From positions 46,068-110,067 of the forward strand of contig NZ_FNFZ01000008.1 of assembly GCF_900101015.1 (NCBI RefSeq): a stretch of 64,000 bases of DNA, given 5' to 3'. Under the pieces are notes generated by a model. It made no database searches, was not told the DNA's origin, and saw only the letters and a program-made list of their open reading frames with translations. Source of the DNA: Sarcina sp. DSM 11001. GTDB taxonomy: Bacteria > Bacillota > Clostridia > Lachnospirales > Lachnospiraceae. Positions 1 to 64,000 of the stretch are shown here, piece after piece (position 1 is the first letter of the stretch; each line of letters begins with the position of its first letter). The position numbers and the translations under genes are program-made.

Positions 1-1681
1 CTTCCGGGTCAAAGCCCTCGCCCGCCAGGTCGGCGCCGCCCACATAGAGCTTGCCCACGACCGTCTTCACGTTTCCGTCGACCGTCAGGGTGTGGCCGCC
101 GAAATCCATCCTTCCATTATTGCTGTAGACGGATATGCCGCCGCCCTCTTCCGCGGGTGTGTGGATCTGTACATCGCTCCCCAGCTTCTGGACGTTGAAA
201 TATCCCTCCCAGTCGATGGAAGCTCCGTCTCCGGCTTCCAGGATGCCCATCCAGGAATCCGGACTGTCGAAGGAGACAGAGGCCTGCTGACCGGCCCCGG
301 CCCCGGTGATCAGGGTCCGGTGGGCGCCCTGGGCGCGGAAGGCTTCTCTCCGGCCGTTCTGGTGGAGGCCAGCCCCGATCTCCAGTGTGCCCGCTGTCAG
401 GGTATTTTCCACATAGACATTATTTCTGTCGCGGAAGTCGTAGAAGCCGCTGACATAGAGCTCCCCTCCCACCTTCACATAGTCATTCTCGTTAGTCATG
501 ACAAGGACGCCGCCTCCATAGCTGTAGTCCCCGGCGTCATTGCGGTTCTGGATCCGGTAGTCGCCCGTCACTTCCAGATAGCCGCCGTTGATCTGCATTG
601 CGCCGCCCGGCTGTACCAGACTGCCGTTGATCGTCAATGTATGACCGTTCAGATCAACAATACCGCTGCTGAGATAAGCATCGCCGTCGATGGTCATGTC
701 ATCCTGCAGAATCTGGTCTGCGAGGGCGGTCTCACCCTCCAGAATTCCTGCCATGGCTTCCTCTTCGGCGATCTCAGCCTGATCCTGGTCCTCGATCAGC
801 CCGTCCTCAGGAAGGACCTCTGTCCCATCCTCCGCAGGCAGATCCTGGCCGGCATCTTCCCCTGCCTGCTGCGTGGAATCCCCTGGATCCTCCGCCGGTT
901 CCGTCTCTTCTGAAGGAACATCGGCTGCGTCGTCTTCCGGCTGCCGCGCAGGTTCCTCTACAGCATCAGTCTCCTCTGAAGGAGCTTCGGCAGCATCCTC
1001 TGCCGTCTGCGCAGGATCCTCTGTATCCTCCGCCAGATCCGTTTCTTCCGAGGGCTCTTCCACGGCAAAGTCCTCCGGCTGCTGTGCGGGATCCTCAGAA
1101 TCCTCCGGCAGGTCCGCCTCCTCCGAGGGCTCTTCCACGATACCATCCTCCGGCTGCTGTGCGGGATCCTCGGAATCCTCTGTCAGGTCCGTTTCCTCCG
1201 AGGGCTCTTCCACGACAACGTCCTCAGCCTGCTGCGCAGGATCCCCGGAATCCTCTGCCGGGTCCGTCTCCTCTGAAGGAGCTTCCAGGGCATTGTCCTC
1301 AGCCTGCTGCGCGGGATCTCCCGGTTCCTCCAGGAGGTCCGCCCCGTCCGAAAAAGCCTCTAAGCCATTTTCTTCTATCTGCTCCGAAGATTGGTCCATA
1401 GATTGATCCACAGATTGATCCATAGAAGCATCAGGAGCTTCCGGATCCGCTGTCCCGGCAGGCTCTTCTGAGGCCGTCTCCAGAGCAGTCGAATACTCTC
1501 CGGCAGCCTCTCCTTCTGCTGACGCGTCGGTCTTCTCCGTAAAGATCGTTTCGGGCGGAATCTCTTCCAGGGACTCCGCTCCTGCGGTCTGCCCGGCCCG
1601 GGCAGCAAAAACAGGCCCGCAAAGCGAGCCTGTCAGTAGTGTGGCCGCAAGCAATAATGCCAGCAACTTTTTACTATTCAT
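1..1681 (-). CDS. Large secreted surface protein, N-terminal part (runs off the window)
   Basis: The frame is open from ATG at 1681 to the window edge, about 560 codons, so the C-terminus is missing. A GGGAGG ribosome site lies 8 bases upstream. Residues 1–27 form a signal peptide (MNSKKLLALLLAATLLTG, then an Ala-rich cleavage region). Next comes a long Glu/Asp/Pro/Ser-rich stretch that includes six 25-residue-type imperfect repeats, then from about residue 310 a repetitive beta-rich part with phrases such as DLNGHTLTINGSL, INGGYLEVTGDYRI and FGGHTLTVDGNVK. These short strand-turn repeats resemble right-handed beta-helix surface proteins. I infer an exported, wall- or surface-associated protein. 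The anchor, if any, lies outside the window and no enzymatic function can be assigned. Confidence 0.85.
   Translation of the reverse strand, partial: MNSKKLLALLLAATLLTGSLCGPVFAARAGQTAGAESLEEIPPETIFTEKTDASAEGEAAGEYSTALETASEEPAGTADPEAPDASMDQSVDQSMDQSSEQIEENGLEAFSDGADLLEEPGDPAQQAEDNALEAPSEETDPAEDSGDPAQQAEDVVVEEPSEETDLTEDSEDPAQQPEDGIVEEPSEEADLPEDSEDPAQQPEDFAVEEPSEETDLAEDTEDPAQTAEDAAEAPSEETDAVEEPARQPEDDAADVPSEETEPAEDPGDSTQQAGEDAGQDLPAEDGTEVLPEDGLIEDQDQAEIAEEEAMAGILEGETALADQILQDDMTIDGDAYLSSGIVDLNGHTLTINGSLVQPGGAMQINGGYLEVTGDYRIQNRNDAGDYSYGGGVLVMTNENDYVKVGGELYVSGFYDFRDRNNVYVENTLTAGTLEIGAGLHQNGRREAFRAQGAHRTLITGAGAGQQASVSFDSPDSWMGILEAGDGASIDWEGYFNVQKLGSDVQIHTPAEEGGGISVYSNNGRMDFGGHTLTVDGNVKTVVGKLYVGGADLAGEGFDPE
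906..1343 (-). repeat. Six tandem units encoding 25-residue acidic repeats
   Basis: Six consecutive units run 906–971, 972–1043, 1044–1118, 1119–1193, 1194–1268 and 1269–1343. The last four are exactly 75 bases and the first two are 66 and 72. Each encodes variants of EEPSEETDLxED and DPAQQPED. All lengths are multiples of three, so the array stays in frame. It forms an acidic, probably unfolded spacer between the signal peptide and the beta-rich part of the surface protein. Confidence 0.9.
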
Positions 1682-2165
1682 CGCACCTGCCTCCCTTGTC
1701 CTGTTGTTTTTTGCTGCTCAACTTTGCTGCTCAATATTAAGGACCTGTAGATAATTAACCTGTAGATAATCAATAAATAATCAATCAGTACCGTTAATTG
1801 ATCTGCATTTCCTGAGGCGCCGCCCTCAAAACACACGGACAGCTCCCGGTCAAATATTAAACTGCTTCATGTGACCTGGAATCTAATCATCCTGCTTCAC
1901 CGACGCCCGGATCATAAAGCCGTATGCGGTGAAAACCTGATTATTTACCCTATTATTATATTAAATAAAGAATAGCCTCTTCATTCAAGTAGGGTTTAGG
2001 TCAGTTGGACAAAGAATGCAGGGTAGGGTTTAGGTAGGGTTGGTCCTAAATTTCTTCTTCCTTGCGACCAAGGGCGAGTGCCCGCAAACATGTAGGAATA
2101 AACTACGCGCTGCTCCGCGATCTGGTCCTCTCACAAGGCTCCCGTCATTCGGGATCACTGTTTTT
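1682..2165. other. Intergenic region with possible promoter and short repeats
   Basis: This 484-base gap separates the surface protein start from the stop of the LuxR-type gene. A perfect -10 box on the minus strand (TATAAT, 1955–1960) may drive the surface protein, but I see no convincing -35, and the leader would be about 270 bases. A direct repeat of ACCTGTAGATAAT lies at 1743–1770. At 1987–2042 the motif GTAGGGTTTAGGT occurs twice. The 3' part holds a dispersed repeat (2072–2118). Confidence 0.45.
2072..2118. repeat. Dispersed intergenic repeat, family B copy 1
   Basis: These 47 bases match 21957–22003 with a single mismatch. They begin GGGCGAGTGCCCGC and end AACTACGCGCTGCTCCGC. Shorter relatives lie at 54396–54424 and 61521–61564. 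The element sits just past the 3' end of the LuxR-type gene and does not encode a plausible protein. Confidence 0.75.
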
Positions 2166-4049
2166 TCACTGTTTTTTCTCTGCTATTCCGGCGGCGGCAT
2201 GCTCATTGACATGGTCGCGGCCGACAAAAAAAACAGACAGCAGAACGCCCCTGTTGCGGCATTCTGTCTTTTGCAGGAGGTTATGGATGTGGTATTTGAC
2301 GGTGCCCTCGGAGATAGAAAGGATCTCCGCGATCTCCTTGTTTGTCTTTTCCTCCAGCAGCTGCCGAAGGACTTCCCGTTCTCTGGCCGACAGAGCATAC
2401 CGGGCGCAGAAACGATAGAACCTCTCCCGTTCCCCCTCCGGGCCCGGTCCCCCCGCTCCTGCAGACCTCTGATCATATACTTGATCAAACGGTGCTCCCG
2501 GCCCGGGATCATTTGGCATCTGCCTGCCTGTATCATCCGCAGTCTCCGGCACCTGGCAGCCTGCATTGCTTACAGTCTCCGGCGTCTGACTGTCAGTGTT
2601 GTCAGAAGTTCTTAAAGCATGGCTGCCTGCGGCATCAACAATCTCCGGCATCTGGATGCCTGCGGCATCAGAAACCCCTGAAGTCCGGCTTCCTGTTTCG
2701 TCAGCAGGTCGCGGCGCCTGACTGCCTGTTTCGTCAGCAATTCGCGTCGCCTGGCTGCCCGCATCGTCAGCAGTTCTCGGTGCCTGACCTCCCGGATACT
2801 CCGAACCGGGTCCATCCGGACTTTTCCCGCTTCCTTCGACTCCTGCTCCCGAAGTCTGTAAAAACGCCTGTGGAGCATCCTGAAAAAGGACCTTCGAAGG
2901 AGCCTGTCCCAGATACAGGACAGGATAGATCCGGAAAAACAAAAATACACAGACCACGAACAGGATTGCTGTGATGCCGATCAGAACAGGGATCCGTTCA
3001 GACAGAGCCAGGCAGAGAGCCTCCCCGGCAGCGTCCCCGATCCGTCCTGTCAAAAGACCAAAGCCGCACAGAAACATCAGATTTCTTCTGCGGGCAATAT
3101 CTGAAAACAGGATCATACGGTAAATAGAATAGAAGCCGAATGTAAAATAGCTTAGTGCCCAGAAAATCCTGAGGGGGACAGATTCCCCCTTGAGAGCAAG
3201 CATGATAAAGGGAATAACAAGGGCAGCCAAGGCGCAGACAGCTCCATGTTTTCTGCTCTGGTCATTGACAAGACCGGCGATCAGAAGGCCCGCTGCGTAA
3301 AACAGGCGGGAGGACTCCAGGCTGACTCCCTGTCCCAGATCTGCGGAGGGAAAGCCGAACCCGCAGCTGTTGACAATACTGAAAAGCAGGATCAGCAGTC
3401 CGGACTGAAAAATGCAGTTTTTTTCTTCCTCTGTCATCCCTGCTTTCCCGGAGAGCCGGTCCGGACCAGCCTCAGCCCCGGCCTCAGCCTCTGACGCCTG
3501 CTCAGGCAGAAGGGTCGCCGCACAAAAAGCCAGGACTGTGAGGATCAGACATACTACAAGAATACCATGGGTATAATAGGCGGATCCCCCCACGGCAACA
3601 GACAGCAGCCATGTCAGGAAGATCGATATCCCGTACCCTGTCCCGAGGGTGATCGCGCTGTTCTCCTCTCCTGTCCAGGAAGTGAGTGTGTACAGATAGC
3701 AGCCCGCGATCATCCCGCACTGGATATTCAGCAGACCGCCGAAGACCATGGTCCAGAGCAGGGAAGCGGACAGGACCGCGGGAATCAGGCAGAGCATGTG
3801 CAGAATGAGAGAGAGATTAAACAGCCGTCCCCTTAAGTCACCCCACCTGCGCAAAAAGGCCATAAAAAGGCCCAGTCCTGCCGCCTGCAGGGCATAGCCT
3901 GCCACCATGGAAACGGCATCCGCTGTCCTGAACGGAACCATCTCCATGATATGATAGACCCAGGCCAGATAGCCGGTCGATGTAAGCAAAAAGCAGGCAC
4001 AGATAAACAATGCGCTCCGCAAGTCCGGTTTCCCGGCAGTCTTTTCCAT
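2166..4049 (-). CDS. Membrane-bound LuxR-type transcriptional regulator
   Basis: The start at 4049 (MEKTAGKPDLRSALF) is chosen over an ATG 42 codons upstream because AGGAGG lies six bases before it; this gives 627 residues. The first ~400 residues form about twelve hydrophobic segments arranged like a major-facilitator transporter. A 264-base in-frame tandem repeat then encodes a soluble linker. The last ~65 residues are a LuxR/GerE helix-turn-helix (LSAREREVLRQLLEEKTNKE, EGTVKYHIHNLLQK). MFS-like domains fused to LuxR helix-turn-helix domains are known in Clostridia and Actinobacteria, where the membrane part is thought to sense a ligand. It is divergent from the flavodiiron gene, but a regulatory link is only a guess. 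Confidence 0.85.
   Translation of the reverse strand: MEKTAGKPDLRSALFICACFLLTSTGYLAWVYHIMEMVPFRTADAVSMVAGYALQAAGLGLFMAFLRRWGDLRGRLFNLSLILHMLCLIPAVLSASLLWTMVFGGLLNIQCGMIAGCYLYTLTSWTGEENSAITLGTGYGISIFLTWLLSVAVGGSAYYTHGILVVCLILTVLAFCAATLLPEQASEAEAGAEAGPDRLSGKAGMTEEEKNCIFQSGLLILLFSIVNSCGFGFPSADLGQGVSLESSRLFYAAGLLIAGLVNDQSRKHGAVCALAALVIPFIMLALKGESVPLRIFWALSYFTFGFYSIYRMILFSDIARRRNLMFLCGFGLLTGRIGDAAGEALCLALSERIPVLIGITAILFVVCVFLFFRIYPVLYLGQAPSKVLFQDAPQAFLQTSGAGVEGSGKSPDGPGSEYPGGQAPRTADDAGSQATRIADETGSQAPRPADETGSRTSGVSDAAGIQMPEIVDAAGSHALRTSDNTDSQTPETVSNAGCQVPETADDTGRQMPNDPGPGAPFDQVYDQRSAGAGGPGPEGERERFYRFCARYALSAREREVLRQLLEEKTNKEIAEILSISEGTVKYHIHNLLQKTECRNRGVLLSVFFVGRDHVNEHAAAGIAEKKQ
2523..2786 (-). repeat. 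Eight 33-base tandem repeats (11-residue units) in the LuxR-type linker
   Basis: Counting from 2786 downwards, eight exact 33-base periods encode QAPRTADDAGS, QATRIADETGS, QAPRPADETGS, RTSGVSDAAGI, QMPEIVDAAGS, HALRTSDNTDS, QTPETVSNAGC and QVPETADDTGR. The array lies between the membrane domain and the DNA-binding domain and is predicted to be a flexible tether. Confidence 0.92.
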
Positions 4050-4093
4050 CCGTGTTCCTCCTGTGCCGGATCGTGGGATTCTCTCCGGCCGCT

Positions 4094-4113
4094 TCAAACA
4101 AGCGTTTGTTTGA
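4094..4113. promoter_or_regulatory. Candidate operator: 20-bp inverted repeat upstream of the LuxR-type gene
   Basis: TCAAACAAGC followed directly by GTTTGTTTGA is a palindrome with one mismatched pair. It lies 45 bases upstream of the LuxR-type start, so it could be an autoregulatory site. No clear -35/-10 pair was found next to it. Confidence 0.4.
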
Positions 4114-4278
4114 CGAAAACAGAATACCATATCTCGCCGGACAGGACAATGGCAAGGCTTTACACAGTCTTTCACGAGCTTTTGTTTTCAGTACGATAAT
4201 TGAGTAAACATATTGTATTTACATGTACATTAAGCCCCGGGGCAATGATGTGCCGCGGCATAACTTCAGGCTTTTCTT

Positions 4279-4300
4279 TACCCCTGTTTTGGGGTATGAT
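4279..4300 (+). promoter_or_regulatory. Candidate fprA promoter with overlapping inverted repeat
   Basis: TACCCC and GGGGTA (4279–4284, 4291–4296) form an inverted repeat that runs into a -10-like TATGAT at 4295–4300. The -35 (TTTTCT, 17 bases upstream) is weak. If used, the leader before the flavodiiron gene would be about 225 bases; I saw no convincing gene in it. Confidence 0.35.
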
Positions 4301-4531
4301 AAAGATTAAGCAGCGATATTAAACGCCATGGCAGGATACCTTCCGCCGCCAGGCACAAAAGCTCCGCGGAAACGCCCGATGCTGCCTGTGCCGCAGCCAG
4401 GAACAATAAAACAATACCTGAGGCCGGGCAATGCAGCGCCGGTACCGCGGCTGACCGCGGTCTCCGCCGCAAACGAACTCCTGGATCTGCAGAGCTTTTA
4501 CCGTATTCCAAAGGAATGGAGATGACCAAAT

Positions 4532-5689
4532 ATGAAGATCACAGATTCTATCAAGTACGTCGGTGTCAACGATCATATCGTCGATCTGTTTGAGGGCCAG
4601 TATGTAGTCCCCAACGGCATGGCCTACAATTCCTACGTCATCATGGACGAGAAGATCGCCGTCATGGATACCGTGGATGTAAAATTTACAGATGAGTGGC
4701 TCGGAAAGCTCAGCGAAGTCCTGGGCGGCCGTAAGCCCGATTACCTGATCGTGCAGCATATGGAGCCTGACCACTCCGCAAATATCCTCAATTTCCTCAA
4801 TGTCTATCCCGACACGACTGTAGTCGGAAACACCAAGACCTTTACCTTCATGGGACAGTTCTTTGACCTTGATCCCGCCATGAAGAAGCTGGTCGTCAAG
4901 AACGGCGACAAGCTCGAGCTGGGCTCTCATGTGCTGAATTTCGTCTTTGCTCCCATGGTCCACTGGCCGGAAGTCATGGTCACCTATGACAGCACGGACA
5001 AAGTCCTCTTCTCCGCGGACGGCTTCGGCAAATTCGGAGCCCTCGATGTCGAGGAGGAAGACTGGGCATGCGAAGCGCGCCGCTATTATTTCGGCATTGT
5101 CGGCAAATACGGCCTGCAGACCCAGAACCTGCTCAAGAAAGCCGCGACACTGGATATCCAGATCATCTGCCCTCTGCACGGCCCGATCCTCACCGAGAAT
5201 CTGGGTTATTATATCGATCTCTATGACAAGTGGTCCTCCTACACCCCTGAGGATAAGGGCGTCCTGATCGCCTACACCTCCGTCTACGGCCACACAAAAC
5301 AGGCTGTGGAAGAGCTCGCCGCCCTTCTGGAAAAGGAAGGCTGCCCCAAGGTAGTCGTCACTGACCTGGCCCGCGATGACATGGCTGAGGCTGTGGAAGA
5401 CGCCTTCCGCTATGACCGCCTGGTGCTGGCGACCACGACCTACAACAACAATATCTACCCCTTCATGCGCACCTTCATCGACCACCTGACAGAGCGCGCC
5501 TATCAGAACCGCACTATCGGCTTCATCGAGAACGGCTCCTGGGCGCCCGTTGCCAAGAAGACCATGCAGGGCATGTTCGAGGGCTGCAAGAACCTGAAGT
5601 TCCTCGAGACCTCCGTCACCATCAAGTCCGCGCTCAAGGACGACAGCCGCGCCGCCCTGGCCCAGATGGCCAAGGAACTTTGCTCATAA
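4532..5689 (+). CDS. fprA: A-type flavodiiron protein (O2/NO reductase)
   Basis: 385 residues, the usual length for class A flavodiiron proteins, which reduce O2 to water or NO to N2O and protect anaerobes. The metallo-beta-lactamase-like half carries the diiron ligand motif HMEPDH (His76, Glu78, Asp80, His81), with further ligand candidates at HWPE, SADGFG and LHGP. A flavodoxin domain follows from about residue 250, with the FMN-binding phrase AYTSVYGHT. There is no C-terminal rubredoxin or NADH-oxidoreductase domain, so a separate rubredoxin partner is expected. A GGAATGGAG ribosome site precedes the start. The gene leads a plus-strand run of four genes. Confidence 0.96.
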   Translation: MKITDSIKYVGVNDHIVDLFEGQYVVPNGMAYNSYVIMDEKIAVMDTVDVKFTDEWLGKLSEVLGGRKPDYLIVQHMEPDHSANILNFLNVYPDTTVVGNTKTFTFMGQFFDLDPAMKKLVVKNGDKLELGSHVLNFVFAPMVHWPEVMVTYDSTDKVLFSADGFGKFGALDVEEEDWACEARRYYFGIVGKYGLQTQNLLKKAATLDIQIICPLHGPILTENLGYYIDLYDKWSSYTPEDKGVLIAYTSVYGHTKQAVEELAALLEKEGCPKVVVTDLARDDMAEAVEDAFRYDRLVLATTTYNNNIYPFMRTFIDHLTERAYQNRTIGFIENGSWAPVAKKTMQGMFEGCKNLKFLETSVTIKSALKDDSRAALAQMAKELCS

Positions 5690-5724
5690 AATTGAGCCGA
5701 AGTTTGCAGAAGCCGATCGATCTG

Positions 5725-5815
5725 CTTTGCAGTAAAATCATTCTGTGCTTTTACTGTAATCATTCTGCACTTTTGCTGTAAAACATTCTGTGCTTTGCTG
5801 TAATCATTTTGTATC
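5725..5815. repeat. Four imperfect 22–23-base tandem repeats downstream of fprA
   Basis: Units at 5725–5747, 5748–5769, 5770–5792 and 5793–5815 share CTTTxxxTGTAAxxCATTCTG. The period is not a multiple of three and no gene covers it. Confidence 0.8.
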
Positions 5816-5820
5816 AACAC

Positions 5821-5849
5821 CGGGAGCAGCCGCTCGTCGTCTGCTCCCG
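5821..5849 (+). terminator. Hairpin between fprA and the TSCPD gene
   Basis: CGGGAGCAG and CTGCTCCCG form a perfect 9-bp stem with an 11-base loop, followed by a poor T-run (TTTATCG). It could be a weak terminator or attenuator that reduces read-through from fprA, or a 5' RNA-stabilising hairpin for the next gene. Confidence 0.5.
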
Positions 5850-5876
5850 TTTATCGTCCGCAAAAGGAGGATTTTC

Positions 5877-6125
5877 ATGATTTATCACACCAAAGGGACC
5901 TGCTCCACCCAGATTGATCTGGATGTTGATGGTGACCATATCATCCGCTCCGTCGCCTTCAAGGGCGGCTGCAACGGCAATCTGAAAGGAATCAGTCAGC
6001 TGGTCACAGGCCGGAAAGCCGAGGAAGTGATCGGCCTCCTGGAGGGTACCACCTGCGGTTTCAAAAAGACCTCATGTCCCGACCAGCTGGCCAAAGCACT
6101 GAAACTGGCCATTACGAACGGGTGA
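5877..6125 (+). CDS. TSCPD-domain protein (TIGR03905-like)
   Basis: 82 residues. The start at 5877 has a perfect AAAAGGAGG site six bases upstream, so longer open frame before it is not used. The protein ends in FKKTSCPDQLAKALKLAI, the TSCPD signature of small Clostridia proteins related to the C-terminal module of adenosylcobalamin-dependent ribonucleotide reductases. The cysteine spacing (CSTQ, GCNGN, CGFKKTSC) suggests metal or redox chemistry, but the function is unknown. After the TGA stop the same frame stays open for another 70 codons of repetitive sequence. Confidence 0.88.
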   Translation: MIYHTKGTCSTQIDLDVDGDHIIRSVAFKGGCNGNLKGISQLVTGRKAEEVIGLLEGTTCGFKKTSCPDQLAKALKLAITNG

Positions 6126-6140
6126 CAGGGTGATTCACCC

Positions 6141-6290
6141 GCAGACAAGGCATCCGCAGATAAGGCAGCTGAAGACAAGGCATCCACAGATAAAGAATCT
6201 GCAGACAAGGCATCCGCAGATAAGGTATCCGCAGATAAGATATCTGACGATAGGACACCCGTAGATATGGTATTAGAAGACAAAGTCTGG
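6141..6290 (+). repeat. Ten 15-base tandem repeats following the TSCPD stop codon
   Basis: Ten units of exactly 15 bases, consensus GCAGACAAGGCATCC, begin 15 bases after the TGA. In the TSCPD reading frame they would encode ADKAS, ADKAA, EDKAS, TDKES and further variants up to a TAA at 6336. Whether the repeats are ever translated is unknown. Confidence 0.85.
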
Positions 6291-6364
6291 TGTGCCGCTT
6301 ACACTGACACCAGCCGGATCTTCCCGCCGTTTCAGTAAACAGCTTGTGAGAGAGGGATCAAACC

Positions 6365-7846
6365 ATGCCTTTTTTCCATAAAAAAAATTCCGCCCCGGAA
6401 GCGGATTCTTCCACGCCTGTTTCCCGCAAAAAGAAGTCCACTCCAAAAACGGATCCTTCCAGGCCATTATTCTACAAGAAAAGAGCCGCATCGAAGACAA
6501 ATCCTTCCGCACCTGTCGTCCCTTTTTTCCGAAAGAAAAAATCCGGTTCGAAGGTCGCCCCTGCCAAATCCGTTGAACAGAATAATGCCTTACAGCAAAA
6601 TGAGGCTTCACAGCAGTATGAAACCTTACCGAAGAGAAAGATCGTCCTGACCGGCGGCGGGACCGCCGGGCACGTGACACCGAACATCGCTCTGCTGCCC
6701 TCGCTTCGGGAAGCGGGCTATGAGATCGCCTATGTCGGTTCGGAGGACGGGATCGAGAAGGAATTGATGCTCGACTGCGGCGTTTCCTACATTGGAGTGC
6801 CGACAGGGAAGCTGCGGCGCTATTTTGATCTCAAAAACTTCACAGACCCCTTCAGGGTCATCAAGGGCTTCTCGGAAGCCCGCAAATTTCTGAAAAGCTA
6901 CAGGCCGGACGTGGTTTTCTCCAAGGGCGGCTTCGTAAGCGTCCCCGTTGTACGGGCTGCCGCCAGCCTCAGGATCCCCTGCGTTATCCATGAATCAGAC
7001 ATGACGCCCGGGCTGGCCAACAAACTGTGCTATAGTGCTGCCGCGAAGATCTGCTGCAATTTCCCGGAGACAATGGAAAAGCTTCCCGGGAAAAAGGCTG
7101 TGCTCACCGGGACGCCCATCCGCGCCGAGCTTTTTTCCGGAGACCGGGAGGAGGGGCTCAGGATCTGCGGTTTTGCGAAAGACACAGGAATTTCCACTTC
7201 AGAGGCCTCCACTGCAAGCACCGACTCCGCTGAAAATGTTCCCGGGATTGTTCCTGAGATCATTCCTGACATTGTTCCTGAGATTGCTCCTGAGATTGCT
7301 CCCGACATTGTTCCTGATACCGGAAAGCCGGTCCTCATGATCATGGGAGGCAGCCAGGGGGCCCAGTCCGTCAATGAAGCTGTCCGGAAGCACCTGGATG
7401 AGCTGCTCAGGGATTTCAGAGTGATCCACCTGTGCGGAGCCGGAAAGTACGACGCCTCTCTGGACAATGTCGAGGGCTACAGGCAGTTTGAATATGTAAA
7501 GGATGATCTGAAGCATCTGTTTGCGGCGGCGGACGTGATCGTCTCCCGCGCAGGGGCCAATGCCATCTTTGAGATCCTGGCCCTGCAGAAGCCCAATCTC
7601 CTCATCCCCCTGTCTGTCGGGACCCGAGGCGATCAGATCCTCAATGCCCGGTCATTCGAAGCCCAGGGCTTCTCAAAAGTTCTTGTCGAAAGCGAAGAAG
7701 AGGGCGTTCTTGATAAAAAACTGGTCTCTACGGTCAGGGCTCTCTATTCAGAGCGGGAAAAATATATCGCAGTCATGGCCGGCGCCGGACAGCAGAATGC
7801 GATTCCAACGATCCTGGATCTGTTGAATGGGCTCGCCGGGCAATAA
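6365..7846 (+). CDS. murG: UDP-GlcNAc transferase MurG with unusual extension and insertion
   Basis: MurG adds GlcNAc to lipid I to make lipid II on the inner face of the membrane. The glycine-rich motif GGGTAGHVTPN is at residues 97–107 and the donor-binding region reads ISRAGANAIFEIL-like. At 493 residues it is some 130 longer than usual. About 90 lysine- and proline-rich residues precede the catalytic domain, with repeats of the type PFFxKKxS. Another insertion around residues 277–321, between the two lobes, contains repeats of IVPE/IAPD. No in-frame ATG, GTG or TTG with a good ribosome site lies closer to the catalytic domain, and GAGAGAGG precedes 6365, so the extension is probably real. 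Confidence 0.93.
   Translation: MPFFHKKNSAPEADSSTPVSRKKKSTPKTDPSRPLFYKKRAASKTNPSAPVVPFFRKKKSGSKVAPAKSVEQNNALQQNEASQQYETLPKRKIVLTGGGTAGHVTPNIALLPSLREAGYEIAYVGSEDGIEKELMLDCGVSYIGVPTGKLRRYFDLKNFTDPFRVIKGFSEARKFLKSYRPDVVFSKGGFVSVPVVRAAASLRIPCVIHESDMTPGLANKLCYSAAAKICCNFPETMEKLPGKKAVLTGTPIRAELFSGDREEGLRICGFAKDTGISTSEASTASTDSAENVPGIVPEIIPDIVPEIAPEIAPDIVPDTGKPVLMIMGGSQGAQSVNEAVRKHLDELLRDFRVIHLCGAGKYDASLDNVEGYRQFEYVKDDLKHLFAAADVIVSRAGANAIFEILALQKPNLLIPLSVGTRGDQILNARSFEAQGFSKVLVESEEEGVLDKKLVSTVRALYSEREKYIAVMAGAGQQNAIPTILDLLNGLAGQ
7230..7320 (+). repeat. Twelve-base tandem repeats inside murG
   Basis: About seven copies of ATTGTTCCTGAG/ATTGCTCCTGAC variants encode (G/E/D)I(V/A/I)P units. They lie in a Ser/Thr-rich insertion between the N- and C-terminal lobes of the glycosyltransferase and keep the frame. 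Confidence 0.85.
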
Positions 7847-8012
7847 CAGGCAGTTCATTCATAGAAGCACCACTGAAGACCACTGATGTATCCCTCGGGT
7901 TTTCCCGCAAAACAGTGCCTGAAGACACCATCTCCAGGCTGATCAGCTGTTGACCGGTAACCTGCTGACATTCTTTTAGGACATTTGCTTTCATGGAAAG
8001 GAGGAGCAGATC

Positions 8013-9116
8013 ATGGATAACTGGTATTACCTGATGAACGGCGATGAAATTGTGATGCTGCTCCGCCAGGTACAGAATCTCGATGAGATGTCCTATGTCG
8101 AGGCAGAACGGCGCTCCTCCTATGTCCCTTATGGCTTCACCACACCAGACGCCTGGATCGAGAGCCGGCAGATTGCGAAGCACCGTAAGCAGATCTATGC
8201 CATGATGCAGGACTGGGGCCTCCACCGCCGCAAGGGCTTTATCGCCTTCACCCACTGCGCCTCTCTGACCGATTCGTTCTGGATCAAGGCCGCGGACAGT
8301 GATCTGACATGGAAAGATGTGAACCTGTTTGAAAATCCTTTCAATGAAGTAGTCGCGCACCTCGCGTTTGACGGGGCCGGTCTGTATGGAAAAAACCTGT
8401 ATGCCACTTCTCCCGAGTTTGCCACGTCGGGTTCCTACGAAAAATGCTGGCGGCGGACAGAACAGGGCATTTTTCTGTATAAGCGGGGAAGCAGCGGTGC
8501 AGTGAATGCCGATGCCGGTATGGAGCCCTTTTCCGAAAAGCTGACGAGCGATCTTCTGGACGCAGCGGGCTTTGCGCATGTCCCCTATACACTGGAAAAA
8601 TACCACCAGAAACTTGCTTCCGTATGTCCTCTTTTCACCAGTGAGCAGTCCGGTTTTGTGTCTTTCGCGGCTTTTTCTCAAATAGATGTCGTCAATCCCC
8701 GGGAGATTATGGAGACTATTGAGCGGGTCGCGGATGAAGACCGGTTCCGGGAAATGGTCATTGCAGATGCCATCTCATTGAATGTCGACAGACATCAGGA
8801 AAATTACGGGTTCCTGATCAACAACAGGACCGGTGCTGTAGAAGGTTTTGCTCCCCTGTTTGACCACAATCTGGCCCAGCTCCCTTTCCTGATGCAGACG
8901 GACGATGTGCACGAGTATTCGAAAGGACAGGGGCCCCGCATCGGTGCGGAATTCGTCTCTATCGCCAGGGCTGTCCTGACACCCAAATATCGGTCACTTC
9001 TAATCAACCTTAAGGATTTTGAATATGCGGATCCCGGCTTCGGATTTCCTTCCTGGAAGCTGGATCTTCTTAACCGGATCAAAAATGAGCAGATCGACAA
9101 GATCCTGGGTAAATAA
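8013..9116 (+). CDS. HipA-like kinase without an adjacent HipB
   Basis: 367 residues. The C-terminal half carries VDRHQENYGFL, which matches the catalytic loop of HipA-family Ser/Thr kinases (Asp–Arg–His–x–x–Asn), followed by FDHNLA, which matches the metal-binding Asp. The phrase ASLTDSFWIK is typical of the short HipA-like proteins of Firmicutes. Classical HipA phosphorylates glutamyl-tRNA synthetase and is restrained by the DNA-binding antitoxin HipB. No helix-turn-helix gene occurs in the 166 bases upstream or in the neighbourhood, so a toxin role is doubtful. The start has a strong AGGAGG site, and a strong terminator ends the gene. Confidence 0.8.
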   Translation: MDNWYYLMNGDEIVMLLRQVQNLDEMSYVEAERRSSYVPYGFTTPDAWIESRQIAKHRKQIYAMMQDWGLHRRKGFIAFTHCASLTDSFWIKAADSDLTWKDVNLFENPFNEVVAHLAFDGAGLYGKNLYATSPEFATSGSYEKCWRRTEQGIFLYKRGSSGAVNADAGMEPFSEKLTSDLLDAAGFAHVPYTLEKYHQKLASVCPLFTSEQSGFVSFAAFSQIDVVNPREIMETIERVADEDRFREMVIADAISLNVDRHQENYGFLINNRTGAVEGFAPLFDHNLAQLPFLMQTDDVHEYSKGQGPRIGAEFVSIARAVLTPKYRSLLINLKDFEYADPGFGFPSWKLDLLNRIKNEQIDKILGK

Positions 9117-9157
9117 AGAAACCGGAAAGCGGGTATTTCCTGAGAAAAAGATTCAAA

Positions 9158-9209
9158 AACCCCCTTCCGGGCTGTCTGACAGCAGACTGCCCGGAAGGGG
9201 GTTCTTTTT
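9158..9209 (+). terminator. Strong intrinsic terminator after the HipA-like gene
   Basis: A perfect 15-bp stem (9158–9172 with 9189–9203, left arm AACCCCCTTCCGGGC) is extended inward by GTCTG/CAGAC and followed by CTTTTT. It separates the plus-strand block from the convergent ptsI gene. Confidence 0.93.
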
Positions 9210-9341
9210 CAGTTTTCTATTTCAGGTTTTTATTCCAGCTTTTAAAATCCGGTCCTTTTCAGCTTTTACAAAGGTCCTTTTTAATTCAGTTCCTTTTTAA
9301 TCCAGATCTCTTTTTCTCTGAAAACTATCCCTGTTCCCGCA

Positions 9342-10994
9342 TCAGACTTCACTGGGGCTCCACTCGGGGACACCGGTGAGGTCGGTGCTGCGGATGATCT
9401 CACGCAGCGGGAGGACGCTCTTGGCATTGACGGACAGTTCGTCCACGCCCATGCGCAGGAAGGTCTTTGTGAGGGTCGGGTCCGCGCCGAGCTCGCCGCA
9501 GATGCCTACCCATGCGCCGTGTCTGTGGCCGGCATCGACAGTCATCTTGATCGCACGGAGGACTGCAGGATGGTGTGTATCGGCAAAGCGCTCCAGATGA
9601 GCGTTCTGGCGGTCGATTGCGCAGGTGTACTGGGTGAGGTCGTTGGTGCCCAGGGAGAAGAAGTCGACTTCTTCCGCGAGCTCATCCGCGACAAAGACGG
9701 AGGCGGGTGTCTCGACCATGATTCCGATCTGATAATCAGCGACCTTGACGCCTTCGTTGATCAGCTCCTGCTTGCACTCCTCGAGGATAGCCTTGGCTTC
9801 GACCAACTCCCACTTGCTGATGATCATGGGGAACATGATGCCCAGGTTGCCGTAAGCGGAGGCGCGGAGCAGAGCGCGCAGCTGGGTCTTGAAGAAGTCC
9901 TTTCTGGTCAGGCAGATACGGATCGCGCGGAAACCGAGGGCGGGGTTCTCTTCCTTGTCCAGGTTCATGTAGTCGATCGTCTTGTCCGCACCGATGTCGC
10001 AGGTACGGATGACGACGAGCCTGGGGGCGAGAGCTTCGAGGACGCGCTTATAGGCCATGAACTGCTGCTCCTCAGTGGGCTCTTCCTTACTGTTGAGATA
10101 GACAAATTCGGAGCGGAACAGGCCGACACCTTCCGCATCGTTCTCATTGACACTGGCAATGTCTTCAGGGCCGCCGATGTTGGCATAAATGTGGACATTG
10201 CGGCCGTCGATGGTGGTGCTGGGCTTGCCCTTGAGCTCCTGAAGCAGAGCGTCCTTCTTGAGGTCCGCTTCGTATTTGACCTTGAGCTCATCCAGCAGCT
10301 CAGGAGTAGGATCAATGTAGACGCTGTCGGTATAGCCGTCAAGGATGGCCATCTTGCCGTCCCAGCTGTCATCGATATCCTTGCACTGGATCAGGGAAGG
10401 CAGGTTCATGGAGCGGGCCAGGATCGCGGTGTGGCTGTTGGAGGAGCCCTCGCGGGTGATCATACCCAGAAGGAGGGACTTGTCGAGCTTGACGGTCTCC
10501 GAGGGAGCCAGATCTTCCGCGACAAGGATGGCAGGCTCTGTGCCCTGCAGGCTGCTGGTGTCATTGCCCAGAAGGAAATCAAGGACAGCGGTCTCTACGT
10601 CAATGATATCCGCGCTTCTGGCCTTCATGTAAGCGTCATCCATCTCCGCGAACATCTTTGCATACATATCAAAAGCGGTCTTGGTCGCGTACTCGGCAGT
10701 GCGGTTCTGCTCTGTGATGATCTCGCGGGTGGAATCCTGCAGGTCCTCATCCTCAAGCATGAGCTGATGAGCCTCGAAAATCGCCGCGGTCTCTTCGCCC
10801 GCGTCTGCGACAGCCTTCTCATACAGTTCACCCTGCTGGTCGATGGCCTTCTGGAGGGCATCTTCAAAGCGGGCCAGCTCAGCAGCGGAATCTTCCACGA
10901 TCGCGTCGCTGATCTCATAGCTGGGGGTCTTGTAGATCTTGATCTTGCCGATACCGATACGTTTTAAGATACCTTTTCCTTTTGCAGTTATCAT
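9342..10994 (-). CDS. ptsI: PTS Enzyme I (phosphoenolpyruvate–protein phosphotransferase)
   Basis: 550 residues, near the usual 570. It takes phosphate from phosphoenolpyruvate and passes it to HPr, the first step of sugar uptake by the phosphotransferase system. The phosphorylated histidine is His188 in REGSSNSHTAILA. The C-terminal PEP-binding barrel shows GLFRSEFVYL, IRTCDIGADK and the active-site region GICGELGADP. A GGAGGAGG site precedes ATG at 10994. HPr lies upstream on the same strand but is separated by a terminator, so ptsI expression probably depends on read-through or its own promoter. Confidence 0.98.
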   Translation of the reverse strand: MITAKGKGILKRIGIGKIKIYKTPSYEISDAIVEDSAAELARFEDALQKAIDQQGELYEKAVADAGEETAAIFEAHQLMLEDEDLQDSTREIITEQNRTAEYATKTAFDMYAKMFAEMDDAYMKARSADIIDVETAVLDFLLGNDTSSLQGTEPAILVAEDLAPSETVKLDKSLLLGMITREGSSNSHTAILARSMNLPSLIQCKDIDDSWDGKMAILDGYTDSVYIDPTPELLDELKVKYEADLKKDALLQELKGKPSTTIDGRNVHIYANIGGPEDIASVNENDAEGVGLFRSEFVYLNSKEEPTEEQQFMAYKRVLEALAPRLVVIRTCDIGADKTIDYMNLDKEENPALGFRAIRICLTRKDFFKTQLRALLRASAYGNLGIMFPMIISKWELVEAKAILEECKQELINEGVKVADYQIGIMVETPASVFVADELAEEVDFFSLGTNDLTQYTCAIDRQNAHLERFADTHHPAVLRAIKMTVDAGHRHGAWVGICGELGADPTLTKTFLRMGVDELSVNAKSVLPLREIIRSTDLTGVPEWSPSEV

Positions 10995-11012
10995 TGCTAT
11001 CCTCCTCCTGCA

Positions 11013-11069
11013 TATCTATGTGTACATCTGATATCTATTTGTATATCCGATATATATGTGTATATCTGA
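11013..11069. repeat. Three 19-base tandem repeats in the ptsI leader
   Basis: Exact 19-base periods at 11013–11031, 11032–11050 and 11051–11069, consensus TATCTATGTGTATATCTGA. They end just before the ptsI ribosome site. Changes in copy number would alter the distance between any upstream promoter and the gene. Confidence 0.88.
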
Positions 11070-11265
11070 TATGATCCAAGCCGTATAAAACGGAACAGCG
11101 CTCATCGAAATACAGCCGTTTTGCGCATGGAACGATCAATAAGCGCTTATCAAAAAGTGCCGGTCCTCAAAACATTAATGAAAAATATCAGGTAAAAACC
11201 ATCAGGTAAAATCATCATTATGAAAGATTATAAAAGCCGGCAAAAAACCGGGTAAAGAATCCGTG

Positions 11266-11313
11266 AGAAAAGAAAAGGGTGCGCACTGTCCGGAACCCCG
11301 AACAGTCGCACCC
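11266..11313 (-). terminator. Intrinsic terminator of ptsH
   Basis: On the minus strand GGGTGCG and ACTGT pair with ACAGT and CGCACCC (11278–11313, one bulge), followed by TTTTCTTTTCTC (11266–11277). It begins 13 bases after the ptsH stop. Confidence 0.88.
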
Positions 11314-11325
11314 TGGTCAATCTGA

Positions 11326-11583
11326 TTAGAAGTTCTCTTTCAGGAATTTCTCAATTGCCTCTGCGCAGGCACCTTCATCATCGCCTTCGACCTGGACGGT
11401 GATTTCATCATTCTGCTTGACAGCCATGCCCATCAGAGCAAGGAGCTTTCTCATGTCGCAGCTCTTGTCGCCCTTCCAGACCGTGATCTTGGAATTGAAC
11501 TTCTTCGCTTCTTTGACAAGAATTCCAGCGGGACGAGCGTGGATGCCCAACGGATCAGTAACTTTGAATTTGATTTCTTTCAT
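11326..11583 (-). CDS. ptsH: Phosphocarrier HPr with His15 but no Ser46
   Basis: 85 residues. HPr passes phosphate from Enzyme I to sugar-specific EIIA domains. The active histidine is intact: His15 in GIHARPA. A gap-free alignment by eye to Bacillus HPr puts Lys46 (MRKLLALMGM) where Firmicutes HPr normally has the regulatory Ser46 (LKSIMGVMSL). HPr kinase should therefore be unable to modify this protein at the usual site. The window encodes a second HPr-like protein (55006–55284) with the opposite residue pattern. The gene has its own promoter and terminator. A GGAGAACAAC ribosome site precedes the start. Confidence 0.97.
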   Translation of the reverse strand: MKEIKFKVTDPLGIHARPAGILVKEAKKFNSKITVWKGDKSCDMRKLLALMGMAVKQNDEITVQVEGDDEGACAEAIEKFLKENF

Positions 11584-11659
11584 GAATGTTGTTCTCCTTT
11601 TTCCTTCTCAGATAAGGGGTCATGAGGTACATTTTTCTGAGGTTGTCCATACGCCCTCA

Positions 11660-11705
11660 GACACTGGAAATATTATACTACGAAATAATTGAAGAAAAAA
11701 CAGCA
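11660..11705 (-). promoter_or_regulatory. Candidate ptsH promoter
   Basis: A perfect TATAAT -10 box lies at 11672–11677 (minus strand), in an AT-rich stretch about 90 bases upstream of the ptsH start. The -35 region is only a T-run. Confidence 0.5.
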
Positions 11706-11793
11706 AATTCAACTTTTTTTACAAAGTATAGAAAATGATTCCTTCTCTTTTCAGCATATTCACCAGTATTATGTACTGTTTTGTGGAAATTTA

Positions 11794-11834
11794 CGTTTCC
11801 AGTCACACGCCGGCCGGCGTGTGACCGGGAAACG
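11794..11834. repeat. Long palindrome, family A dispersed element
   Basis: The centre, 11802–11825, is a perfect 24-bp palindrome with half-site GTCACACGCCGG. It is flanked by CGTTTCC on the left and its complement GGAAACG on the right, giving a 41-base hairpin. Related but less perfect elements lie at 26945–26982, 49617–49642 and 57491–57533. It lies between the EIIBCA stop and the ptsH promoter and could act as a terminator or transcript-end stabiliser, though no T-run follows. Confidence 0.88.
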
Positions 11835-11875
11835 CGAAAAACCCTGGAATAGTCAAAGAGCAGCCGGTACCGGAT

Positions 11876-13753
11876 TTACTGGACACCGCACTTGACATCA
11901 TCATAATCGTCAGCATTGGTGAGAAGGACGACTACGGTGTCGGGGTGGCCTGCAGCTTTGATCTTGTCAATGTCGAAGTTGAGGATGAGCTGGCCGGCCT
12001 TGACCTGGTCGCCTTCAGCAACCTGAGGATCGAAGCCGTCGCCGTTCATGGCAACTGTGTCGACGCCGACGTGGATCAGAAGTTCCATGCCGGAAGGAGT
12101 TGAAAGGCCGATCGCGTGCTTGGAATCCGCTACGGAAGTGATCTCGCCGTCAAACGGAGCTACGACATAGCCCGCGGAAGGACGAATGCCTACGCCGTCG
12201 CCGAGGACACCACTTGCAAAGGTCTCGTCTTCGATATCATCACGGGCAATGACTTCACCGTTCGAAGGAGCCTTGACCACGCCTGCGGAGCAGCTGATGA
12301 CGGTCTGCTCGGGAACCTTGATCTGCTCTACAGGAGCTGCGGGAGCTTTCTTCTTCTCTTCCTCTTTCCAGAACATCCATGTGCCCGCGAAGGCGATGCC
12401 GCCTGCGATGGCAAGGACGATCGTGTACATCACGGGATTAGAAACGGTCAGGTAGCCGGGAATACCGGTAACGCCGTAAGCGGTTGCGCCGAAGCCCATG
12501 AATGCAGCGAGCAGCGCGCCGACGGCACCGCCGATCATACCGCAGATGAAGGGCTTGAAGAAGCGCATGTTGACACCGAAGATGGCGGGCTCGGTGATAC
12601 CGAGAGCCGCGGACATGGAGGACGGGATCGCGACGGATTTGGTCTTCTGGTTCTTGACCTTGAGACCGACCGCAAGGCAGGCGCCGAACTGTGCGAAGTT
12701 GGCGGCGGAAGCGATGGGCATCCATGTGTTCAGACCGGTCTCAGCAAGCATGCCAGCCTCGATGACGTTGTACATATGGTGCAGGCCCATGACGACGGTC
12801 CAGGGATAGATCGCGCCCATGATACCGGAACCAATGGGGTTGCGGACAAGGATCTTGGCGCCGGCCAGAACGTAGGTCTCCAGAGTGGAGAAGATCGGTC
12901 CGACGATCCAGAGGGTCAGGAATGCGGTGGCCAGAACGGTGCAGAGAGGGGTGACAAACAGGTCGATCATCTCCGGCACATGCTTATGCAGCCATTTCTC
13001 GATAATACTCATGAGCCAGACTGCTATAATGACCGGGATGACATGGCCCTGATAGCCGGATCTCTGGATCGTGACGATGTTGCCGATCAGGTGCCATCTG
13101 GGGATGACGCCGTCCGTGACGCCGAAGAAGCTGTTGATGGCGTCTGTGTTCGCGACATTCCAGCCGTTCAGGAAAGCGGAGTGGATCATCAGAAGACCGA
13201 TGACTGCGCCGAGGAACAGGTTGCCGCCAAAGACACGGGCCGCTGATACGGCGACGATGACAGGCAGGTAAGCGAAAGCGGTATTCGCGACTGTATCAAG
13301 GAATGCAAACCAGTCGCTGTTGCCGAAGCCCAGGCCGGGGATCTTCGCGAGAGCCTCGACGAGACCCATCATAAGACCGGAAGCGACGATGGCGGGAAGG
13401 ATCGGGACGAAAACATCGCCGACGGTCTTCAGGGCCTGTCTCCAGACAGGTGCCTTTGCCGCTGCCGCCGCCTTGACGTCATCCTTCGTGCCGGCCGCAA
13501 CACCGGTGATCGCGATGAATTCGTCAAAGACCTTGTTGACGGTGCCGGTGCCGATGATCAGCTGGAGCTGTCCGTTGGACTCGAACATGCCCTTGACGCC
13601 ATCGACTTCCTCTAGAGCCGCCTTGTTGACTTTCCCGTTATCCGCGATAACGAGACGCAGCCTTGTCGCGCAGTGCGCGGCGGAGACCACGTTTGCGCCG
13701 CCTCCGATATTATCGGAGATCTCTTGCGCACATTTACGGTAATCCAATGCCAT
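11876..13753 (-). CDS. PTS EIIBCA permease, glucoside/sucrose/trehalose family
   Basis: 625 residues in the order EIIB–EIIC–EIIA. EIIB (1–90) has the phosphorylated Cys28 (SAAHCATRLRL). EIIC (about 110–460) shows repeated membrane segments and the family signature ITEPAIFGVN. EIIA (about 490–620) accepts phosphate from HPr on His561 (LLIHVGVDTV). The sugar cannot be read with certainty; the family imports sucrose, trehalose or beta-glucosides as phosphates. The nearby LacI regulator and amylosucrase-like enzyme suggest sucrose, but amylosucrase needs unphosphorylated sucrose. The promoter carries a perfect cre-type operator. A GGGAGGAAA ribosome site precedes the start. Confidence 0.95.
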   Translation of the reverse strand: MALDYRKCAQEISDNIGGGANVVSAAHCATRLRLVIADNGKVNKAALEEVDGVKGMFESNGQLQLIIGTGTVNKVFDEFIAITGVAAGTKDDVKAAAAAKAPVWRQALKTVGDVFVPILPAIVASGLMMGLVEALAKIPGLGFGNSDWFAFLDTVANTAFAYLPVIVAVSAARVFGGNLFLGAVIGLLMIHSAFLNGWNVANTDAINSFFGVTDGVIPRWHLIGNIVTIQRSGYQGHVIPVIIAVWLMSIIEKWLHKHVPEMIDLFVTPLCTVLATAFLTLWIVGPIFSTLETYVLAGAKILVRNPIGSGIMGAIYPWTVVMGLHHMYNVIEAGMLAETGLNTWMPIASAANFAQFGACLAVGLKVKNQKTKSVAIPSSMSAALGITEPAIFGVNMRFFKPFICGMIGGAVGALLAAFMGFGATAYGVTGIPGYLTVSNPVMYTIVLAIAGGIAFAGTWMFWKEEEKKKAPAAPVEQIKVPEQTVISCSAGVVKAPSNGEVIARDDIEDETFASGVLGDGVGIRPSAGYVVAPFDGEITSVADSKHAIGLSTPSGMELLIHVGVDTVAMNGDGFDPQVAEGDQVKAGQLILNFDIDKIKAAGHPDTVVVLLTNADDYDDVKCGVQ

Positions 13754-13842
13754 AACGGTTTCCTCCCTTTATGGAGACGGATCCGCTTATCCGCAGAACC
13801 GTCTGTGAAAAAGTTAAATGAATTGATACTATGGTTTCCTTT

Positions 13843-13895
13843 TGTAAACGTTTTCAGTCCGACTTTATTTTATTTTAATTTATGTTGTTTGTAAA
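13843..13895 (-). promoter_or_regulatory. EIIBCA promoter with cre/LacI-type operator
   Basis: On the minus strand, TTTACA (13890–13895) and TAAAAT (13867–13872) are 17 bases apart. The site at 13843–13856 (TGTAAACGTTTTCA on the plus strand) matches every position of the CcpA consensus TGWNANCGNTNWCA and covers roughly +4 to +17, where binding would block transcription. A second near match, TGAAAACGATTGCA, lies at 13984–13997. CcpA or the neighbouring LacI-family protein could bind. Confidence 0.82.
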
Positions 13896-14136
13896 CTGCT
13901 ATTTTTCCAAATAAACCGGAGAGGTTTTTGTGCATATTTACGGAATGTATGGAGTATTTCCGACAGATAGTACAAAAGCAGGTTGAAAACGATTGCAAAC
14001 ACGCTAAAAAAAATTCAGAAAAATTTCAGAACAGACCGGGCAGCCTCAGGCTGTATAACACAGCCATGTTCAGTATAAGGCAACAGTATAAGGGAGACTG
14101 TCGCGCGGAGGTCCGGCCGCTGACTCCCATTTCAGT

Positions 14137-14248
14137 CACTCAGACCCAGATCCTTAAAGGCTTTGGCAAGCCCGTCCTCTGGACTTTTGGGGACTTTTTT
14201 ATTCACTCAGGCCCAGATCCTTAAAGGCTTTGGCAAGCCCGTCTTCTG
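14137..14248. repeat. 45-base direct repeat copying the 3' end of the HAD gene
   Basis: Bases 14137–14181 match 14204–14248 with two mismatches, at a period of 67 bases. The second copy is the end of the HAD gene, including its stop region. The first lies downstream in non-coding sequence, and its frame would also end in LGSE-stop. This looks like a local duplication or the remnant of a second gene copy. Confidence 0.88.
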
Positions 14249-15041
14249 TGACGGCAGGGCAGATGATGTCGCTCTCCTTCTGGAGAGCTTTGCTGCCGTT
14301 GGCCATACAGACACTGGTCCCGACAGTTCGGATCATTTCGATATCGTTCATACTGTCTCCAAAGCCGATAGTATCCTCAACCGGGACGCCCAGATATTCA
14401 CACACGCGGAGGACGCCGCGTCCCTTGTCGAAGGCGCGGTTGATCAGTTCGCCGTTCAGGCAGGGGTGGGCCGGATCGCTGATCTCCTGGATCACAAAAT
14501 CAAAGTCTTTTTCCAGAAGGTTCCTGGCCGGTGCCAGCTGTTCATCCCTCAGGCACATGATGACAACTTTATAGACAGGATCTGTGCCGTCAAATTCCGA
14601 CATAGGCCGGATATTGAGGCTCTCCGCCAGGGCTTTTCTCCAGCGCTCGATCTCGCTGTTGCCCTTGGCTCCGGCGTTGTCGGCCAGAAAGCTTCCCAGG
14701 TCTTCATCGCCGTAGGTCGCCCCCTTTGTCTCGACGGTGCAGAAAACTCCTTCAGCGTGGAGAGAGTCCAGCGCGGTCTTTGCCTGGTCTGCAGTCATCG
14801 GATGATCATAGATCACTTCACTGCCGACTGTGACATACCCGCCTGCGCTCGCCACGACGCCGTCAAAGCCATACTTTAAAAGAGGAGAGAGCATGGCGTA
14901 ATTCCTGCCCGAACACAGAAATACCTTGTGTCCCTTTGCCTGCGCGCTCCGGATCGCCCTGAGAGCGCTGTCCGGAGGTGTATTGGAACCCGCTTCTGTC
15001 AGAGTCCCGTCTATATCAAGAAAAATCAGTTTAGTGCTCAT
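14199..15041 (-). CDS. Cof-type HAD-IIB sugar-phosphate phosphatase
   Basis: 280 residues with the complete HAD motif set: DIDGTLT at the N-terminus (nucleophile and acid Asp), CSGRN (motif II), a later Lys, and GFGDSMNDIEMI (motif IV). The large cap domain is of the IIB/Cof type. Relatives dephosphorylate sugar phosphates or FMN-like substrates. Its place between a PTS permease and a LacI regulator suggests a sugar phosphate, but this is inference. An AAGGAATTC site precedes the start. Confidence 0.93.
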   Translation of the reverse strand: MSTKLIFLDIDGTLTEAGSNTPPDSALRAIRSAQAKGHKVFLCSGRNYAMLSPLLKYGFDGVVASAGGYVTVGSEVIYDHPMTADQAKTALDSLHAEGVFCTVETKGATYGDEDLGSFLADNAGAKGNSEIERWRKALAESLNIRPMSEFDGTDPVYKVVIMCLRDEQLAPARNLLEKDFDFVIQEISDPAHPCLNGELINRAFDKGRGVLRVCEYLGVPVEDTIGFGDSMNDIEMIRTVGTSVCMANGSKALQKESDIICPAVTEDGLAKAFKDLGLSE

Positions 15042-15057
15042 AGATATTTTGAATTCC

Positions 15058-15117
15058 TTTATTCTGTATCTCTCTATTTTGTATCTCTTTATTTCGTATC
15101 TCTTTATTTTATGTCAG
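15058..15117. repeat. 15-base tandem repeats in the HAD leader
   Basis: Units at 15058–15072, 15073–15087 and 15088–15102 share TTTATTxTGTATCTC, with a degenerate fourth copy to 15117. They lie within 80 bases upstream of the HAD start. Confidence 0.85.
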
Positions 15118-15175
15118 GAGTGCGTCGAAATGTAGTTCCGGTGCCGTTTTAAGAAAGGGCAGGTCTTCTGTCAGC

Positions 15176-16159
15176 TCAGACGGAACCGCGCTCCACGATC
15201 ATATACTGCAGCCTTGTCTGGCGCACGCGGCCGGCGTCTTTTCCCTCATCGATCAGCTCCAGGAGGAGCCTCGCGGCTTCTTCACCGCACTGGCGGAAAA
15301 AGAAGTGGGCTGTGGTCAGGCCGGGTATGGAGACATTGTCGACCCAGCTGTCACCTACACCGACGATACTCACGTCCCCGGGGACGTTCCTGCCGGCTTC
15401 GCGCAGGGCGCAGAGGGCGCCCATGGCCATGGTATCGGTGGCGCAGACCACGGCATCCAGGTCAGGATGCCTGGCAAGGAGGTTCTGCATGGCTGTCTTT
15501 CCCCCCTTCGCTTCAAAAGTACTGGTCTCTATGGGAAGGGGGATGTCCAGGCCTGCTTCCCGCAGAGCCGCCTCCGCGCCGCAGCGTCTGTTGCGGCCGG
15601 CGGCGATATCCTCCTCGGGGGCGCTGATCATCACGATCTTCTGCCTTCCCCGGGCTATGAGCAGTGTCGTCAGGTCCTTGACGGCATGAAAATCGTCATG
15701 GCAGATGCAGGGGAAGCCCTCAATATCCTGTCCGGTGATGACCACCGGTACGCGGCAGCGGCGGATCGCATCCTCGATCCTTCCGTCAAATACAGTGCCC
15801 ATCAGGATGATCCCTGACACCTGGTTTTCCTGCATGCTCTCCAGATAGCGCAGTTCTGTTTCCGTATTGTGGTCAGTACATCCCAGGACAGTCATGAAAT
15901 TGCGTTCAAACAGCTTCCGGGACGCGCCGGCAGTGATCTGACTGACGGAATCCGAGTAGATCCGGGGCACGATGATCCCCACCTGATTGATCCTGCCTGT
16001 GCGCATCGTCTGGGCCAGCGGATTGGGCCGGTAACCGGTCTCCTCGATCGCCTTTCTGACACGCTCTCTCTTTTCTTCGCTGATGGAGCCGCCGTTAATA
16101 TACCGGCTTACAGCCGCGGGGGATACCCCCGCGAGCTGCGCAACTTCTTTAATTGTCAT
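15176..16159 (-). CDS. LacI-family sugar-responsive regulator
   Basis: 327 residues. The N-terminus MTIKEVAQLAGVSPAAVSRY is a LacI helix-turn-helix, followed by the hinge YRPNPLAQTMRTG and a periplasmic-binding-protein-like sensor domain. Its start overlaps the end of the amylosucrase gene by 11 bases, so the two are translationally coupled and co-transcribed. It probably controls the amylosucrase and EIIBCA promoters, which share an operator of the LacI/CcpA type. The effector is unknown; sucrose or a derived sugar is a fair guess. Confidence 0.94.
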   Translation of the reverse strand: MTIKEVAQLAGVSPAAVSRYINGGSISEEKRERVRKAIEETGYRPNPLAQTMRTGRINQVGIIVPRIYSDSVSQITAGASRKLFERNFMTVLGCTDHNTETELRYLESMQENQVSGIILMGTVFDGRIEDAIRRCRVPVVITGQDIEGFPCICHDDFHAVKDLTTLLIARGRQKIVMISAPEEDIAAGRNRRCGAEAALREAGLDIPLPIETSTFEAKGGKTAMQNLLARHPDLDAVVCATDTMAMGALCALREAGRNVPGDVSIVGVGDSWVDNVSIPGLTTAHFFFRQCGEEAARLLLELIDEGKDAGRVRQTRLQYMIVERGSV

Positions 16160-18503
16160 TTCCTGCTGTCGTCCCTTGCTCTTTTTTCCTGCCTGTCGTG
16201 GTCTTTCTTACAGATGTCTTTTTTTCCGCAGGAGCGCTTGTCTTTGCGGCACGTTTCTTTGCCGTCTCTGCAGGAGGGGTTTCTCCGGCGGCCAGCGCCG
16301 CCTCCGCTTCCTTCTGGGCTTTGGTCTTCCTGGTCCGCTTTTTAGGGGCTTCAGCGGGAGCTTCCTGACCGGCAGCCTGAGCCGCTTCTGCTTCCTTCTG
16401 AGCCTTGGTCTTCCTGGTGGTCCGCTTCTTCGGCGCTTTCGCAGGGGCGTCTTCCGCCGGCAGCTCCGCGGGAGCCTCCGCCGGGGTCTCTCCTGCCTTC
16501 TCAGCCGGAACCTCTGCGGGAGCCTCCGCAGGAATCTCTGCTGATTTCTCCGCCGGGTTCTCTGCCGCAGGGGCGTCAGCAGTCACCTTTTCCTCCTCAG
16601 ATTCTGAGGATCCGGGCTTCTGCGGGGGTACATCTTTTTTCGTAAAAGGCTCGTTAAAGTTTGTCATCAGCCAGGCAAAATCATAGGCGGGAAGGCTGAC
16701 AGCCTTTGCGGCGCGGGGCTCGCCTGTGATCAGGTCGTAATAGTCCTCTGCCTCGTCGATCCAGGCTGTCTCGTCGCTGTCACTGAAATTGAAGAGAGCG
16801 ATGAGCTTCTGGCCTTTGAAATAGCGGCCGATTCCGAGGATGTGGTCGTTGTAGGGCTCGACGATCCATGTGTCGGCTTCGTTCTCAAAGACGTCATAGG
16901 CGGCGCGGATCTTTTCCATGACGCGGAGGGCGTTGAAGATCCTGCCGGGGCGGGTCGCCGGATCGTGGCGCTGGGCGACTTCGTCCCAGTCCAGATTTCC
17001 GCGGTGCAGGTAGCGGCTGTCCTCCCATTTGAGGGGATCCTCGTGGTAGGTGTAGTCGTTTTTCTGGCCGATCTCATCGCCGCTGTAGAGAACGGGGATG
17101 CCGCTCTGGGTGAGCAGGAAGGCGTGGAGCATGATATCCAGGCGGATCGAGCGGTCCAGCTTGGCTTCATCGCCCTCATATTCCGCCGCCTCAATGCCGC
17201 ACAGGGATGCGGTGGTCCCGCACAAGCGGGCATCGCCGAGGCGGGGGTCATTATTGTAGAGCTCACCGCGGGCATCACTGTCATAGCCCTGACCGGTCAG
17301 GTAGTCATTGAGGAATTTCTTGTGGGGGACCTCTTCCATCCCGAACTGCTTGAGGAATTTATAATCCAGGCCCCAGCCGATATCATCGTGGCAGCGCAGG
17401 TAATTCAGGAAGGTATATTCGTGAGGCAGGGCAAAAACAGTCTCCATCTGGTGGCGGAGAAGCCTCACGTCATGGGTCGCAACGGTGTGCCATGTGCTGG
17501 CCATCGTAGTCACGTTGTAGATCATATGGCACTCGGGCTTCTCCAGGGTCCCGAAATAGGGAACGACCTTGGAGGGCTCCATGACGATCTCGCCCAGGAG
17601 CAGTGTTCCGGGGCAGACGACCTCTGTAGCCATGCGCATCAGACGGACCAGGGTATGGACCTGGGGGAGGTTGCGGCAGTCGGTGCCCAGTTCCTTCCAG
17701 ATGTAAGGTGTCGCGTCCAGGCGGATGATGTCCACACCGTGGTTGCAGAGGTTGAGCATATCGGCAGTCATATCATTGAAGACCACTGGATTCGCATAAT
17801 TCAGATCCCACTGATAGGGATAGAAAGTGGTCATGACCACCTTGCCGGCTTCCTCACACCAGGTAAAATTGCCCGGAGCAGTCGTCGGGAAGACCTGGGG
17901 GACAGTTTTTTCAAATTCATTCGGAATATCCCAGTCGTCATAGAAGAAATATCTGTCCTGATATTCCTTTTCGCCGGCGCGGGCGCGCTTCGCCCACTCA
18001 TGGTCCTCGCTCGTGTGGTTCATGACGAAGTCAAGGCAGACGCACATGCCGTGGGAATGGCAGGCATCGCCCAGATCGGCGAGGTCTTCCATGGTCCCCA
18101 GCTCAGGCTGCACCTTGCGGAAATCAGCGACTGCATAACCGCCGTCGCTCCTGCCTGCAGGACTCTCCAGCAGGGGCATCAGGTGAATGTAGTTAAGGCC
18201 GCATTCCTCCAGATAGTCCAGGTGCTCGCGGACACCCTTGAGCGTGCCGGCAAAGCAGTTGGTGTACATAAGCATGCCGAGCATGTCATTTCCCTTGTAC
18301 CAGCCTGTCTCTTCCTCCCTCATCTGATCCCACTGTTTGAGGGCATCCGATCTCTGCACATAGTAGTCGTGGAGCATGCCGCAGAAATACTCAAAGGCCT
18401 GCTGGTCGTTATGGTAGAGCTCCGCATAAAGCCATTTCAGCTCATCGTAGTGCCTGGCCAGCCGTTCCGAAAACTCCGGCTCCCAATTTTTTTCTTCAAA
18501 CAT
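16149..18503 (-). CDS. Amylosucrase-like GH13 enzyme with a basic, histone-H1-like tail
   Basis: The start at 18503 (MFEEKNWEPEF) is preceded by GGAGGG at 8 bases; this gives 784 residues. Residues 1 to about 590 follow amylosucrase (GH13 subfamily 4): LKGVREHLDYLEECGLNYIH, SDGGYAVADF, nucleophile Asp in DIIRLDATPYIW, acid Glu in LLLGEIVM, and CHDDIGW. Amylosucrase builds alpha-1,4-glucan from sucrose and releases fructose. There is no signal peptide, so it acts in the cytoplasm. The last ~190 residues are odd: a Pro/Ala/Glu-rich stretch, then Lys/Ala/Thr/Pro-rich repeats (KKRTTRKTKAQKEAEAA, KKRTRKTKAQKEAEAALA) ending in RKTTTGRKKEQ. Subfamily placement is from memory of the family motifs. 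Confidence 0.88.
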   Translation of the reverse strand: MFEEKNWEPEFSERLARHYDELKWLYAELYHNDQQAFEYFCGMLHDYYVQRSDALKQWDQMREEETGWYKGNDMLGMLMYTNCFAGTLKGVREHLDYLEECGLNYIHLMPLLESPAGRSDGGYAVADFRKVQPELGTMEDLADLGDACHSHGMCVCLDFVMNHTSEDHEWAKRARAGEKEYQDRYFFYDDWDIPNEFEKTVPQVFPTTAPGNFTWCEEAGKVVMTTFYPYQWDLNYANPVVFNDMTADMLNLCNHGVDIIRLDATPYIWKELGTDCRNLPQVHTLVRLMRMATEVVCPGTLLLGEIVMEPSKVVPYFGTLEKPECHMIYNVTTMASTWHTVATHDVRLLRHQMETVFALPHEYTFLNYLRCHDDIGWGLDYKFLKQFGMEEVPHKKFLNDYLTGQGYDSDARGELYNNDPRLGDARLCGTTASLCGIEAAEYEGDEAKLDRSIRLDIMLHAFLLTQSGIPVLYSGDEIGQKNDYTYHEDPLKWEDSRYLHRGNLDWDEVAQRHDPATRPGRIFNALRVMEKIRAAYDVFENEADTWIVEPYNDHILGIGRYFKGQKLIALFNFSDSDETAWIDEAEDYYDLITGEPRAAKAVSLPAYDFAWLMTNFNEPFTKKDVPPQKPGSSESEEEKVTADAPAAENPAEKSAEIPAEAPAEVPAEKAGETPAEAPAELPAEDAPAKAPKKRTTRKTKAQKEAEAAQAAGQEAPAEAPKKRTRKTKAQKEAEAALAAGETPPAETAKKRAAKTSAPAEKKTSVRKTTTGRKKEQGTTAGNDN

Positions 18504-18690
18504 TTCCGTATCCCTCCTGACTGTGATCACCCCTGCAGCTCCGCCGGAACTGTAACCGGCTGCCGAAACTGTCCACACTCTTTCGCGGCCGCAGACAGCA
18601 GCCGGCTGCAGGTATTTGCTTGTGCCCTCACATGGCCGCAGTACTCAAACAGAAGCAGACAGGCTGTCAGCCTTTGTAAGAAGCGCGGCA

Positions 18691-18744
18691 TGTAATCGTT
18701 TTCATAACTTTTTATATTATAAAAAATATATAAACTCTCCGCAA
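18691..18744 (-). promoter_or_regulatory. Amylosucrase–lacI promoter with cre/LacI-type operator
   Basis: On the minus strand, TTGCGG (18739–18744) and a perfect TATAAT (18716–18721) are 17 bases apart. The site TGTAATCGTTTTCA (18691–18704, plus strand) fully matches TGWNANCGNTNWCA and begins 12 bases after the -10 box. Spacing and sequence mirror the EIIBCA promoter. The leader would be about 200 bases. Confidence 0.82.
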
Positions 18745-18870
18745 TTCGCAAACCTATGAAGATAAAGTATAAAATTTGTGTAAATTGCACAAAAGACATC
18801 CTGCAGAAGGTATTGTTTTCTTCATCTGTGACGAATAATCACTCGCAAATACTTGCTGGAAATATGTTTT

Positions 18871-19013
18871 CGGATAATTGTCCGCAGGTCATACAACGGG
18901 AAGTTTCTTACGGATAATTGTCCGCAGGTCTTTACCGCAGGTAGTTTCTTTCTGATAATTGTCTGCAGGCAATTATCCGGGTAATTATCTTGCGGATAAT
19001 TGCCTGCAGGACT
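18871..19013. repeat. Array of 40–41-base repeats, each with a near-palindromic core
   Basis: Units start at 18871, 18911, 18952 and 18993. Each opens with CGGATAATTGTCCGCAGG or a close variant. The core GGATAATTGTCC is a palindrome around AATT. The spacing of about 41 bases is close to four helical turns, so the cores would face the same side of the DNA. The array lies between the GH13 terminator and the amylosucrase promoter. Confidence 0.85.
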
Positions 19014-19033
19014 CCCTCGCAAGTCTTGTGCAG

Positions 19034-19081
19034 TGAAAAAGAAAACAGGCACTTTGCCGCTCTGCCGCGGCTCTGTGCCTG
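19034..19081 (-). terminator. Terminator of the second GH13 gene
   Basis: On the minus strand CAGGCAC pairs with GTGCCTG (19046–19052, 19075–19081), with an inner GCCGC/GCGGC stem, followed by TTTTCTTTTTC. Confidence 0.87.
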
Positions 19082-19094
19082 CTCTCATTTTTAT

Positions 19095-21653
19095 TTATCT
19101 TTTTTCTGTCTGCCTCCAGCGGAGCAGTATCCCTGACTCCGGCGGAAGACAGAGACGGATCCAGCCCCCGTGGACGGAAACCTTCCCCGGGAGTTTCTCC
19201 TTCGGTTTTTCTGAAACAGATTCTTCCGGGGCGGTTTTCTCTTCCCCTATTCCGCCTGCCGCGGATTCACCCAGGGCGGTTTTTTCTTTTCCTGATACGC
19301 CTGCCGCGGATTCACCCGGGGCGGTTTTTCCTTCCCCTGTTCCGCCTGCCGCGGATTCACCCGGGGCGGTTTTTCCTTCCCCTGTTCCGCCTGCCGCGGA
19401 TTCATCCGGGGCGGTTTTTTCTTTTCCTGTTCCGCCTGCCGCGGATTTTTCTGACATGGTTTTCCCTGAAGCCTTTTTTTCTGAGGCGGGTTCTTCCGAT
19501 ATAAATCCCCCGCGTCTGGTCAGAAAAGCATATTCCAGTTCCGCTTGCGGAGGAATCCCCGCGCAGAGAACGTCCGCTTCATAATCGATCTCAATATAGT
19601 TGATATTGATAAGGACGATCCAGGATTCCGCAGGGACGGGACGGATTCCTGCAGGGCTGTTCCTGTTCCCGCCGGAAGGCCTTCCGGCACAGCCGCGGAA
19701 AAACCGGGCATAGGCCAGGACGCCGTCTTCGTCCGCGAGCCGCACCAGAGACCCCCTGCGCAGGGCTTTACTGGCACGCCGGAGGGCGATCAGATCTTTG
19801 TGGCACCGGATAAGCTCTTTGTCCTCGTGTCCCCATGGATAAGTCCTGCGGTTGTCGGGATCCGTAAATCCTGTCAGCCCCGCTTCATCCCCGTAATAGA
19901 TGGTCGGAGCCCCGGGCCATGTCATCTGAATGAGCACTGCCTGGCGCATGACCTCCATGTGAGTGCCCTGAAGGGCTGCCGCACAGCCCAGGCTCTGGAC
20001 TCTCCCCACGACGCGGTTGGTGCGCGTCAGGAACCGGGAATGGTCATGGTTGGAGAGCTGGTTCATGCTGACCCTCAGCGCCGCTTCCGGCAGGGCATTC
20101 CGGTTCATTCCTCCCGCTTCTCTCCAGAACGCTGTGGGATCACCGTAGAGGTCCTCTCTCCTGGCATCGCTGTGTTTTTCCATCCCGGTGAGAAAACCTG
20201 TCAGTGGTTCCATGAAAAACTCGTAGTTCATGATGGTGTCCCACTCTTCTCCCTGCAGCCATTTCTGGGAATCCGTATAGTTTTCCGCCAGAATGACAGC
20301 CTCCGGATTGGCCTTCTTCACAGCTTTCCGGAAGCGTTTCCAGAACTGATGGTTAAAGGAGGGGGAATAGCCGAGGTCCGCGGCGACATCCAGCCGCCAG
20401 CCGTCCGCGCAATAGGGCGGAGAGACCCATTTTTTCCCGATCCTTATGATCTCCCGGCAGAGTTCCTCGGAACCATCATAGTTCAGTTTCGGAAGCGTCT
20501 CGAATTTCCACCATGCGTCATAGGTATCGTTGGAAGGCCATTCACTGTTGGCAAAGCGGAAATACTCCGCATAGGGCGACCTTCGCGACGCCTTGGCTCC
20601 CCTGATCCCGTCCGGGAGTTTCTCATAGATCTTCTCCGCGTCCATCCAGCGGTGGAAAGAGCCGCAGTGATTGAACACTCCGTCCAGGATGACGCGGATC
20701 CCTCTCGAGTGGGCTTCCCGGACCAGCTTTGCAAAGAGCCTGTCGCTCGCTTCGAGATTGGCCGGATCCGTTACCCGGACCAGGTAGCGCTCCGCATTCT
20801 GATTGGTCAGTTTTTTTCTTGAGGAGGATTTCCTGCTCCGCAGTTCTGTTCCATGCGCTGTCCCGGAAGCCAGACTCCGGCTCCGCACTCTGCCGCCAGG
20901 CCGGTCCCCCTTCGGCTTCTGTCCCTGCAGGGATGGATCCGGGAACAGCAGATTCCCCTTGTCCCGGACGATCCTGCCGATATGAGGGTCGATATGTTCA
21001 TAATCCTGGGTATCGTATTTGTGGCTGGACGGCGACAGAAAGATCGGGTTCAGGTAGATCCCTTCGACACCGAGGTCCTGCAGGTAATCCAGCTTATCGA
21101 TCACCCCCTGCAGGTCTCCGCCGTAAAACTCCATGTATCCACAGGAGGATGGCGGCCGGTCCCAGTCGCGGATCTGCCTGACGGGTTTCCCCAGATAGGA
21201 ATACTCCCCGTCCAGTACATCGTTGGAGGGATCCCCGTTGCAGAAGCGGTCGACAAAGATCTGATACAGCACTGCGCCCTCCGCCCAGTGCGGCGGGTCA
21301 AATCCCGGGATGACATGCCAGTAGTCCTCGGGGCGGATCGTATTGCGTATTCCGCGCCGGGAATAGCGGAACCTCCGCCCCCGGGAGATGATTTCAAAAT
21401 AATATCTGAGAGGAGTTTTTGTGACTTCAAACTGCACGGCGTAATAGTCGAAGCAGCCGTCGGATTCCTCGCGGTGCATGCGCAGCCAGCTGGTCCCTGT
21501 CACCAGGAAACAGGACTGGGCTTCTCCCGCGTCGATCCGCAGCCGGATGGTGACTTTCTCGAACATCTTCGGACAGGGAGGAGTTATGTAGTCCGCTGTT
21601 GTATCACTGAATACCGCTCTGAGAGCAGGCTCCCTGTTATCTCTGTCAGACAT
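19095..21653 (-). CDS. GH13 neopullulanase/cyclomaltodextrinase-like enzyme with repeat insertion
   Basis: The start at 21653 (MSDRDNREPALRAVF) has AGAGGAA seven bases upstream and gives 852 residues; upstream open frame lacks a ribosome site and is mostly a dispersed repeat. An N-terminal beta-sandwich is followed by the GH13 barrel: AVLYQIFVDRF, DGVFNHCG, nucleophile Asp in GWRLDVAADLG, acid Glu in VILAENYTD, and LSNHDHSRF. There is no signal peptide, so the enzyme probably hydrolyses maltodextrins in the cytoplasm. Two insertions are unusual: a Ser/Arg/Lys-rich loop between IGRIVRDKGN and YLVRVTDPANLE, and a 15-residue repeat array inside the C-terminal beta domain. With the amylosucrase it could remodel an internal alpha-glucan. 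Confidence 0.92.
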   Translation of the reverse strand: MSDRDNREPALRAVFSDTTADYITPPCPKMFEKVTIRLRIDAGEAQSCFLVTGTSWLRMHREESDGCFDYYAVQFEVTKTPLRYYFEIISRGRRFRYSRRGIRNTIRPEDYWHVIPGFDPPHWAEGAVLYQIFVDRFCNGDPSNDVLDGEYSYLGKPVRQIRDWDRPPSSCGYMEFYGGDLQGVIDKLDYLQDLGVEGIYLNPIFLSPSSHKYDTQDYEHIDPHIGRIVRDKGNLLFPDPSLQGQKPKGDRPGGRVRSRSLASGTAHGTELRSRKSSSRKKLTNQNAERYLVRVTDPANLEASDRLFAKLVREAHSRGIRVILDGVFNHCGSFHRWMDAEKIYEKLPDGIRGAKASRRSPYAEYFRFANSEWPSNDTYDAWWKFETLPKLNYDGSEELCREIIRIGKKWVSPPYCADGWRLDVAADLGYSPSFNHQFWKRFRKAVKKANPEAVILAENYTDSQKWLQGEEWDTIMNYEFFMEPLTGFLTGMEKHSDARREDLYGDPTAFWREAGGMNRNALPEAALRVSMNQLSNHDHSRFLTRTNRVVGRVQSLGCAAALQGTHMEVMRQAVLIQMTWPGAPTIYYGDEAGLTGFTDPDNRRTYPWGHEDKELIRCHKDLIALRRASKALRRGSLVRLADEDGVLAYARFFRGCAGRPSGGNRNSPAGIRPVPAESWIVLININYIEIDYEADVLCAGIPPQAELEYAFLTRRGGFISEEPASEKKASGKTMSEKSAAGGTGKEKTAPDESAAGGTGEGKTAPGESAAGGTGEGKTAPGESAAGVSGKEKTALGESAAGGIGEEKTAPEESVSEKPKEKLPGKVSVHGGWIRLCLPPESGILLRWRQTEKR
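19209..19455 (-). repeat. 45-base tandem repeats (15-residue units) inside the GH13 C-domain
   Basis: Exact 45-base units lie at 19254–19298, 19299–19343, 19344–19388 and 19389–19433, with degenerate flanking copies. They encode variants of ESAAGGTGEGKTAPG. The array interrupts the C-terminal beta domain: recognisable strands occur on both sides (WIVLININYIEIDYEA before, WIRLCLPPESGILLRW after). Confidence 0.92.
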
Positions 21654-21956
21654 AAGCAATTCCTCTGAACTCTCTCGCTCTTTTCGTTCCCGTCCAGCCC
21701 CTGCCGGGGTACGGCCGGAAACGTGAAAAATCTCCAGGCCGGTCAACGAGTGACCGTCTGCCTCATTTCTATGTGTTCCCTGCAGTTCCAGACCGTCTCG
21801 AAACCCGGGCGGAACGGCGAAAATCTTTATATTCTCTGAAAAGGTTACGCCCCCGCAGCCTGAGGCCGCAGAGGCGTCTGGTACATGGTCCGGGTTCAGG
21901 CTGTCCTGAATGGCCGTAAAAAGCTGTCGGACAAAAGAGATCATACTTGTGGCCAT

Positions 21957-22003
21957 GGGCGAGTGCCCGCAAACATGTATGAATAAACTACGCGCTGCTC
22001 CGC
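21957..22003. repeat. Dispersed repeat, family B copy 2
   Basis: Forty-seven bases identical but for one to 2072–2118. It lies between the GH13 and ftsH genes. A related small motif, CCGGTCAACGAGTGACCG and variants, occurs at 21739–21756, at 22023–22041 and after the family A element at 57547. Confidence 0.75.
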
Positions 22004-22047
22004 CAACCGGATCCCTTCGAGACCGGTCAGCGAATGAACCGTAAGGA

Positions 22048-23898
22048 TCACACTCCGGCTTCCGCAGGAGTCACACGGTCCTGAAACAGCCTGTCAAATT
22101 CCTCTCCCGTAAGCTTTTCCTTCTCCATGAGGAGATCAGCCGCGCGGTACAGGATATCCTTGTTTTCGGAAATGATCTTTTTCGCCTTCGCGTAGCAGTC
22201 CTCGATGATCGTCCGGATCTCCTTGTCGATCTCTCCGGCCATATATTCACTGTTCCGCTTTTCATGCCCTATATCATAGCCCAGGAAAACATCCTCTCCG
22301 CCCTGCTCGTAGTTGATGGTACCGATCGACGGGGACATGCCGTAGCGGGTGACCATCTGGCGGGCGATGTTAGTCGCCTGTTTGATGTCCTGGGACGCGC
22401 CGGTGGTGATATCGTCAAGGACGAGCTCCTCCGCGATGCGCCCGCCCAGACTGACCATGATCTCCTGGAGCATGCGCCCCCTGGTGAAATACATTTCATC
22501 CCGGTCCGGAAGCGGCATGGTATAGCCGCCGGCCCCTATACCGGTAGGGATCACGGAGATCGTGTAGACATTGCCGACATCCGGAAGCTCATGGAAGAGG
22601 ATGGCATGCCCGGTCTCGTGGAAGGCAGTGATCCTTTTTTCCTTTTCCGAGATCACATGGCTCTTTTTCTCCGTGCCGATCCCGATCTTGATAAAGGCAT
22701 TCTTGATATCGGACTGGACGATATAAGGTCTGTCCGCTTTTGCGGCGGCGATGGCCGCCTCATTGAGGAGGTTTTCCAGATCCGCTCCGGCAAAACCGGC
22801 CGTCGTGCGGGCGATCTCTGCCAGGTCCACGTCATCGCCCAGAGGCTTGTTGGCGGCATGGACCTTGAGGATCTCCTCTCTGCCCTTTACATCGGGGCGG
22901 CCGACAGAGACCTTGCGGTCAAAACGGCCCGGGCGCAGGATGGCGGGGTCAAGGACATCCACACGGTTTGTGGCCGCCATGACAATGATGCCCTCATTGA
23001 CGCCGAAACCGTCCATTTCAACAAGGAGCTGGTTCAGGGTCTGCTCCCTCTCATCGTGGGATCCGCCGAGGCCTGTCCCTCTGCGGCGGGCGACTGCATC
23101 GATCTCATCGATGAAGACGATGCAGGGGGAATTCTTTTTGGCTTCTTCAAACATGTCGCGGACGCGGGACGCGCCGACACCGACGAACATTTCCACAAAA
23201 TCAGAGCCGGAAATGCTGAAAAACGGCACCTTCGCCTCGCCGGCAACTGCTCTGGCGAGGAGGGTCTTGCCCGTGCCGGGGGCTCCCTCAAGGAGCACGC
23301 CCTTGGGGATCCGGGCACCGACCTTCGTATACTTTGCGGGGCTGCGCAGGAAATCTATGATCTCCTCCAGGTCTGACTTTTCCTCCTCCAGGCCGGCGAC
23401 CTGTTTGAAGGTCACATTTTCACCCGTCGACAGCCTGGCTTTGCTCTTGCCGAAATTCATCATCCGGGCATTGCTTCCGCCCATATTCTGGCCGGACATC
23501 ATGTAAAAGAAAAAGAAGCAGATCCCCATGACCAGGATCATCGGCAGAATGCTGGTCATAAAAAGGTTTTCCGAGGGGATATCCCGGACTGTCGTATACA
23601 CTCCGGCCTCCCGGGCCATCTCCTCAATGTCCGAGATCACCGTCGCGTACAGATATTCACTCTTTTTGTCCCCGAGCTTCACGACCGCGTAGCCGGTCGC
23701 ATTGTCCTTGTTCGGGGCGATCTCCACAGCCTCGACACTGCCGGACTGGAGATCTTTCCTGAATTCTTCTTTTGTATATTCCCTCTCCCCTGTAGAAAAG
23801 TTATTTTTCAGGATCGGAGAAAAAAACAAAAAGAACAAGACTGCCATGATGACCAGTCCCATGTAGTTATTACTTCTTCTTGTCGGTGTCTTATCCAA
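22048..23898 (-). CDS. ftsH: ATP-dependent zinc metalloprotease FtsH (first copy)
   Basis: 616 residues, normal length. FtsH is a membrane-anchored hexameric AAA+ protease that removes misfolded membrane proteins and some regulators. Two membrane segments (about 13–30 and 113–133) flank an extracytoplasmic domain. Walker A is GAPGTGKT (205–212), Walker B is IVFIDEIDA, the second region of homology is [20 protein letters not shown], and the zinc site is AFHETGH. The start codon is TTG at 23898 with TAGGAG six bases upstream. Its place after hpt and tilS is the classical Firmicutes order. A second ftsH lies at 61598–63862. Confidence 0.97.
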
Positions 23899-24007
23899 AA
23901 TGTACTCCTACTGACGCTTCTTTTTAAATCTTTATCTTAAATCTTCATCGCGCAATACCCGCGGGCTCAGTCATGGAACAGATACACGGGCGGGTCTTGC
24001 TCTCTTC

Positions 24008-24547
24008 TTATTTTTCTGTCTCTTTGATCACGCCGATATAAGGCAGGTTCCTGTATCTCTGATCAAAATCCATTCCCCATCCTACCACGAAGGCATCCGG
24101 CACCTGGAATCCGAGATAATCAACCGTAATGTCGATCTCCGGGGCGCGGCGGGAGGGTTTGTCCAGCAGGGTGCAGAGGTGGACAGAAGCGGCTTCGCGG
24201 GTGCGGAACAGCTCCTGCAGGAAATGCAGCGTCCTGCCCGAATCGATAATGTCCTCCACAACAATGATATCCTTGCCCTTGAGAGGCTCCTCCAGATCCT
24301 TGATGATGCGCACGATCCCGCTCGAGGTCGACGAGCTGCCATAGCTTGACACAGACATAAAGTCAAAGGTCACGGGCACCGTGATCCGTTTCGCCAGCTC
24401 GCACATGAAAAACACGGCGCCGCGGAGAATGCAGATGAGGTGGACTTCCCTTCCCTCATAGTCCCTGCTGATCTGTTCTCCCAGAGCCCGTATCCTTTCA
24501 TTTACCTCTTCCTCGGTGAACATCACCTCTATTTTGTTTAAGTTCAT
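24008..24547 (-). CDS. hpt: Hypoxanthine phosphoribosyltransferase
   Basis: 179 residues. It salvages hypoxanthine and guanine to IMP and GMP using PRPP. The PRPP-binding loop is VVEDIIDSGRTL, and the C-terminal part has VPDAFVVGWGMDFDQRYRNL, typical of the bacterial Hpt family. It lies between tilS and ftsH, as in Bacillus, where TilS and Hpt jointly influence ftsH expression. Start at 24547. Confidence 0.97.
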   Translation of the reverse strand: MNLNKIEVMFTEEEVNERIRALGEQISRDYEGREVHLICILRGAVFFMCELAKRITVPVTFDFMSVSSYGSSSTSSGIVRIIKDLEEPLKGKDIIVVEDIIDSGRTLHFLQELFRTREAASVHLCTLLDKPSRRAPEIDITVDYLGFQVPDAFVVGWGMDFDQRYRNLPYIGVIKETEK

Positions 24548-24627
24548 CCTGTATTCTCCCTTGTATAAAAGATGGTCTTATATAAAAGATGGTCTGTAAC
24601 AACTGTAAATAAGGGTGTATGACCGCA

Positions 24628-26166
24628 TCACCCGGGCTGCCCGGTCTCCATGCCGGCCAATGCGCAGGTGATCTCCAGGATCCTCTTTGTGTCCGGGGTG
24701 ATCCTGCAGCTGTCTCCCATTCGGATCCCCGGGATCCACAAGGCTTCTTTCCCGCGGCAGGGGAAAAGGATTCGGTCTCTGAACCTGGAAGGTACCCCGG
24801 CGTCGAGCATGACTCTGGCGACCTTCCTGGTCATAAGTTCCGGCTTCCCGGCTCCTGACGAGAGCTTCATATAATCTCCTGCCTGTCTGGTCCGGAAATC
24901 AGGAAACACTGCCATTTTATCATAATCAAACCATTTCGTATACTTGTTTCGGGGAATTGCGGCAAGGTCGCCGTCAAAGTCCAGGATCCGCCAGCTGTAG
25001 GCATCCCGAGAAACAGGATAAAAGTCCTCCTCCGGCAGCCTCCCCTCCGTCCGGAAAAGCTTTTCAGGGCAGATCAGGAGCCTGCCCGCCTCCCGGAAAA
25101 CCGTGACTCCTCCCGGCATGGAGAGCCTGGCACTCTCCTGTCCCCTGCAGAGCTGGTCTGCGGCCTCCACATGGACTGCTCCGAGACTCCGGTCGGAGTC
25201 TGCGCAGGTACAGAGAGCGCGGTAGAGTACGCGTTTCCGGATGTAGGGGTCTTCGCGCTCCAGAGCCCTGATCCTCAGGACCAGTACCCCGGCTGCCGCG
25301 TCTGTCCCCGGCGCCGCAGACTCCTGACCTTCCGGGATCCCCGGAACCTCTGGAACACCCGGCCCCCGGACCGGCGCCAGACATCTGTACAGGGCTTCTT
25401 CCGCCGCTTTTTCAAGATACCGGTCTGCCTCTGCACAGTAATCCGCAAAACGGGCCAGGTGCCTGGCTGAGGCAGTATTTACGCCTGCCGACAGCCTGGG
25501 CATGATCTCCCTGCGCAGGTAATTCCGCGTATAGGAGGTATCCTCGTTGGTCTCATCCACTCTCCACGACAGGCCCTGCCCGGTCAGATACTCTTCGATC
25601 GAGGCTCTGTTCTCCATAAGGAGCGGCCGGATCAGGTTCCCGTTGACAGGAAGCATACCGCCGGCCCCCCGCAGGTCCGTCCCTCTGCACAGATGAAAAA
25701 GGACTGTCTCCGCCTGGTCTTCCATGTGGTGGGCGACCGCGATCCTGCAGGGCGTCCCCCGCTCTCTTTCAAGAGAAGCGCGCACCTGTTCAAAAGCCTC
25801 GTACCGGATCCTCCGCCCGGCTTCCTCGACTCCAGTTCTCCAGACCTTTGCCCGGGCGGCGGCATCCGCCCGAATACAGGTACAGGGGACATCATATCTC
25901 CGGCACAGGTCCTCCACAAATCTGAGGTCTCCCTCTGCCGACTCTCTCAGCCCGTGGTGCACATGCACAGCATGCAGATGGATCCCCAGCTCCGCAGAGA
26001 TCCGCAGCAGGATCATAAACAGGCACAGAGAATCCGCCCCACCGGAAATACCGGCCGCGACCGACTCTCCGGGATCTGTCATTTTATTTTCCAGGATATA
26101 TTTTTTCACACGGGAATAGAACTCTTCTCCCCGGGAACCAGCTGTTTTTTTCCTGCTTTTATCCAT
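24628..26166 (-). CDS. tilS: tRNA(Ile)-lysidine synthase
   Basis: 512 residues. TilS converts cytidine 34 of the tRNA-Ile anticodon to lysidine, so that it reads AUA as isoleucine. The PP-loop is GISGGADSLCLF near residue 40, followed by HVHHGLRESAEGD and AVAHHMEDQAETVLFHLCRGT, all hallmarks of the family. The C-terminal TilS domain carries FRTRQAGDYMKL and FRDRILFPCRGKEALWIPGIR. It lies in the conserved divIC–tilS–hpt–ftsH order. Confidence 0.96.
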   Translation of the reverse strand: MDKSRKKTAGSRGEEFYSRVKKYILENKMTDPGESVAAGISGGADSLCLFMILLRISAELGIHLHAVHVHHGLRESAEGDLRFVEDLCRRYDVPCTCIRADAAARAKVWRTGVEEAGRRIRYEAFEQVRASLERERGTPCRIAVAHHMEDQAETVLFHLCRGTDLRGAGGMLPVNGNLIRPLLMENRASIEEYLTGQGLSWRVDETNEDTSYTRNYLRREIMPRLSAGVNTASARHLARFADYCAEADRYLEKAAEEALYRCLAPVRGPGVPEVPGIPEGQESAAPGTDAAAGVLVLRIRALEREDPYIRKRVLYRALCTCADSDRSLGAVHVEAADQLCRGQESARLSMPGGVTVFREAGRLLICPEKLFRTEGRLPEEDFYPVSRDAYSWRILDFDGDLAAIPRNKYTKWFDYDKMAVFPDFRTRQAGDYMKLSSGAGKPELMTRKVARVMLDAGVPSRFRDRILFPCRGKEALWIPGIRMGDSCRITPDTKRILEITCALAGMETGQPG

Positions 26167-26220
26167 GATCGTATTCGTGCTCCGCCGGCGTGTGTATTGA
26201 AGATGGCAGCCCTGTACATT

Positions 26221-26343
26221 TCCGACATTCCCTGCCTATGGGATCCGTCGTTCCCTGCTCCTCCGACATTCCCTGTCTGTGGGGCCCGTCGTTCCCTGCT
26301 TCTCTGGCATTCCCTGCCTGTGGGACTCGTCATGACGTGCTTC
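26221..26343. repeat. Three 41-base tandem repeats upstream of tilS
   Basis: Units at 26221–26261, 26262–26302 and 26303–26343 share TCCGACATTCCCTG and CCGTCGTTCCCTGC. They lie in the 272-base gap between divIC and tilS. An open frame crosses them but has no ribosome site and no recognisable domain. Confidence 0.87.
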
Positions 26344-26368
26344 TCCGGTATTTCCGGGTATAGAAACT

Positions 26369-26399
26369 GACGCGCCATACACTCTCTGCATGGCGCGTC
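26369..26399 (-). terminator. Hairpin downstream of divIC
   Basis: GACGCGCCAT and ATGGCGCGTC form a perfect 10-bp stem with an 11-base loop. The minus-strand T-run is weak (AGTTTCTAT), while the plus strand has CCTTTTAT. It may partly terminate divIC transcripts before tilS. Confidence 0.6.
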
Positions 26400-26438
26400 C
26401 CTTTTATACAAAATATTTCCAGGCAACTACCGTTCTAA

Positions 26439-26921
26439 CTACCGTTCTTCTTTAAAAACCGTTTCGCCCTCATAGATCAGCCCCAGCTTTTCCCGGGCGA
26501 TCTCTTCAATATATGCGTCTGTACCGGTGTATTTTCGGTACTCTTCAATATCAGCAGCGCGCTCCCTTTCCGCCTGGATCTCGATCTCCAGAGCCCGTTC
26601 GCGTGCCAGATTCTCCTTGAGACGTTTTCTGAGGGAAATGCCGTTGACCATCACTGCTGCCAGGATCAGGACAACGACAGTCACAGCCAGGACCATACTG
26701 ATCAGGTTCTGTCTGTCATTCTGTATCAGAAGGCTGCCGGAAAACCCTGTCCTGCCTGCCTTCTTCCGCCGCCCCGCCTTCCTGCGGTCCGCAGATGCAC
26801 GGGTCCTGCTCCCCTTCCTGCGGGTGCTTCCCCTGCGGGTATGGGTCCCTTTTTTCACGACTGCCGGCCTTCTCTCAGAAGTGGTACCGGCCTCTTCAGT
26901 GGACTGAATGGTCTTGCTCAT
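26439..26921 (-). CDS. divIC: Septum formation initiator, DivIC/FtsB family
   Basis: 160 residues. A single membrane segment (about 75–97) is followed by a coiled coil (LRKRLKENLARERALEIEIQ) and the conserved end YIEEIAREKLGLIYEGETVF. DivIC is part of the FtsL–DivIB–DivIC divisome complex. The cytoplasmic N-terminus, about 60 residues very rich in Arg and Lys (TRRGSTRRKGSRTR), is longer than usual and fits the tendency in this genome for low-complexity extensions. Its place downstream of rqcP matches the Bacillus order, without yabP and yabQ. Confidence 0.88.
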   Translation of the reverse strand: MSKTIQSTEEAGTTSERRPAVVKKGTHTRRGSTRRKGSRTRASADRRKAGRRKKAGRTGFSGSLLIQNDRQNLISMVLAVTVVVLILAAVMVNGISLRKRLKENLARERALEIEIQAERERAADIEEYRKYTGTDAYIEEIAREKLGLIYEGETVFKEER

Positions 26922-27023
26922 TTCCTCCGATCCTCACGCCGCGTTTCCGGCCGCCCCTGACCAGGGTGTGACCTGGAACCGCACTGCTTATGACGGCGCT
27001 GAAAATGCGTTCAGCGCGGTTCG

Positions 27024-27263
27024 TCAGCAATAGCGGAAGAGATCCTGAACTTCCTCTTTCCGGACGTTTTCACGAACTTCAAGGACTTCAGCCCTGGTCT
27101 CGCGGTCGCCGAAAGAAATACCAATGATATCTCCCGGCTTTACTTCGGCGCTCGCTCTTGCAACCTTGCCGTTAAGTGTTACTCTCCCGTTATCACAGGC
27201 CTCATTCGCGACCGTCCTGCGTTTGATCAGTCTGGTCACCTTGAGGTATTTGTCCAGGCGCAT
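27024..27263 (-). CDS. rqcP: S4-domain protein RqcP (YabO-like)
   Basis: 79 residues, almost entirely an S4 RNA-binding domain (MRLDKYLKVTRLIKRRTVANEACDNGRV…). RqcP helps RqcH add alanine tails to nascent chains on stalled 50S subunits in Firmicutes. Size, sequence and position between hup and divIC all fit the YabO/RqcP family rather than the larger Hsp15 proteins. It follows hup by 20 bases. Confidence 0.93.
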   Translation of the reverse strand: MRLDKYLKVTRLIKRRTVANEACDNGRVTLNGKVARASAEVKPGDIIGISFGDRETRAEVLEVRENVRKEEVQDLFRYC

Positions 27264-27283
27264 GGTTATATCCTTTCAGCAGA

Positions 27284-27559
27284 TCAGCTGTTCACCGCAT
27301 CCTTAAACGCCTTGCCGGCTTTGAATCTGGGGCTTCTGGAAGCCGCGATCTGAATGGACTCTCCTGTCTGAGGATTTCTGCCCTCTCTGGCAGCCCGCTC
27401 ACCGATATCAAAAGTACCGAAACCGACGAGGGAAATCTTATCACCCTCCCTGAGAGCTTCGACTACGGTCTCAATAAAAGCCTTGTATGCATTTTCTGCA
27501 TCTTTAGCGCTGAGTCCGGTTTTCTCACGAATTTTGTCTACGAATTGTCCCTTGTTCAT
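27284..27559 (-). CDS. hup: Histone-like DNA-binding protein HU
   Basis: 91 residues. The sequence follows the HU fold: MNKGQFVDKIREKTGLSAKDAE, VSLVGFGTF-like, then the DNA-binding arm GRNPQTGESIQIAASRSPRFKAG. HU is a nucleoid protein that bends DNA. A GGAGAAG site precedes the start. It is the first gene of the run hup–rqcP–divIC–tilS–hpt–ftsH. Confidence 0.97.
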   Translation of the reverse strand: MNKGQFVDKIREKTGLSAKDAENAYKAFIETVVEALREGDKISLVGFGTFDIGERAAREGRNPQTGESIQIAASRSPRFKAGKAFKDAVNS

Positions 27560-27852
27560 ATCTTCTCCTTAAATGATATCCTGCTAGCAGGTCCGGTGGG
27601 GAACTGCAGATCCATTTATTTTGTACAGATCAGTGATCTACAGGTCCTGAATGTAATTGATACAGTTGTAATTTATAAAGCCTCTGTTATGTGAACAGGG
27701 GGGTATTTTTTATTGTAATTGTTTTCGGTTATGTTTGTCAACCTGAGGTGACTGACCATTCAGCACCATTTTCAACCCATTTTCAGCGACCATTTCAACG
27801 CCATTTTATCCGGGTCTGCACGCTGAGTGTGCACGATAACCTTCGAGGCCGG
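27560..27852. other. Intergenic region between cca and hup
   Basis: This 293-base gap should hold the hup promoter, but I could not find a convincing -35/-10 pair. At 27760–27810 the motif CCATTTTCAACC recurs in slightly varied copies. At 27843–27870 there is a relative of the small GAGGCCGGTCA…GGCC motif seen near other family A and B repeats. Confidence 0.4.
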
Positions 27853-29202
27853 TCAGGAACGGCCGGTAACAATCGACCATTTCTGAAGCAGGTATTCGCG
27901 GTCATTATGCGACGGCTCTGCCAGAACGTCCTCCAGCATCTCATGGAGGATCCTTCCCATTTCTTTTCCCGGCCTGACCCCGTACGAGATGAGATCATTT
28001 CCGTTCACTGCCAGATCCCGGAGTGTGAGGCAGTCTTTATGCTCGAGGATCTCCGCGTACAGTTCGCGGACCCTGGCAATGTGAGCCTTCTTTTCTTCTC
28101 TCCGGAAAGTGCTCTGGGCAAGCATGTCCGCTTCCTTTACCTCCAGAAGCAGGGGGAACAGGTCCTCCCCGATCCTGACGATGGCCCGGCGGACTCCTGC
28201 GGGGGTCAGCCGGATCTCCCGGTCATGACAGCGCACCAGCTGCACGGTTTTCCTGCGGGTCTCATTGTCGGACTTCAGCCTTCGGAGGATCTCCTCCGCG
28301 ATCTTCGCGCCGGCCTCCGGATGTCCGTAAAAATGGTCGATCCCTTTTTCATCTGTGGACCTGCACAGGGGTTTGCCCACGTCATGCAAAAGGATCGCGG
28401 TGCGGAGGATCCGGTCAGGTCTCGCCTGCATGAGGGCACACATCGTGTGTTCTCCTACATTATAAATATGATGGGGATTGTTCTGGGGTGTCTCCATGCA
28501 CCGGTCAAATTCAGGCAGGATCACTGCCGTGATCCCGCATTCATAGGCCATGCGCAGCCTGTCCGGATGAGGGGAGACCAGGATCTTTTCAAGCTCTGCC
28601 GCGATGCGCTCCGCGCTGATCCGGGCGAGGGTGGGCGCAAGCGTCCGCATGGCGCGGAGAGTCCCCTCCTCCACTGTGTATCCCAGCTGGGCGGAAAAAC
28701 GCACTGCGCGCAGGATCCTCAGGGCATCTTCTTCAAATCTCTTCCTGGGATCGCCCACCGCGCGGATCCGTTGGGTCTCCAGATCTGAAATGCCGTCGAA
28801 AAAGTCCTGGAGGCCGTCCTTTTCATTATAGGCCATCGCGTTGATGGTAAAATCACGCCTTTTCAGATCCTCCCTGAGGCTGGCGGTAAAGGTGACCTCT
28901 GACGGATGCCTGCCGTCGAGATACTCCCCGTCTATGCGGTAGGTGGTCACTTCATAGGCTTCCCCCCGTCCCGACGGGATAGTAACAGTCCCGTGCTTAA
29001 GTCCCGTGTCGATCGTACGGGAAAACAAGGCCTTGACCTGAAGGGGCAGAGCAGAGGTCGTGATATCCCAGTCATGCGGCTGTTTCCCCAGAAGGCTGTC
29101 CCGGACACAGCCGCCCACTACGTAGGCTTCATATCCGTTTGCCTCGAGTACCTTCAGGATGCGGGCAGCGCCTGCCGGAATCTCGATCCTATAGTTTTTC
29201 AT
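27853..29202 (-). CDS. cca: CCA-adding tRNA nucleotidyltransferase
   Basis: Start at 29202 (MKNYRIEIPAGA), preceded by GGAGGAG; an ATG 13 codons upstream has no ribosome site. 449 residues. The nucleotidyltransferase core has GGCVRDSLLG and HDWDITTSA (metal-binding Asp residues), then RRDFTINAMAY. An HD domain follows (RTAILLHDVGKPL). The enzyme adds or repairs the CCA end of tRNA. It is the last gene of the run comF–cdaA–cdaR–leuA–proS–cca. Confidence 0.96.
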   Translation of the reverse strand: MKNYRIEIPAGAARILKVLEANGYEAYVVGGCVRDSLLGKQPHDWDITTSALPLQVKALFSRTIDTGLKHGTVTIPSGRGEAYEVTTYRIDGEYLDGRHPSEVTFTASLREDLKRRDFTINAMAYNEKDGLQDFFDGISDLETQRIRAVGDPRKRFEEDALRILRAVRFSAQLGYTVEEGTLRAMRTLAPTLARISAERIAAELEKILVSPHPDRLRMAYECGITAVILPEFDRCMETPQNNPHHIYNVGEHTMCALMQARPDRILRTAILLHDVGKPLCRSTDEKGIDHFYGHPEAGAKIAEEILRRLKSDNETRRKTVQLVRCHDREIRLTPAGVRRAIVRIGEDLFPLLLEVKEADMLAQSTFRREEKKAHIARVRELYAEILEHKDCLTLRDLAVNGNDLISYGVRPGKEMGRILHEMLEDVLAEPSHNDREYLLQKWSIVTGRS

Positions 29203-29298
29203 ATCGGGGCTGCTCCTCCTTCCAGGCCTTTTTTTCTGCATCTGAAGCGGTCTCAGGCCCTGTTTCTCACTTCGTGAGACGGGCTGCCGGATCAGTGA

Positions 29299-30732
29299 TC
29301 AGTAGGACTTGCCCCAGTAGACCATCTTTTTCGCAGGCTTTCCGCAGCACACACAGGTCCCTGAGATCGTTTCCTGTTCGAAAGGAATGCAGCGGCTGGT
29401 CACGCCGAATTTTTCCTTGATCTCTTCTTCACAGGCGAGCTCTCCGCACCACATAGCCTTGACGAAACCGGTCTTCTCGGCAAAGATCTTCTCAAATTCC
29501 GCGCGGTCGGCTGCCTTGTAGGTATGCTCCTCAAGGTGTTTTTTCGCGCGCTCATACATATCTTTCTGAATCTGGTCCAGAAGGGCGCCGACGCGGGCGG
29601 GCAGATCTTCCAGAGCACACTCTTCCTTCTCCCCTGTATCCCTGCGGGCGATGATGCACTTGCCGTTCTGGATATCGCGGGGGCCGATCTCGACGCGGAG
29701 CGGGAAGCCGCGCATCTCCTGATCAGCGAATTTGAAGCCGGGACTCTTGTCGCTGTCGTCGACCTTGACACGGAAATTGCTCAGGGCTTCTTTCAGCTCA
29801 AAAGCCTTGTCAAGAACGCCGGCCTTGCGCTGCTGGATGGGAACGATCACGACCTGGGTGGGCGCGATTCGGGGAGGAAGCACCAGGCCGGAATTATCGC
29901 CGTGTACCATGATCAGGGCGCCGATAATACGGGTGGACAGACCCCAGGAGGTCTGGAAGGCATGCTTCTGCTTGTTGTCCTTGTCCGTGAACAGGATGCC
30001 ATAGGCCTTTGCGAAGTCATCGCCGAAATCATGACTGGTTCCGGACTGGAGCGCCCTGCCGTCGTGCATCAGGGCTTCGATGGTATAGGTCGCGACGGCG
30101 CCGGCAAATTTTTCCTTGTCGGTCTTTCTGCCCTTGATCGTGGGGATCGCGAGATCCTCGGCGCAGAAATCGGCATAAACGTTCAGCATCTGCTGGGTCC
30201 TCGCCTCTGCTTCTTCGGCGGTCGCATGGACGGTGTGTCCTTCCTGCCACATGAATTCACGCGAACGGAGGAAGGGACGTGTCTCCTTCTCCCAGCGGAC
30301 AACGCTGCACCACTGGTTATAGATCTTGGGGAGATCACGGTAGGACTGGATCTCTCCCCTGTAAAAATCGCTGAACAGAGACTCGGATGTGGGACGCACA
30401 CAGACACGTTCGTCCAGCTCCTCTGAGCCGCCGTGCGTGACCCAGGCGACTTCGGGCGCGAAGCCCTCGACCAGATCGCTCTCTTTGCTCAGGAGCCTCT
30501 CCGGGATCAGCATGGGAAGATAAACATTCTCCACACCCACTGCCTTGAACCTGGCGTCAAGATGCTTCTGCACCGCCTCCCAGATGGCATAGCCCGCAGG
30601 CTTGTAGACCATAAATCCCTTGATATTGGAATAAGCGATCAGTCCCGCCTTAATGCAGACGTCTGTATACCATTGTGTAAAGTCCTCATCCATCGCCGTG
30701 ATCTCCGCGACGAGTTTTTTCTGTTCTGCCAT
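29299..30732 (-). CDS. proS: Prolyl-tRNA synthetase, short (ProS type 3) form
   Basis: 477 residues, the length of the eukaryote/archaeon-like form without the editing insertion. Class II motifs are visible: CVRPTSESLF, WEKETRPFLRSREFMWQEGHT, and the Gly/Arg motif near RIIGALIMVHGDNSGLVLPP. The C-terminus has CVCCGKPAKKMVYWGKSY, the Zn-binding tail of this type. It charges tRNA-Pro with proline. An AAAGGAAAG site precedes the start. Confidence 0.97.
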   Translation of the reverse strand: MAEQKKLVAEITAMDEDFTQWYTDVCIKAGLIAYSNIKGFMVYKPAGYAIWEAVQKHLDARFKAVGVENVYLPMLIPERLLSKESDLVEGFAPEVAWVTHGGSEELDERVCVRPTSESLFSDFYRGEIQSYRDLPKIYNQWCSVVRWEKETRPFLRSREFMWQEGHTVHATAEEAEARTQQMLNVYADFCAEDLAIPTIKGRKTDKEKFAGAVATYTIEALMHDGRALQSGTSHDFGDDFAKAYGILFTDKDNKQKHAFQTSWGLSTRIIGALIMVHGDNSGLVLPPRIAPTQVVIVPIQQRKAGVLDKAFELKEALSNFRVKVDDSDKSPGFKFADQEMRGFPLRVEIGPRDIQNGKCIIARRDTGEKEECALEDLPARVGALLDQIQKDMYERAKKHLEEHTYKAADRAEFEKIFAEKTGFVKAMWCGELACEEEIKEKFGVTSRCIPFEQETISGTCVCCGKPAKKMVYWGKSY

Positions 30733-30856
30733 TTTCTTTCCTTTCCTTCCGGAGCGTCTGCAGCAGCGGCCGTCCGTAGACCCCCGGTCCGCTGATGCGG
30801 ACTGAGGTATCCGGATCAGTCATGTCCGGGACGCTCTGTGCCATCCGCCGGGAGAC

Positions 30857-30893
30857 GGCACAGGGCAGATCGTCCACGATCTGCCGCTGTACC
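30857..30893. other. Hairpin between leuA and proS
   Basis: GGCAGATCGT and ACGATCTGCC (30864–30873, 30876–30885) form a 10-bp stem with a 2-base turn, extended by GGCACAG/CTGTACC. There is no T-run, so it may be a processing or stabilising hairpin. No T-box sequence was found upstream of proS or leuA. Confidence 0.6.
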
Positions 30894-30909
30894 GGCCGGC
30901 GGTCATTGA

Positions 30910-32613
30910 TCAATAATTATCTGAAATGCCCTGCTGCTTCTCGCCGAGGCCCAGGCGGTTGATGCCTGAGAACACGGCGCGGACAGAAGCGCGGGTGATA
31001 TTGGAGCTCACGCCGACGCCATAGGTGACGGTGCCGGTATCCGCGTCGAGGAGGTGGATATAAGCTGCCGCCTGGGAGTCCGAACCGGACTGGAGAGCGT
31101 GCTCCTCGTAATCAAGGATGCGGACGTTGAAGCCGAATTTCTCCCTGAAGCCGCGCTGAAGAGCGTCCAGCGGTCCGTTTCCGGTCGCTTCAAAGGACTC
31201 CGCGACTCCGTGATTGGTGTAGTCGACACGGACGCTGGTATCGAACGGGGTCTTCACATCGTTGGAAAGATCCACGACCTGGAGCTTGCGGAAATGCAGA
31301 GGCTCGTTCTTGTACAGATACTCGCTGCGGAAAGCTTCCATGATCTGCTCCGGCGGGACCTCGCCGACCTTCTCGGAAATGCTCTGGACGACCTTTGCGA
31401 ACTCGGCATGCATTCCCTTGGGAAGCTTGAAGCCGTAGTAGGTGCTCATGATAAAGGCTACGCCGCCCTTGCCCGACTGTGAATTCACGCGGATGATCGG
31501 CTCGTACACCCTGCCGATGTCGGAGGGATCGATGGGAAGATAAGGCACATCCCAGATCTCGGACTTGCGCTCCTTCATGGCTGCAATACCCTTGTTGATG
31601 GCATCCTGGTGGGAGCCTGAGAAGGCTGTGAAGACCAGCTTGCCGGCATAGGGATGGCGCTCGTCGACGCGCATCTTGTTGCAGCGCTCGTAGACATCGA
31701 TGATCTCGTTGATATCTTCAATATCGAGGCCGGGATTGATCCCCTGTGTGAACATATTGTAGGCGATGGTCAGCACATCAACGTTGCCGGTCCGCTCGCC
31801 GTTGCCAAGGAGCGTTCCCTCGACGCGCTGGGCCCCTGCGAGAAGGGCGAGCTCGGCGGAGGCCACACCGCATCCGCGGTCATTGTGCGGATGGATGCTG
31901 AGGATGATGCTGTCCCTGTCCTTGAAGTGCCTGCTCATCCATTCGATCTGGTCGGCATAGACATTGGGCGTATTCATTTCAACAGTCGAAGGAAGGTTGA
32001 AGATCATCGGCTCTTCCTTCGTGGGCTGCCAGATGTCCTGGACGGCCGTGCAGATCTCAAGCGCGAAATCAAGCTCTGTGCCTGTAAAGCTCTCCGGAGA
32101 ATACTCGAACACGAGGTTGCCGTCAAACTTATTCCTGCCTTCCTTCACCCAGCGGGTGCCGTTCTGGGCGATCTCGATGATACCCGGGCGGTCCATGTTA
32201 AAGACGACGTCCCTCTGGAGGGTCGATGTGGAATTATAAATATGGAAAATGACATTCTTGCATCCCTGGATCGCTTCATAGGTCCTGTCGATCTGGTCTT
32301 TCCTGCACTGGGAGAGAACCTGGATATAGACATCATCGGGGATCATGTTGTTGTCGACCAGAGCCCGGAGAAAATCATACTCGATCTGGCTCGCCGCGGG
32401 GAAGCCGACCTCGATCTCCTTGAAGCCGAGCTTGACGAGAAGGCGGAACATTTCCATCTTTTCACTGACGACCATAGGATCGATCAGGGCCTGATTGCCG
32501 TCGCGCAGGTCGACGCTGCACCAGACAGGCGCTTTCTCAATCTCCTTGTCCGGCCACTGTCTCTCCGGATAATGAACTACGGGATTTTTGGTGTACTTCT
32601 TATAGTTAAGCAT
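30910..32613 (-). CDS. leuA: 2-isopropylmalate synthase, LeuA2 type
   Basis: 567 residues from ATG at 32613 (MLNYKKYTKNP), chosen over an in-frame TTG two codons upstream because GGAG is nine bases away. It joins acetyl-CoA and 2-oxoisovalerate in the first committed step of leucine synthesis. Catalytic motifs: CSVDLRDGNQALIDPM (divalent metal and RD pair), HPHNDRGCGVASAELAL, and GTLLGNGERTGNVD. The C-terminal regulatory domain is present, so leucine feedback is plausible. The rest of the leucine operon is absent here. Confidence 0.97.
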   Translation of the reverse strand: MLNYKKYTKNPVVHYPERQWPDKEIEKAPVWCSVDLRDGNQALIDPMVVSEKMEMFRLLVKLGFKEIEVGFPAASQIEYDFLRALVDNNMIPDDVYIQVLSQCRKDQIDRTYEAIQGCKNVIFHIYNSTSTLQRDVVFNMDRPGIIEIAQNGTRWVKEGRNKFDGNLVFEYSPESFTGTELDFALEICTAVQDIWQPTKEEPMIFNLPSTVEMNTPNVYADQIEWMSRHFKDRDSIILSIHPHNDRGCGVASAELALLAGAQRVEGTLLGNGERTGNVDVLTIAYNMFTQGINPGLDIEDINEIIDVYERCNKMRVDERHPYAGKLVFTAFSGSHQDAINKGIAAMKERKSEIWDVPYLPIDPSDIGRVYEPIIRVNSQSGKGGVAFIMSTYYGFKLPKGMHAEFAKVVQSISEKVGEVPPEQIMEAFRSEYLYKNEPLHFRKLQVVDLSNDVKTPFDTSVRVDYTNHGVAESFEATGNGPLDALQRGFREKFGFNVRILDYEEHALQSGSDSQAAAYIHLLDADTGTVTYGVGVSSNITRASVRAVFSGINRLGLGEKQQGISDNY

Positions 32614-32729
32614 TTTCAATCACTCCATTTCTATTTTTAATTCGTTACATTGCCAGGGCTTTTTGACAAAGTAATCGAAAAAAGACATGCAGATTTTTTA
32701 AGTTATTTTTTTAAGTTATTAAGAAACAG

Positions 32730-33821
32730 TTACTTGGTATCGGAATCGGCAGAAGTCTCCGTGGAGGCCTCCGTCGCGGCTTCTCCTGATTGTTCATCCA
32801 GCTGGTCTGTTTCTGGCTCCTCCGTTCCGGTATCCAGGGTGACCCGGACAAAAACGGTGACGTTTTCCTGACTGTCATCGGCCAGGACCACGCCTTCGGG
32901 GAGATATTTCCTGATCTTCAGGAGCTTGTGCATGTTGGTGTACAAGGTTTCCTGAGAGATATCCTCAGCCGGGATCTCAATAGTATCAATGTCCCGCAGG
33001 ATGCCTGCCGCGCCGGCTATCAGAATCGAAGACGGCTCAGCGACCGGTTCAGACTCCAGTTTATAGCCATACGCGAGCGGCACCTCCGAGCCGCAGGTGA
33101 TCCCGACTTCCTTGGTCTGGTATATGGTCGCGATCACCTTTACCGAGGAGATATTGACATGCAGCTTGTGCGTTTTGATCTCCTCAGCCGTGATTTCTAT
33201 CCCTTCCTGATTATAGAGAGTTATATCCGGATAGGAATTAATACTCCTCTCCGCCCCTGTGATGTCGACACTGGCCGCGGCCCGGCCCACTTCATTCACA
33301 TAGGACTGGGGCCCGGAAATGCTGACCTGATTCTGCTCCGCGGCAGTTTCGTAGAGGATAAATCCGTCAGCAGGCCTTCCCTCCGTATCCACATCCAGGT
33401 TGATCGACCTGGTCTCTTTCGGCTCGACCCGCAAAAGGACATTGCTGATGCTGCCCGAGATCCTCTCTATACTGCTGCTGTATTTATCCGTTGTCAGGAC
33501 AATGCGGACAGAGCCGTCGTCCATCATATCGCGGGCATCCGCAGTAGCGATAATGTTTTTTGACTCCAGCTTGTCGATGACAGATCTCTTGGCCTGCAGG
33601 GTCACGACCGGGATGACATCCGTGTTGTCCAGCACCGTGTACACATCTCCCCGGTCCTCGATCACCTCTCCATGAAGAATATCTACTTTTACATTATTGA
33701 CCGTCATACGGATGGCGGGATCGCTGAAATAGTTGATCATATACCAGATCACTACAGCCAGTAAAAAAGACACGACCTTGAGGCGGAAGTTCGGATCAAG
33801 ATTTTTAATCTTGTCAATCAT
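32730..33821 (-). CDS. cdaR: CdaR, YbbR-domain regulator of diadenylate cyclase
   Basis: The start at 33821 (MIDKIKNLDPNFRLKV) has AGGAGG five bases upstream; 363 residues. One N-terminal membrane segment (about 15–33) anchors several YbbR repeats outside the membrane. CdaR binds CdaA and modulates c-di-AMP synthesis. Its first codons overlap the end of cdaA by 8 bases, so the two are coupled. The tail (about 35 residues) is Glu/Ser/Thr-rich and low in complexity. Confidence 0.93.
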   Translation of the reverse strand: MIDKIKNLDPNFRLKVVSFLLAVVIWYMINYFSDPAIRMTVNNVKVDILHGEVIEDRGDVYTVLDNTDVIPVVTLQAKRSVIDKLESKNIIATADARDMMDDGSVRIVLTTDKYSSSIERISGSISNVLLRVEPKETRSINLDVDTEGRPADGFILYETAAEQNQVSISGPQSYVNEVGRAAASVDITGAERSINSYPDITLYNQEGIEITAEEIKTHKLHVNISSVKVIATIYQTKEVGITCGSEVPLAYGYKLESEPVAEPSSILIAGAAGILRDIDTIEIPAEDISQETLYTNMHKLLKIRKYLPEGVVLADDSQENVTVFVRVTLDTGTEEPETDQLDEQSGEAATEASTETSADSDTK

Positions 33822-34839
33822 GCGCACCTCCTTCCTCTCCCGTGGAAACGGGCTCCTTTGAGGTTTCCGGCGGTCCCGGAGCATCCCCGGAAGGTTCGGA
33901 AGGTTTGCCGGCGCCGGACGTCCCGGATCCGGACCGCGAGCGCCGCAGCGCCTGCCATCCCAGACCGCTGATCGACTTGAAAGCCGACCGGGCGTTATTC
34001 CTGTTTTTCACTTCCTCTTCAGAAAGCTTGTTCTGCAGACGGATGAGCGCACCCCGCAGTTCTTCCGGCGTCACCTTGTTCCACAGCTGCCCCTTGTAGG
34101 TATAACTGATAAACCCTGTTTCCTCGGATACGATCAGGGTGAGGGCATCCGTTTCCTCGGAGATCCCCATGCCTGCCCGGTGTCTCGTTCCCAGATTCTT
34201 GTCGAGTCTGGAGGAAGAGAGCGGCAGATAGCTCGTTGCGGACACAATGCGGTTTCCCTTTATGATGACAGCTCCGTCATGCAGAGGGGTGTTTTTTTCA
34301 AAAATATTGATCAGGAGCTGACTGGATACGATGCCGTCGATATCAATACCTGAACGCGCATATTCAACCAGAGGCGTCGTCTGTTCGATCACGATGAGAG
34401 CTCCGGTCTTCACCCTTCCCATCTCGGTACAGGCACGCACAAGCTCATTGATCGTTCTGTCGGAAAAACGCCCTTCCTCTGTTTTGGAAGGTTCCATGCG
34501 GAAAATGGAGCTGAGAAAATTTCTTCGCCCCAGTTCTTCCATCGCGTTTCTTAATTCCGGCTGCAGGATAATGACCAGGGCTGTGACCGCGATCCCGGCG
34601 AAATGCTGAAAGATCCAGAGAATAGTAGTCATGTTGAAAAAGGCAGCCGCAAACGCGATTGCCAGAACAACACTGATTCCCTTCATCAGCTGCCATGCAC
34701 GGGTATTCTTGATCCACAAAAGAATATGATAGGCCAGATACGCGATGATCAGGACTTCTACGACATCCGTCCATCTCACGGCGGGTATACGGAGCTGGGA
34801 AATGAATATATAAAAAGAATCAATCCCGGGAATGTTCAA
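33814..34839 (-). CDS. cdaA: Diadenylate cyclase CdaA
   Basis: 341 residues; the family is usually about 275. Three N-terminal membrane segments precede the DAC domain, with the catalytic motifs LHDGAVII (DGA) and GTRHRAGMG (RHR). It makes c-di-AMP, which controls potassium and osmotic balance in Firmicutes. The C-terminal ~60 residues are Ser/Gly/Pro/Glu-rich and look disordered. cdaR follows with overlap. The usual third partner glmM is not in this window. Confidence 0.97.
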   Translation of the reverse strand: MNIPGIDSFYIFISQLRIPAVRWTDVVEVLIIAYLAYHILLWIKNTRAWQLMKGISVVLAIAFAAAFFNMTTILWIFQHFAGIAVTALVIILQPELRNAMEELGRRNFLSSIFRMEPSKTEEGRFSDRTINELVRACTEMGRVKTGALIVIEQTTPLVEYARSGIDIDGIVSSQLLINIFEKNTPLHDGAVIIKGNRIVSATSYLPLSSSRLDKNLGTRHRAGMGISEETDALTLIVSEETGFISYTYKGQLWNKVTPEELRGALIRLQNKLSEEEVKNRNNARSAFKSISGLGWQALRRSRSGSGTSGAGKPSEPSGDAPGPPETSKEPVSTGEEGGAHD

Positions 34840-34910
34840 GATCTGTCTTCCTCTCCATCCTGCGGTCTTCTGGCAGGATTGATGTCAGCGGTACCGGTCC
34901 CCGCTGTCCC

Positions 34911-35906
34911 TTACCGGTCTCCGGCTGACCCGGCACTGCCGGAGGGCATGCCGGACTGATCAGCAGGTATTCCATACAGGGGCGCGATCGTCTTGGGGAC
35001 CGCTTTTACATAATAGTAATAATCCTCATCTTCAAACTGAACGTTTTCAACACGAAGATAATCAACATTGAAGGCAAAAAAGCTCACGATCTGCACCAGG
35101 ATAAATGACAGGATGATCCCGATGAGCAGCCGCACGAAATCAACATGGATCCCGAACTTCATATCGCCTGCCATAAGGACTGCCGTTTCCAGGACAAAAC
35201 CTGCAACGATCGCTGTTCCCCAGGCGTGTTCAATGATCAGATGACGGATAAAACACACGACCAGGGCTGTGAGCGCAAAGGATGCTGCCAGAATGATCAG
35301 CTGGCGGTTTCCCATCATGCCGTCTATGAGACCGCGGAAGTTGTTCAGGATATCGGCGCCCGTCAGTCCCCCGCCTGCCGAGGCGCGGCTGATCTCAGGG
35401 AGGCTCTCTTCCACCAGCAGCACGTACCTTGTAAAAATAAGGCCGAATACTACAGGGACGGCCGCGCCGGGTCCGAACAGCAGACCTGCGATGACCGGCA
35501 CCGCGTAATGCAGATTCAGCGCATAGGCAGCCGGCATCAGCAGCAGGATCACGATATCCCGGGGCGCGAACCGGAAATACAAAAGAATGCACAACAAAAG
35601 AATCGCCGCACAGATACCTGCCGCCTCGAGCGACAGGCTGTACAGTTCCCAGACCATCACCAGAGCGATGATCCCGGCAGCTGCGCCGTAGGGAACCATA
35701 GAGCAGACGAGTGCAAGAATGATATTGACCAGCACACTGTTCAGGATTGCCCCGGCAGCTGCGTGGACGGCCAGATGGCCCCTCAGCAGAAGCAGGAGCC
35801 CCAGCGAAAGCGCAAACCGGAAAACCGGCTGCAGCAGGTATTCCTGTTTTTTATAAAAAGTCATCAGGTTTTCCCTGAGTTCGATAAATCCTCCGGAATC
35901 GTTCAT
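34911..35906 (-). CDS. Polytopic membrane protein of unknown function in the cdaA operon
   Basis: 331 residues with about eight hydrophobic segments and a soluble C-terminus containing DYLRVENVQFEDEDYYYYVK. I do not recognise a named domain. It lies 71 bases upstream of cdaA and 13 bases downstream of another small membrane protein, on the same strand, so it is probably co-expressed with the c-di-AMP genes. A transport or membrane-organising role is possible but unsupported. The last ~20 residues are Gly/Ser/Ala/Pro-rich. Confidence 0.85.
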   Translation of the reverse strand: MNDSGGFIELRENLMTFYKKQEYLLQPVFRFALSLGLLLLLRGHLAVHAAAGAILNSVLVNIILALVCSMVPYGAAAGIIALVMVWELYSLSLEAAGICAAILLLCILLYFRFAPRDIVILLLMPAAYALNLHYAVPVIAGLLFGPGAAVPVVFGLIFTRYVLLVEESLPEISRASAGGGLTGADILNNFRGLIDGMMGNRQLIILAASFALTALVVCFIRHLIIEHAWGTAIVAGFVLETAVLMAGDMKFGIHVDFVRLLIGIILSFILVQIVSFFAFNVDYLRVENVQFEDEDYYYYVKAVPKTIAPLYGIPADQSGMPSGSAGSAGDR

Positions 35907-35919
35907 GAGTCCTCCAAAA

Positions 35920-36345
35920 TCAGCCGTTCTTTCTGATCCAGTTCCTCACCTGCTCCTGTTCCTTTTCGTACATCCCGAGCAGTGTATCGAGGTCCTGTTC
36001 ATAATAATATCTTCTCTCCATATACCCCTGGTTCCGGAACCGGTAGACCAGCCAGGTCACCAGAAGGAAGAAAAGGATGAATACCGCATAGCTTGTCACA
36101 GCGAACCGGATCGTCGGCCCGAGCTTGTTTTCATAGACAGAGAAAAAGATCTGCTCAAAAAAATAGCCGCAGTACAGCGCTGCGCAGATTCCCCATGCAA
36201 CGGTACCGGCGGCAAAGGAGCCGATCAGTGCACCAAATACATAGTCATTGCGAAAGTATTTTGCAATCTTCTCGTCCTCGATCCCCAGTCCTTTTTCATA
36301 AACTGTCAGGCGGGTCATCAGACGGATCTTTTCAAAATTCAGCAT
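35920..36345 (-). CDS. Small membrane protein of unknown function
   Basis: 141 residues with two clear membrane segments (about 38–62 and 83–101), a charged N-terminus and a charged, partly helical C-terminus (RRYYYEQDLDTLLGMYEKEQ). It overlaps the end of comF by 14 bases and is followed after 13 bases by the larger membrane gene, so it is firmly inside the comF–cdaA–cdaR transcript. No domain is recognised. Confidence 0.82.
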   Translation of the reverse strand: MLNFEKIRLMTRLTVYEKGLGIEDEKIAKYFRNDYVFGALIGSFAAGTVAWGICAALYCGYFFEQIFFSVYENKLGPTIRFAVTSYAVFILFFLLVTWLVYRFRNQGYMERRYYYEQDLDTLLGMYEKEQEQVRNWIRKNG

Positions 36346-37117
36346 GATTGTCCTCTCCGACCGCCAGCGTCATAAAACAGACGCGCCGGGCTCCCTTCCT
36401 GTAAAGGGCAAGGGCACAGGCGTCAATGGTAGCGCCGGTTGTATAAATGTCATCTATGAGCATAATCGAATTTAATTCTACATCATTTCCAGAGGCATGA
36501 AAAGCTTTTTTCAAATTATTTTGGCGGGCGCTGACGTCCATATTTTTCATAGGCAGAGTGTCCTCGACACGTCTGAGAACGTCAGTCCGGACGGGGATTT
36601 TCGTATAGCGGGCCATTTCCCGGGCAAGGATCTCCGCCTGATTGTAGCCTCTCTTCCTCATCTTGCGGTCGGAGAGCGGAACAGGGACCAGAAAGTCAGG
36701 CAGCTCCCGGAAAAGCCAGGCAGTCTCCCGGAGCCTGAGTGCCATACACTTCCCGAAGTAGCTCCCGTATTCCTGTCTGCTTCCGTACTTAAAGCGGAAT
36801 AAAGAACCGGCGGCACTGTGATAGGTAAAGACCGCACTGCCCCGGTCATATACATGCTGCCTCACCCTGCAGTCCCCGCACAGGTCCTGCCGGGCGGACC
36901 GCAGGGGTTTCCCGCAACGTCTGCAGACGGGTGCGGCGACACGGTGCAGCAGAGGCTCGCACTCCGGGCAGATCAGGGCTCCGGAGAGTCCTTCCGTGTT
37001 TCTCACCGGTCTGTCGCACACGGGGCACCTGCGGGGAAAGACCAGGTCTGTCAAAACGCTCAGAGCCGGTCTTCCCGGTCCGGATATTTCCTTGCTCCTG
37101 TCACGAAAATCCTCCAT
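36332..37117 (-). CDS. comF: ComF-family protein (phosphoribosyltransferase-like)
   Basis: 261 residues. The N-terminus has four CxxC-type pairs (CPVC, CPEC, CRRCG, CGDC) that probably bind zinc. The C-terminus has a PRTase-like fold with LIDDIYTTGATIDAC as the PRPP loop and RKRGYNQAEILA upstream. ComF proteins take part in DNA uptake during competence in some species; here competence is unproven. It overlaps recD2 by 17 bases. Confidence 0.93.
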   Translation of the reverse strand: MEDFRDRSKEISGPGRPALSVLTDLVFPRRCPVCDRPVRNTEGLSGALICPECEPLLHRVAAPVCRRCGKPLRSARQDLCGDCRVRQHVYDRGSAVFTYHSAAGSLFRFKYGSRQEYGSYFGKCMALRLRETAWLFRELPDFLVPVPLSDRKMRKRGYNQAEILAREMARYTKIPVRTDVLRRVEDTLPMKNMDVSARQNNLKKAFHASGNDVELNSIMLIDDIYTTGATIDACALALYRKGARRVCFMTLAVGEDNHAEF

Positions 37118-39530
37118 CCTTTCCGTCCCCCATCTCCAGGATCCTCTCCCGGAGTCCTGTATAGCGGTGTGTCCTTTGTGTATTCGCGATCATCCTGTCC
37201 ACCGCGCCGCGGCTGCCCAGCATGACGACGCATTTTCTTGCGCGGGTGACCGCCGTATAAAGAAGGTTCCTGTTGAACAGGCCCGACGGTCCCGACAGAA
37301 GAGGGAGGATGACCGCGGGGTACTCCGACCCCTGGGATTTGTGGACCGTGATCGCATAGGCCAGGTCCAGATCCTCCAGGTCGGAAAACTGATATTCCAC
37401 CATTCTCGCGTCGTCAAAACAGACCGTCATCACTTTTCTGCCGGGGTCGATCTCCATGATCCTTCCGAAATCCCCGTTAAAGATCCCCGTCCCCTGTTCG
37501 ACCGGCATCCCGAAGTTGCCGCGGATCTCCCACTCGATACTGTAATTGTTGCGGGTCTGCATGACCTTGTCCCCCTCCCGGAAGACCGTATCGTGGTCTT
37601 CATGTTCCCGCTTCCCCGCGGCCGGAGGGTTCAGCACACTCTGCAGGACCTCGTTGAGCCTGGCGACTCCCAGGTTCCCTCTCCGCATAGGAGTCAACAC
37701 CTGAATATCCTCAGGCCTGCAGCCCACATATCCCGGCAGCATCTGCCGGATCAGCTGCACAGTGTGTTTATAGATCACAGGGACCTGGTCTCTCTCGAGA
37801 AAAAAGAAATCCCTGCTCTTGTTGTCCATGGGGAGGGAGGTCCCCTCCAGGATCCGGTGGGCATTCATGACGATATCACTTTCGCTCGCCTGCCGGAAGA
37901 TATGCCGGAGCATGATCGTGTGGAAGGAGCCGGACTCTATGAGATCCTGCAGGACACAGCCCGGCCCGACGCTCGGGAGCTGATTGACATCCCCGACCAT
38001 CACCAGGCGGGCCCCTGCGGGCACTGCCATGAGCAGGGCGTGGAAAAGATTCATATCCACCATGGACATCTCATCTATGATGACGACATCCGCCTTGATC
38101 GGGTTATCCTTCCCCCTCTCAAAATAGGAAAAACCGCCTTGTTTTTCACCGGCAGAGCCGCCGGCGGAATATTCCCTGCCCGCATCCGGGAAACCGCCCT
38201 CCCCGGGATCACTGTCTTCAGGGCTCCGCACACCCAGAAGCCTGTGGATCGTCATGGCCGGATATCCCGTCGCCTCCGACATTCTCCGGGCAGCGCGCCC
38301 CGTGGGCGCCGCCAGGACGACCTCCAGTTTTTCCCCCTTGAAAAAGCGGATGATCGTGTTGATCGTAGTGGTCTTGCCTGTACCCGGCCCGCCTGAGATC
38401 AGGAGAACGGCATTGGAGGCCGCCTCCAGGACTGCTTTCCTCTGCAGGGGATCGAGGGTGATCTTTTCCTCCTTCTCCAGGGCGGAGATCCTGTCCTCCA
38501 TTTTCCGGAGAGCGGCCTTGTCTTTTGAGGATCCCCGCAGACGGGCGTCCAGGTCCAGCAGCATACGGGCGATCTCCTGTTCTCTCCGGTATACACCGGT
38601 GAGATAGACCTCTGCCTCTGACCGGTCCTCCCCTCTCCAGCGGATCTTCAATCTCCCTTCGATCGCCAGATTCTCCATCTGCAGGAGGACCTCGTCGGGA
38701 GGAAGCCTGAGCAGTTCGCCCGTCCTCTTCAGGAGGATATCCCGGGGAAGAAAGCTGTGGCCTTCTCCCGAAGCCATGAACAGATTGTAGAGCAGGCCGC
38801 TCCGGATCCTGTATTCCGAATCTGCCCGGATCCCGATCCTGCGGGCGATCTCGTCCGCTGTCGCAAATCCGATCCCCCGGATATCCTCGGCGAGCCTGTA
38901 GGGGTTTGTCTTCATGATCTCATACAGGCACATACCATAAGTCTGCCAGATCCTCGAAGCATGCGCGCTGCCGATCCCGTATTTCTGCAAAAAGATCATA
39001 GCATCCCGCAGGTCCTTTTTATCCTCCATCTGGGCGCCGATCTCCCTGGCGATGTTCAGGCTGATGCCTTTTACCCTTGCCAGCTTTTCCGGTTCCTCTT
39101 CCATGACCCGAAGAGTGTCGTCGCCGAACATTTTTATGATCCGGGCGGCCATGGCGGGCCCGATCCGCTTGATGCTCCCCGCGGCCAGATAGCGGTACAT
39201 TGCCTGCGCGTTCTCAGGGGCGATCATCCGATAGGACCGGACACGCAGCTGTTCTCCGTACACAGGATGGGTGGTATATTCGCCCTCCACGACGCAGCTT
39301 TCGCCTTCACTGATGGAGACCGGATAGCCGACGCAGGTCATGACATCACCCAGCTCAGAGGTGTCCGGCTGCTCTGCTGAGCCCGCCTGGCCGGTGCCGG
39401 TCCTGGTCCCACTGTCGGAGCCGGCCCTGTTTCCGTTGTCGGAGCCGGTCAGTGTCAGTTCAAAAACGGTATAGCTGTTCTCTTCATTGCGGTAGACAAT
39501 GTGCGATACGAAGCCTTTGTATGCGGTCAT
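37101..39530 (-). CDS. recD2: RecD2-type 5'–3' DNA helicase
   Basis: 809 residues. An N-terminal OB-like and helix–hairpin–helix region (GSIKRIGPAMAARIIKMFG) is followed by a superfamily 1 helicase with Walker A SGGPGTGKTTTINT, DEAD-like VVIIDEMSMVD, and the late motif YAITVHKSQGSEY. The long N-terminus is typical of RecD2, which acts without RecBC in replication-fork repair. A Gly/Ser/Thr/Asp-rich insertion lies at residues 29–61 and another between the Walker motifs (PEDSDPGEGGFPDAGREYS). AGGAGA precedes the start. Confidence 0.95.
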   Translation of the reverse strand: MTAYKGFVSHIVYRNEENSYTVFELTLTGSDNGNRAGSDSGTRTGTGQAGSAEQPDTSELGDVMTCVGYPVSISEGESCVVEGEYTTHPVYGEQLRVRSYRMIAPENAQAMYRYLAAGSIKRIGPAMAARIIKMFGDDTLRVMEEEPEKLARVKGISLNIAREIGAQMEDKKDLRDAMIFLQKYGIGSAHASRIWQTYGMCLYEIMKTNPYRLAEDIRGIGFATADEIARRIGIRADSEYRIRSGLLYNLFMASGEGHSFLPRDILLKRTGELLRLPPDEVLLQMENLAIEGRLKIRWRGEDRSEAEVYLTGVYRREQEIARMLLDLDARLRGSSKDKAALRKMEDRISALEKEEKITLDPLQRKAVLEAASNAVLLISGGPGTGKTTTINTIIRFFKGEKLEVVLAAPTGRAARRMSEATGYPAMTIHRLLGVRSPEDSDPGEGGFPDAGREYSAGGSAGEKQGGFSYFERGKDNPIKADVVIIDEMSMVDMNLFHALLMAVPAGARLVMVGDVNQLPSVGPGCVLQDLIESGSFHTIMLRHIFRQASESDIVMNAHRILEGTSLPMDNKSRDFFFLERDQVPVIYKHTVQLIRQMLPGYVGCRPEDIQVLTPMRRGNLGVARLNEVLQSVLNPPAAGKREHEDHDTVFREGDKVMQTRNNYSIEWEIRGNFGMPVEQGTGIFNGDFGRIMEIDPGRKVMTVCFDDARMVEYQFSDLEDLDLAYAITVHKSQGSEYPAVILPLLSGPSGLFNRNLLYTAVTRARKCVVMLGSRGAVDRMIANTQRTHRYTGLRERILEMGDGKDGGFS

Positions 39531-39602
39531 GGGGGTCTCCTGGTCGTGGATGGCGGGGTGGGTATATCAGGCTTTTTACCCGGGGCTTGCAATTTTAGGG
39601 GC

Positions 39603-39854
39603 GAACCATAGTCGGCAAGTGTCTCTTCGACTTCAATATGTCTCGTGAAGATGTACTAAGACAGTCAATGTGCGTCGGGAGGGCCGGCTTTAACTCGAAT
39701 TCCGAGTTGAAGACTCGGAATTCTCAGACACGGACGCCTAAAATGCCCGTCTGTGAGAGACGGGCATTTTACCCTCCCTCCCGCACATTTCCCGTCAAGT
39801 ACATCTAACACTCGCCATAATTCAGTCTCACAGACACATTGCCTCCTATGGTTC
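39603..39854 (+). ncRNA. Candidate structured RNA, copy 1
   Basis: A 252-base stem-closed element. Outer stem: GAACCATA, GGCAA and TGTCT (39603–39624) pair with AGACA, TTGCC and TATGGTTC (39832–39854). Inner closing stem: GATGTACT (39650–39657) with AGTACATC (39798–39805). Next GTGCG and GGGAGGG pair with CCCTCCC and CGCAC. Two hairpins follow: 10 bp with loop TGAAG (39698–39722) and 13 bp with loop GTGAG (39740–39770). The joining strands GGGCCGGCTTTAACTCG and CTCAGACACGGACGCCTAAA recur in the second copy, while stems change but still pair. The GTGA (GNRA-like) loop suggests the plus strand is the RNA. Multi-hairpin, stem-closed layout recalls HEARO/omega-RNA elements; this identity is unproven. 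Confidence 0.7.
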
Positions 39855-39877
39855 TACAACTCGCTATACTGAAAATT

Positions 39878-39975
39878 CAAGACTCGCTCGTAAGTCTTGC
39901 GCGCTGGATGGGTGTTGACATGTCTTGCTTTTCAAAGACATGTCAACACCTTCCGCACATGCGAAGCATGTGCGG
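39878..39975. other. Cluster of strong hairpins between the two RNA-like elements
   Basis: Three hairpins in 100 bases: CAAGACT/AGTCTTG (39878–39899), a perfect 16-bp stem GGTGTTGACATGTCTT with its complement (39911–39926, 39935–39950), and CCGCACATGC/GCATGTGCGG with a GAA loop (39953–39975). The rest of 39855–40163 has further weak stems and no credible gene. Confidence 0.75.
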
Positions 39976-40163
39976 CCGCTTTCGTGCTGCATATTTCCCT
40001 TTTTGCGCGATGAAGAATAAATCTGTAAAAGCGCTCTGCTGTAGTCAAATTTGAAAATAAACATTCATATATTTCAGAAAAAGCTATGCTTTTCCTGCGG
40101 CGGCGGACACAGTCCTCCGCATATTCTCTTCTCATTTTCCGGTGAGTGGCAGTCAGAACCGGA

Positions 40164-40398
40164 GCAGGAATATGTCCTGGCGGAATCTCTATTTCTGAGT
40201 GTTAGATGTACTTGACGGATGGAGGGCGGATGAAGGGCAAATCGCACGGCCCTCACGGCCGGGCGATTTAGGCGTCCGTGTCTGAGCAGACCGTGCCTTC
40301 AGCACGGGATGCGAGTTAAAGCCGGCCCGAAATCCGCACGGAAACCGTCCTTAGTACATCTTCACGAAGAAAGCGAGATTCCAAGGGACATATCCTGC
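40164..40398 (-). ncRNA. Candidate structured RNA, copy 2 (opposite orientation)
   Basis: Reverse-oriented relative of 39603–39854. Outer stem: GCAGGAATATGTCC (40164–40177) pairs with GGACATATCCTGC (40386–40398), and GGAATCTC (40182–40189) with GAGATTCC (40375–40382). Inner closing stem: 40205–40212 with 40353–40360, identical to copy 1. Hairpin 1 (40291–40307, CCGTGC/GCACGG) keeps the TGAAG loop on the RNA strand. Hairpin 2 (40239–40269) keeps the GTGAG loop, with a completely different stem that still pairs. Conserved joining strands are the same as in copy 1. The two copies converge. Confidence 0.7.
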
Positions 40399-40430
40399 GA
40401 GGATTCATCCCCGCCCCGGCTCCCGCTCCC

Positions 40431-43394
40431 TTACTTGTGCAGCATCTTATTCACATAATACCCCGTATAGGAATCATGCCTCCCGGCAATTTCCTCAGGG
40501 GTCCCGCAGGCCACGACGGTGCCTCCGCCTTCCCCGCCCTCGGGTCCCATGTCGATGATGTAATCGGCAGTCTTGATGACGTCGAGGTTGTGCTCGATCA
40601 CGACGGCGGTATTGCCGCCCTCGACAAGTTCGCGCAGGATACTGGTCAGCTTGGCGACGTCGTCAAAATGGAGGCCGGTGGTGGGCTCGTCCAGGATGTA
40701 GATGGTCCTGCCGGTGCTCTTGCGGGAGAGCTCGGTGGCCAGCTTGATGCGCTGGGCTTCGCCGCCGGAAAGCTCGGTGGAGGGCTGGCCGAGTTTGACA
40801 TAGCCCAGTCCGACGTCGTAAAGGGTCTGGATCTTGCGGCGGATGGTCGGTATGTTCTCAAAGAAGGGCAGGGCTTCCTCGACGGTCATCTCAAGTACGT
40901 CGGAGATGTTTTTGCCCTTGTAGCGGACCTCCAGGGTCTCGCGGTTGTAGCGCTTGCCGTGGCAGACCTCGCAGGGGACGTAGACGTCCGGCAGGAAATG
41001 CATCTCGATCTTGATGATGCCGTCGCCGGAGCAGGCTTCGCAGCGGCCGCCCTTGACGTTAAAGGAAAAGCGGCCTTTGGCGTAGCCCCGGGCGCGGGCG
41101 TCCTGGGTGCCGGCAAAGAGGGACCGGATCAGGTCAAAGACGCCGGTATAGGTCGCGGGATTGGACCGGGGAGTGCGGCCGATGGGGGACTGGTCGATGT
41201 TGATGACCTTGTCCAGCTGCTCGATTCCCTCGATATCGTCATGCTGTCCGGGGATGGTCCGGGCACGGTTGAGGTCACGGGCCAGGCGTTTGTAGAGGAT
41301 CTCGTTGACCAGGGAGCTCTTGCCGGATCCGGATACGCCGGTCACGACCGTGAGCACACCAGTGGGGATGTCTACGTCGATGTGCTTGAGGTTGTTGACA
41401 GCCGCGCCGCGCACATGGAGCCAGCCGGTGGGCTCGCGCCGCTTCGCAGGGACCGGAATTTTCTTTTTGCCGGAAAGGTACTGGCCGGTTATGGATTCCG
41501 GGACGGCCATGATCTCCTCTGCTGTGCCGCAGGCGACGATCTCGCCGCCCCGGGAGCCGGCGCCGGGTCCGATGTCCACGATGTAGTCGGCAGCCCGCAT
41601 GGTGTCCTCGTCGTGTTCGACGACGATGACCGTGTTCCACATGTCGCGGAGGTTTTTCAGGGTGTGCAGGAGCTTGTCGTTGTCGCGCTGATGAAGGCCG
41701 ATGCTGGGCTCGTCCAGGATGTAGCAGACGCCGACCAGGCCGGACCCGATCTGGGTCGCCAGGCGGATGCGCTGGGCCTCGCCGCCGGACAGGGTCGCCG
41801 TGGCGCGGGCCAGAGTCAGGTAGTCGAGGCCGACGTCATTGAGGAAGCGGACCCGGGCCCGGATCTCCTTGAGAACCTGCTTCCCGATCATCTCCTGGGT
41901 CTTTGTGAGCTCGAGTTCCTCCAGGTATTCCTGCAGTTTTTTGACGGACATGCAGGTCAGGTCATAGATGTTGATCCCGCCGACCGTGACGGCCAGGGAC
42001 TCCTTTTTCAGGCGGCGGCCGCCGCAGGTCTCGCAGGGTGTGATCTGCATGAAGGTCTCATATTCCGCCCGCATGGTCTCGGAAGCGGTCTCGCGGTAGC
42101 GGCGGCGGGTGTTTTCCAGGATGCCCTCGAAGACGACGGGATAAATCCCCTTGCCCCGCTGGCCTTCATAGTAAACGTCCACACTGTGGTCGGCACCGTA
42201 CATGAGCATATGGCGGACCCCGTCCGGAAGGTCCTTCCAGGGGGTCTTGAAATCAAAGCCATATTCCTTGGCCAGAGCGACCAGGATGGCGTTGGCAAAG
42301 CTTCCTTTATTCATGCAGGACTGCCAGCCCAGGACAGCAATGGCTCCGTCATTGATCGACAACCGCTCGTCCGGAATGATCAGGCGGGGATCGAACTCCA
42401 TGCGGTAGCCCAGGCCGGCGCAGTCGGGGCAGGCGCCGAAAGGATTGTTAAAGGAAAAGCTGCGGGGTTCGATCTCGGAAATGCTGACCCCGCAGTCCGG
42501 GCAGGCGAAGCTCTGGGAGAACTGCAGGAGCTCTCCTCCGACGACATCGGCCTGGACCAGACCGTCGGAGAGTCCCAGGGCATTCTCCACGGAGTCGGTC
42601 ATGCGGCGCTCCGTGCCGGGGCGGATGACCAGACGGTCTATGACGATCTCGATATTATGCTTGATGTTTTTGTCGAGGGTGATGTCCTCGGAGACATCGT
42701 ACAGGTTACCGTCGACCCGGATGCGGACATAGCCGGCGCGGCGGGCGCGGTCGATGACCTTTTCATGGCGGCCCTTGCGGCCGCGGACGACCGGAGCCAG
42801 GATCTGGACGCGGGTGCCCTCCGGCAGCGCCATCAGCTGGTCCACCATCTGGTCGACGGTCTGTTTCGCGATCTCGCGCCCGCAGTTGGGGCAGTGGGGC
42901 GTGCCGATCCGGGCGTAGAGCAGGCGGAAATAGTCATAGATCTCCGTCACCGTTCCCACGGTCGACCGGGGGTTGCGGTTGGTCGACTTCTGGTCGATGG
43001 AGATGGCGGGCGAGAGGCCCTCGATATTCTCCACGTCCGGCTTCTCCATCTGCCCCAGGAACTGGCGGGCGTAAGAGGACAGCGACTCCATATAGCGCCG
43101 CTGTCCTTCTGCGTAGATCGTATCAAAAGCAAGGGAGGATTTACCCGATCCTGACAGGCCGGTCAGAACGACCAGCTGGTTGCGGGGGATGGAGACATCG
43201 ATTCCCTTGAGGTTGTGCTCGTTGGCTCCCCGGATCTTGATGCAGTCCTCCGCATAAATCTGTTTCCTGCGTTCCGCGTCGATCTCCCGCTGGGCCAGGG
43301 CCTTCTTTTCATTCTCTGCCAAGGCCGGCCAATAGTCCGGTCTGCGCATTTTGACTGCACTGCCCTTACCGGCATCAGTTTTCTGATTTACCAT
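40431..43394 (-). CDS. uvrA: Excinuclease ABC subunit A
   Basis: 987 residues; about 45 precede the usual UvrA start region ([17 protein letters not shown]), the first 30 being lysine-rich. Two ABC ATPase modules carry [14 protein letters not shown] and [13 protein letters not shown] as Walker A, and [12 protein letters not shown] and [12 protein letters not shown] as signatures. Zinc-finger cysteines occur at [13 protein letters not shown] and [17 protein letters not shown]. UvrA finds bulky DNA lesions and loads UvrB. UvrB lies upstream on the same strand but is separated by an accessory gene. Confidence 0.98.
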
Positions 43395-43421
43395 GTAATG
43401 CCTTTCTTCATATATATTGAT

Positions 43422-45161
43422 TTATGCCGTGATCAGGACCTCTTTTCCACGAAAACCAAATCCGTATTTTGCGACAGCATCCGGCGGAAATCCCCGGGAC
43501 AGGAGGTCTGTATCGTATTTTTTTTCATCGATCTGTTTTCTGGCCCGTTTTGCGGTATCAGCCAATATTACATCCCCTTCTTTTTCACTGAACACTTTGA
43601 ATTCCAGTATAAACGCTCTGGAATCCTCTTTTCTGTCACGCGGTTCTATGGAGACGTCATACCGGCCGAATCCACTTTCCCTGTTGGATGTAAGTTGATA
43701 ATCTTCGGACAGACAGGTCAGCATCCCCAATGTCAGACCATGGAAAAAATTCTCCGGCTGCGCATTCCCTTCGGACGGTTTTCTGGCGCTGTCAAAAGTC
43801 GAGGCACAAATCAGCACTGCCTGACTGAACTCCTCATTCATCTCATAAAGATCACCCCTGAGCAGGGCGTCTGCAAATTTTTCCATGTAGTTGCCGGATG
43901 ATCCCTCAAACCAGCCCTTTACCAGTTCTGAAAGGCAGATCATAGACTCATGGTTGGTCACAGACAATCCGGTCACCGGGCTGTTCCCGGATTCTTTTAC
44001 AGGCTTGAGATAACCGGCCGCGACAAGAAGTGACCAGACCGCATTTTCATCTGTATCCAGCCTGGGAAAAATCAGGTCTTCCCGGATCCTCCTCCAGATG
44101 GTGCCGCCTCCAAGAAGGGTTTCAAATCCTTTTTTTACTGCGATCCCGCTCTTTTTCAGGAGATAGTCCACCAGGGCCAGACCTCCTGATTGAGCCCAGT
44201 AATCCTCAGGGGGATATTCTCTTTTGGAGAGATAGCTGATTACAGACCATGGATTATAGATCTTCGTCATGTTTCCAATTGAAAACCCGTCATACCAGTT
44301 TCGGATCAGTTCCTCCTGTTCGATCAGATCAAATTCCTCCATAACCGTATGCATTTCATCTGCTGTAAAACCAAATACGTCATCATACCCCCCCGACATA
44401 ACCGAGTAGACTGCCAGGTTGTTCATCTCAGAGAAAAGCGATTCCTTTGCGATCCGCGTAATACCTGTGATCACAGCTCTTTCCATCTGATCGTTGTCTT
44501 TAAACGATTCTGCAAACATATCCCGGAGGAACTCAATCGCTTCTTCATAATAATGGTTTAAATATGCCGCCTGAATCGGTGTATCATATTCATCCAGAAA
44601 AATATAAACCTTTTTCCCGTGGCATCTAAACAGCCAGATGGAAAGCAGATGAAGAATATGACTCAGCTTATACAGGAATTCCTGATAGGTCTCTTCGTCT
44701 GCCTGCGGATCGGGGATCCTCGGAATCGTCCTGCTCATCTCTTCAAACAGCTTCTTTTCGTCTTCATTCAGAACCCCATCCGTGACCAGATACCGGAAAC
44801 CATCCAACAGGATAGAGATTCTGCCCGCAATCGTCCGCAGAAGTTCCCGAAACGTCTTTCCTTTTACCCCCGCAAAGGAAAGTTTTATTGTGGGGGCAGT
44901 TCCCTGCAGATGCATCATCTCCTCATCCGAAAAAATCCTGAGGCCCTCAAACAGCCCGCTTCTACCTTCATAGGTGCGGGAAAAGAAGCAGTTCAGCATA
45001 TCCACCGTCAGCGTTTTTCCAAATCGTCTCGGCCGGGTGATTAAAGTAATATCATCATTTTTACGATACCACTCTCCGATAAAAGGGGTCTTATCCACAT
45101 AAAACTGGTTATTGCTCCTGATTTTTTCGAAGCTCTGAATTCCCAATCCAACTGCTCTCAT
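43422..45161 (-). CDS. AAA-ATPase-like / PD-(D/E)XK nuclease-like protein
   Basis: 579 residues. The N-terminus matches the predicted AAA-ATPase family (PF09820-type): FYVDKTPFI, TRPRRFGKTLTVDMLNCFF as the Walker A region, and IFLDEYDTPIQ as Walker B. The C-terminus looks like the associated PD-(D/E)XK nuclease domain (PF08011-type), with YDVSIEPRD and FILEFKVF as candidate D…ExK residues. This family is greatly expanded in gut Clostridia and Bacteroides; its function is not established. It lies between uvrB and uvrA, which are normally adjacent, and has its own upstream gap, so it is probably a later insertion. Confidence 0.87.
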   Translation of the reverse strand: MRAVGLGIQSFEKIRSNNQFYVDKTPFIGEWYRKNDDITLITRPRRFGKTLTVDMLNCFFSRTYEGRSGLFEGLRIFSDEEMMHLQGTAPTIKLSFAGVKGKTFRELLRTIAGRISILLDGFRYLVTDGVLNEDEKKLFEEMSRTIPRIPDPQADEETYQEFLYKLSHILHLLSIWLFRCHGKKVYIFLDEYDTPIQAAYLNHYYEEAIEFLRDMFAESFKDNDQMERAVITGITRIAKESLFSEMNNLAVYSVMSGGYDDVFGFTADEMHTVMEEFDLIEQEELIRNWYDGFSIGNMTKIYNPWSVISYLSKREYPPEDYWAQSGGLALVDYLLKKSGIAVKKGFETLLGGGTIWRRIREDLIFPRLDTDENAVWSLLVAAGYLKPVKESGNSPVTGLSVTNHESMICLSELVKGWFEGSSGNYMEKFADALLRGDLYEMNEEFSQAVLICASTFDSARKPSEGNAQPENFFHGLTLGMLTCLSEDYQLTSNRESGFGRYDVSIEPRDRKEDSRAFILEFKVFSEKEGDVILADTAKRARKQIDEKKYDTDLLSRGFPPDAVAKYGFGFRGKEVLITA

Positions 45162-45261
45162 CCTTGCGTTCCCTGCCTCCGTTCACAAGCGCATTTAAAC
45201 CCAAAACACGCTCAGGATGTCTGCATAAGATGCTGACAAATATGCGTCTGCATGTTTATTT

Positions 45262-45274
45262 ACGTACTGTACGT
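45262..45274. promoter_or_regulatory. Palindrome upstream of the AAA-ATPase gene
   Basis: ACGTAC-T-GTACGT is a perfect 13-base palindrome about 100 bases upstream of the start. It could be an operator; no promoter was identified with confidence. Confidence 0.35.
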
Positions 45275-45314
45275 GCAGGTATAGTTTAGTGGAAAAATGC
45301 GGTGAGTTCAACGG

Positions 45315-45366
45315 GCAAAACAAAGGACAGCAGATTGCTCTCTGTTGTCCCGCTTCCTGCTGTCCT
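45315..45366 (-). terminator. Terminator of uvrB
   Basis: On the minus strand AGGACAGCAG pairs with CTGCTGTCCT (45324–45333 and 45357–45366, 10 bp), followed by TTGTTTTG. It implies that uvrB ends before the AAA-ATPase gene and that uvrA is no longer transcribed directly with uvrB. Confidence 0.72.
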
Positions 45367-45448
45367 GATCTTCAAGACTTGCTCAGGATCCTGTATCAGG
45401 TCCTGACTGTTCCTGTACTTTTCGCTTCTCCGGAAGCCTTGTCTTCTT

Positions 45449-47638
45449 TTATTTTGTCTTATGCTCTGTTCTCCCAGATGCCTTCCTCCGGCCGCTCCTC
45501 TTTGCGGCGCGCTCGGCGCTGCGGACAGCGTCATGCATGTTGACGGCAGTCCCCTGGCCTGCTCCTCCGGCGGCAGATGCCTGCGCTCCGCCCGGGAAGG
45601 CAGAGGGCTGTGCCCCTTCCCCGGAGCCGGATCCGGCGTTTTCCCCGGAACTGTTCTCCACCTCCAGCAGGTGCTTTTTGAGGTCGACCATGCGGTCGCG
45701 GAGCTCGGCGGCAACCTCGAAGTTGAGGTCGGCGGCGGCTTTGCGCATCTGTTTCTCGACGTCGGCGATGAGCTTCGTGAGTTCCTTTGCGTCCATGGAT
45801 TCGGGATCCTTCTCGAAGCGGGCCTCCTCCCTGGTGATCTCGCGCGAGATGGAGATGAGGTCACGGACAGCCTTGCGGATGGTCTGGGGAGTGATCCCGT
45901 GTTCCTCATTGTATTTCTGCTGAAGGGCCCTGCGGCGTTCAGTCTCATCGATGGCGCGGCGCATGGAATCTGTCATGTTGTCGGCGTACATGATGACATG
46001 GCCGTCGGAGTTTCTGGCGGCGCGCCCGATGGTCTGGATGAGGGAGGTCTCTGACCTCAGGAAGCCCTCCTTGTCGGCGTCCAGGATGGCGACGAGGGAG
46101 ATCTCGGGGATGTCCAGGCCTTCTCGCAGGAGGTTGATGCCGACCAGCACATCGAAAACATCCAGACGCATGTCGCGGATGATCTGGGACCGCTCGAGGG
46201 TGTCGATGTCCGAGTGGAGGTATTTGACGCGGATGCCCGCCTCCGCCAGGTAATCGGTAAGATCCTCGGCCATTTTTTTCGTCAGGGTCGTGATCAGGAC
46301 CTTGTTTTTGTTTTCGGTCTCCCTGCGGATCTCACTGATGAGGTCGTCGATCTGTCCCTCGACGGGGCGGACGTCGATCTTGGGATCCAGGAGGCCGGTC
46401 GGGCGGATGACCTGCTCGGTGCGGAGCAGTTCGTGCTCCTCCTCATAGGTGCCCGGAGTCGCGGAGACAAAGAGCATCTGATCAATGTGGTTCTCGAATT
46501 CCCCGAAATTGAGGGGGCGGTTGTCCAGGGCGGAAGGGAGCCGGAAGCCGTAGCGGACCAGGGTCTCCTTGCGCGAGCGGTCGCCGCGGTACATGGCTCC
46601 GATCTGGGGGATCGTCATGTGCGATTCGTCTATAATAATAAGAAAATCATTGTCAAAAAAGTCCATGAGGGTCATGGGCGGCTCGCCCTCCTTCATGAAA
46701 TTCAGGTGGCGGGAATAGTTTTCTATGCCGGAACAGAAGCCGGTCTCCCTCATCATCTCCACGTCGAAATTGGTGCGCTCGGCAATGCGCTGAGCCTCCA
46801 GGAGCATGTCCTCTCCCTTAAAATACTTCACGCGGTCCCGCAGCTCCACCTCAATGTTGTCACAGGCGGCGTTGATCTTCTCCTGGGGGACGACATAGTG
46901 GGAGGCGGGATAGACCATCACGTGCTCGAGCTGGCGGTGGACGCGGCCGGTCAGGGGGTCGGTCTCACAGATCCGGTCGATCTCGTCTCCGAACCACTCG
47001 ACGCGCAGAATGAACTCACTGCCCTGGGCGGGAAAGATCTCGACCGTGTCGCCGCGGACGCGGAAGTTGCAGCGGTCGAGCGCCATATCATTGCGGGTGT
47101 ACTGGATCGCCACCAGGTCGCGGATCACCTCATCGCGGTCCTTCTCCATACCGGGCCTGAGGGAGATCGACATCCCCTTGAACTCGTCGGGGCTGCCCAG
47201 GCCGTAGATGCAGGATACGCTGGCCACCACGATCACATCCCGGCGCTCCGCCAGGGAGGCGGTCGCGGACAGACGGAGCTTGTCGATCTCGTCGTTGATC
47301 ATGGAATCCTTGGCGATATAGGTATCGCTCTGGGGAATGTAAGCCTCCGGCTGGTAGTAATCATAATAGCTCACAAAATACTCCACGGCGTTCTCCGGAA
47401 AAAACTCCTTCATCTCGCCGTAGAGCTGTCCCGCCAGGGTCTTGTTGTGGGAAATGATCAGGGTCGGCTTGTTCAGAGCCTGGATGACGTTCGCCATGGT
47501 GAAGGTCTTGCCGGATCCCGTCACGCCCAGCAGGGTCTCAAACTGGTTGCCCTCTTTAAATCCTTTTACGAGTTCTTCGATCGCCTGCGGCTGGTCGCCG
47601 GTCGGGGCATATTCAGAATGAAGTACAAAGTGATCCAT
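45449..47638 (-). CDS. uvrB: Excinuclease ABC subunit B
   Basis: 729 residues, against a usual ~660. Helicase motifs: [18 protein letters not shown] (Walker A), the beta-hairpin region [21 protein letters not shown] as DEAD-like box, and [19 protein letters not shown]. The UVR motif that binds UvrC is at [24 protein letters not shown]. After it comes a Gly/Ser/Ala-rich tail of about 65 residues ending with [17 protein letters not shown], which is not normally present. Confidence 0.98.
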
Positions 47639-47651
47639 CTGTTTCCTCTTG

Positions 47652-47691
47652 TGGATAAAAGAGCGGGATGTCCCTTTTCAGAACATCCCGC
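47652..47691 (-). terminator. Terminator of the S1-domain gene
   Basis: GCGGGATGT and ACATCCCGC form a 9-bp stem (47663–47671, 47683–47691), followed on the minus strand by TCTTTTATCC. On the plus strand CTGTTGTTTTTT follows, so it may work both ways. Confidence 0.8.
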
Positions 47692-47727
47692 CTGTTGTTT
47701 TTTCAGATACTGATAAGACTCCGGGCT

Positions 47728-48633
47728 TTAGTCAAACTTGAAGCCCTTGAGCAGATCGCCGAGGCTGGTGGTGGCATTTTCCCTGGTCGTGTACTTGGAA
47801 AGATCCGGAATCTCCTCCTTCTCCTGTACAGGAGCATCCTCGAGCACCTTCATGCTCAGGCTGATCTTGCCGTCTGCGACTCTGGTGATCCTGACCTTGA
47901 CCTTGTCGCCTTCTTTGACAACTTCAGAAGGATCCTTGACGCGCTTCTGGCTCATCTGTGAAACATGAACGAGGCCGCTGATTCCGTCCCCCAGGTCAAT
48001 GAATGCGCCGTAGGGTTTGATGGTCTCCACCGTTCCCTCAAGGACAGTGCCGGGCTGCATGGCATCAATGCGTTTTCTGCGCTCCTGTCTGCGGCGGTCG
48101 CGGGCAACCTCTTTGCCGGACAGAACGAGACGCTTTTTCTCGGGATCACAGGTGATGATGCGGACATCGACATCCTTGTCGATCCATGCCGCGGTATCTT
48201 CGACATAGCTGTCGGCCAGCTGGGAGGCGGGAATAAAGGCCCGGATCCCTTCTACATAAGTCACGACGCCTGCCTTGACTGTCTCGAGGATCTGAACAGT
48301 GATGACTTCCTTGTTCTCCATCATCTCTTTCAGCTTGTCCCATGCCAGGACATCCACAGCCGCCTTGCGGGACAGGGCGATGCTACCGCTGCCGTTGTCC
48401 ATCTTCAGCACCTTTGCTTTGACCGCGTCACCCTCGTGCACATCCTGCGTGAGGCTGAAGGTGGGATCATTGCTCATATCCGCGGCGCGGATAAAGCCCT
48501 GTGCATAGTACTGCAGATCAACCGTGACGCCCTCTTCACTGACGCCGATGACCGTTCCTTCGACAATGTCGCCGACATTGATCTCACGGAACGAGGACTC
48601 CAGCTCTTCCTTGTAATCGTTCATGCTTTCCAT
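47728..48633 (-). CDS. S1-domain RNA-binding protein (RpsA-like, three domains)
   Basis: 301 residues with three S1 domains: about 18–88 (INVGDIVEGTVIGVSEEG), 105–175 and 190–262 (GTVLEGTVETIKPYGAFIDL). Short RpsA-like proteins with three or four S1 domains are common in Firmicutes. They probably bind mRNA or the ribosome but are not strictly ribosomal. GGGAGGAAAG precedes the start. It has its own promoter and terminator, so it is monocistronic. Confidence 0.9.
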   Translation of the reverse strand: MESMNDYKEELESSFREINVGDIVEGTVIGVSEEGVTVDLQYYAQGFIRAADMSNDPTFSLTQDVHEGDAVKAKVLKMDNGSGSIALSRKAAVDVLAWDKLKEMMENKEVITVQILETVKAGVVTYVEGIRAFIPASQLADSYVEDTAAWIDKDVDVRIITCDPEKKRLVLSGKEVARDRRRQERRKRIDAMQPGTVLEGTVETIKPYGAFIDLGDGISGLVHVSQMSQKRVKDPSEVVKEGDKVKVRITRVADGKISLSMKVLEDAPVQEKEEIPDLSKYTTRENATTSLGDLLKGFKFD

Positions 48634-48683
48634 ATTTCTTTCCTCCCCTTCTGTTCTATTTTCCGAACAGTCTGTTGGGTGTT

Positions 48684-48712
48684 ATCGTAACATAGTTTTT
48701 TATTAAAGTAAA
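48684..48712 (-). promoter_or_regulatory. Promoter of the S1-domain gene
   Basis: Minus strand: TTTACT (48707–48712), 17-base spacer, TACGAT (48684–48689) with an extended TG motif directly before it. The leader would be about 45 bases. Confidence 0.75.
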
Positions 48713-48768
48713 CCATCCCGATCGTGTCAGGAGGTTACCGGTTTTCCGGGCTTATGGCTGTTACAATG

Positions 48769-48788
48769 CACACCCTGCCGAGGGTGTG
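48769..48788. other. Hairpin downstream of mntP
   Basis: CACACCCT-GCCG-AGGGTGTG, perfect 8-bp stem. It resembles the arms of the family A palindromes. No T-run follows. Confidence 0.55.
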
Positions 48789-48854
48789 GATAGTAAATCG
48801 TCAGCCGGCCTCCGGAATTTTCGCGGACTTTCCACGCGAAAGCCTGATGAGATA

Positions 48855-49436
48855 TCAAAAACCTCCGCTCACCAGGATCCTTATGCCGATCGCGATCAGG
48901 ATAAGGCCTCCGAAGACAGAGGCCCTGCCTGCCAGCCGCATTCCGACATAGCTGCCGATCCGGATCCCCGCCAGGCAGATGACCAGGGTCACAGCCGCGA
49001 TGATCAGGGAAGCCGCCAGCGCCTGAAGTCCGGTATAGGTGGCGATCGTAAATCCCACCGACAGGGCATCGATCGAGGTGGCGATCCCCTGGACAAAAAG
49101 CTCACCTTTGGAGACCCGCACGGGTTCAACTTCTTCCCCGTCTCCCAGGACTGTCTCCACGATCATCTTTCCCCCGATGAACAGGAGCAGGACAAAGGCA
49201 ATGATCGGAATGGCATTTCGGAACATTAAAAAATGCTCGGCAGCCGTGTGGACAATGACCCAGCCCGCAAGGGGCATGAGACATTGAAAAAAGGCGAAAG
49301 TCCCGGCGATCAGAAAGGCTCTGCGGCGGCGCATGTCCGGGTCCTGAAGGGCATTGGCGATGGAGACAGAAAAGGCATCCATGGCAAGTCCGACTCCGAG
49401 CAGGGCGCTCTTTATCACAAACAACAGCAGATTCAT
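48855..49436 (-). CDS. mntP: Manganese efflux pump, MntP family
   Basis: 193 residues with six membrane segments arranged as two related halves: GLAMDAFSVSIANAL in the first and GIATSIDALSVGFTIA in the second, each with the conserved Asp. The family exports Mn2+. An AGGAGG site precedes the start by three bases. Known MntP genes often have a yybP-ykoY Mn2+ riboswitch; I looked for one in the 465-base upstream gap and did not see its conserved sequence. Confidence 0.92.
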   Translation of the reverse strand: MNLLLFVIKSALLGVGLAMDAFSVSIANALQDPDMRRRRAFLIAGTFAFFQCLMPLAGWVIVHTAAEHFLMFRNAIPIIAFVLLLFIGGKMIVETVLGDGEEVEPVRVSKGELFVQGIATSIDALSVGFTIATYTGLQALAASLIIAAVTLVICLAGIRIGSYVGMRLAGRASVFGGLILIAIGIRILVSGGF

Positions 49437-49616
49437 AGTCCTCCTGTAATGATAAGGTGCAGGTCCATACCGGATTTATGTAAGAAGAACTGCAAACTCG
49501 ACCCGCATTTCTGGTTTCGTTCATATAGCCTGACACACAGGAAATCCGGCACAGACAGGGCAACTGTGCCGGATCTCCAGTGCAGATATTGGCAGATATT
49601 CCGTTACAGGTATTCC

Positions 49617-49642
49617 GGTCACACCCTGACCGGGGCGTGACC
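49617..49642. repeat. Family A palindromic repeat, copy 3
   Basis: GGTCACACCCTGA then CCGGGGCGTGACC, a near-palindrome, followed by GTGAAAACGC some 20 bases on. It matches the elements at 11794 and 57491. Confidence 0.75.
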
Positions 49643-49677
49643 GGGTAGCATCTGTCACGGGTGAAAACGCACTCCGA

Positions 49678-49706
49678 TATACTGTAAACAATATTGAAAC
49701 AGTATA
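49678..49706. promoter_or_regulatory. Nested operator-like palindrome upstream of mntP
   Basis: TATACTGT (49678–49685) and ACAGTATA (49699–49706) are inverted, and CAATATTG (49689–49696) between them is itself palindromic. The symmetry suggests a dimer- or tetramer-binding site. Confidence 0.5.
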
Positions 49707-49901
49707 CTCTTTGAAAGCTCCTGCGGAAGTTCAGCGGATCAGCATTGCGGTCCTCCGAACCTTTATCCTGCTTCTTTATGTCGTTCCCGGCGGTAAAGAC
49801 GACCGGCAGGAACGCCTGCATGGCGGGAAACAGCCTGAATGGGGATACAGAACCGGACCGGCAGCCGCGTACACGAAAATGTCAGTCCGCGATCTTAGCC
49901 A

Positions 49902-50675
49902 TCAGGGAATCTGGATGTATCCGTCTGTCGTTCCGCCGCCGAGCCATACTCTGACATTGTGCCATCCATTGCCGGCCTCAGCGGGCTCAAGGACTGCTAC
50001 CTGATATCCGGCAAGCAGAGTGAGCAGCTGCTCGGAACCTGTGGAAGCTTCCGCATAGAGAGGCATATCATTTTCTACTGTGTAGATAGCACCTGCCTCA
50101 AGTACTGTTGTGGAGGTCACTTCACCTTCTGCAGGAGCGGCTTCGTCGCCGGCAGCCTCTGCCCCAGCGGGCTCTGTCTCAGCGGGTTCTCCTTCTGCTC
50201 CAGTCTCCTCGGTGGTCTCCTCGACGATGGCTTCCTCACCCTCGGTTTCCTCAGTGGGCTCGTCGATAATAGCGAGCTCTTCTCCTTCGCCCTCTGTGGT
50301 CTCCTCAACGATGGCTTCTTCCTCGCCGGTCACCTCTTCGGGCTCTTCGACGACAGCTTCCTCGATCTCTTCATCGGGAGCTCCGACCAGGATATCATCC
50401 TCAACAGCCTCGGCCTCTGCCTCGGCCTCAATGCCGGTTGCCGCCACAGCAGCTGTATCAGCAGCTTTCTTCTCATCATCCGAACCGGAGGATGTCAGAA
50501 AGATCACGATACCGACCACTGCGAGAACTGCGATGACGCCGATGAGAAGGAGCAGGTTCTGCACATCCTCTCTGCGCTGCTTTTCCTGAGCGGCGCGGCG
50601 CTCTGCGCGGTCTCTTTCTGCAGCCGTCATGGCCGCATCACCATTGTTACCTCTTCTTTTCTTGTTATTTGCCAT
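49902..50675 (-). CDS. Membrane-anchored SH3-domain protein with acidic linker
   Basis: The start at 50675 (MANNKKRRGNNGDAAM) has AGGAGG six bases upstream; 257 residues. A basic N-terminus, one membrane segment (about 38–60), then ~110 residues rich in Glu/Ala/Thr with repeats of EEAIVEETTE, and a C-terminal bacterial SH3 (SH3b) domain (NDMPLYAEASTGSEQLLTLL…GYIQIP). The layout suggests a protein reaching from the membrane to bind the cell wall. No enzymatic domain is present. Confidence 0.85.
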   Translation of the reverse strand: MANNKKRRGNNGDAAMTAAERDRAERRAAQEKQRREDVQNLLLLIGVIAVLAVVGIVIFLTSSGSDDEKKAADTAAVAATGIEAEAEAEAVEDDILVGAPDEEIEEAVVEEPEEVTGEEEAIVEETTEGEGEELAIIDEPTEETEGEEAIVEETTEETGAEGEPAETEPAGAEAAGDEAAPAEGEVTSTTVLEAGAIYTVENDMPLYAEASTGSEQLLTLLAGYQVAVLEPAEAGNGWHNVRVWLGGGTTDGYIQIP

Positions 50676-50807
50676 ATCTTCCTCCTGTACACTGCTGTTC
50701 TGACGTCCCCGGGCCACATGCATACATGCCCTGTCTCTGCTGTGCCCGATCTTCACAGAACAAACTCTGTGCTCTCCCCGTTCCTGCTGCTTTAAACGGT
50801 TACGGGA

Positions 50808-50840
50808 ATGGTGCATTCTGCACCATCACAGATAATTGTA
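50808..50840 (-). promoter_or_regulatory. Extended -10 promoter with operator for the SH3-protein gene
   Basis: Minus strand: TGTTACAAT gives an extended -10 (TACAAT at 50835–50840), with a poor -35. Directly downstream, at about +1 to +20, lies ATGGTGCA-GAA-TGCACCAT (50808–50826), a perfect inverted repeat. Its position fits a repressor site. Confidence 0.62.
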
Positions 50841-51063
50841 ACATAAAACACTGCCTGCGGAACTTTACATTTTAATTTGCAGTGCATTTTTTTCGTTTTT
50901 TATTCACTTTTTGTTCACATTTCACCTGTCCGGCCGCCCGGGCAGGACTTCAGGACGCATACAGACCGGCAAATGACCGTATCAGATGTAAAAACACGAA
51001 ACTTGCCGGCTGAAAACTCCTCAAGGCCGACAGGCAGGCAGTAAGTGAACCAGCTGCAGCTCC

Positions 51064-51897
51064 CTATCTCCGGATGACCGCGAAGAACAGGATCACGACG
51101 ATTCCAAGCACGATCCTGTACCATCCAAAGATCTTAAACCCATGGGGGCGGATATACTGCATGATGGACCGGATCACGAGCACGGAAACGATAAATGAGG
51201 TGATCATTCCAATCGCCAGGATCCCCAGCTCCATACCTGAAAAGGCGATCCCGTATTTGACGATCTTGAGCAGGCTGGCGCCGAACATGACCGGGATCGC
51301 CAGGATGAAGGTAAACTGCATCGCGACAGGGCGGGATATTCCGATCAGCATTCCTCCGAGGACCGTCGCGCCCGACCGGGAGGTGCCGGGAAAAATCGCC
51401 GCGATCAGCTGAAAGAGGCCTATGATCAGAGCCTCTCTGAGAGTGATGTCGCGGAGCCTGCGGATGACAGGCTTCTTTCCCGCGTTTTTATTTTCAACCA
51501 CGATGAAGGCAATACCCACCAGGATGAGCATGACCGAGACGACCTGCCAGTTGTAAAAATGAACGTCCAGCCAGTCGTCCGCCAGGATCCCGACGACAGC
51601 CGCCGGGAGACAGGCCACGATGATCTTGACCCAGAGGCTGATCGTCTCTTTGTCGATCGCGACCTTTCCTGTCTCCGCATCCCTGCGGAAGGGCCAGATC
51701 GTGTTCCAGTACAGGATCACGACAGCCATGATGGCTCCGAGCTGGATAACGACCAGGAACATCTGCATAAACATGGCGGATACCCGGAGGGATACCAGCT
51801 CATTCAGCAGGATCATGTGACCGGTGCTGCTGACGGGAAGCCATTCCGTGACGCCTTCCACGATACCGAACAGCAGCGCTTTTAATAGTTCTGTCAT
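51064..51897 (-). CDS. uppP: Undecaprenyl-diphosphatase
   Basis: 277 residues with about eight membrane segments. The two signatures are EGVTEWLPVSSTGHM (with the active-site Glu/Ser/His region) and FPGTSRSGATVLGG. UppP recycles the undecaprenyl carrier for peptidoglycan and other wall polymers and gives bacitracin resistance when abundant. It is functionally linked to the MurG and MurB genes in this window but not in one transcript with them. Confidence 0.97.
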   Translation of the reverse strand: MTELLKALLFGIVEGVTEWLPVSSTGHMILLNELVSLRVSAMFMQMFLVVIQLGAIMAVVILYWNTIWPFRRDAETGKVAIDKETISLWVKIIVACLPAAVVGILADDWLDVHFYNWQVVSVMLILVGIAFIVVENKNAGKKPVIRRLRDITLREALIIGLFQLIAAIFPGTSRSGATVLGGMLIGISRPVAMQFTFILAIPVMFGASLLKIVKYGIAFSGMELGILAIGMITSFIVSVLVIRSIMQYIRPHGFKIFGWYRIVLGIVVILFFAVIRR

Positions 51898-52013
51898 ATA
51901 AAAAACCTACCTCCTCTTCAGGCGCGCTCCGGCGCCTTTACCGGTCTTCCGCCGGTTGTCTGCCGTTTTGTCCAGCATCCCCGGAAACTGTCCGCAGCCG
52001 GAGATCCCTATAG

Positions 52014-53207
52014 TCAGCGGTCCGGATACTCTGCCTTTACAAACCGCCTGATGGCGTCGAGAGACCGTCTGACCTTCTCAGTGTCCACACAGTAGGCGAC
52101 GCGGAAAAAACCGGGTGCGCAGAAGCCGTCTCCCGGCACAAAGACCAGGTCGTATTTCAGGGCCTTTTTACAGAAAGCGACCGCGTCCTCCTCCAGAGCC
52201 CTGGGCATGATGTAGAAGGTTCCGCCGGGGCGGGGGACCGTGAAGCCCAGCTCGACAAAGGTGTCGTAGAGGAGGTTCATATTTGTCTCATAGACGGAGA
52301 GGTCCGAGGTGACCTCGAGGCACTCCGCCGATGCCAGCATGGGCAGAGAGGAAGGGCAGTTGTGGCCCAGACCTCTGGAGATCTGGCCCATCATGGCGAC
52401 CATCTTGTCTGCCTGTTCACAGTCAGGAGTGACCGCGACATAGCCGACACGCTCTCCGGGGACGGAGAGAGACTTGGAGAAGGAATAGCAGGACAGGGTG
52501 TGCGGATAGAATGACGCCGGATAGGCCTGCTTTTTGCCGTCAAACACGATCTCACGATACGGCTCATCCGAGACCAGAAAGATCGTGTGCCCGTACTGCC
52601 TGGACTTTTCGGTCAGGACCTGCGCGAGCCTGCGGAGTGTTTCCTCTGTATAGACCGCGCCCGAGGGATTATTCGGTGTATTGATCAGGACTGCTGCCGT
52701 CTTTTCGTTAAAAACAGCCTCTGCTGCCTCAAAGTTGATCTGGAAATCATCAGCCTTGACCGGGACGACGCGGATCAAACCCCCGGTCCCCCCGATGTAC
52801 TGGTCATATTCAGAGAAATACGGGGCAAAGACCATGACCTCTTCTCCGGGCTCCACGACACAGCGGAGAGCATGGGCGATCGCGCCCGCCGCTCCGGAAG
52901 TCGGGAAAATATGACCCGGGGCATAAGACATTCCAAAGCGCCTGTTCAGAGAAGCGGCGACCTTTTCCTTTACCCTGGGATCTCCCATCGTGGGATTATA
53001 TCCGTGAAGCTTCAGGGGTTCCTCCTCCTCCAGGAGCCGGATCGCGGCGTCCCTGTAGCTCTCCGGCGCAGGCACGGACGGATTGCCCAGACTGAAATCA
53101 AAAACATTCTCATATCCGATCTCTTTTCCCCTCGCAGTCGCATATTCCGACAGCTCGCGGATCACGGACTTGTTTCCAAGCATGGCGAGAAAATGCCGAT
53201 TAACCAT
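52014..53207 (-). CDS. PLP-dependent aminotransferase, class I/II
   Basis: Start at 53207 (MVNRHFLAMLGNKSVI), preceded by GGAGGAG; 397 residues. Fold-type I aminotransferase motifs: NPSVPAPESY, NTPNNPSGAVYTEE, SDEPYREIVFDG, and the PLP lysine in SFSKSLSVPGERVGY. The substrate cannot be read; related proteins use aspartate, alanine or aromatic amino acids. It appears to be a single-gene unit. Confidence 0.93.
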   Translation of the reverse strand: MVNRHFLAMLGNKSVIRELSEYATARGKEIGYENVFDFSLGNPSVPAPESYRDAAIRLLEEEEPLKLHGYNPTMGDPRVKEKVAASLNRRFGMSYAPGHIFPTSGAAGAIAHALRCVVEPGEEVMVFAPYFSEYDQYIGGTGGLIRVVPVKADDFQINFEAAEAVFNEKTAAVLINTPNNPSGAVYTEETLRRLAQVLTEKSRQYGHTIFLVSDEPYREIVFDGKKQAYPASFYPHTLSCYSFSKSLSVPGERVGYVAVTPDCEQADKMVAMMGQISRGLGHNCPSSLPMLASAECLEVTSDLSVYETNMNLLYDTFVELGFTVPRPGGTFYIMPRALEEDAVAFCKKALKYDLVFVPGDGFCAPGFFRVAYCVDTEKVRRSLDAIRRFVKAEYPDR

Positions 53208-53345
53208 TGAATTCTCCTCCTCTAAAACAATCTGAATCATCCTGATCGCATCGATACAGCTATAACATCGATACAGCATGTGTTTGAATTTACAGGTTTA
53301 TCACATGATCCCATTATAGGCTCATTTAAGTTTTCAATTATACAA

Positions 53346-54365
53346 TCATGTGCATTTTTCACATAATTTCTCACAGAAAAAGATCCGTCTGCCGGATGCC
53401 CTGCCTGCTTCAGTGAATCCCAGCCTGCCGAGCAGACGCAGGGAAGCCTCATTCTCCTCCCGGGCATCCGCCCTCACACGGACAAACCCGAGTTCCTCAA
53501 AACCATACCGCAGGAGGGCACTGCATGCCTCAAAGGCGATCCCCCTGCCCCTGCACGGGCGGGCCAGCAGGAAGCCAAAGTCAGCATCCAGACCGGTTAC
53601 GCCCAGCCCGGCCGCCTCCCGCTCCTGATCGGCGGTAATGGCTGAGAAGCCGATGCGGCCGATCACGGATCCGGAGGACACAGGTCCGCAGTCCCCGGCG
53701 GCAATGACCGCCCAGTGGCCGAATCCGTAAAGCCTGTAAATACGCTCGATATAAGCCTTCAGGACAGCCCGCTCATGATCCCGGTCCTCTCCCGGCGGCT
53801 CCAGAAATCTCCCTGCCAGCTCGTCGTAAAGGGAATAAATGCTGTCCAGGTCATCCTCCGTAAATTCCCTCACCAGAAGACGGGGCGTCCGCAGGATCGT
53901 CCAGGGCAGGCCGGCCTCCCGCTCATAGATCTTGACATAACTGTCCGGATCGACGAGGTCCGGTTCCTGAATGATATAATCCGCGCCCGGGAATTTCTCT
54001 CCGGCATTTCCGGAATGCAGATAGCCGGCGGCATACAGACCGCCTTCGCGCAATCGCCTGAGCAGAGATCCGTCATCACACAGAAAAAGGACATCCTCCG
54101 GCTCCACTCCCTCCGGGAGCCGCGGCGAAGCCTCTCCTTCCTCCATCTCCAGAATCCCGCTCCCGAGTCCCTCCGAGCGGAAGATCTGCACAGCGCGCTC
54201 AGACTCAGCAGTCAGAAAAGGAATCTGAGAAGGTATACGGAAAGAAACCTGAAAAGGATCTTGAAAAGGTTTTTGAAAAGATTTTTCAGCTGGTTCCCTG
54301 TTTCCGGATCCGGCGGCCTCCCGGCCCTCCGCTTTACTTTTAATAAAATAAATTGCCTTCAGCAT
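53346..54365 (-). CDS. GNAT-family acetyltransferase with an N-terminal extra domain
   Basis: About 339 residues from ATG at 54365; the ribosome site is weak, so the start is uncertain. An ATG 23 codons upstream lies inside a dispersed repeat and looks worse. The C-terminal half is a GNAT domain of the RimJ/RimL type: RTPRLLVREFTEDDLDSIYSL, LLARPCRGRGIAFEACSALL (acetyl-CoA loop) and NEASLRLLGRLGFTEAGR. The N-terminal ~150 residues do not match a family I know, and include a low-complexity KPFQDPFQVSFRIPSQIPF stretch. Substrate unknown. Confidence 0.8.
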   Translation of the reverse strand: MLKAIYFIKSKAEGREAAGSGNREPAEKSFQKPFQDPFQVSFRIPSQIPFLTAESERAVQIFRSEGLGSGILEMEEGEASPRLPEGVEPEDVLFLCDDGSLLRRLREGGLYAAGYLHSGNAGEKFPGADYIIQEPDLVDPDSYVKIYEREAGLPWTILRTPRLLVREFTEDDLDSIYSLYDELAGRFLEPPGEDRDHERAVLKAYIERIYRLYGFGHWAVIAAGDCGPVSSGSVIGRIGFSAITADQEREAAGLGVTGLDADFGFLLARPCRGRGIAFEACSALLRYGFEELGFVRVRADAREENEASLRLLGRLGFTEAGRASGRRIFFCEKLCEKCT

Positions 54366-54395
54366 ATTTTGCCATAGTCTCGTGTTCACAGTCAG

Positions 54396-54424
54396 GTATG
54401 AATGAACTACGCGTGCTGCCGCGC
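54396..54424. repeat. Dispersed repeat, family B copy 3
   Basis: GTATGAATGAACTACGCG then TGCTGCCGCGC, matching the 3' part of family B and, more closely, copy 4 at 61521–61564. It lies just upstream of the GNAT gene. Confidence 0.65.
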
Positions 54425-54879
54425 TTACACACATTCAGCCAGTGCCGCCCACAGATACGCATGATCCCAAAACCTGCCCGGCCGGCGGCTGAAGCCACTG
54501 TATCATTATAACGATTGGAAATGAAAAATAAAAGAAGAAATATAGGTTATACGGAATGTACGGAATGCAGGCCGGACTTGCAGGAACGGGATGCTTTTCA
54601 GCTTCCCTCGCACGTTCCCTCTCACGTTAAAAAAATGTTCATATTTTATTTAATGTTTCTTAAACTTGACCTCATCGTCCGTCCATTTTTCCTTCCTATA
54701 CTCATACCATAAGCTGAACGGCAGAAAAACAGCCGGCAGCTGATAAACAGTCGCCAATGCAGCAGGCTTACGAATAACTTTTTCATAACTTTGCCAGGTA
54801 CCTCCAGGTACCTGGCATCCTCCCTTTTCAGGGGAAAAATTGCGTCCCGGCTTTGTTTCAGCAACCGCCGTGACTTATA
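54425..54879. other. Intergenic region with palindrome
   Basis: No gene is supported here. GCCAGGTACCT and AGGTACCTGGC (54793–54803, 54806–54816) form a perfect 11-bp inverted repeat with a CC turn. Short open frames in the region lack ribosome sites. Confidence 0.5.
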
Positions 54880-54925
54880 AAAAACAACGCGTCGCAGGGA
54901 ACCAGTCCCCCGACGCGTTTTATTT
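54880..54925 (-). terminator. Bidirectional terminator ending the uvrC–crh run
   Basis: AACGCGTCG and CGACGCGTT (54886–54894, 54911–54919) form a 9-bp stem. The minus strand continues GTTTTTTATAAG and the plus strand TTATTTTTTCC, so it works in both directions. Confidence 0.9.
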
Positions 54926-55005
54926 TTTCCTTATATTTTCGCCGGTATTCTGCAGTTTCCGGCGGAGCGGATGATATTCGGATCAGACAGCCGATTATAT
55001 TCGGA

Positions 55006-55284
55006 TCAGACAGCCTCAGATACTTTCATGCGGCCTGTGAGCAGGTAAGCTGTGATCTCCTGCATCGCGTTTTCTTCATCGATTCCGTCAATCATCACTT
55101 CAATGCTGTCCCCGACAGATGCTTCGAGAGACATCATCCCCATAATACTCTTGGCATTAACCTTTCTCCTGCCATGTTCCAGATACACGCGGCTCTCATA
55201 CTTGCTTGCTACTTGTACCAGTTCCGCAATCGGACGGGCGCCAAGCCCCTGCGGACGATTGATCACAACCGATTTTCTCAGCAT
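55006..55284 (-). CDS. Crh-like HPr paralogue: Ser46 present, His15 absent
   Basis: 92 residues, HPr fold. In the active-site loop the sequence is GLGARPIAEL, with Gly at 15 instead of the phosphotransfer His. The regulatory site is intact: Ser46 in VNAKSIMGMMSLEA. This is the pattern of Bacillus Crh (Gln15, Ser46), which is modified only by HPr kinase and serves CcpA in catabolite repression. The gene closes a run with whiA, rapZ, murB and hprK, so the kinase and this target are encoded together. The HPr at 11326–11583 has the complementary pattern. I call it Crh-like by residues; orthology to Bacillus crh is not shown. Confidence 0.93.
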   Translation of the reverse strand: MLRKSVVINRPQGLGARPIAELVQVASKYESRVYLEHGRRKVNAKSIMGMMSLEASVGDSIEVMIDGIDEENAMQEITAYLLTGRMKVSEAV

Positions 55285-55349
55285 ACCATTACTCCTATCC
55301 TGCGGCAGAGCCGCTCAAACAGAAAATCACTTACCAATCTGGTCATCCA

Positions 55350-55510
55350 GTGTGCCGTCTCAATCATTTTTGAAGTTAAAATTGCCAGATCGTCGTCGTT
55401 CCCGCGAGGCGGAGGAAGGAGTCGATGTGAACCCATCGGCGACTGACGACAACGACGCGGGCGGCGACGAGATGGTGATTTTAATTCTAATTATGATTGA
55501 GACGTCACAC
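55350..55510. other. 161-base imperfect palindrome between whiA and the Crh-like gene
   Basis: The outer arms AGTGTGCCGTCTCAATCAT (55349–55367) and ATGATTGAGACGTCACACT (55493–55511) are complementary but for one base. Further in, TTAAAAT/ATTTTAA, CGTCG/CGACG, CCCGC/GCGGG and AGTCGATG/CATCG…CGACT also pair. The right arm includes the last codons and the stop of whiA. It could be a leader or attenuator of the Crh-like gene, a read-through control, or a small palindromic insertion. Confidence 0.75.
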
Positions 55511-56453
55511 TAATATCTTCGCGCGCCTTCCGGGCAAGCACTGCGATTTTTCTCAGCCGGTGGTTCATCCCGGACCGGCTGACCGGCGGCACTGCAAGAG
55601 CCCCAAGCTCCGTAAGAGAAGCCCCCGGATTGTTTTCCCTCAGATTCGCCGCCTCGCGCAGCTGCGGCGGGAGCGTCTGCAGGATACCTGACTCGCGCAG
55701 CAGACGGATCTCCTCCATCTGACGCGCGGCAGATTCAATTGTCTTCCCGATATTGGCCGTCTCACAGTTGACCCTCCGGTTCACGGTGTTGCGCACTTCC
55801 TTGTAGATCCGGGCGTTCTCCGTGGCCATCAGACTGACAGAAGCCTCCATCAGATGCAGGAGGAGGACGATGTCCTCCGAGTCCTTTACATAGACGACAT
55901 AATACTTTTTTCTCCGGGTGATCCCCGCCCGGATCCCGTTCTCAGCGAGCACATCCCTGAGCTGTCCGGCCTGGGGCTCCGAAAAGCATCTGAACTCCAC
56001 GTGATATCTCTGTTTCGGGTCATTCATAAATCCGGTGCAGAGAAACATCTCCCGCAGATACCACCTGCTCCGTCTGCCGTCCAGCAGCGCCCTGTAAAGG
56101 GTACCGTCATTCTCGCCGACTGTTCCATCCTCCCGGATGATCCGGAGATCTCTCAGCAGGTCAGTGAACCGGGGCGGCATGACAAAGCCGTCCGCGTCCT
56201 CTTCCTCTGTTTTCCCGTTTTCCCGGGCAAGACAACAATCAGTGCTTATATTAACGGTTTTCAATATCAATGTAAAGCGTTTTTTCAGGGCTGCGCGGAT
56301 CCCGGGCAAAAAACAGACCCGCACAGAGCCGCTGCCCGCATCTGAAAGGCCGGCCGTATTTGTCAGCAGAACAGCCAGCGCTGTCTCCGCCGCTGTCCTC
56401 CCGGAAGGAAGTATCCTCTCGAGCTCAGCCTTCAAGTCTCCGGAAAATGACAT
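55491..56453 (-). CDS. whiA: WhiA, LAGLIDADG/helix-turn-helix protein
   Basis: 320 residues. The N-terminal half is the degenerate LAGLIDADG homing-endonuclease-like fold (GRTAAETALAVLLTNTAGLS, YREMFLCTGFM-like), and the C-terminus is the WhiA helix-turn-helix (LREAANLRENNPGASLTELG, VSRSGMNHRLRKI). WhiA affects cell division and chromosome organisation in Bacillus and regulates sporulation genes in Streptomyces. It lies between rapZ and the Crh-like gene. The usual neighbour yvcK is missing. Confidence 0.95.
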   Translation of the reverse strand: MSFSGDLKAELERILPSGRTAAETALAVLLTNTAGLSDAGSGSVRVCFLPGIRAALKKRFTLILKTVNISTDCCLARENGKTEEEDADGFVMPPRFTDLLRDLRIIREDGTVGENDGTLYRALLDGRRSRWYLREMFLCTGFMNDPKQRYHVEFRCFSEPQAGQLRDVLAENGIRAGITRRKKYYVVYVKDSEDIVLLLHLMEASVSLMATENARIYKEVRNTVNRRVNCETANIGKTIESAARQMEEIRLLRESGILQTLPPQLREAANLRENNPGASLTELGALAVPPVSRSGMNHRLRKIAVLARKAREDISVTSQS

Positions 56454-56590
56454 TATTTACTATTTACTCCATGTATGGGATCATCCGTTACTGTTATTAT
56501 CCTGTCAGGATAATCCGTTCAAAATAAACTGATCAGGATGTAGCCGGAACTTTTACCGGGCTCCCGTTTTTTTTATTCAGTGCCGGGTTT

Positions 56591-57466
56591 TTATTCAGTG
56601 TCAGATTTTTTTCTCTCCACATCCCGGTGATAGATCTTCAGTCCGTAACTGCCCTCTCCCTTCAGGTCTTCATAGAGGCAGTTGGCGATGGTGACGCTCC
56701 TGTGCTGGCCGCCGGTACATCCGATCGCGATCACAAGCTGGTTTTTTCCTTCCTGGACATAATAGGGGATCAGGAAGCGGATCATATCCGCGAGCTTTTC
56801 CCTGAACTGCGTAGTCTGAGGGAAGGAGAGGACATACTCAGATACCGGGCTGTCGTTTCCTGTCAGAGGTTTAAGCCTGTCAATGTAAAAAGGATTGGGC
56901 AGGAAGCGGACATCAAAGACCAGGTCCGCATCCCTGGGGATCCCGTTTTTGAACCCGAAGGACATGACAGAGACAATGAGGGAATTGTAGTTTTCACCTC
57001 CGACAAAGATGCGGTACAGTTCCTCTCTGAGTTCTCTCACCAGAAGGTGAGAAGTATCAAAGACATAATCCGCCTTGGACTTGATATGCCGCAGGATCTC
57101 CCTTTCCTTCCGGATCCCGTCTTCCACGCGGCCCTGCGGCTCACAGGGATGAGCCCGGCGCGTCTCCTTGTACCGCTTGATCAGCGTCTCGTCGTCCGCG
57201 TCCATAAAGAGGATCTCGTAGGAATACCCCTTCTCTCTCAGTGTGGACAACACCTCTTCCACATAAACGAACGGCCGGTCCGCCCGGACATCCAGACCGA
57301 GGACAACCTTGTCCACGTTGCTGCCGGGCATAAAGACCAGCTCCATGAACTTGTCGATCAGCCTCACGGGGAGATTATCGACACAATAAAACCCTTCATC
57401 CTCCAGAATATTGATGGCAGTTGCCTTTCCGCCTCCGCTCATTCCGGTCACAACAACAAAACGCAT
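56591..57466 (-). CDS. rapZ: RapZ/YvcJ nucleotide-binding protein
   Basis: The start at 57466 (MRFVVVTGMSGGGKATA) is preceded by AGGAGG; 291 residues. Family features are clear: GFYCVDNLPVRLIDKF, FVYVEEVLSTL, and the C-terminal IGCTGGQHRSVTIA. The P-loop reads GMSGGGKA: the lysine is kept but the Ser/Thr that normally follows it is Ala. YvcJ binds and hydrolyses nucleotides, and in E. coli RapZ controls amino-sugar synthesis through a small RNA. The gene sits in the usual murB–rapZ–whiA order. Confidence 0.95.
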   Translation of the reverse strand: MRFVVVTGMSGGGKATAINILEDEGFYCVDNLPVRLIDKFMELVFMPGSNVDKVVLGLDVRADRPFVYVEEVLSTLREKGYSYEILFMDADDETLIKRYKETRRAHPCEPQGRVEDGIRKEREILRHIKSKADYVFDTSHLLVRELREELYRIFVGGENYNSLIVSVMSFGFKNGIPRDADLVFDVRFLPNPFYIDRLKPLTGNDSPVSEYVLSFPQTTQFREKLADMIRFLIPYYVQEGKNQLVIAIGCTGGQHRSVTIANCLYEDLKGEGSYGLKIYHRDVERKKSDTE

Positions 57467-57490
57467 TTCCCCCTCCTGACTGAAAAAGCT

Positions 57491-57533
57491 GTTTCCGGTC
57501 ACACTTTGATCAGGGTGTGACCGTGAAATGCGA
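57491..57533. repeat. Family A palindromic repeat, copy 4
   Basis: GTTTCCGGTCACAC…GGGTGTGACCGTGAAA forms a hairpin, followed by GCGAAAACG and then GGCTGGTCAACGAGTGA, a second small motif also seen at 21737–21755. It lies between murB and rapZ. Confidence 0.78.
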
Positions 57534-57594
57534 AAACGACCCGAGGCTGGTCAACGAGTGATCTGCAGCAAAATGTCCCCGCCGGCCTGCTCTC

Positions 57595-58578
57595 TCAGAA
57601 CTCTCCCAGATAGATCACTTCGCGCTCGAGCATCACTCCGGAGTTCCGGAACACCCTCTCCTGCACATCCTCGATCAGGGCCCGGATCTGGGCGGAGAGC
57701 GCTCCTCCCCGGTTGATCACAAACCCGCAGTGCTTTTCCGAGACCTGGGCGCCGCCCACACTGTAGCCGCGAAGTCCGGCATCCATGATCAGCTTGCCGG
57801 CAAAATATCCCTCCGGGCGCTTGAAGGTACTGCCCGCGCTGGGATATTCCAGCGGCTGTTTTTCGCGCCGCTGCGCCGCGAGATCCGCGATCTTCTGCCG
57901 GATCTTTACCGGGTCGTCCGGAGTCAGTTCAAACTGCGCTGAGAGAGCGACCGCGGAAATCTGCCGCAGCAGGCTGGTCCTGTAACCGAACTGCATCTCT
58001 TCAGGTCCAAGCTCCCGCTCCCTGATATCTGCCGACAGCAGGTGGACCGACCTTACGACCTGTTTCATCTCTCCCCCGTAGGCGCCGGCATTCATCACGA
58101 GACCGCCTCCTACGGTGCCGGGGATCCCGGCTGCAAATTCCATTCCCGCCAGTCCGTGCTCCGCAGCTGCCAGGGAGACCTCGTGGAGCGTCGCGCCGGC
58201 ACCGGCGGTGATCATATTTTTTTCCACACGCACTTCATCCAGGCGGACCGGCCGGTCATCCTGACGCGGCGCGTCCTCCCCTGGTCTGTGCGCTGTTTCC
58301 TCCTCCCCGGCGGAAGAGACCGCAGTGACAATGACGCCTCTGTATCCGCCGTCCCCGACCAGCAGGTTCGTTCCCCGGCCCAGGATAAACCATTCCTCTC
58401 CCTCGCTGGTCAGCAGCCGCAGAACATCAGCCAGCTCCTGCCGGGTCCTGACAAATACCATGGCGTCCGCGGGTCCACCCGTGCGGAAGGAGCAGTGCCG
58501 GTCCATCGGCTCCTGATATCTGATCTGTCCGGGAGAAAGGATCCTCCCGAGTTCTTCCTGTATGTTTTTGCGGATCAC
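57595..58578 (-). CDS. murB: UDP-N-acetylenolpyruvoylglucosamine reductase
   Basis: 327 residues, the short type IIa form. FAD-binding motifs are FRTGGPADAMVFV and LGRGTNLLVGDGGY, then GMEFAAGIPGTVGGGLVMNAGAYGG and the catalytic region PSAGSTFKRPEG. It makes UDP-MurNAc for peptidoglycan. An extra stretch of about 20 charged residues (EEETAHRPGEDAPRQDDRP) lies between the two FAD-binding lobes. It overlaps hprK by four bases (ATGA), so the two are translationally coupled. Confidence 0.97.
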   Translation of the reverse strand: MIRKNIQEELGRILSPGQIRYQEPMDRHCSFRTGGPADAMVFVRTRQELADVLRLLTSEGEEWFILGRGTNLLVGDGGYRGVIVTAVSSAGEEETAHRPGEDAPRQDDRPVRLDEVRVEKNMITAGAGATLHEVSLAAAEHGLAGMEFAAGIPGTVGGGLVMNAGAYGGEMKQVVRSVHLLSADIRERELGPEEMQFGYRTSLLRQISAVALSAQFELTPDDPVKIRQKIADLAAQRREKQPLEYPSAGSTFKRPEGYFAGKLIMDAGLRGYSVGGAQVSEKHCGFVINRGGALSAQIRALIEDVQERVFRNSGVMLEREVIYLGEF

Positions 58579-59525
58579 GTCTCCTCCTCGTCGTCCTGTT
58601 TCTGCATGCGCATAAGGTTTTTCTGCACGCGCATATAGAGCTCCTGCGCGGCATTGTAGCCCATCAGCTTCTGGCGGTGATTGGCCGCGGCAGATTCACA
58701 GATGATGGCGACATTTCTACCCGGACGCACCGGCACCCTGTGGCACACCACCTTGTTGCCCAGGTATTCAGAATAATGCTCCTCGATGCCCATGCGGTCA
58801 TATTCACGGTTTTTGTCCCATTCCTCAAGATGGATCTCCAGATCGATACTCTGGCTCTCCCTGACGCTGGAAACACCGAACAGGGTCTTGACATCAATGA
58901 TGCCGATCCCTCTCAATTCAATAAAATGCTTGGTGATCTCGGGCGCCGTCCCGATCAGGGTCACCTCACTGACCTTCCGGATCTCCACGACATCGTCAGA
59001 CACAAGGCGGTGCCCTCTTTTGATCAGTTCCAGCGCGGCCTCGGATTTACCTACGCCGCTGTCCCCTGTGAGCAGGAGCCCGATCCCGTAGACGTCCACA
59101 AGAACTCCGTGGATGGAAATAGAGGGTGCCAGCCGGACATTGAGCCAGCGGATCATCTCCGCCATAAAAGGGCTGGTCGCCTGACTGGTCAGGAACATCG
59201 GCATCCCGGCTTCCAGGGCAGTTTCCAGGATCACCTGGTCCGGAGGCAGGTCTCGTGTGAAAACAACCGCGGGAACGTCCAGGGAAAAGAGCTGCCTGAA
59301 GACACGTCTCTTGTCCTCGTCGTCCATCTGGTCTATATAGGAGTGCTCCACCAGCCCGATGATCTGGATCCTGCCCGCGGCAAAATGATCAAAATACCCC
59401 GTCAGCTCCAGAGCCGGCCGGTTGACCTCCGTCTGATAGACATTTCTGCGTGAAATATCGATCTGAGGCGTCAGCGTCACCAGCCTCATCTTCTCAACGA
59501 CTTCCTTTAATTTGACACAAGACAT
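58575..59525 (-). CDS. hprK: HPr kinase/phosphorylase
   Basis: 316 residues. Catalytic His139 in ISIHGVLVDV, P-loop GDSGVGKS (154–161), and the family signature ELRGIGIIDVKTLFG. The enzyme phosphorylates Ser46 of HPr or Crh when glycolytic intermediates are high and removes the phosphate otherwise. In this window only the Crh-like protein (55006–55284) has Ser46. AAAGGA precedes the start. Confidence 0.97.
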   Translation of the reverse strand: MSCVKLKEVVEKMRLVTLTPQIDISRRNVYQTEVNRPALELTGYFDHFAAGRIQIIGLVEHSYIDQMDDEDKRRVFRQLFSLDVPAVVFTRDLPPDQVILETALEAGMPMFLTSQATSPFMAEMIRWLNVRLAPSISIHGVLVDVYGIGLLLTGDSGVGKSEAALELIKRGHRLVSDDVVEIRKVSEVTLIGTAPEITKHFIELRGIGIIDVKTLFGVSSVRESQSIDLEIHLEEWDKNREYDRMGIEEHYSEYLGNKVVCHRVPVRPGRNVAIICESAAANHRQKLMGYNAAQELYMRVQKNLMRMQKQDDEEET

Positions 59526-59605
59526 GAGTATTTTTCCTTTCTCTCAGGCAGCAGGGGCACGCGCAGGCCAGGGATGTTTTCCCGGAAGCCGCAGCAGCTG
59601 AGCTG

Positions 59606-61495
59606 TCACTCCGTATTGTCGCTGTTTTTGTGGAAGTATTCCCAGATCGCCTCCGCCTGCCGCTCCGGAATCTCGGGAACAGCGGCGAGTTCCTCCTTCG
59701 TCGCGGCCATGATGTCCTCAATAGAACGGAAGCGGCGCATCAGCGCCTTTTTGCGGGCGGGTCCCACGCCCGGGATGGCGTCGAGGCGGGAAGTCACCTG
59801 AGCCTTGCTCCGCAGGGACCGGTGGTACTCGATCGCGAAGCGGTGGGCCTCGTCCTGAATGCGGGTGATGAGCTTGAAGCCCTCCCCCGCTGTATCGATG
59901 GGAAGTTCCTCATTATTAAAGTACAGGCCCCGCGTCCGGTGATTGTCATCCTTGACCATGCCGCAGACTGGAATGTCGAGATCCAGCTCCCGCAGAACGG
60001 CGGATGCGATATTCACCTGCCCTCTGCCTCCGTCCATCATGATCAGATCCGGAAACCTGGTAAAGCTCCCCAGCTCCGCGTCCAGATTCTTTTCCTCCAT
60101 CTCGCGCTGTTCCTCCAGCCCGTGGCGGAAACGGCGTGTGAGCACCTCGCGCATACAGGCATAATCATTGGGACCGGCGACGGATTTGATGCGGAACTTA
60201 CGATAATCACTCCTCTTGGGCTTCCCGTTTTCGTAGACGACCATGGAGCCGACGTTGGCGAAACCGCTGATATCGGAGATGTCATAGGCTTCCATGCGGC
60301 GGACCGCCGGGAGCCCCAGCAGCTGAGCGATCTCCTTCACCGCGCCGATGGTGCGGCCCTCCTCGCGGCGCAGCCGCTCCCTGTCCTTCTGCAGGATGAG
60401 GGCGGCGTTTTCCCCCGCCAGCTCGACCAGCTTTTCTTTTTTTCCTTTTTTAGGGACAAAAAGCGTCACCCTGCTGCCCCGGCGGGCGCTGAGCCATTCC
60501 TCCAGCAGCCGGTGATCATCGGGTTCCATCGGAAGAAAGATCTCCCTGGGGACAAAAGGCGTAGCGGCGTAGAACTGCTTGATGAATTCGGCCAGGATCG
60601 CGTTCGGGGTCTGTCCGCCGACATGGGTCATATAATGGTGCTCACGGCCCATCAGCTTTCCGTCCCGGACGAAAAAGACCTGAACGACGCCGTCGGCATC
60701 CGCGTTCTCCTTTTCGACGGCGATCCCGAGGATATCGCGGTTTTCGCCGACTCCCTCCGACATCTTCTGCTTCTGGGCGACCTGCTGCACACTCTGGAGC
60801 AGGTCTCTCCAGCGGATCGCCTCTTCAAATTTCATTTCCTCCGAGGCCTTCTCCATTTTTGCCGTGAGATCCCGGATAACAGGCTTGTAGTTTCCGGCCA
60901 GAAACTCCAGCGCCATGTCGATCTTCCCGCGGTACTCCTCCTCCGGGACATTCCCGCTGCAGGGCCCGCAGCACCGGTCCATATGGAAATTCAGGCAGGG
61001 ACGTTCCTTCCCGAAATCCCGGGGCAGGACGCGGCTGCAGTCCCTCAGCCCGTACATGCGGTTGATCAGCTCGATCGTCTGCCGTACCGCCTGCGCGCTG
61101 GAAAAAGGGCCGAAATATTTCGCCTTATCCTTTTTCATCTGTCTCGAAAAAAGGATCCGAGGATAGGGTTCGCCCACAGTGACCTTGATCCAGGGATAGG
61201 TCTTGTCGTCCTTGAGCATCGTGTTGTATTTGGGCCGGTGCTCCTTGATCAGATTATTCTCCAGGATCAGGGCCTCCAGCTCGGAGTCCGTCACGATATA
61301 CTCAAAACGGTTGATCTGCTTCACCATGCGGTCGATCTGCGGACCCCGCCCCACGATTTTTCGAAAATAAGAGCGGACGCGATTGTGGAGGTTGACTGCC
61401 TTGCCCACATAAATGATCGCATCCTGCTCATCATGCATGATATAGACGCCGGGCTGAGCCGGCAGCTTTTTGAGGTCTTCGGAAAAATCCTTCAT
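59606..61495 (-). CDS. uvrC: Excinuclease ABC subunit C
   Basis: 629 residues. GIY-YIG nuclease domain at the N-terminus ([20 protein letters not shown]), a Cys-containing middle region ([22 protein letters not shown]), the UVR motif near [20 protein letters not shown], an RNase H-like nuclease ([19 protein letters not shown]), and a C-terminal helix–hairpin–helix pair ([21 protein letters not shown]). It cuts both sides of the lesion after UvrB. The hprK–uvrC neighbourhood is typical of Clostridia. Confidence 0.98.
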
Positions 61496-61520
61496 AGTTC
61501 AGTGCCATGACCTACTGTTT

Positions 61521-61564
61521 ACAAACATATATGATGAAAACTGCGCGTGCTGTCGCGCTTACAC
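61521..61564. repeat. Dispersed repeat, family B copy 4
   Basis: ACAAACATATATGATGAAAA then CTGCGCGTGCTGTCGCGC and TTACAC. It is closest to copy 3 (54396–54424) and shares CAAACAT…GAA…AACT…GCG with copies 1 and 2. It lies just upstream of uvrC. Confidence 0.65.
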
Positions 61565-61597
61565 GCTCCCAGCCCGCTCCAAGCACTCGGATTCCGC

Positions 61598-63862
61598 TCA
61601 TTTGTCAAAAAGGTCAAGATCCTCCAGGGAAACCTGGGAATATCTTCCCTTGCCGGTCCTGTCTCTGCGGACAGGCCTCCCGGTGAAGGGATCCCTTTCC
61701 GGGCTGCTCTGACTGTCCTCTTTTTCTTCTGCCGGGGCAGATGCGCCGGCTTTATTTTCCTCTGCAGGGACGGATGCGCCGCCTGCAGCTCCCTCTGCAG
61801 GCACAGCTTCCCTGTCCGAAACTTCCGGGTTTTCCTCTTCAGGGGACGGAGTTCCGCCCTCCGAAGCCTTGCGGGCCGCGCGGACCGTATCAAACATCTT
61901 CATGAATTCCTTGCCGGTGATGGTCTCCTGACGGATCAGGAAATCCGCGATCACATCCAGGGCATCCATATTTTCCGAAAGGATCCGCTTGGCTTCTTTA
62001 TAGCTTTCCTCCAGGATCCGGCGGACCTCCTCGTCCACCGCCGCGGCAGTGACATCGCTGCAGTTGAGGACAGGACGGCCGTCAAGATACTGGCTCTCGA
62101 CCGTGGCCAGGCCCATGAGGCCGAAGCGGTCGCTCATACCGTACTGGGTGACCATATTCCTTGCCAGCGCAGTGGCGCGCTCGATATCATTGGCAGCCCC
62201 GGTCGTGACACTTTCAAATTTCAGCTCCTCGGCCGCGCGGCCGCCCAGGAAGCCGACGATCATGGCTTCCAGCTCAGCTTTGCTGTTGAGATATTTTTCC
62301 TCTTCAGGGACCTGCATGACATAGCCGAGCGCTCCCATGGTGCGAGGGACGATGGTGATCTTCTGGACCGGCTCGGAGTTTTTCTGCACCGCACTGATCA
62401 GGGCATGGCCGACCTCGTGATAGGACACGATGCGCCTCTCCTCCTTGCTCATGATGCGGTCCTTTTTCTCCTTGCCGACCAGGACCTGCTCGACAGCTTC
62501 GAAGAGGTCCTTCTGGCTGACATACTGGCGGTGGGCCTTGACCGCGTTGATGGCGGCTTCATTGATCATATTGGCCAGGTCGGAACCCACAGCTCCGCTC
62601 GTGGCCAGAGCGATCTCCTCCAGATCCACCGTTTCATCCATTTTGACATCTTTCGCGTGGACCTTGAGGATGGCGATGCGTCCCTTGAGGTCCGGCCTGT
62701 CGACGATGATGCGCCGGTCAAAGCGGCCGGGGCGCAGCAGGGCCTTGTCCAGGATCTCGGGCCGGTTGGTGGCCCCGATGATCAGGATACCCTTGGAGGC
62801 CTCAAAGCCGTCCATCTCAGAGAGCAGCTGGTTGAGAGTCTGCTCCCTCTCCTCGTTGCCCCCTCCATACCGGGAGTCACGGCTTCGGCCGATGGCGTCG
62901 ATCTCATCGATAAAAATGATACAAGGTGCATTCTTATTGGCTTCCTTGAACAGATCACGCACTCGGGAAGCGCCCACGCCGACATAGAGCTCGATGAAAT
63001 CCGAGCCTGTCAGGGAAAAGAAAGGCACATGCGCCTCTCCGGCGACAGCCTTGGCGAGCAGGGTCTTGCCTGTTCCGGGAGGCCCCACGAGAAGGGCTCC
63101 CTTGGGAAGTTTTGCGCCGATCTTGACATACCGGCCCGGATTGTGCAGGAAATCGACGACCTCGACCAGGGACTCCTTGGCCTCATCCTCTCCTGCGACA
63201 TCCTTGAAGGTGACCCCGGTCTCCTGCTGGACATATTCCTTGGCCGTGCTCTTGCCAACGCCCATAATACCGCCGCGGCCGCCCATCCTCTTGAACAGTA
63301 TGCTGAGCAGCCCCCACATCAGCAGGATGGGGAGCACATAGGACAGCAGAAAAGAGACCACCATTCCGGAGCTGTCCGGCACATAAGGATTGTAGGTGAT
63401 CTTAGCGTCCATCAGGCGCTGGGTAAGAGCGTCCTCCGACTCCGCAATACCCGTGTACAGGACGGCATCAGAATCCTTCAGGTGGATCTCCAGGCGGTCC
63501 GACTTCATGTCGACCTCAGTGACCTTTTCCTGCTGGATATACTTGATGAATTCATTGTAGGAGATCTTGCGGGACTCTCCGTTGTCCCGCATGAAATAGC
63601 TGATGCAGGCAAAAAGGACCACGGTCAGAAGCAGCAGGAGAAACAGACTCTGCCGCGGCGGCTGTCCGTTTCCGTTCCCGTTTCCGTCGCCGCCGTCTCC
63701 GCTGCCATTGCCGCCGTTGTCGCTGCCGCCTTTGCCTTTTCCCCGGTTCCCGCGGCCATTGCCGCCTTTTCCGTCTCCTGTCCCGAACAGATCCCCGGGG
63801 TTAAACAGTTCGAGCCACCGGGCTATACGGGAACTCCGGTATTTTTCCATTCTTTCAGTCAT
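61598..63862 (-). CDS. ftsH: ATP-dependent zinc metalloprotease FtsH (second copy)
   Basis: 754 residues, about 140 longer than the first FtsH. Before the first membrane segment (about 72–90) lies a stretch of about 40 residues made almost only of Gly, Asn, Asp and Lys. The AAA module has [22 protein letters not shown] and [20 protein letters not shown]; the zinc site is SYHEVGHAL. After the protease domain, about 100 residues rich in Glu, Pro, Ala and Ser end in [14 protein letters not shown]. The start follows AAAGGAGA by about 13 bases, a long spacing. Confidence 0.95.
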
Positions 63863-63929
63863 TTATAATAACCTGTCTCCTTTAATCTCCTGCCGTTTGT
63901 AAAAAAATGATCGATAAGCGCCCGGGCGC

Positions 63930-64000
63930 TCAGCTTTCGAAGATTCCGTCGTCCTTCCTGCGGGCTTCCTCTTCTTCCTCCTCTTCTCTCTTCTTTTTCT
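63930..64000 (-). CDS. C-terminal end of an unidentified gene (runs off the window)
   Basis: The minus strand holds 23 codons before a TGA at 63930–63932, reading KKKREEEEEEEARRKDDGIF and then ES. The charged Lys/Glu/Arg run suggests the tail of a larger protein transcribed upstream of ftsH. Too little is visible for a name. Other frames are also open over this short stretch, so frame choice rests on the stop position 67 bases before ftsH. Confidence 0.45.
   Translation of the reverse strand, partial: KKKREEEEEEEARRKDDGIFES

What the first reader, a model, noticed from the sequence alone, without database searches (positions are those of the whole stretch)
39603..40398. Two opposed copies of an undescribed-looking structured RNA with compensatory stem changes
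Seen: the elements at 39603–39854 and (reverse) 40164–40398 share unpaired or joining sequences almost exactly (GTGAAGATGTACTAAG, GGGCCGGCTTTAACTCG, CTCAGACACGGACGCCTAAA, CCGTCAAGTACATCTAACAC). At least four stems have different sequences in the two copies yet pair in both: outer stem, second closing stem, hairpin with TGAAG loop, hairpin with GTGAG loop. That is the signature of selection on RNA structure. Known: HEARO/omega RNAs, which accompany IscB/IsrB in IS200/IS605-like elements, are of similar size, stem-closed and often found without their protein gene. Inference: this may be such a pair, or a new class. I cannot confirm identity.
Basis: partly seen in the sequence, partly recalled or inferred. 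Interest (0 to 1): 0.88.

Follow-up and report, generated by a model that had tools for sequence, protein, structure and literature searches.

The report
Mobile DNA element with folded ends
What looked like two copies of an unknown structured RNA is most likely the two ends of one small repeated bacterial DNA element, whose elaborate fold appears to be kept as DNA rather than as RNA and probably helps the element to be copied around the genome.

Summary
Both copies fold far better than shuffles. A model of the 163-position core hits at least 27 of 62 genomes of the genus. In 87 aligned copies, 60 of 62 base pairs show changes on both sides. Rfam has no match.

Three results point to DNA. (1) In the outer stems G.U pairs are no commoner than A.C mismatches (133 against 147); 6S RNA of the genus gives 65 against 18. 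(2) Neighbouring copies are tail-to-tail in 31 of 31 cases, so the pair is one unit, here about 39580-40419. (3) It is dispersed: the uvrA-recD2 gap is 16-209 nt in 26 of 30 genomes examined, 903 here, and similar copies lie elsewhere in this genome.

Best reading: a non-autonomous, REPIN/MITE-like element whose ends are roughly 250-nt branched single-stranded-DNA folds, probably moved in trans by a Y1/HUH transposase. The enzyme link is weak: none of 20 such genes examined has a module nearby. Transcription and movement were not tested.

The parts
39580..40419 (.). whole element (about 840 bp) between recD2 and uvrA; ends set at the inverted CCGGGGC/GCCCCGG and uncertain by about 10 nt
   Evidence: similarity to the copies on contigs C48 (L003) and C47 (L004) runs to 39570-39573 on the left and to 40423 on the right; L003 keeps the same right end after an internal deletion; most related genomes examined lack it at this site
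39580..39586 (+). left terminal inverted repeat CCGGGGC
   Evidence: sequence; near the boundary of similarity among copies
40413..40419 (-). right terminal inverted repeat (GCCCCGG on +)
   Evidence: sequence; retained in L003
39603..39854 (+). folded module 1 (outer stem plus core), read 5'-3' on +
39647..39810 (+). conserved core of module 1 (three-way junction; AACTCG/CTCAGACA internal loop; TGAAGA loop)
   Evidence: model R1, 182.7 bits
40164..40398 (-). folded module 2 (outer stem plus core), read 5'-3' on -
40200..40363 (-). conserved core of module 2
   Evidence: model R1, 153 bits
39855..40163 (.). spacer between the 3' ends of the modules; no long reading frame (longest 71 aa with a TTG start, 68 aa from ATG); holds a 16-bp perfect hairpin at 39911-39950
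39871..39958 (+). separate dispersed repeat lying inside the spacer
   Evidence: 24 of 36 matches of the element in its own genome begin in this part only

Best explanation
The stretch at about 39580-40419 is one non-autonomous, repeated DNA element. Its two ends are inverted copies of a branched fold of about 250 nt. Each end consists of a short terminal palindrome or inverted repeat, an outer imperfect stem of roughly 45 pairs, and a 160-nt core: a three-way junction with two internal loops and apical loops of conserved sequence. The fold acts as single-stranded DNA (or an extruded cruciform), not as RNA. When the strand is single, for example on the lagging-strand template, each end folds, and a DNA-processing enzyme that reads the unpaired letters (AACTCG, CTCAGACA, the TGAAGA loop, the TTCGC/GCTCA joint) binds, cuts at the terminal repeats and moves or copies the unit. 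The likeliest enzyme is a Y1/HUH transposase of the RAYT/TIRYT kind acting in trans. Shown: the fold, the covariation with little or no G.U preference, the tail-to-tail unit, dispersal, empty sites and deletion derivatives. Inferred: single-stranded DNA as the active form, recognition of the loops, and movement. Weakly supported: the identity of the enzyme.
For: Structure. DNA-type pairing: outer stems of 92 of 93 distinct copies, 4264 Watson-Crick, 133 GT, 147 AC. Core P2/P3 arms 27 GT, 42 AC over 85 copies. Core on the fitted alignment 120 GT and 87 AC of 5012 cells, and 17 against 26 of 2985 in the 37 best pairs. Control, 30 6S RNAs of the same genus (the best 30 of 46; 11 of the 30 over Rfam's cut-off): 65 GT, 18 AC by the same symmetric method, and 182 GT, 18 AC of 1251 by RNAalifold pairs. 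One unit: 31 of 31 neighbouring pairs tail-to-tail, none head-to-head or same-strand. Dispersal: copies of module 1 on C48 and C47 at 95.3% and 96.0% identity over 277 and 251 bp with other flanks. Boundaries: similarity between copies often ends some 45-90 nt upstream of the core at short terminal motifs. Empty sites. Derivatives: L003 keeps both ends with most of module 2 lost; C33 holds only the collapsed outer palindrome; L369 and L354 are similar. Enzyme: any Y1 gene in 25 of 27 module genomes against 19 of 35 others, Fisher p 0.0015; long RAYT-like Y1 (read by eye from a truncated list) in 16 of 27 against 8 of 35, p 0.0045 (hits, tests). In G041 and G001 the palindrome with core GGGGACGGTTCTC flanks three examined Y1 genes and also forms the outer ends of module pairs.
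Against: None of 20 long-Y1 loci examined has a module within the 3.4-6.5 kb fetched (best match E 0.078). Only 4 of those 20 share any terminal repeat with modules, the fourth (L316) only with modules of another genome. In G003, G045, G060 and others the repeats around the Y1 genes (CCCCAGAGGTC) differ from the module ends. G046 has 7 modules and no Y1 hit; G049 has one and no Y1 hit. The association is not corrected for kinship or genome size, and one search misses some copies, so the split into module and other genomes is rough. G.U counts that lean the other way: 120 against 87 over all cells of A4, 45 against 34 in the 41 best pairs when G.U counts as paired and 97 against 61 by RNAalifold, 28 against 10 in the first hairpin arm. 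No autonomous copy carrying a transposase was found. Terminal sequences differ between host groups, so several enzymes may be involved. No target-site duplication or excision was demonstrated.
Confidence: 0.55

Rival explanations
1. A structured non-coding RNA (new class, or omega/HEARO-like), transcribed from each copy.
For: Strong fold and covariation; conserved unpaired letters fixed on one strand; the antisense strand scores far lower with the model (e.g. 182.7 against 37 bits); a mild G.U excess in some counts.
Against: No G.U preference in the outer stems, unlike 6S RNA of the same genus. The one promoter-like site found in 39400-40600 (40450-40477) lies outside the element, and one is expected by chance. 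The 5' ends of both modules are the ends of a dispersed element, so a promoter would have to lie in varying flanks. No Rfam match. A variant in which both strands are transcribed and both modules must fold would also suppress G.U and is not excluded.
Confidence: 0.12
2. The palindromes are kept by mutation, not selection: template switching in hairpins turns quasi-palindromes into perfect ones, so double changes arise in one step and G.U is not favoured.
For: Double changes are unusually frequent at short distance: at 85-93% identity 147 double against 152 single changes in modules, and 15 against 134 in 6S. In G352 a module has 186-nt arms, 94% complementary, as fresh snap-back copying would give.
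Against: It does not explain conserved unpaired letters, the constant branched plan, or the strict tail-to-tail arrangement. At 93-99.5% identity singles still outnumber doubles, 27 to 5.
Confidence: 0.15
3. MITEs of ordinary DDE-type insertion sequences; the folded modules are passive cargo or spacer.
For: Terminal motifs differ between host groups. GGGGCTGTCGCA ends occur as solo palindromes without a module. The MITE layout fits.
Against: Does not explain why the inner 160-nt fold and its loops are kept across many sequence clusters with different ends. No target-site duplication is evident by eye at the window copy or at L003.
Confidence: 0.13
4. A folded single-stranded recombination or replication site of another kind (attC-like, Xer-type, or a strand-initiation site), with the paired arrangement as its functional form.
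For: attC sites are folded ssDNA thought to be recognised by structure despite little sequence conservation (start of the abstract of PMC2727003 in the listing). Two module pairs have a gene between them (L386/L382, 191-aa P-loop protein; L075, 173 aa).
Against: attC is described by an RYYYAAC consensus (passage in PMC8632094); that motif was not looked for here. The two gene-bearing pairs may be chance neighbours. No integrase was searched for.
Confidence: 0.05

Closest known systems
REPINs (inverted REP doublets) and RAYT/TnpA-REP transposases
   Same: Inverted dimers of palindromes, largely between genes, repeated, non-autonomous, with letters kept outside the stem (passages of PMC6006769 and PMC3733652)
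   Different: REPs are 20-40 bp and many carry a GT[AG]G tag at one end. Here each unit is about 250 nt with a three-way junction, and none of 20 Y1 genes examined has a module beside it
TIRYT elements (terminal-inverted-repeat-associated tyrosine transposases; GGGGWSAS repeats)
   Same: In G041/G001 the module pairs end in GGGGACGG or GGGGACAG palindromes like those around Y1 genes there; dimeric TIR families are described (passage)
   Different: The passages read mention no large inner fold in published TIRs; other host groups have other ends
attC sites and the attC-like OTH-22-1 motif
   Same: Precedent for DNA, not RNA, structure found through covariation (passage of PMC8632094)
   Different: Size, plan and paired layout; RYYYAAC and integrase genes were not looked for
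HEARO / omega RNA
   Different: No Rfam match; pairing not RNA-like; no recurrent protein neighbour seen
Bacterial MITEs and fold-back elements, e.g. haloarchaeal palindrome-associated transposable elements (recalled; only a search listing seen)
   Same: Short, no gene, inverted ends, deletion derivatives
   Different: Covarying branched core with conserved loops at each end

Membership tests
HEARO / omega RNA | match to the Rfam covariance model | tested here: not met
   no match at gathering score; permissive scan of 39400-40500 gives 6 hits, all to other families and below gathering
HEARO / omega RNA | RNA-type pairing (G.U tolerated) | tested here: not met
   GT 133 against AC 147 in outer stems; 6S control 65 against 18; some core counts show a mild GT excess
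HEARO / omega RNA | IscB/IsrB/TnpB gene nearby or in autonomous relatives | tested here: inconclusive
   no recurrent protein neighbour among the 25 largest clusters of an all-against-all comparison in 85 loci; no dedicated IscB/TnpB profile search was run
REPIN / RAYT | two palindromic units in inverted orientation as the unit | tested here: met
   31 of 31 pairs tail-to-tail
REPIN / RAYT | unit 20-40 bp, simple hairpin with GTAG/GTGG tag | tested here: not met
   core alone 163 positions, branched; no common GT[AG]G seen by eye at the ends listed
REPIN / RAYT | Y1 transposase gene flanked by the same repeats | tested here: inconclusive
   terminal palindrome shared with 4 of 20 Y1 loci, modules with none of 20
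TIRYT element | GGGGWSAS terminal repeats around a Y1 gene | tested here: inconclusive
   similar ends in G041/G001 only; consensus taken from PMC3733652 and PMC6006769
attC site | RYYYAAC / GTTRRRY ends (the second recalled) and an integron integrase | not tested
   neither was searched for
MITE of a DDE insertion sequence | target-site duplication and an autonomous element with the same ends | tested here: inconclusive
   no duplication evident by eye at two copies; two terminal patterns searched in 13 genomes; the 30 loci returned show modules, solo palindromes, derivatives and one IS3-like neighbour, named from recall
Mobile, dispersed element in general | near-identical copies with different flanks and empty sites in relatives | tested here: met

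The most novel reading that the evidence does not exclude
A new class of genetically encoded folded single-stranded DNA: a 160-nt three-way-junction DNA motif with sequence-fixed loops, kept in dozens of diverged sequence clusters, its close-set copies always tail-to-tail in the cases seen, and read by a dedicated, still unidentified DNA-processing protein of Lachnospiraceae. It would be the most elaborate covarying natural DNA fold known to me (from recall).
Probability: 0.3. Interest if true: 0.88.

Novelty: new variant of a known kind. Interest (0 to 1): 0.7.

Why it matters
Comparative searches usually take covariation as a sign of RNA. Here is a large family with near-complete covariation that fails a simple RNA test, G.U tolerance, in its outer stems and is built like the ends of a mobile element. 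If right, it shows that bacteria keep branched single-stranded-DNA folds far larger than REPs. It gives a cheap filter (G.U against A.C counts) for RNA-discovery pipelines, and a system in which folded-DNA recognition by transposases can be tested directly.

Tried and rejected
Rfam at gathering and permissive thresholds: nothing. HEARO: rejected as above. Phage and plasmid records: no match to the 856-bp query. IMG/VR: 2 pattern matches, neither with a model hit. One search reports 84 stretches and lists 80, of which 65 carry titles of uncultured Lachnospiraceae. Of the 82 stretches listed I searched 46 with the model; the other 36 were left out, mostly as contigs already read through genome handles. 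Of the 46, 28 have a hit at E <= 0.01. The 18 without include Blautia schinkii (2), Paenibacillus (2), Sva0996, Omnitrophota, Chlorogloea and Woesearchaeota, taken as chance, two S27M_St_58 stretches, and several Lachnospiraceae stretches, some cut by contig ends.

A gene partner beside modules: ORF clustering over 85 loci gave, in the 25 largest clusters printed, frames inside modules and shared chromosomal neighbours. A transposase gene bounded by the module ends: not found. Wider spread: 3 genomes besides the own one among 397 sampled of the family; none besides the own among 392 sampled of the order, where the 20 others listed are all of the same family and 371 are not listed. In both runs only 7 candidates per genome were scored, so these are lower bounds; too is a lower bound (47 candidates per genome; several UBA3692 contigs with model hits are not in it). 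A gene carried between modules (L075, L386) may be chance and is not claimed as cargo. Nine literature searches showed no description of this family; only open-licence PMC papers were searched. Read: passages of PMC6006769, PMC3733652 and PMC8632094, plus one section of PMC6006769; of other papers only the search listing with the start of the abstract.

Rows dropped before counts: 13 antisense overlaps of stronger hits among the 121 matches (108 kept); the antisense L154 row and one duplicate row of A4, cores over 90% alike and copies with under 60 nt of flank (93 kept), and one copy with fewer than 14 outer pairs, the L209 and L253 pairs, whose second module was not in the list used. Counts against the no-G.U claim: the P5a hairpin gives 28 GT against 10 AC (24 T.G pairs come from its last position next to the loop, column 95, which I regard as part of the loop); one search gives 120 against 87 over all cells; one search gives 45 against 34 in 41 pairs, and RNAalifold on the modules 97 against 61 over all and 56 against 33 in the first 35 rows. 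RNAalifold and the fitted model select pairs in favour of G.U; the flank test does not. The 6S control used the 30 fetched of 46 matches, 19 of them below Rfam's cut-off.

Full report
WHAT IS THERE. Their joining sequences are identical over 22 and 18 nt, and a 101-nt stretch is 79% complementary. Each folds as one long branched hairpin, better than any of 200 shuffles, with RNA parameters (z -11.2 and -7.5) and with DNA parameters (z -10.5 and -7.5). From outside in, the plan is: outer imperfect stem; a joint (TTCGC / GCTCA in many copies by eye, TCGT / CTC here); two stems; a three-way junction; one arm with the AACTCG / CTCAGACA internal loop and a TGAAGA-type apical loop; a second hairpin arm. 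The most constant letters over the 85 distinct copies are in or next to unpaired stretches: AACTCG, CTGA, CTCAgACA.

A FAMILY. A pattern search found two more copies in the same genome and copies in three relatives. A covariance model of the core (R1) then hit 27 of the 62 genomes held for the genus, a lower bound because only some candidates per genome are scored. Over 85 sources, 121 matches reached E <= 0.01. Thirteen were antisense images of stronger hits and were dropped, leaving 108. A collection-wide pattern scan reports 84 stretches; of the 80 listed, 65 carry titles of uncultured Lachnospiraceae. Model hits also occur in Eubacteriales S27M_St_58, in a Clostridia bin and in one Fibrobacter bin, which may be contamination. 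In 397 genomes sampled across the family, 3 besides the own one matched. In 392 sampled from the order, only the own one did; both runs scored few candidates per genome.

COVARIATION. On 87 copies aligned to R1 (A4), 60 of 62 pairs have at least one change on both sides, 86.1% of cells pair, and the covariation score is 0.628 against 0.171 (sd 0.005) in shuffles and at most 0.105 when partners are slid. The alignment was fitted to the model, so the absolute values lean towards it.

NOT RNA-LIKE. If one RNA strand were selected, G.U should be tolerated and A.C not. To avoid any bias of the model, the outer flanks, which R1 does not cover, were aligned with a scheme that treats the two mismatch kinds alike: 92 of 93 distinct copies have an outer stem, with 4264 Watson-Crick, 133 G.T and 147 A.C (binomial p 0.44). 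The same method on 30 6S RNAs of the same genus (loci, 11 of them over Rfam's cut-off) gives 65 G.T and 18 A.C; by RNAalifold pairs 6S gives 182 and 18 of 1251. The core P2/P3 arms give 27 and 42, and the second hairpin arm 6 and 13. In A4 there are 120 G.T and 87 A.C cells of 5012, and in the 37 best-paired columns 17 and 26 of 2985. Against this, the first hairpin arm gives 28 and 10, 24 of the 28 probably from one loop-closing position; if G.U counts as paired when the best columns are picked, 45 and 34 of 3312; and RNAalifold on module alignments gives a G.T excess, 97 against 61 over all rows and 56 against 33 in the first 35. Even these ratios, 1.3 to 1.7, are well below 6S except in that one arm. 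I conclude that the pairing is kept at DNA level. A model in which transcripts of both strands must fold would also lack G.U and remains open.

ONE UNIT WITH ENDS. Where two modules lie within 1.3 kb, they are tail-to-tail in 31 of 31 cases, with spacers of 123 to 1083 nt. Copies of related modules often lose similarity some 45-90 nt upstream of the core, at short motifs such as AAATACGGGTTTG, GGGGCTGTCGCA, TCACACAGGGGACGGTTCTCTGTGTGA or, in this genome, close to CCGGGGC; other comparisons stop earlier or run on. In the window I set the unit at 39580-40419, ending in CCGGGGC / GCCCCGG, uncertain by about 10 nt. The copy on C48 keeps both ends but has lost most of module 2. C33 holds only the outer palindrome with a 3-nt loop. 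Similar collapsed forms and solo palindromes occur in other genomes.

INSERTION. uvrA and recD2 (domains) lie in the same order within about 1.2 kb in 30 of 30 loci examined, these being the 30 fetched of 60 genomes with a match. The gap between them is 16-209 nt in 26, 903 nt here, 731 nt in G010, which carries a single diverged module, and 1150-1210 nt in two that have another gene between. So this site is empty of modules in most relatives examined. No target duplication is evident by eye at the window copy or at L003.

HOW IT PROBABLY WORKS. Inverted dimers of palindromes, repeated between genes and without coding capacity, are the hallmark of REPINs and of TIR dimers. Those are attributed to Y1/HUH transposases that act on folded single strands (passages of PMC6006769; PMC3733652). 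The module pair has that topology with each palindrome grown to about 250 nt. Any Y1 gene is present in 25 of 27 module genomes and 19 of 35 others (p 0.0015), long RAYT-like ones in 16 of 27 and 8 of 35 (p 0.0045); neither is corrected for kinship (hits, tests). In G041 and G001 the same GGGGACGGTTCTC palindrome flanks Y1 genes and ends module pairs; GGGGACAG fits the GGGGWSAS motif of TIRYT repeats. But none of 20 Y1 loci has a module nearby, and other host groups have other ends. So the HUH step is a lead, not a finding; I give it about 0.4, against about 0.8 for a DNA-level folded mobile element.

RIVALS. RNA in one or both senses; mutational upkeep of palindromes by template switching, which the high share of double changes at 85-93% identity would fit (147 double and 152 single against 15 and 134 in 6S) but which does not explain fixed loops; MITEs of DDE elements with passive folds; another folded recombination or initiation site.

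NOVELTY. No Rfam family matches, and nine literature searches in the open PMC library (listed under Tried and rejected) show no description. Topology and behaviour belong to the known kind of non-autonomous palindromic elements; the size, the branched covarying fold and the fixed loops do not. Hence: new variant of a known kind, with a fair chance of a new class of structured DNA.

Noticed in passing
window 39871-39958: A different small palindromic repeat sits in the spacer; 24 of the 36 matches of the element in its own genome are to this part alone.
   Followed up: partly
L386 5055-5584 and 6387-6740 (G352, another genus): Modules with very long arms (186 nt at 94% complementarity; about 100 nt in two runs), and a gene for a 191-aa P-loop protein between the two.
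   Followed up: partly
L075 2281-3263: A 173-aa reading frame without Pfam match lies between two tail-to-tail modules of different appearance.
   Followed up: partly
L070, L075, L077 (G037, G008, G011): In three genomes a module lies beside the same gene pair, which I take from recall to be phoH-like and ybeY-like.
   Followed up: no
L078, L092, L075 outer arms: The outer arms are duplicated in tandem or nested, in L078 on both sides, as if one palindrome had been laid around another (by eye).
   Followed up: no
L324 (G009), uvrA-recD2 gap: A solo palindrome of about 55 nt with a GGGGACGAACC motif occupies the same gap.
   Followed up: no
L378, L374, L375, L380: Solo GGGGCTGTCGCA-type palindromes without a module; some module pairs carry the same palindrome at their ends.
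   Followed up: partly
L202 3191-3350: One module in a Fibrobacter MAG (UBA4309), either a transfer or a contaminating contig.
   Followed up: no
G099: A genome in 4 contigs of the same genus has 38 Y1 transposase matches but no module hit.
   Followed up: no
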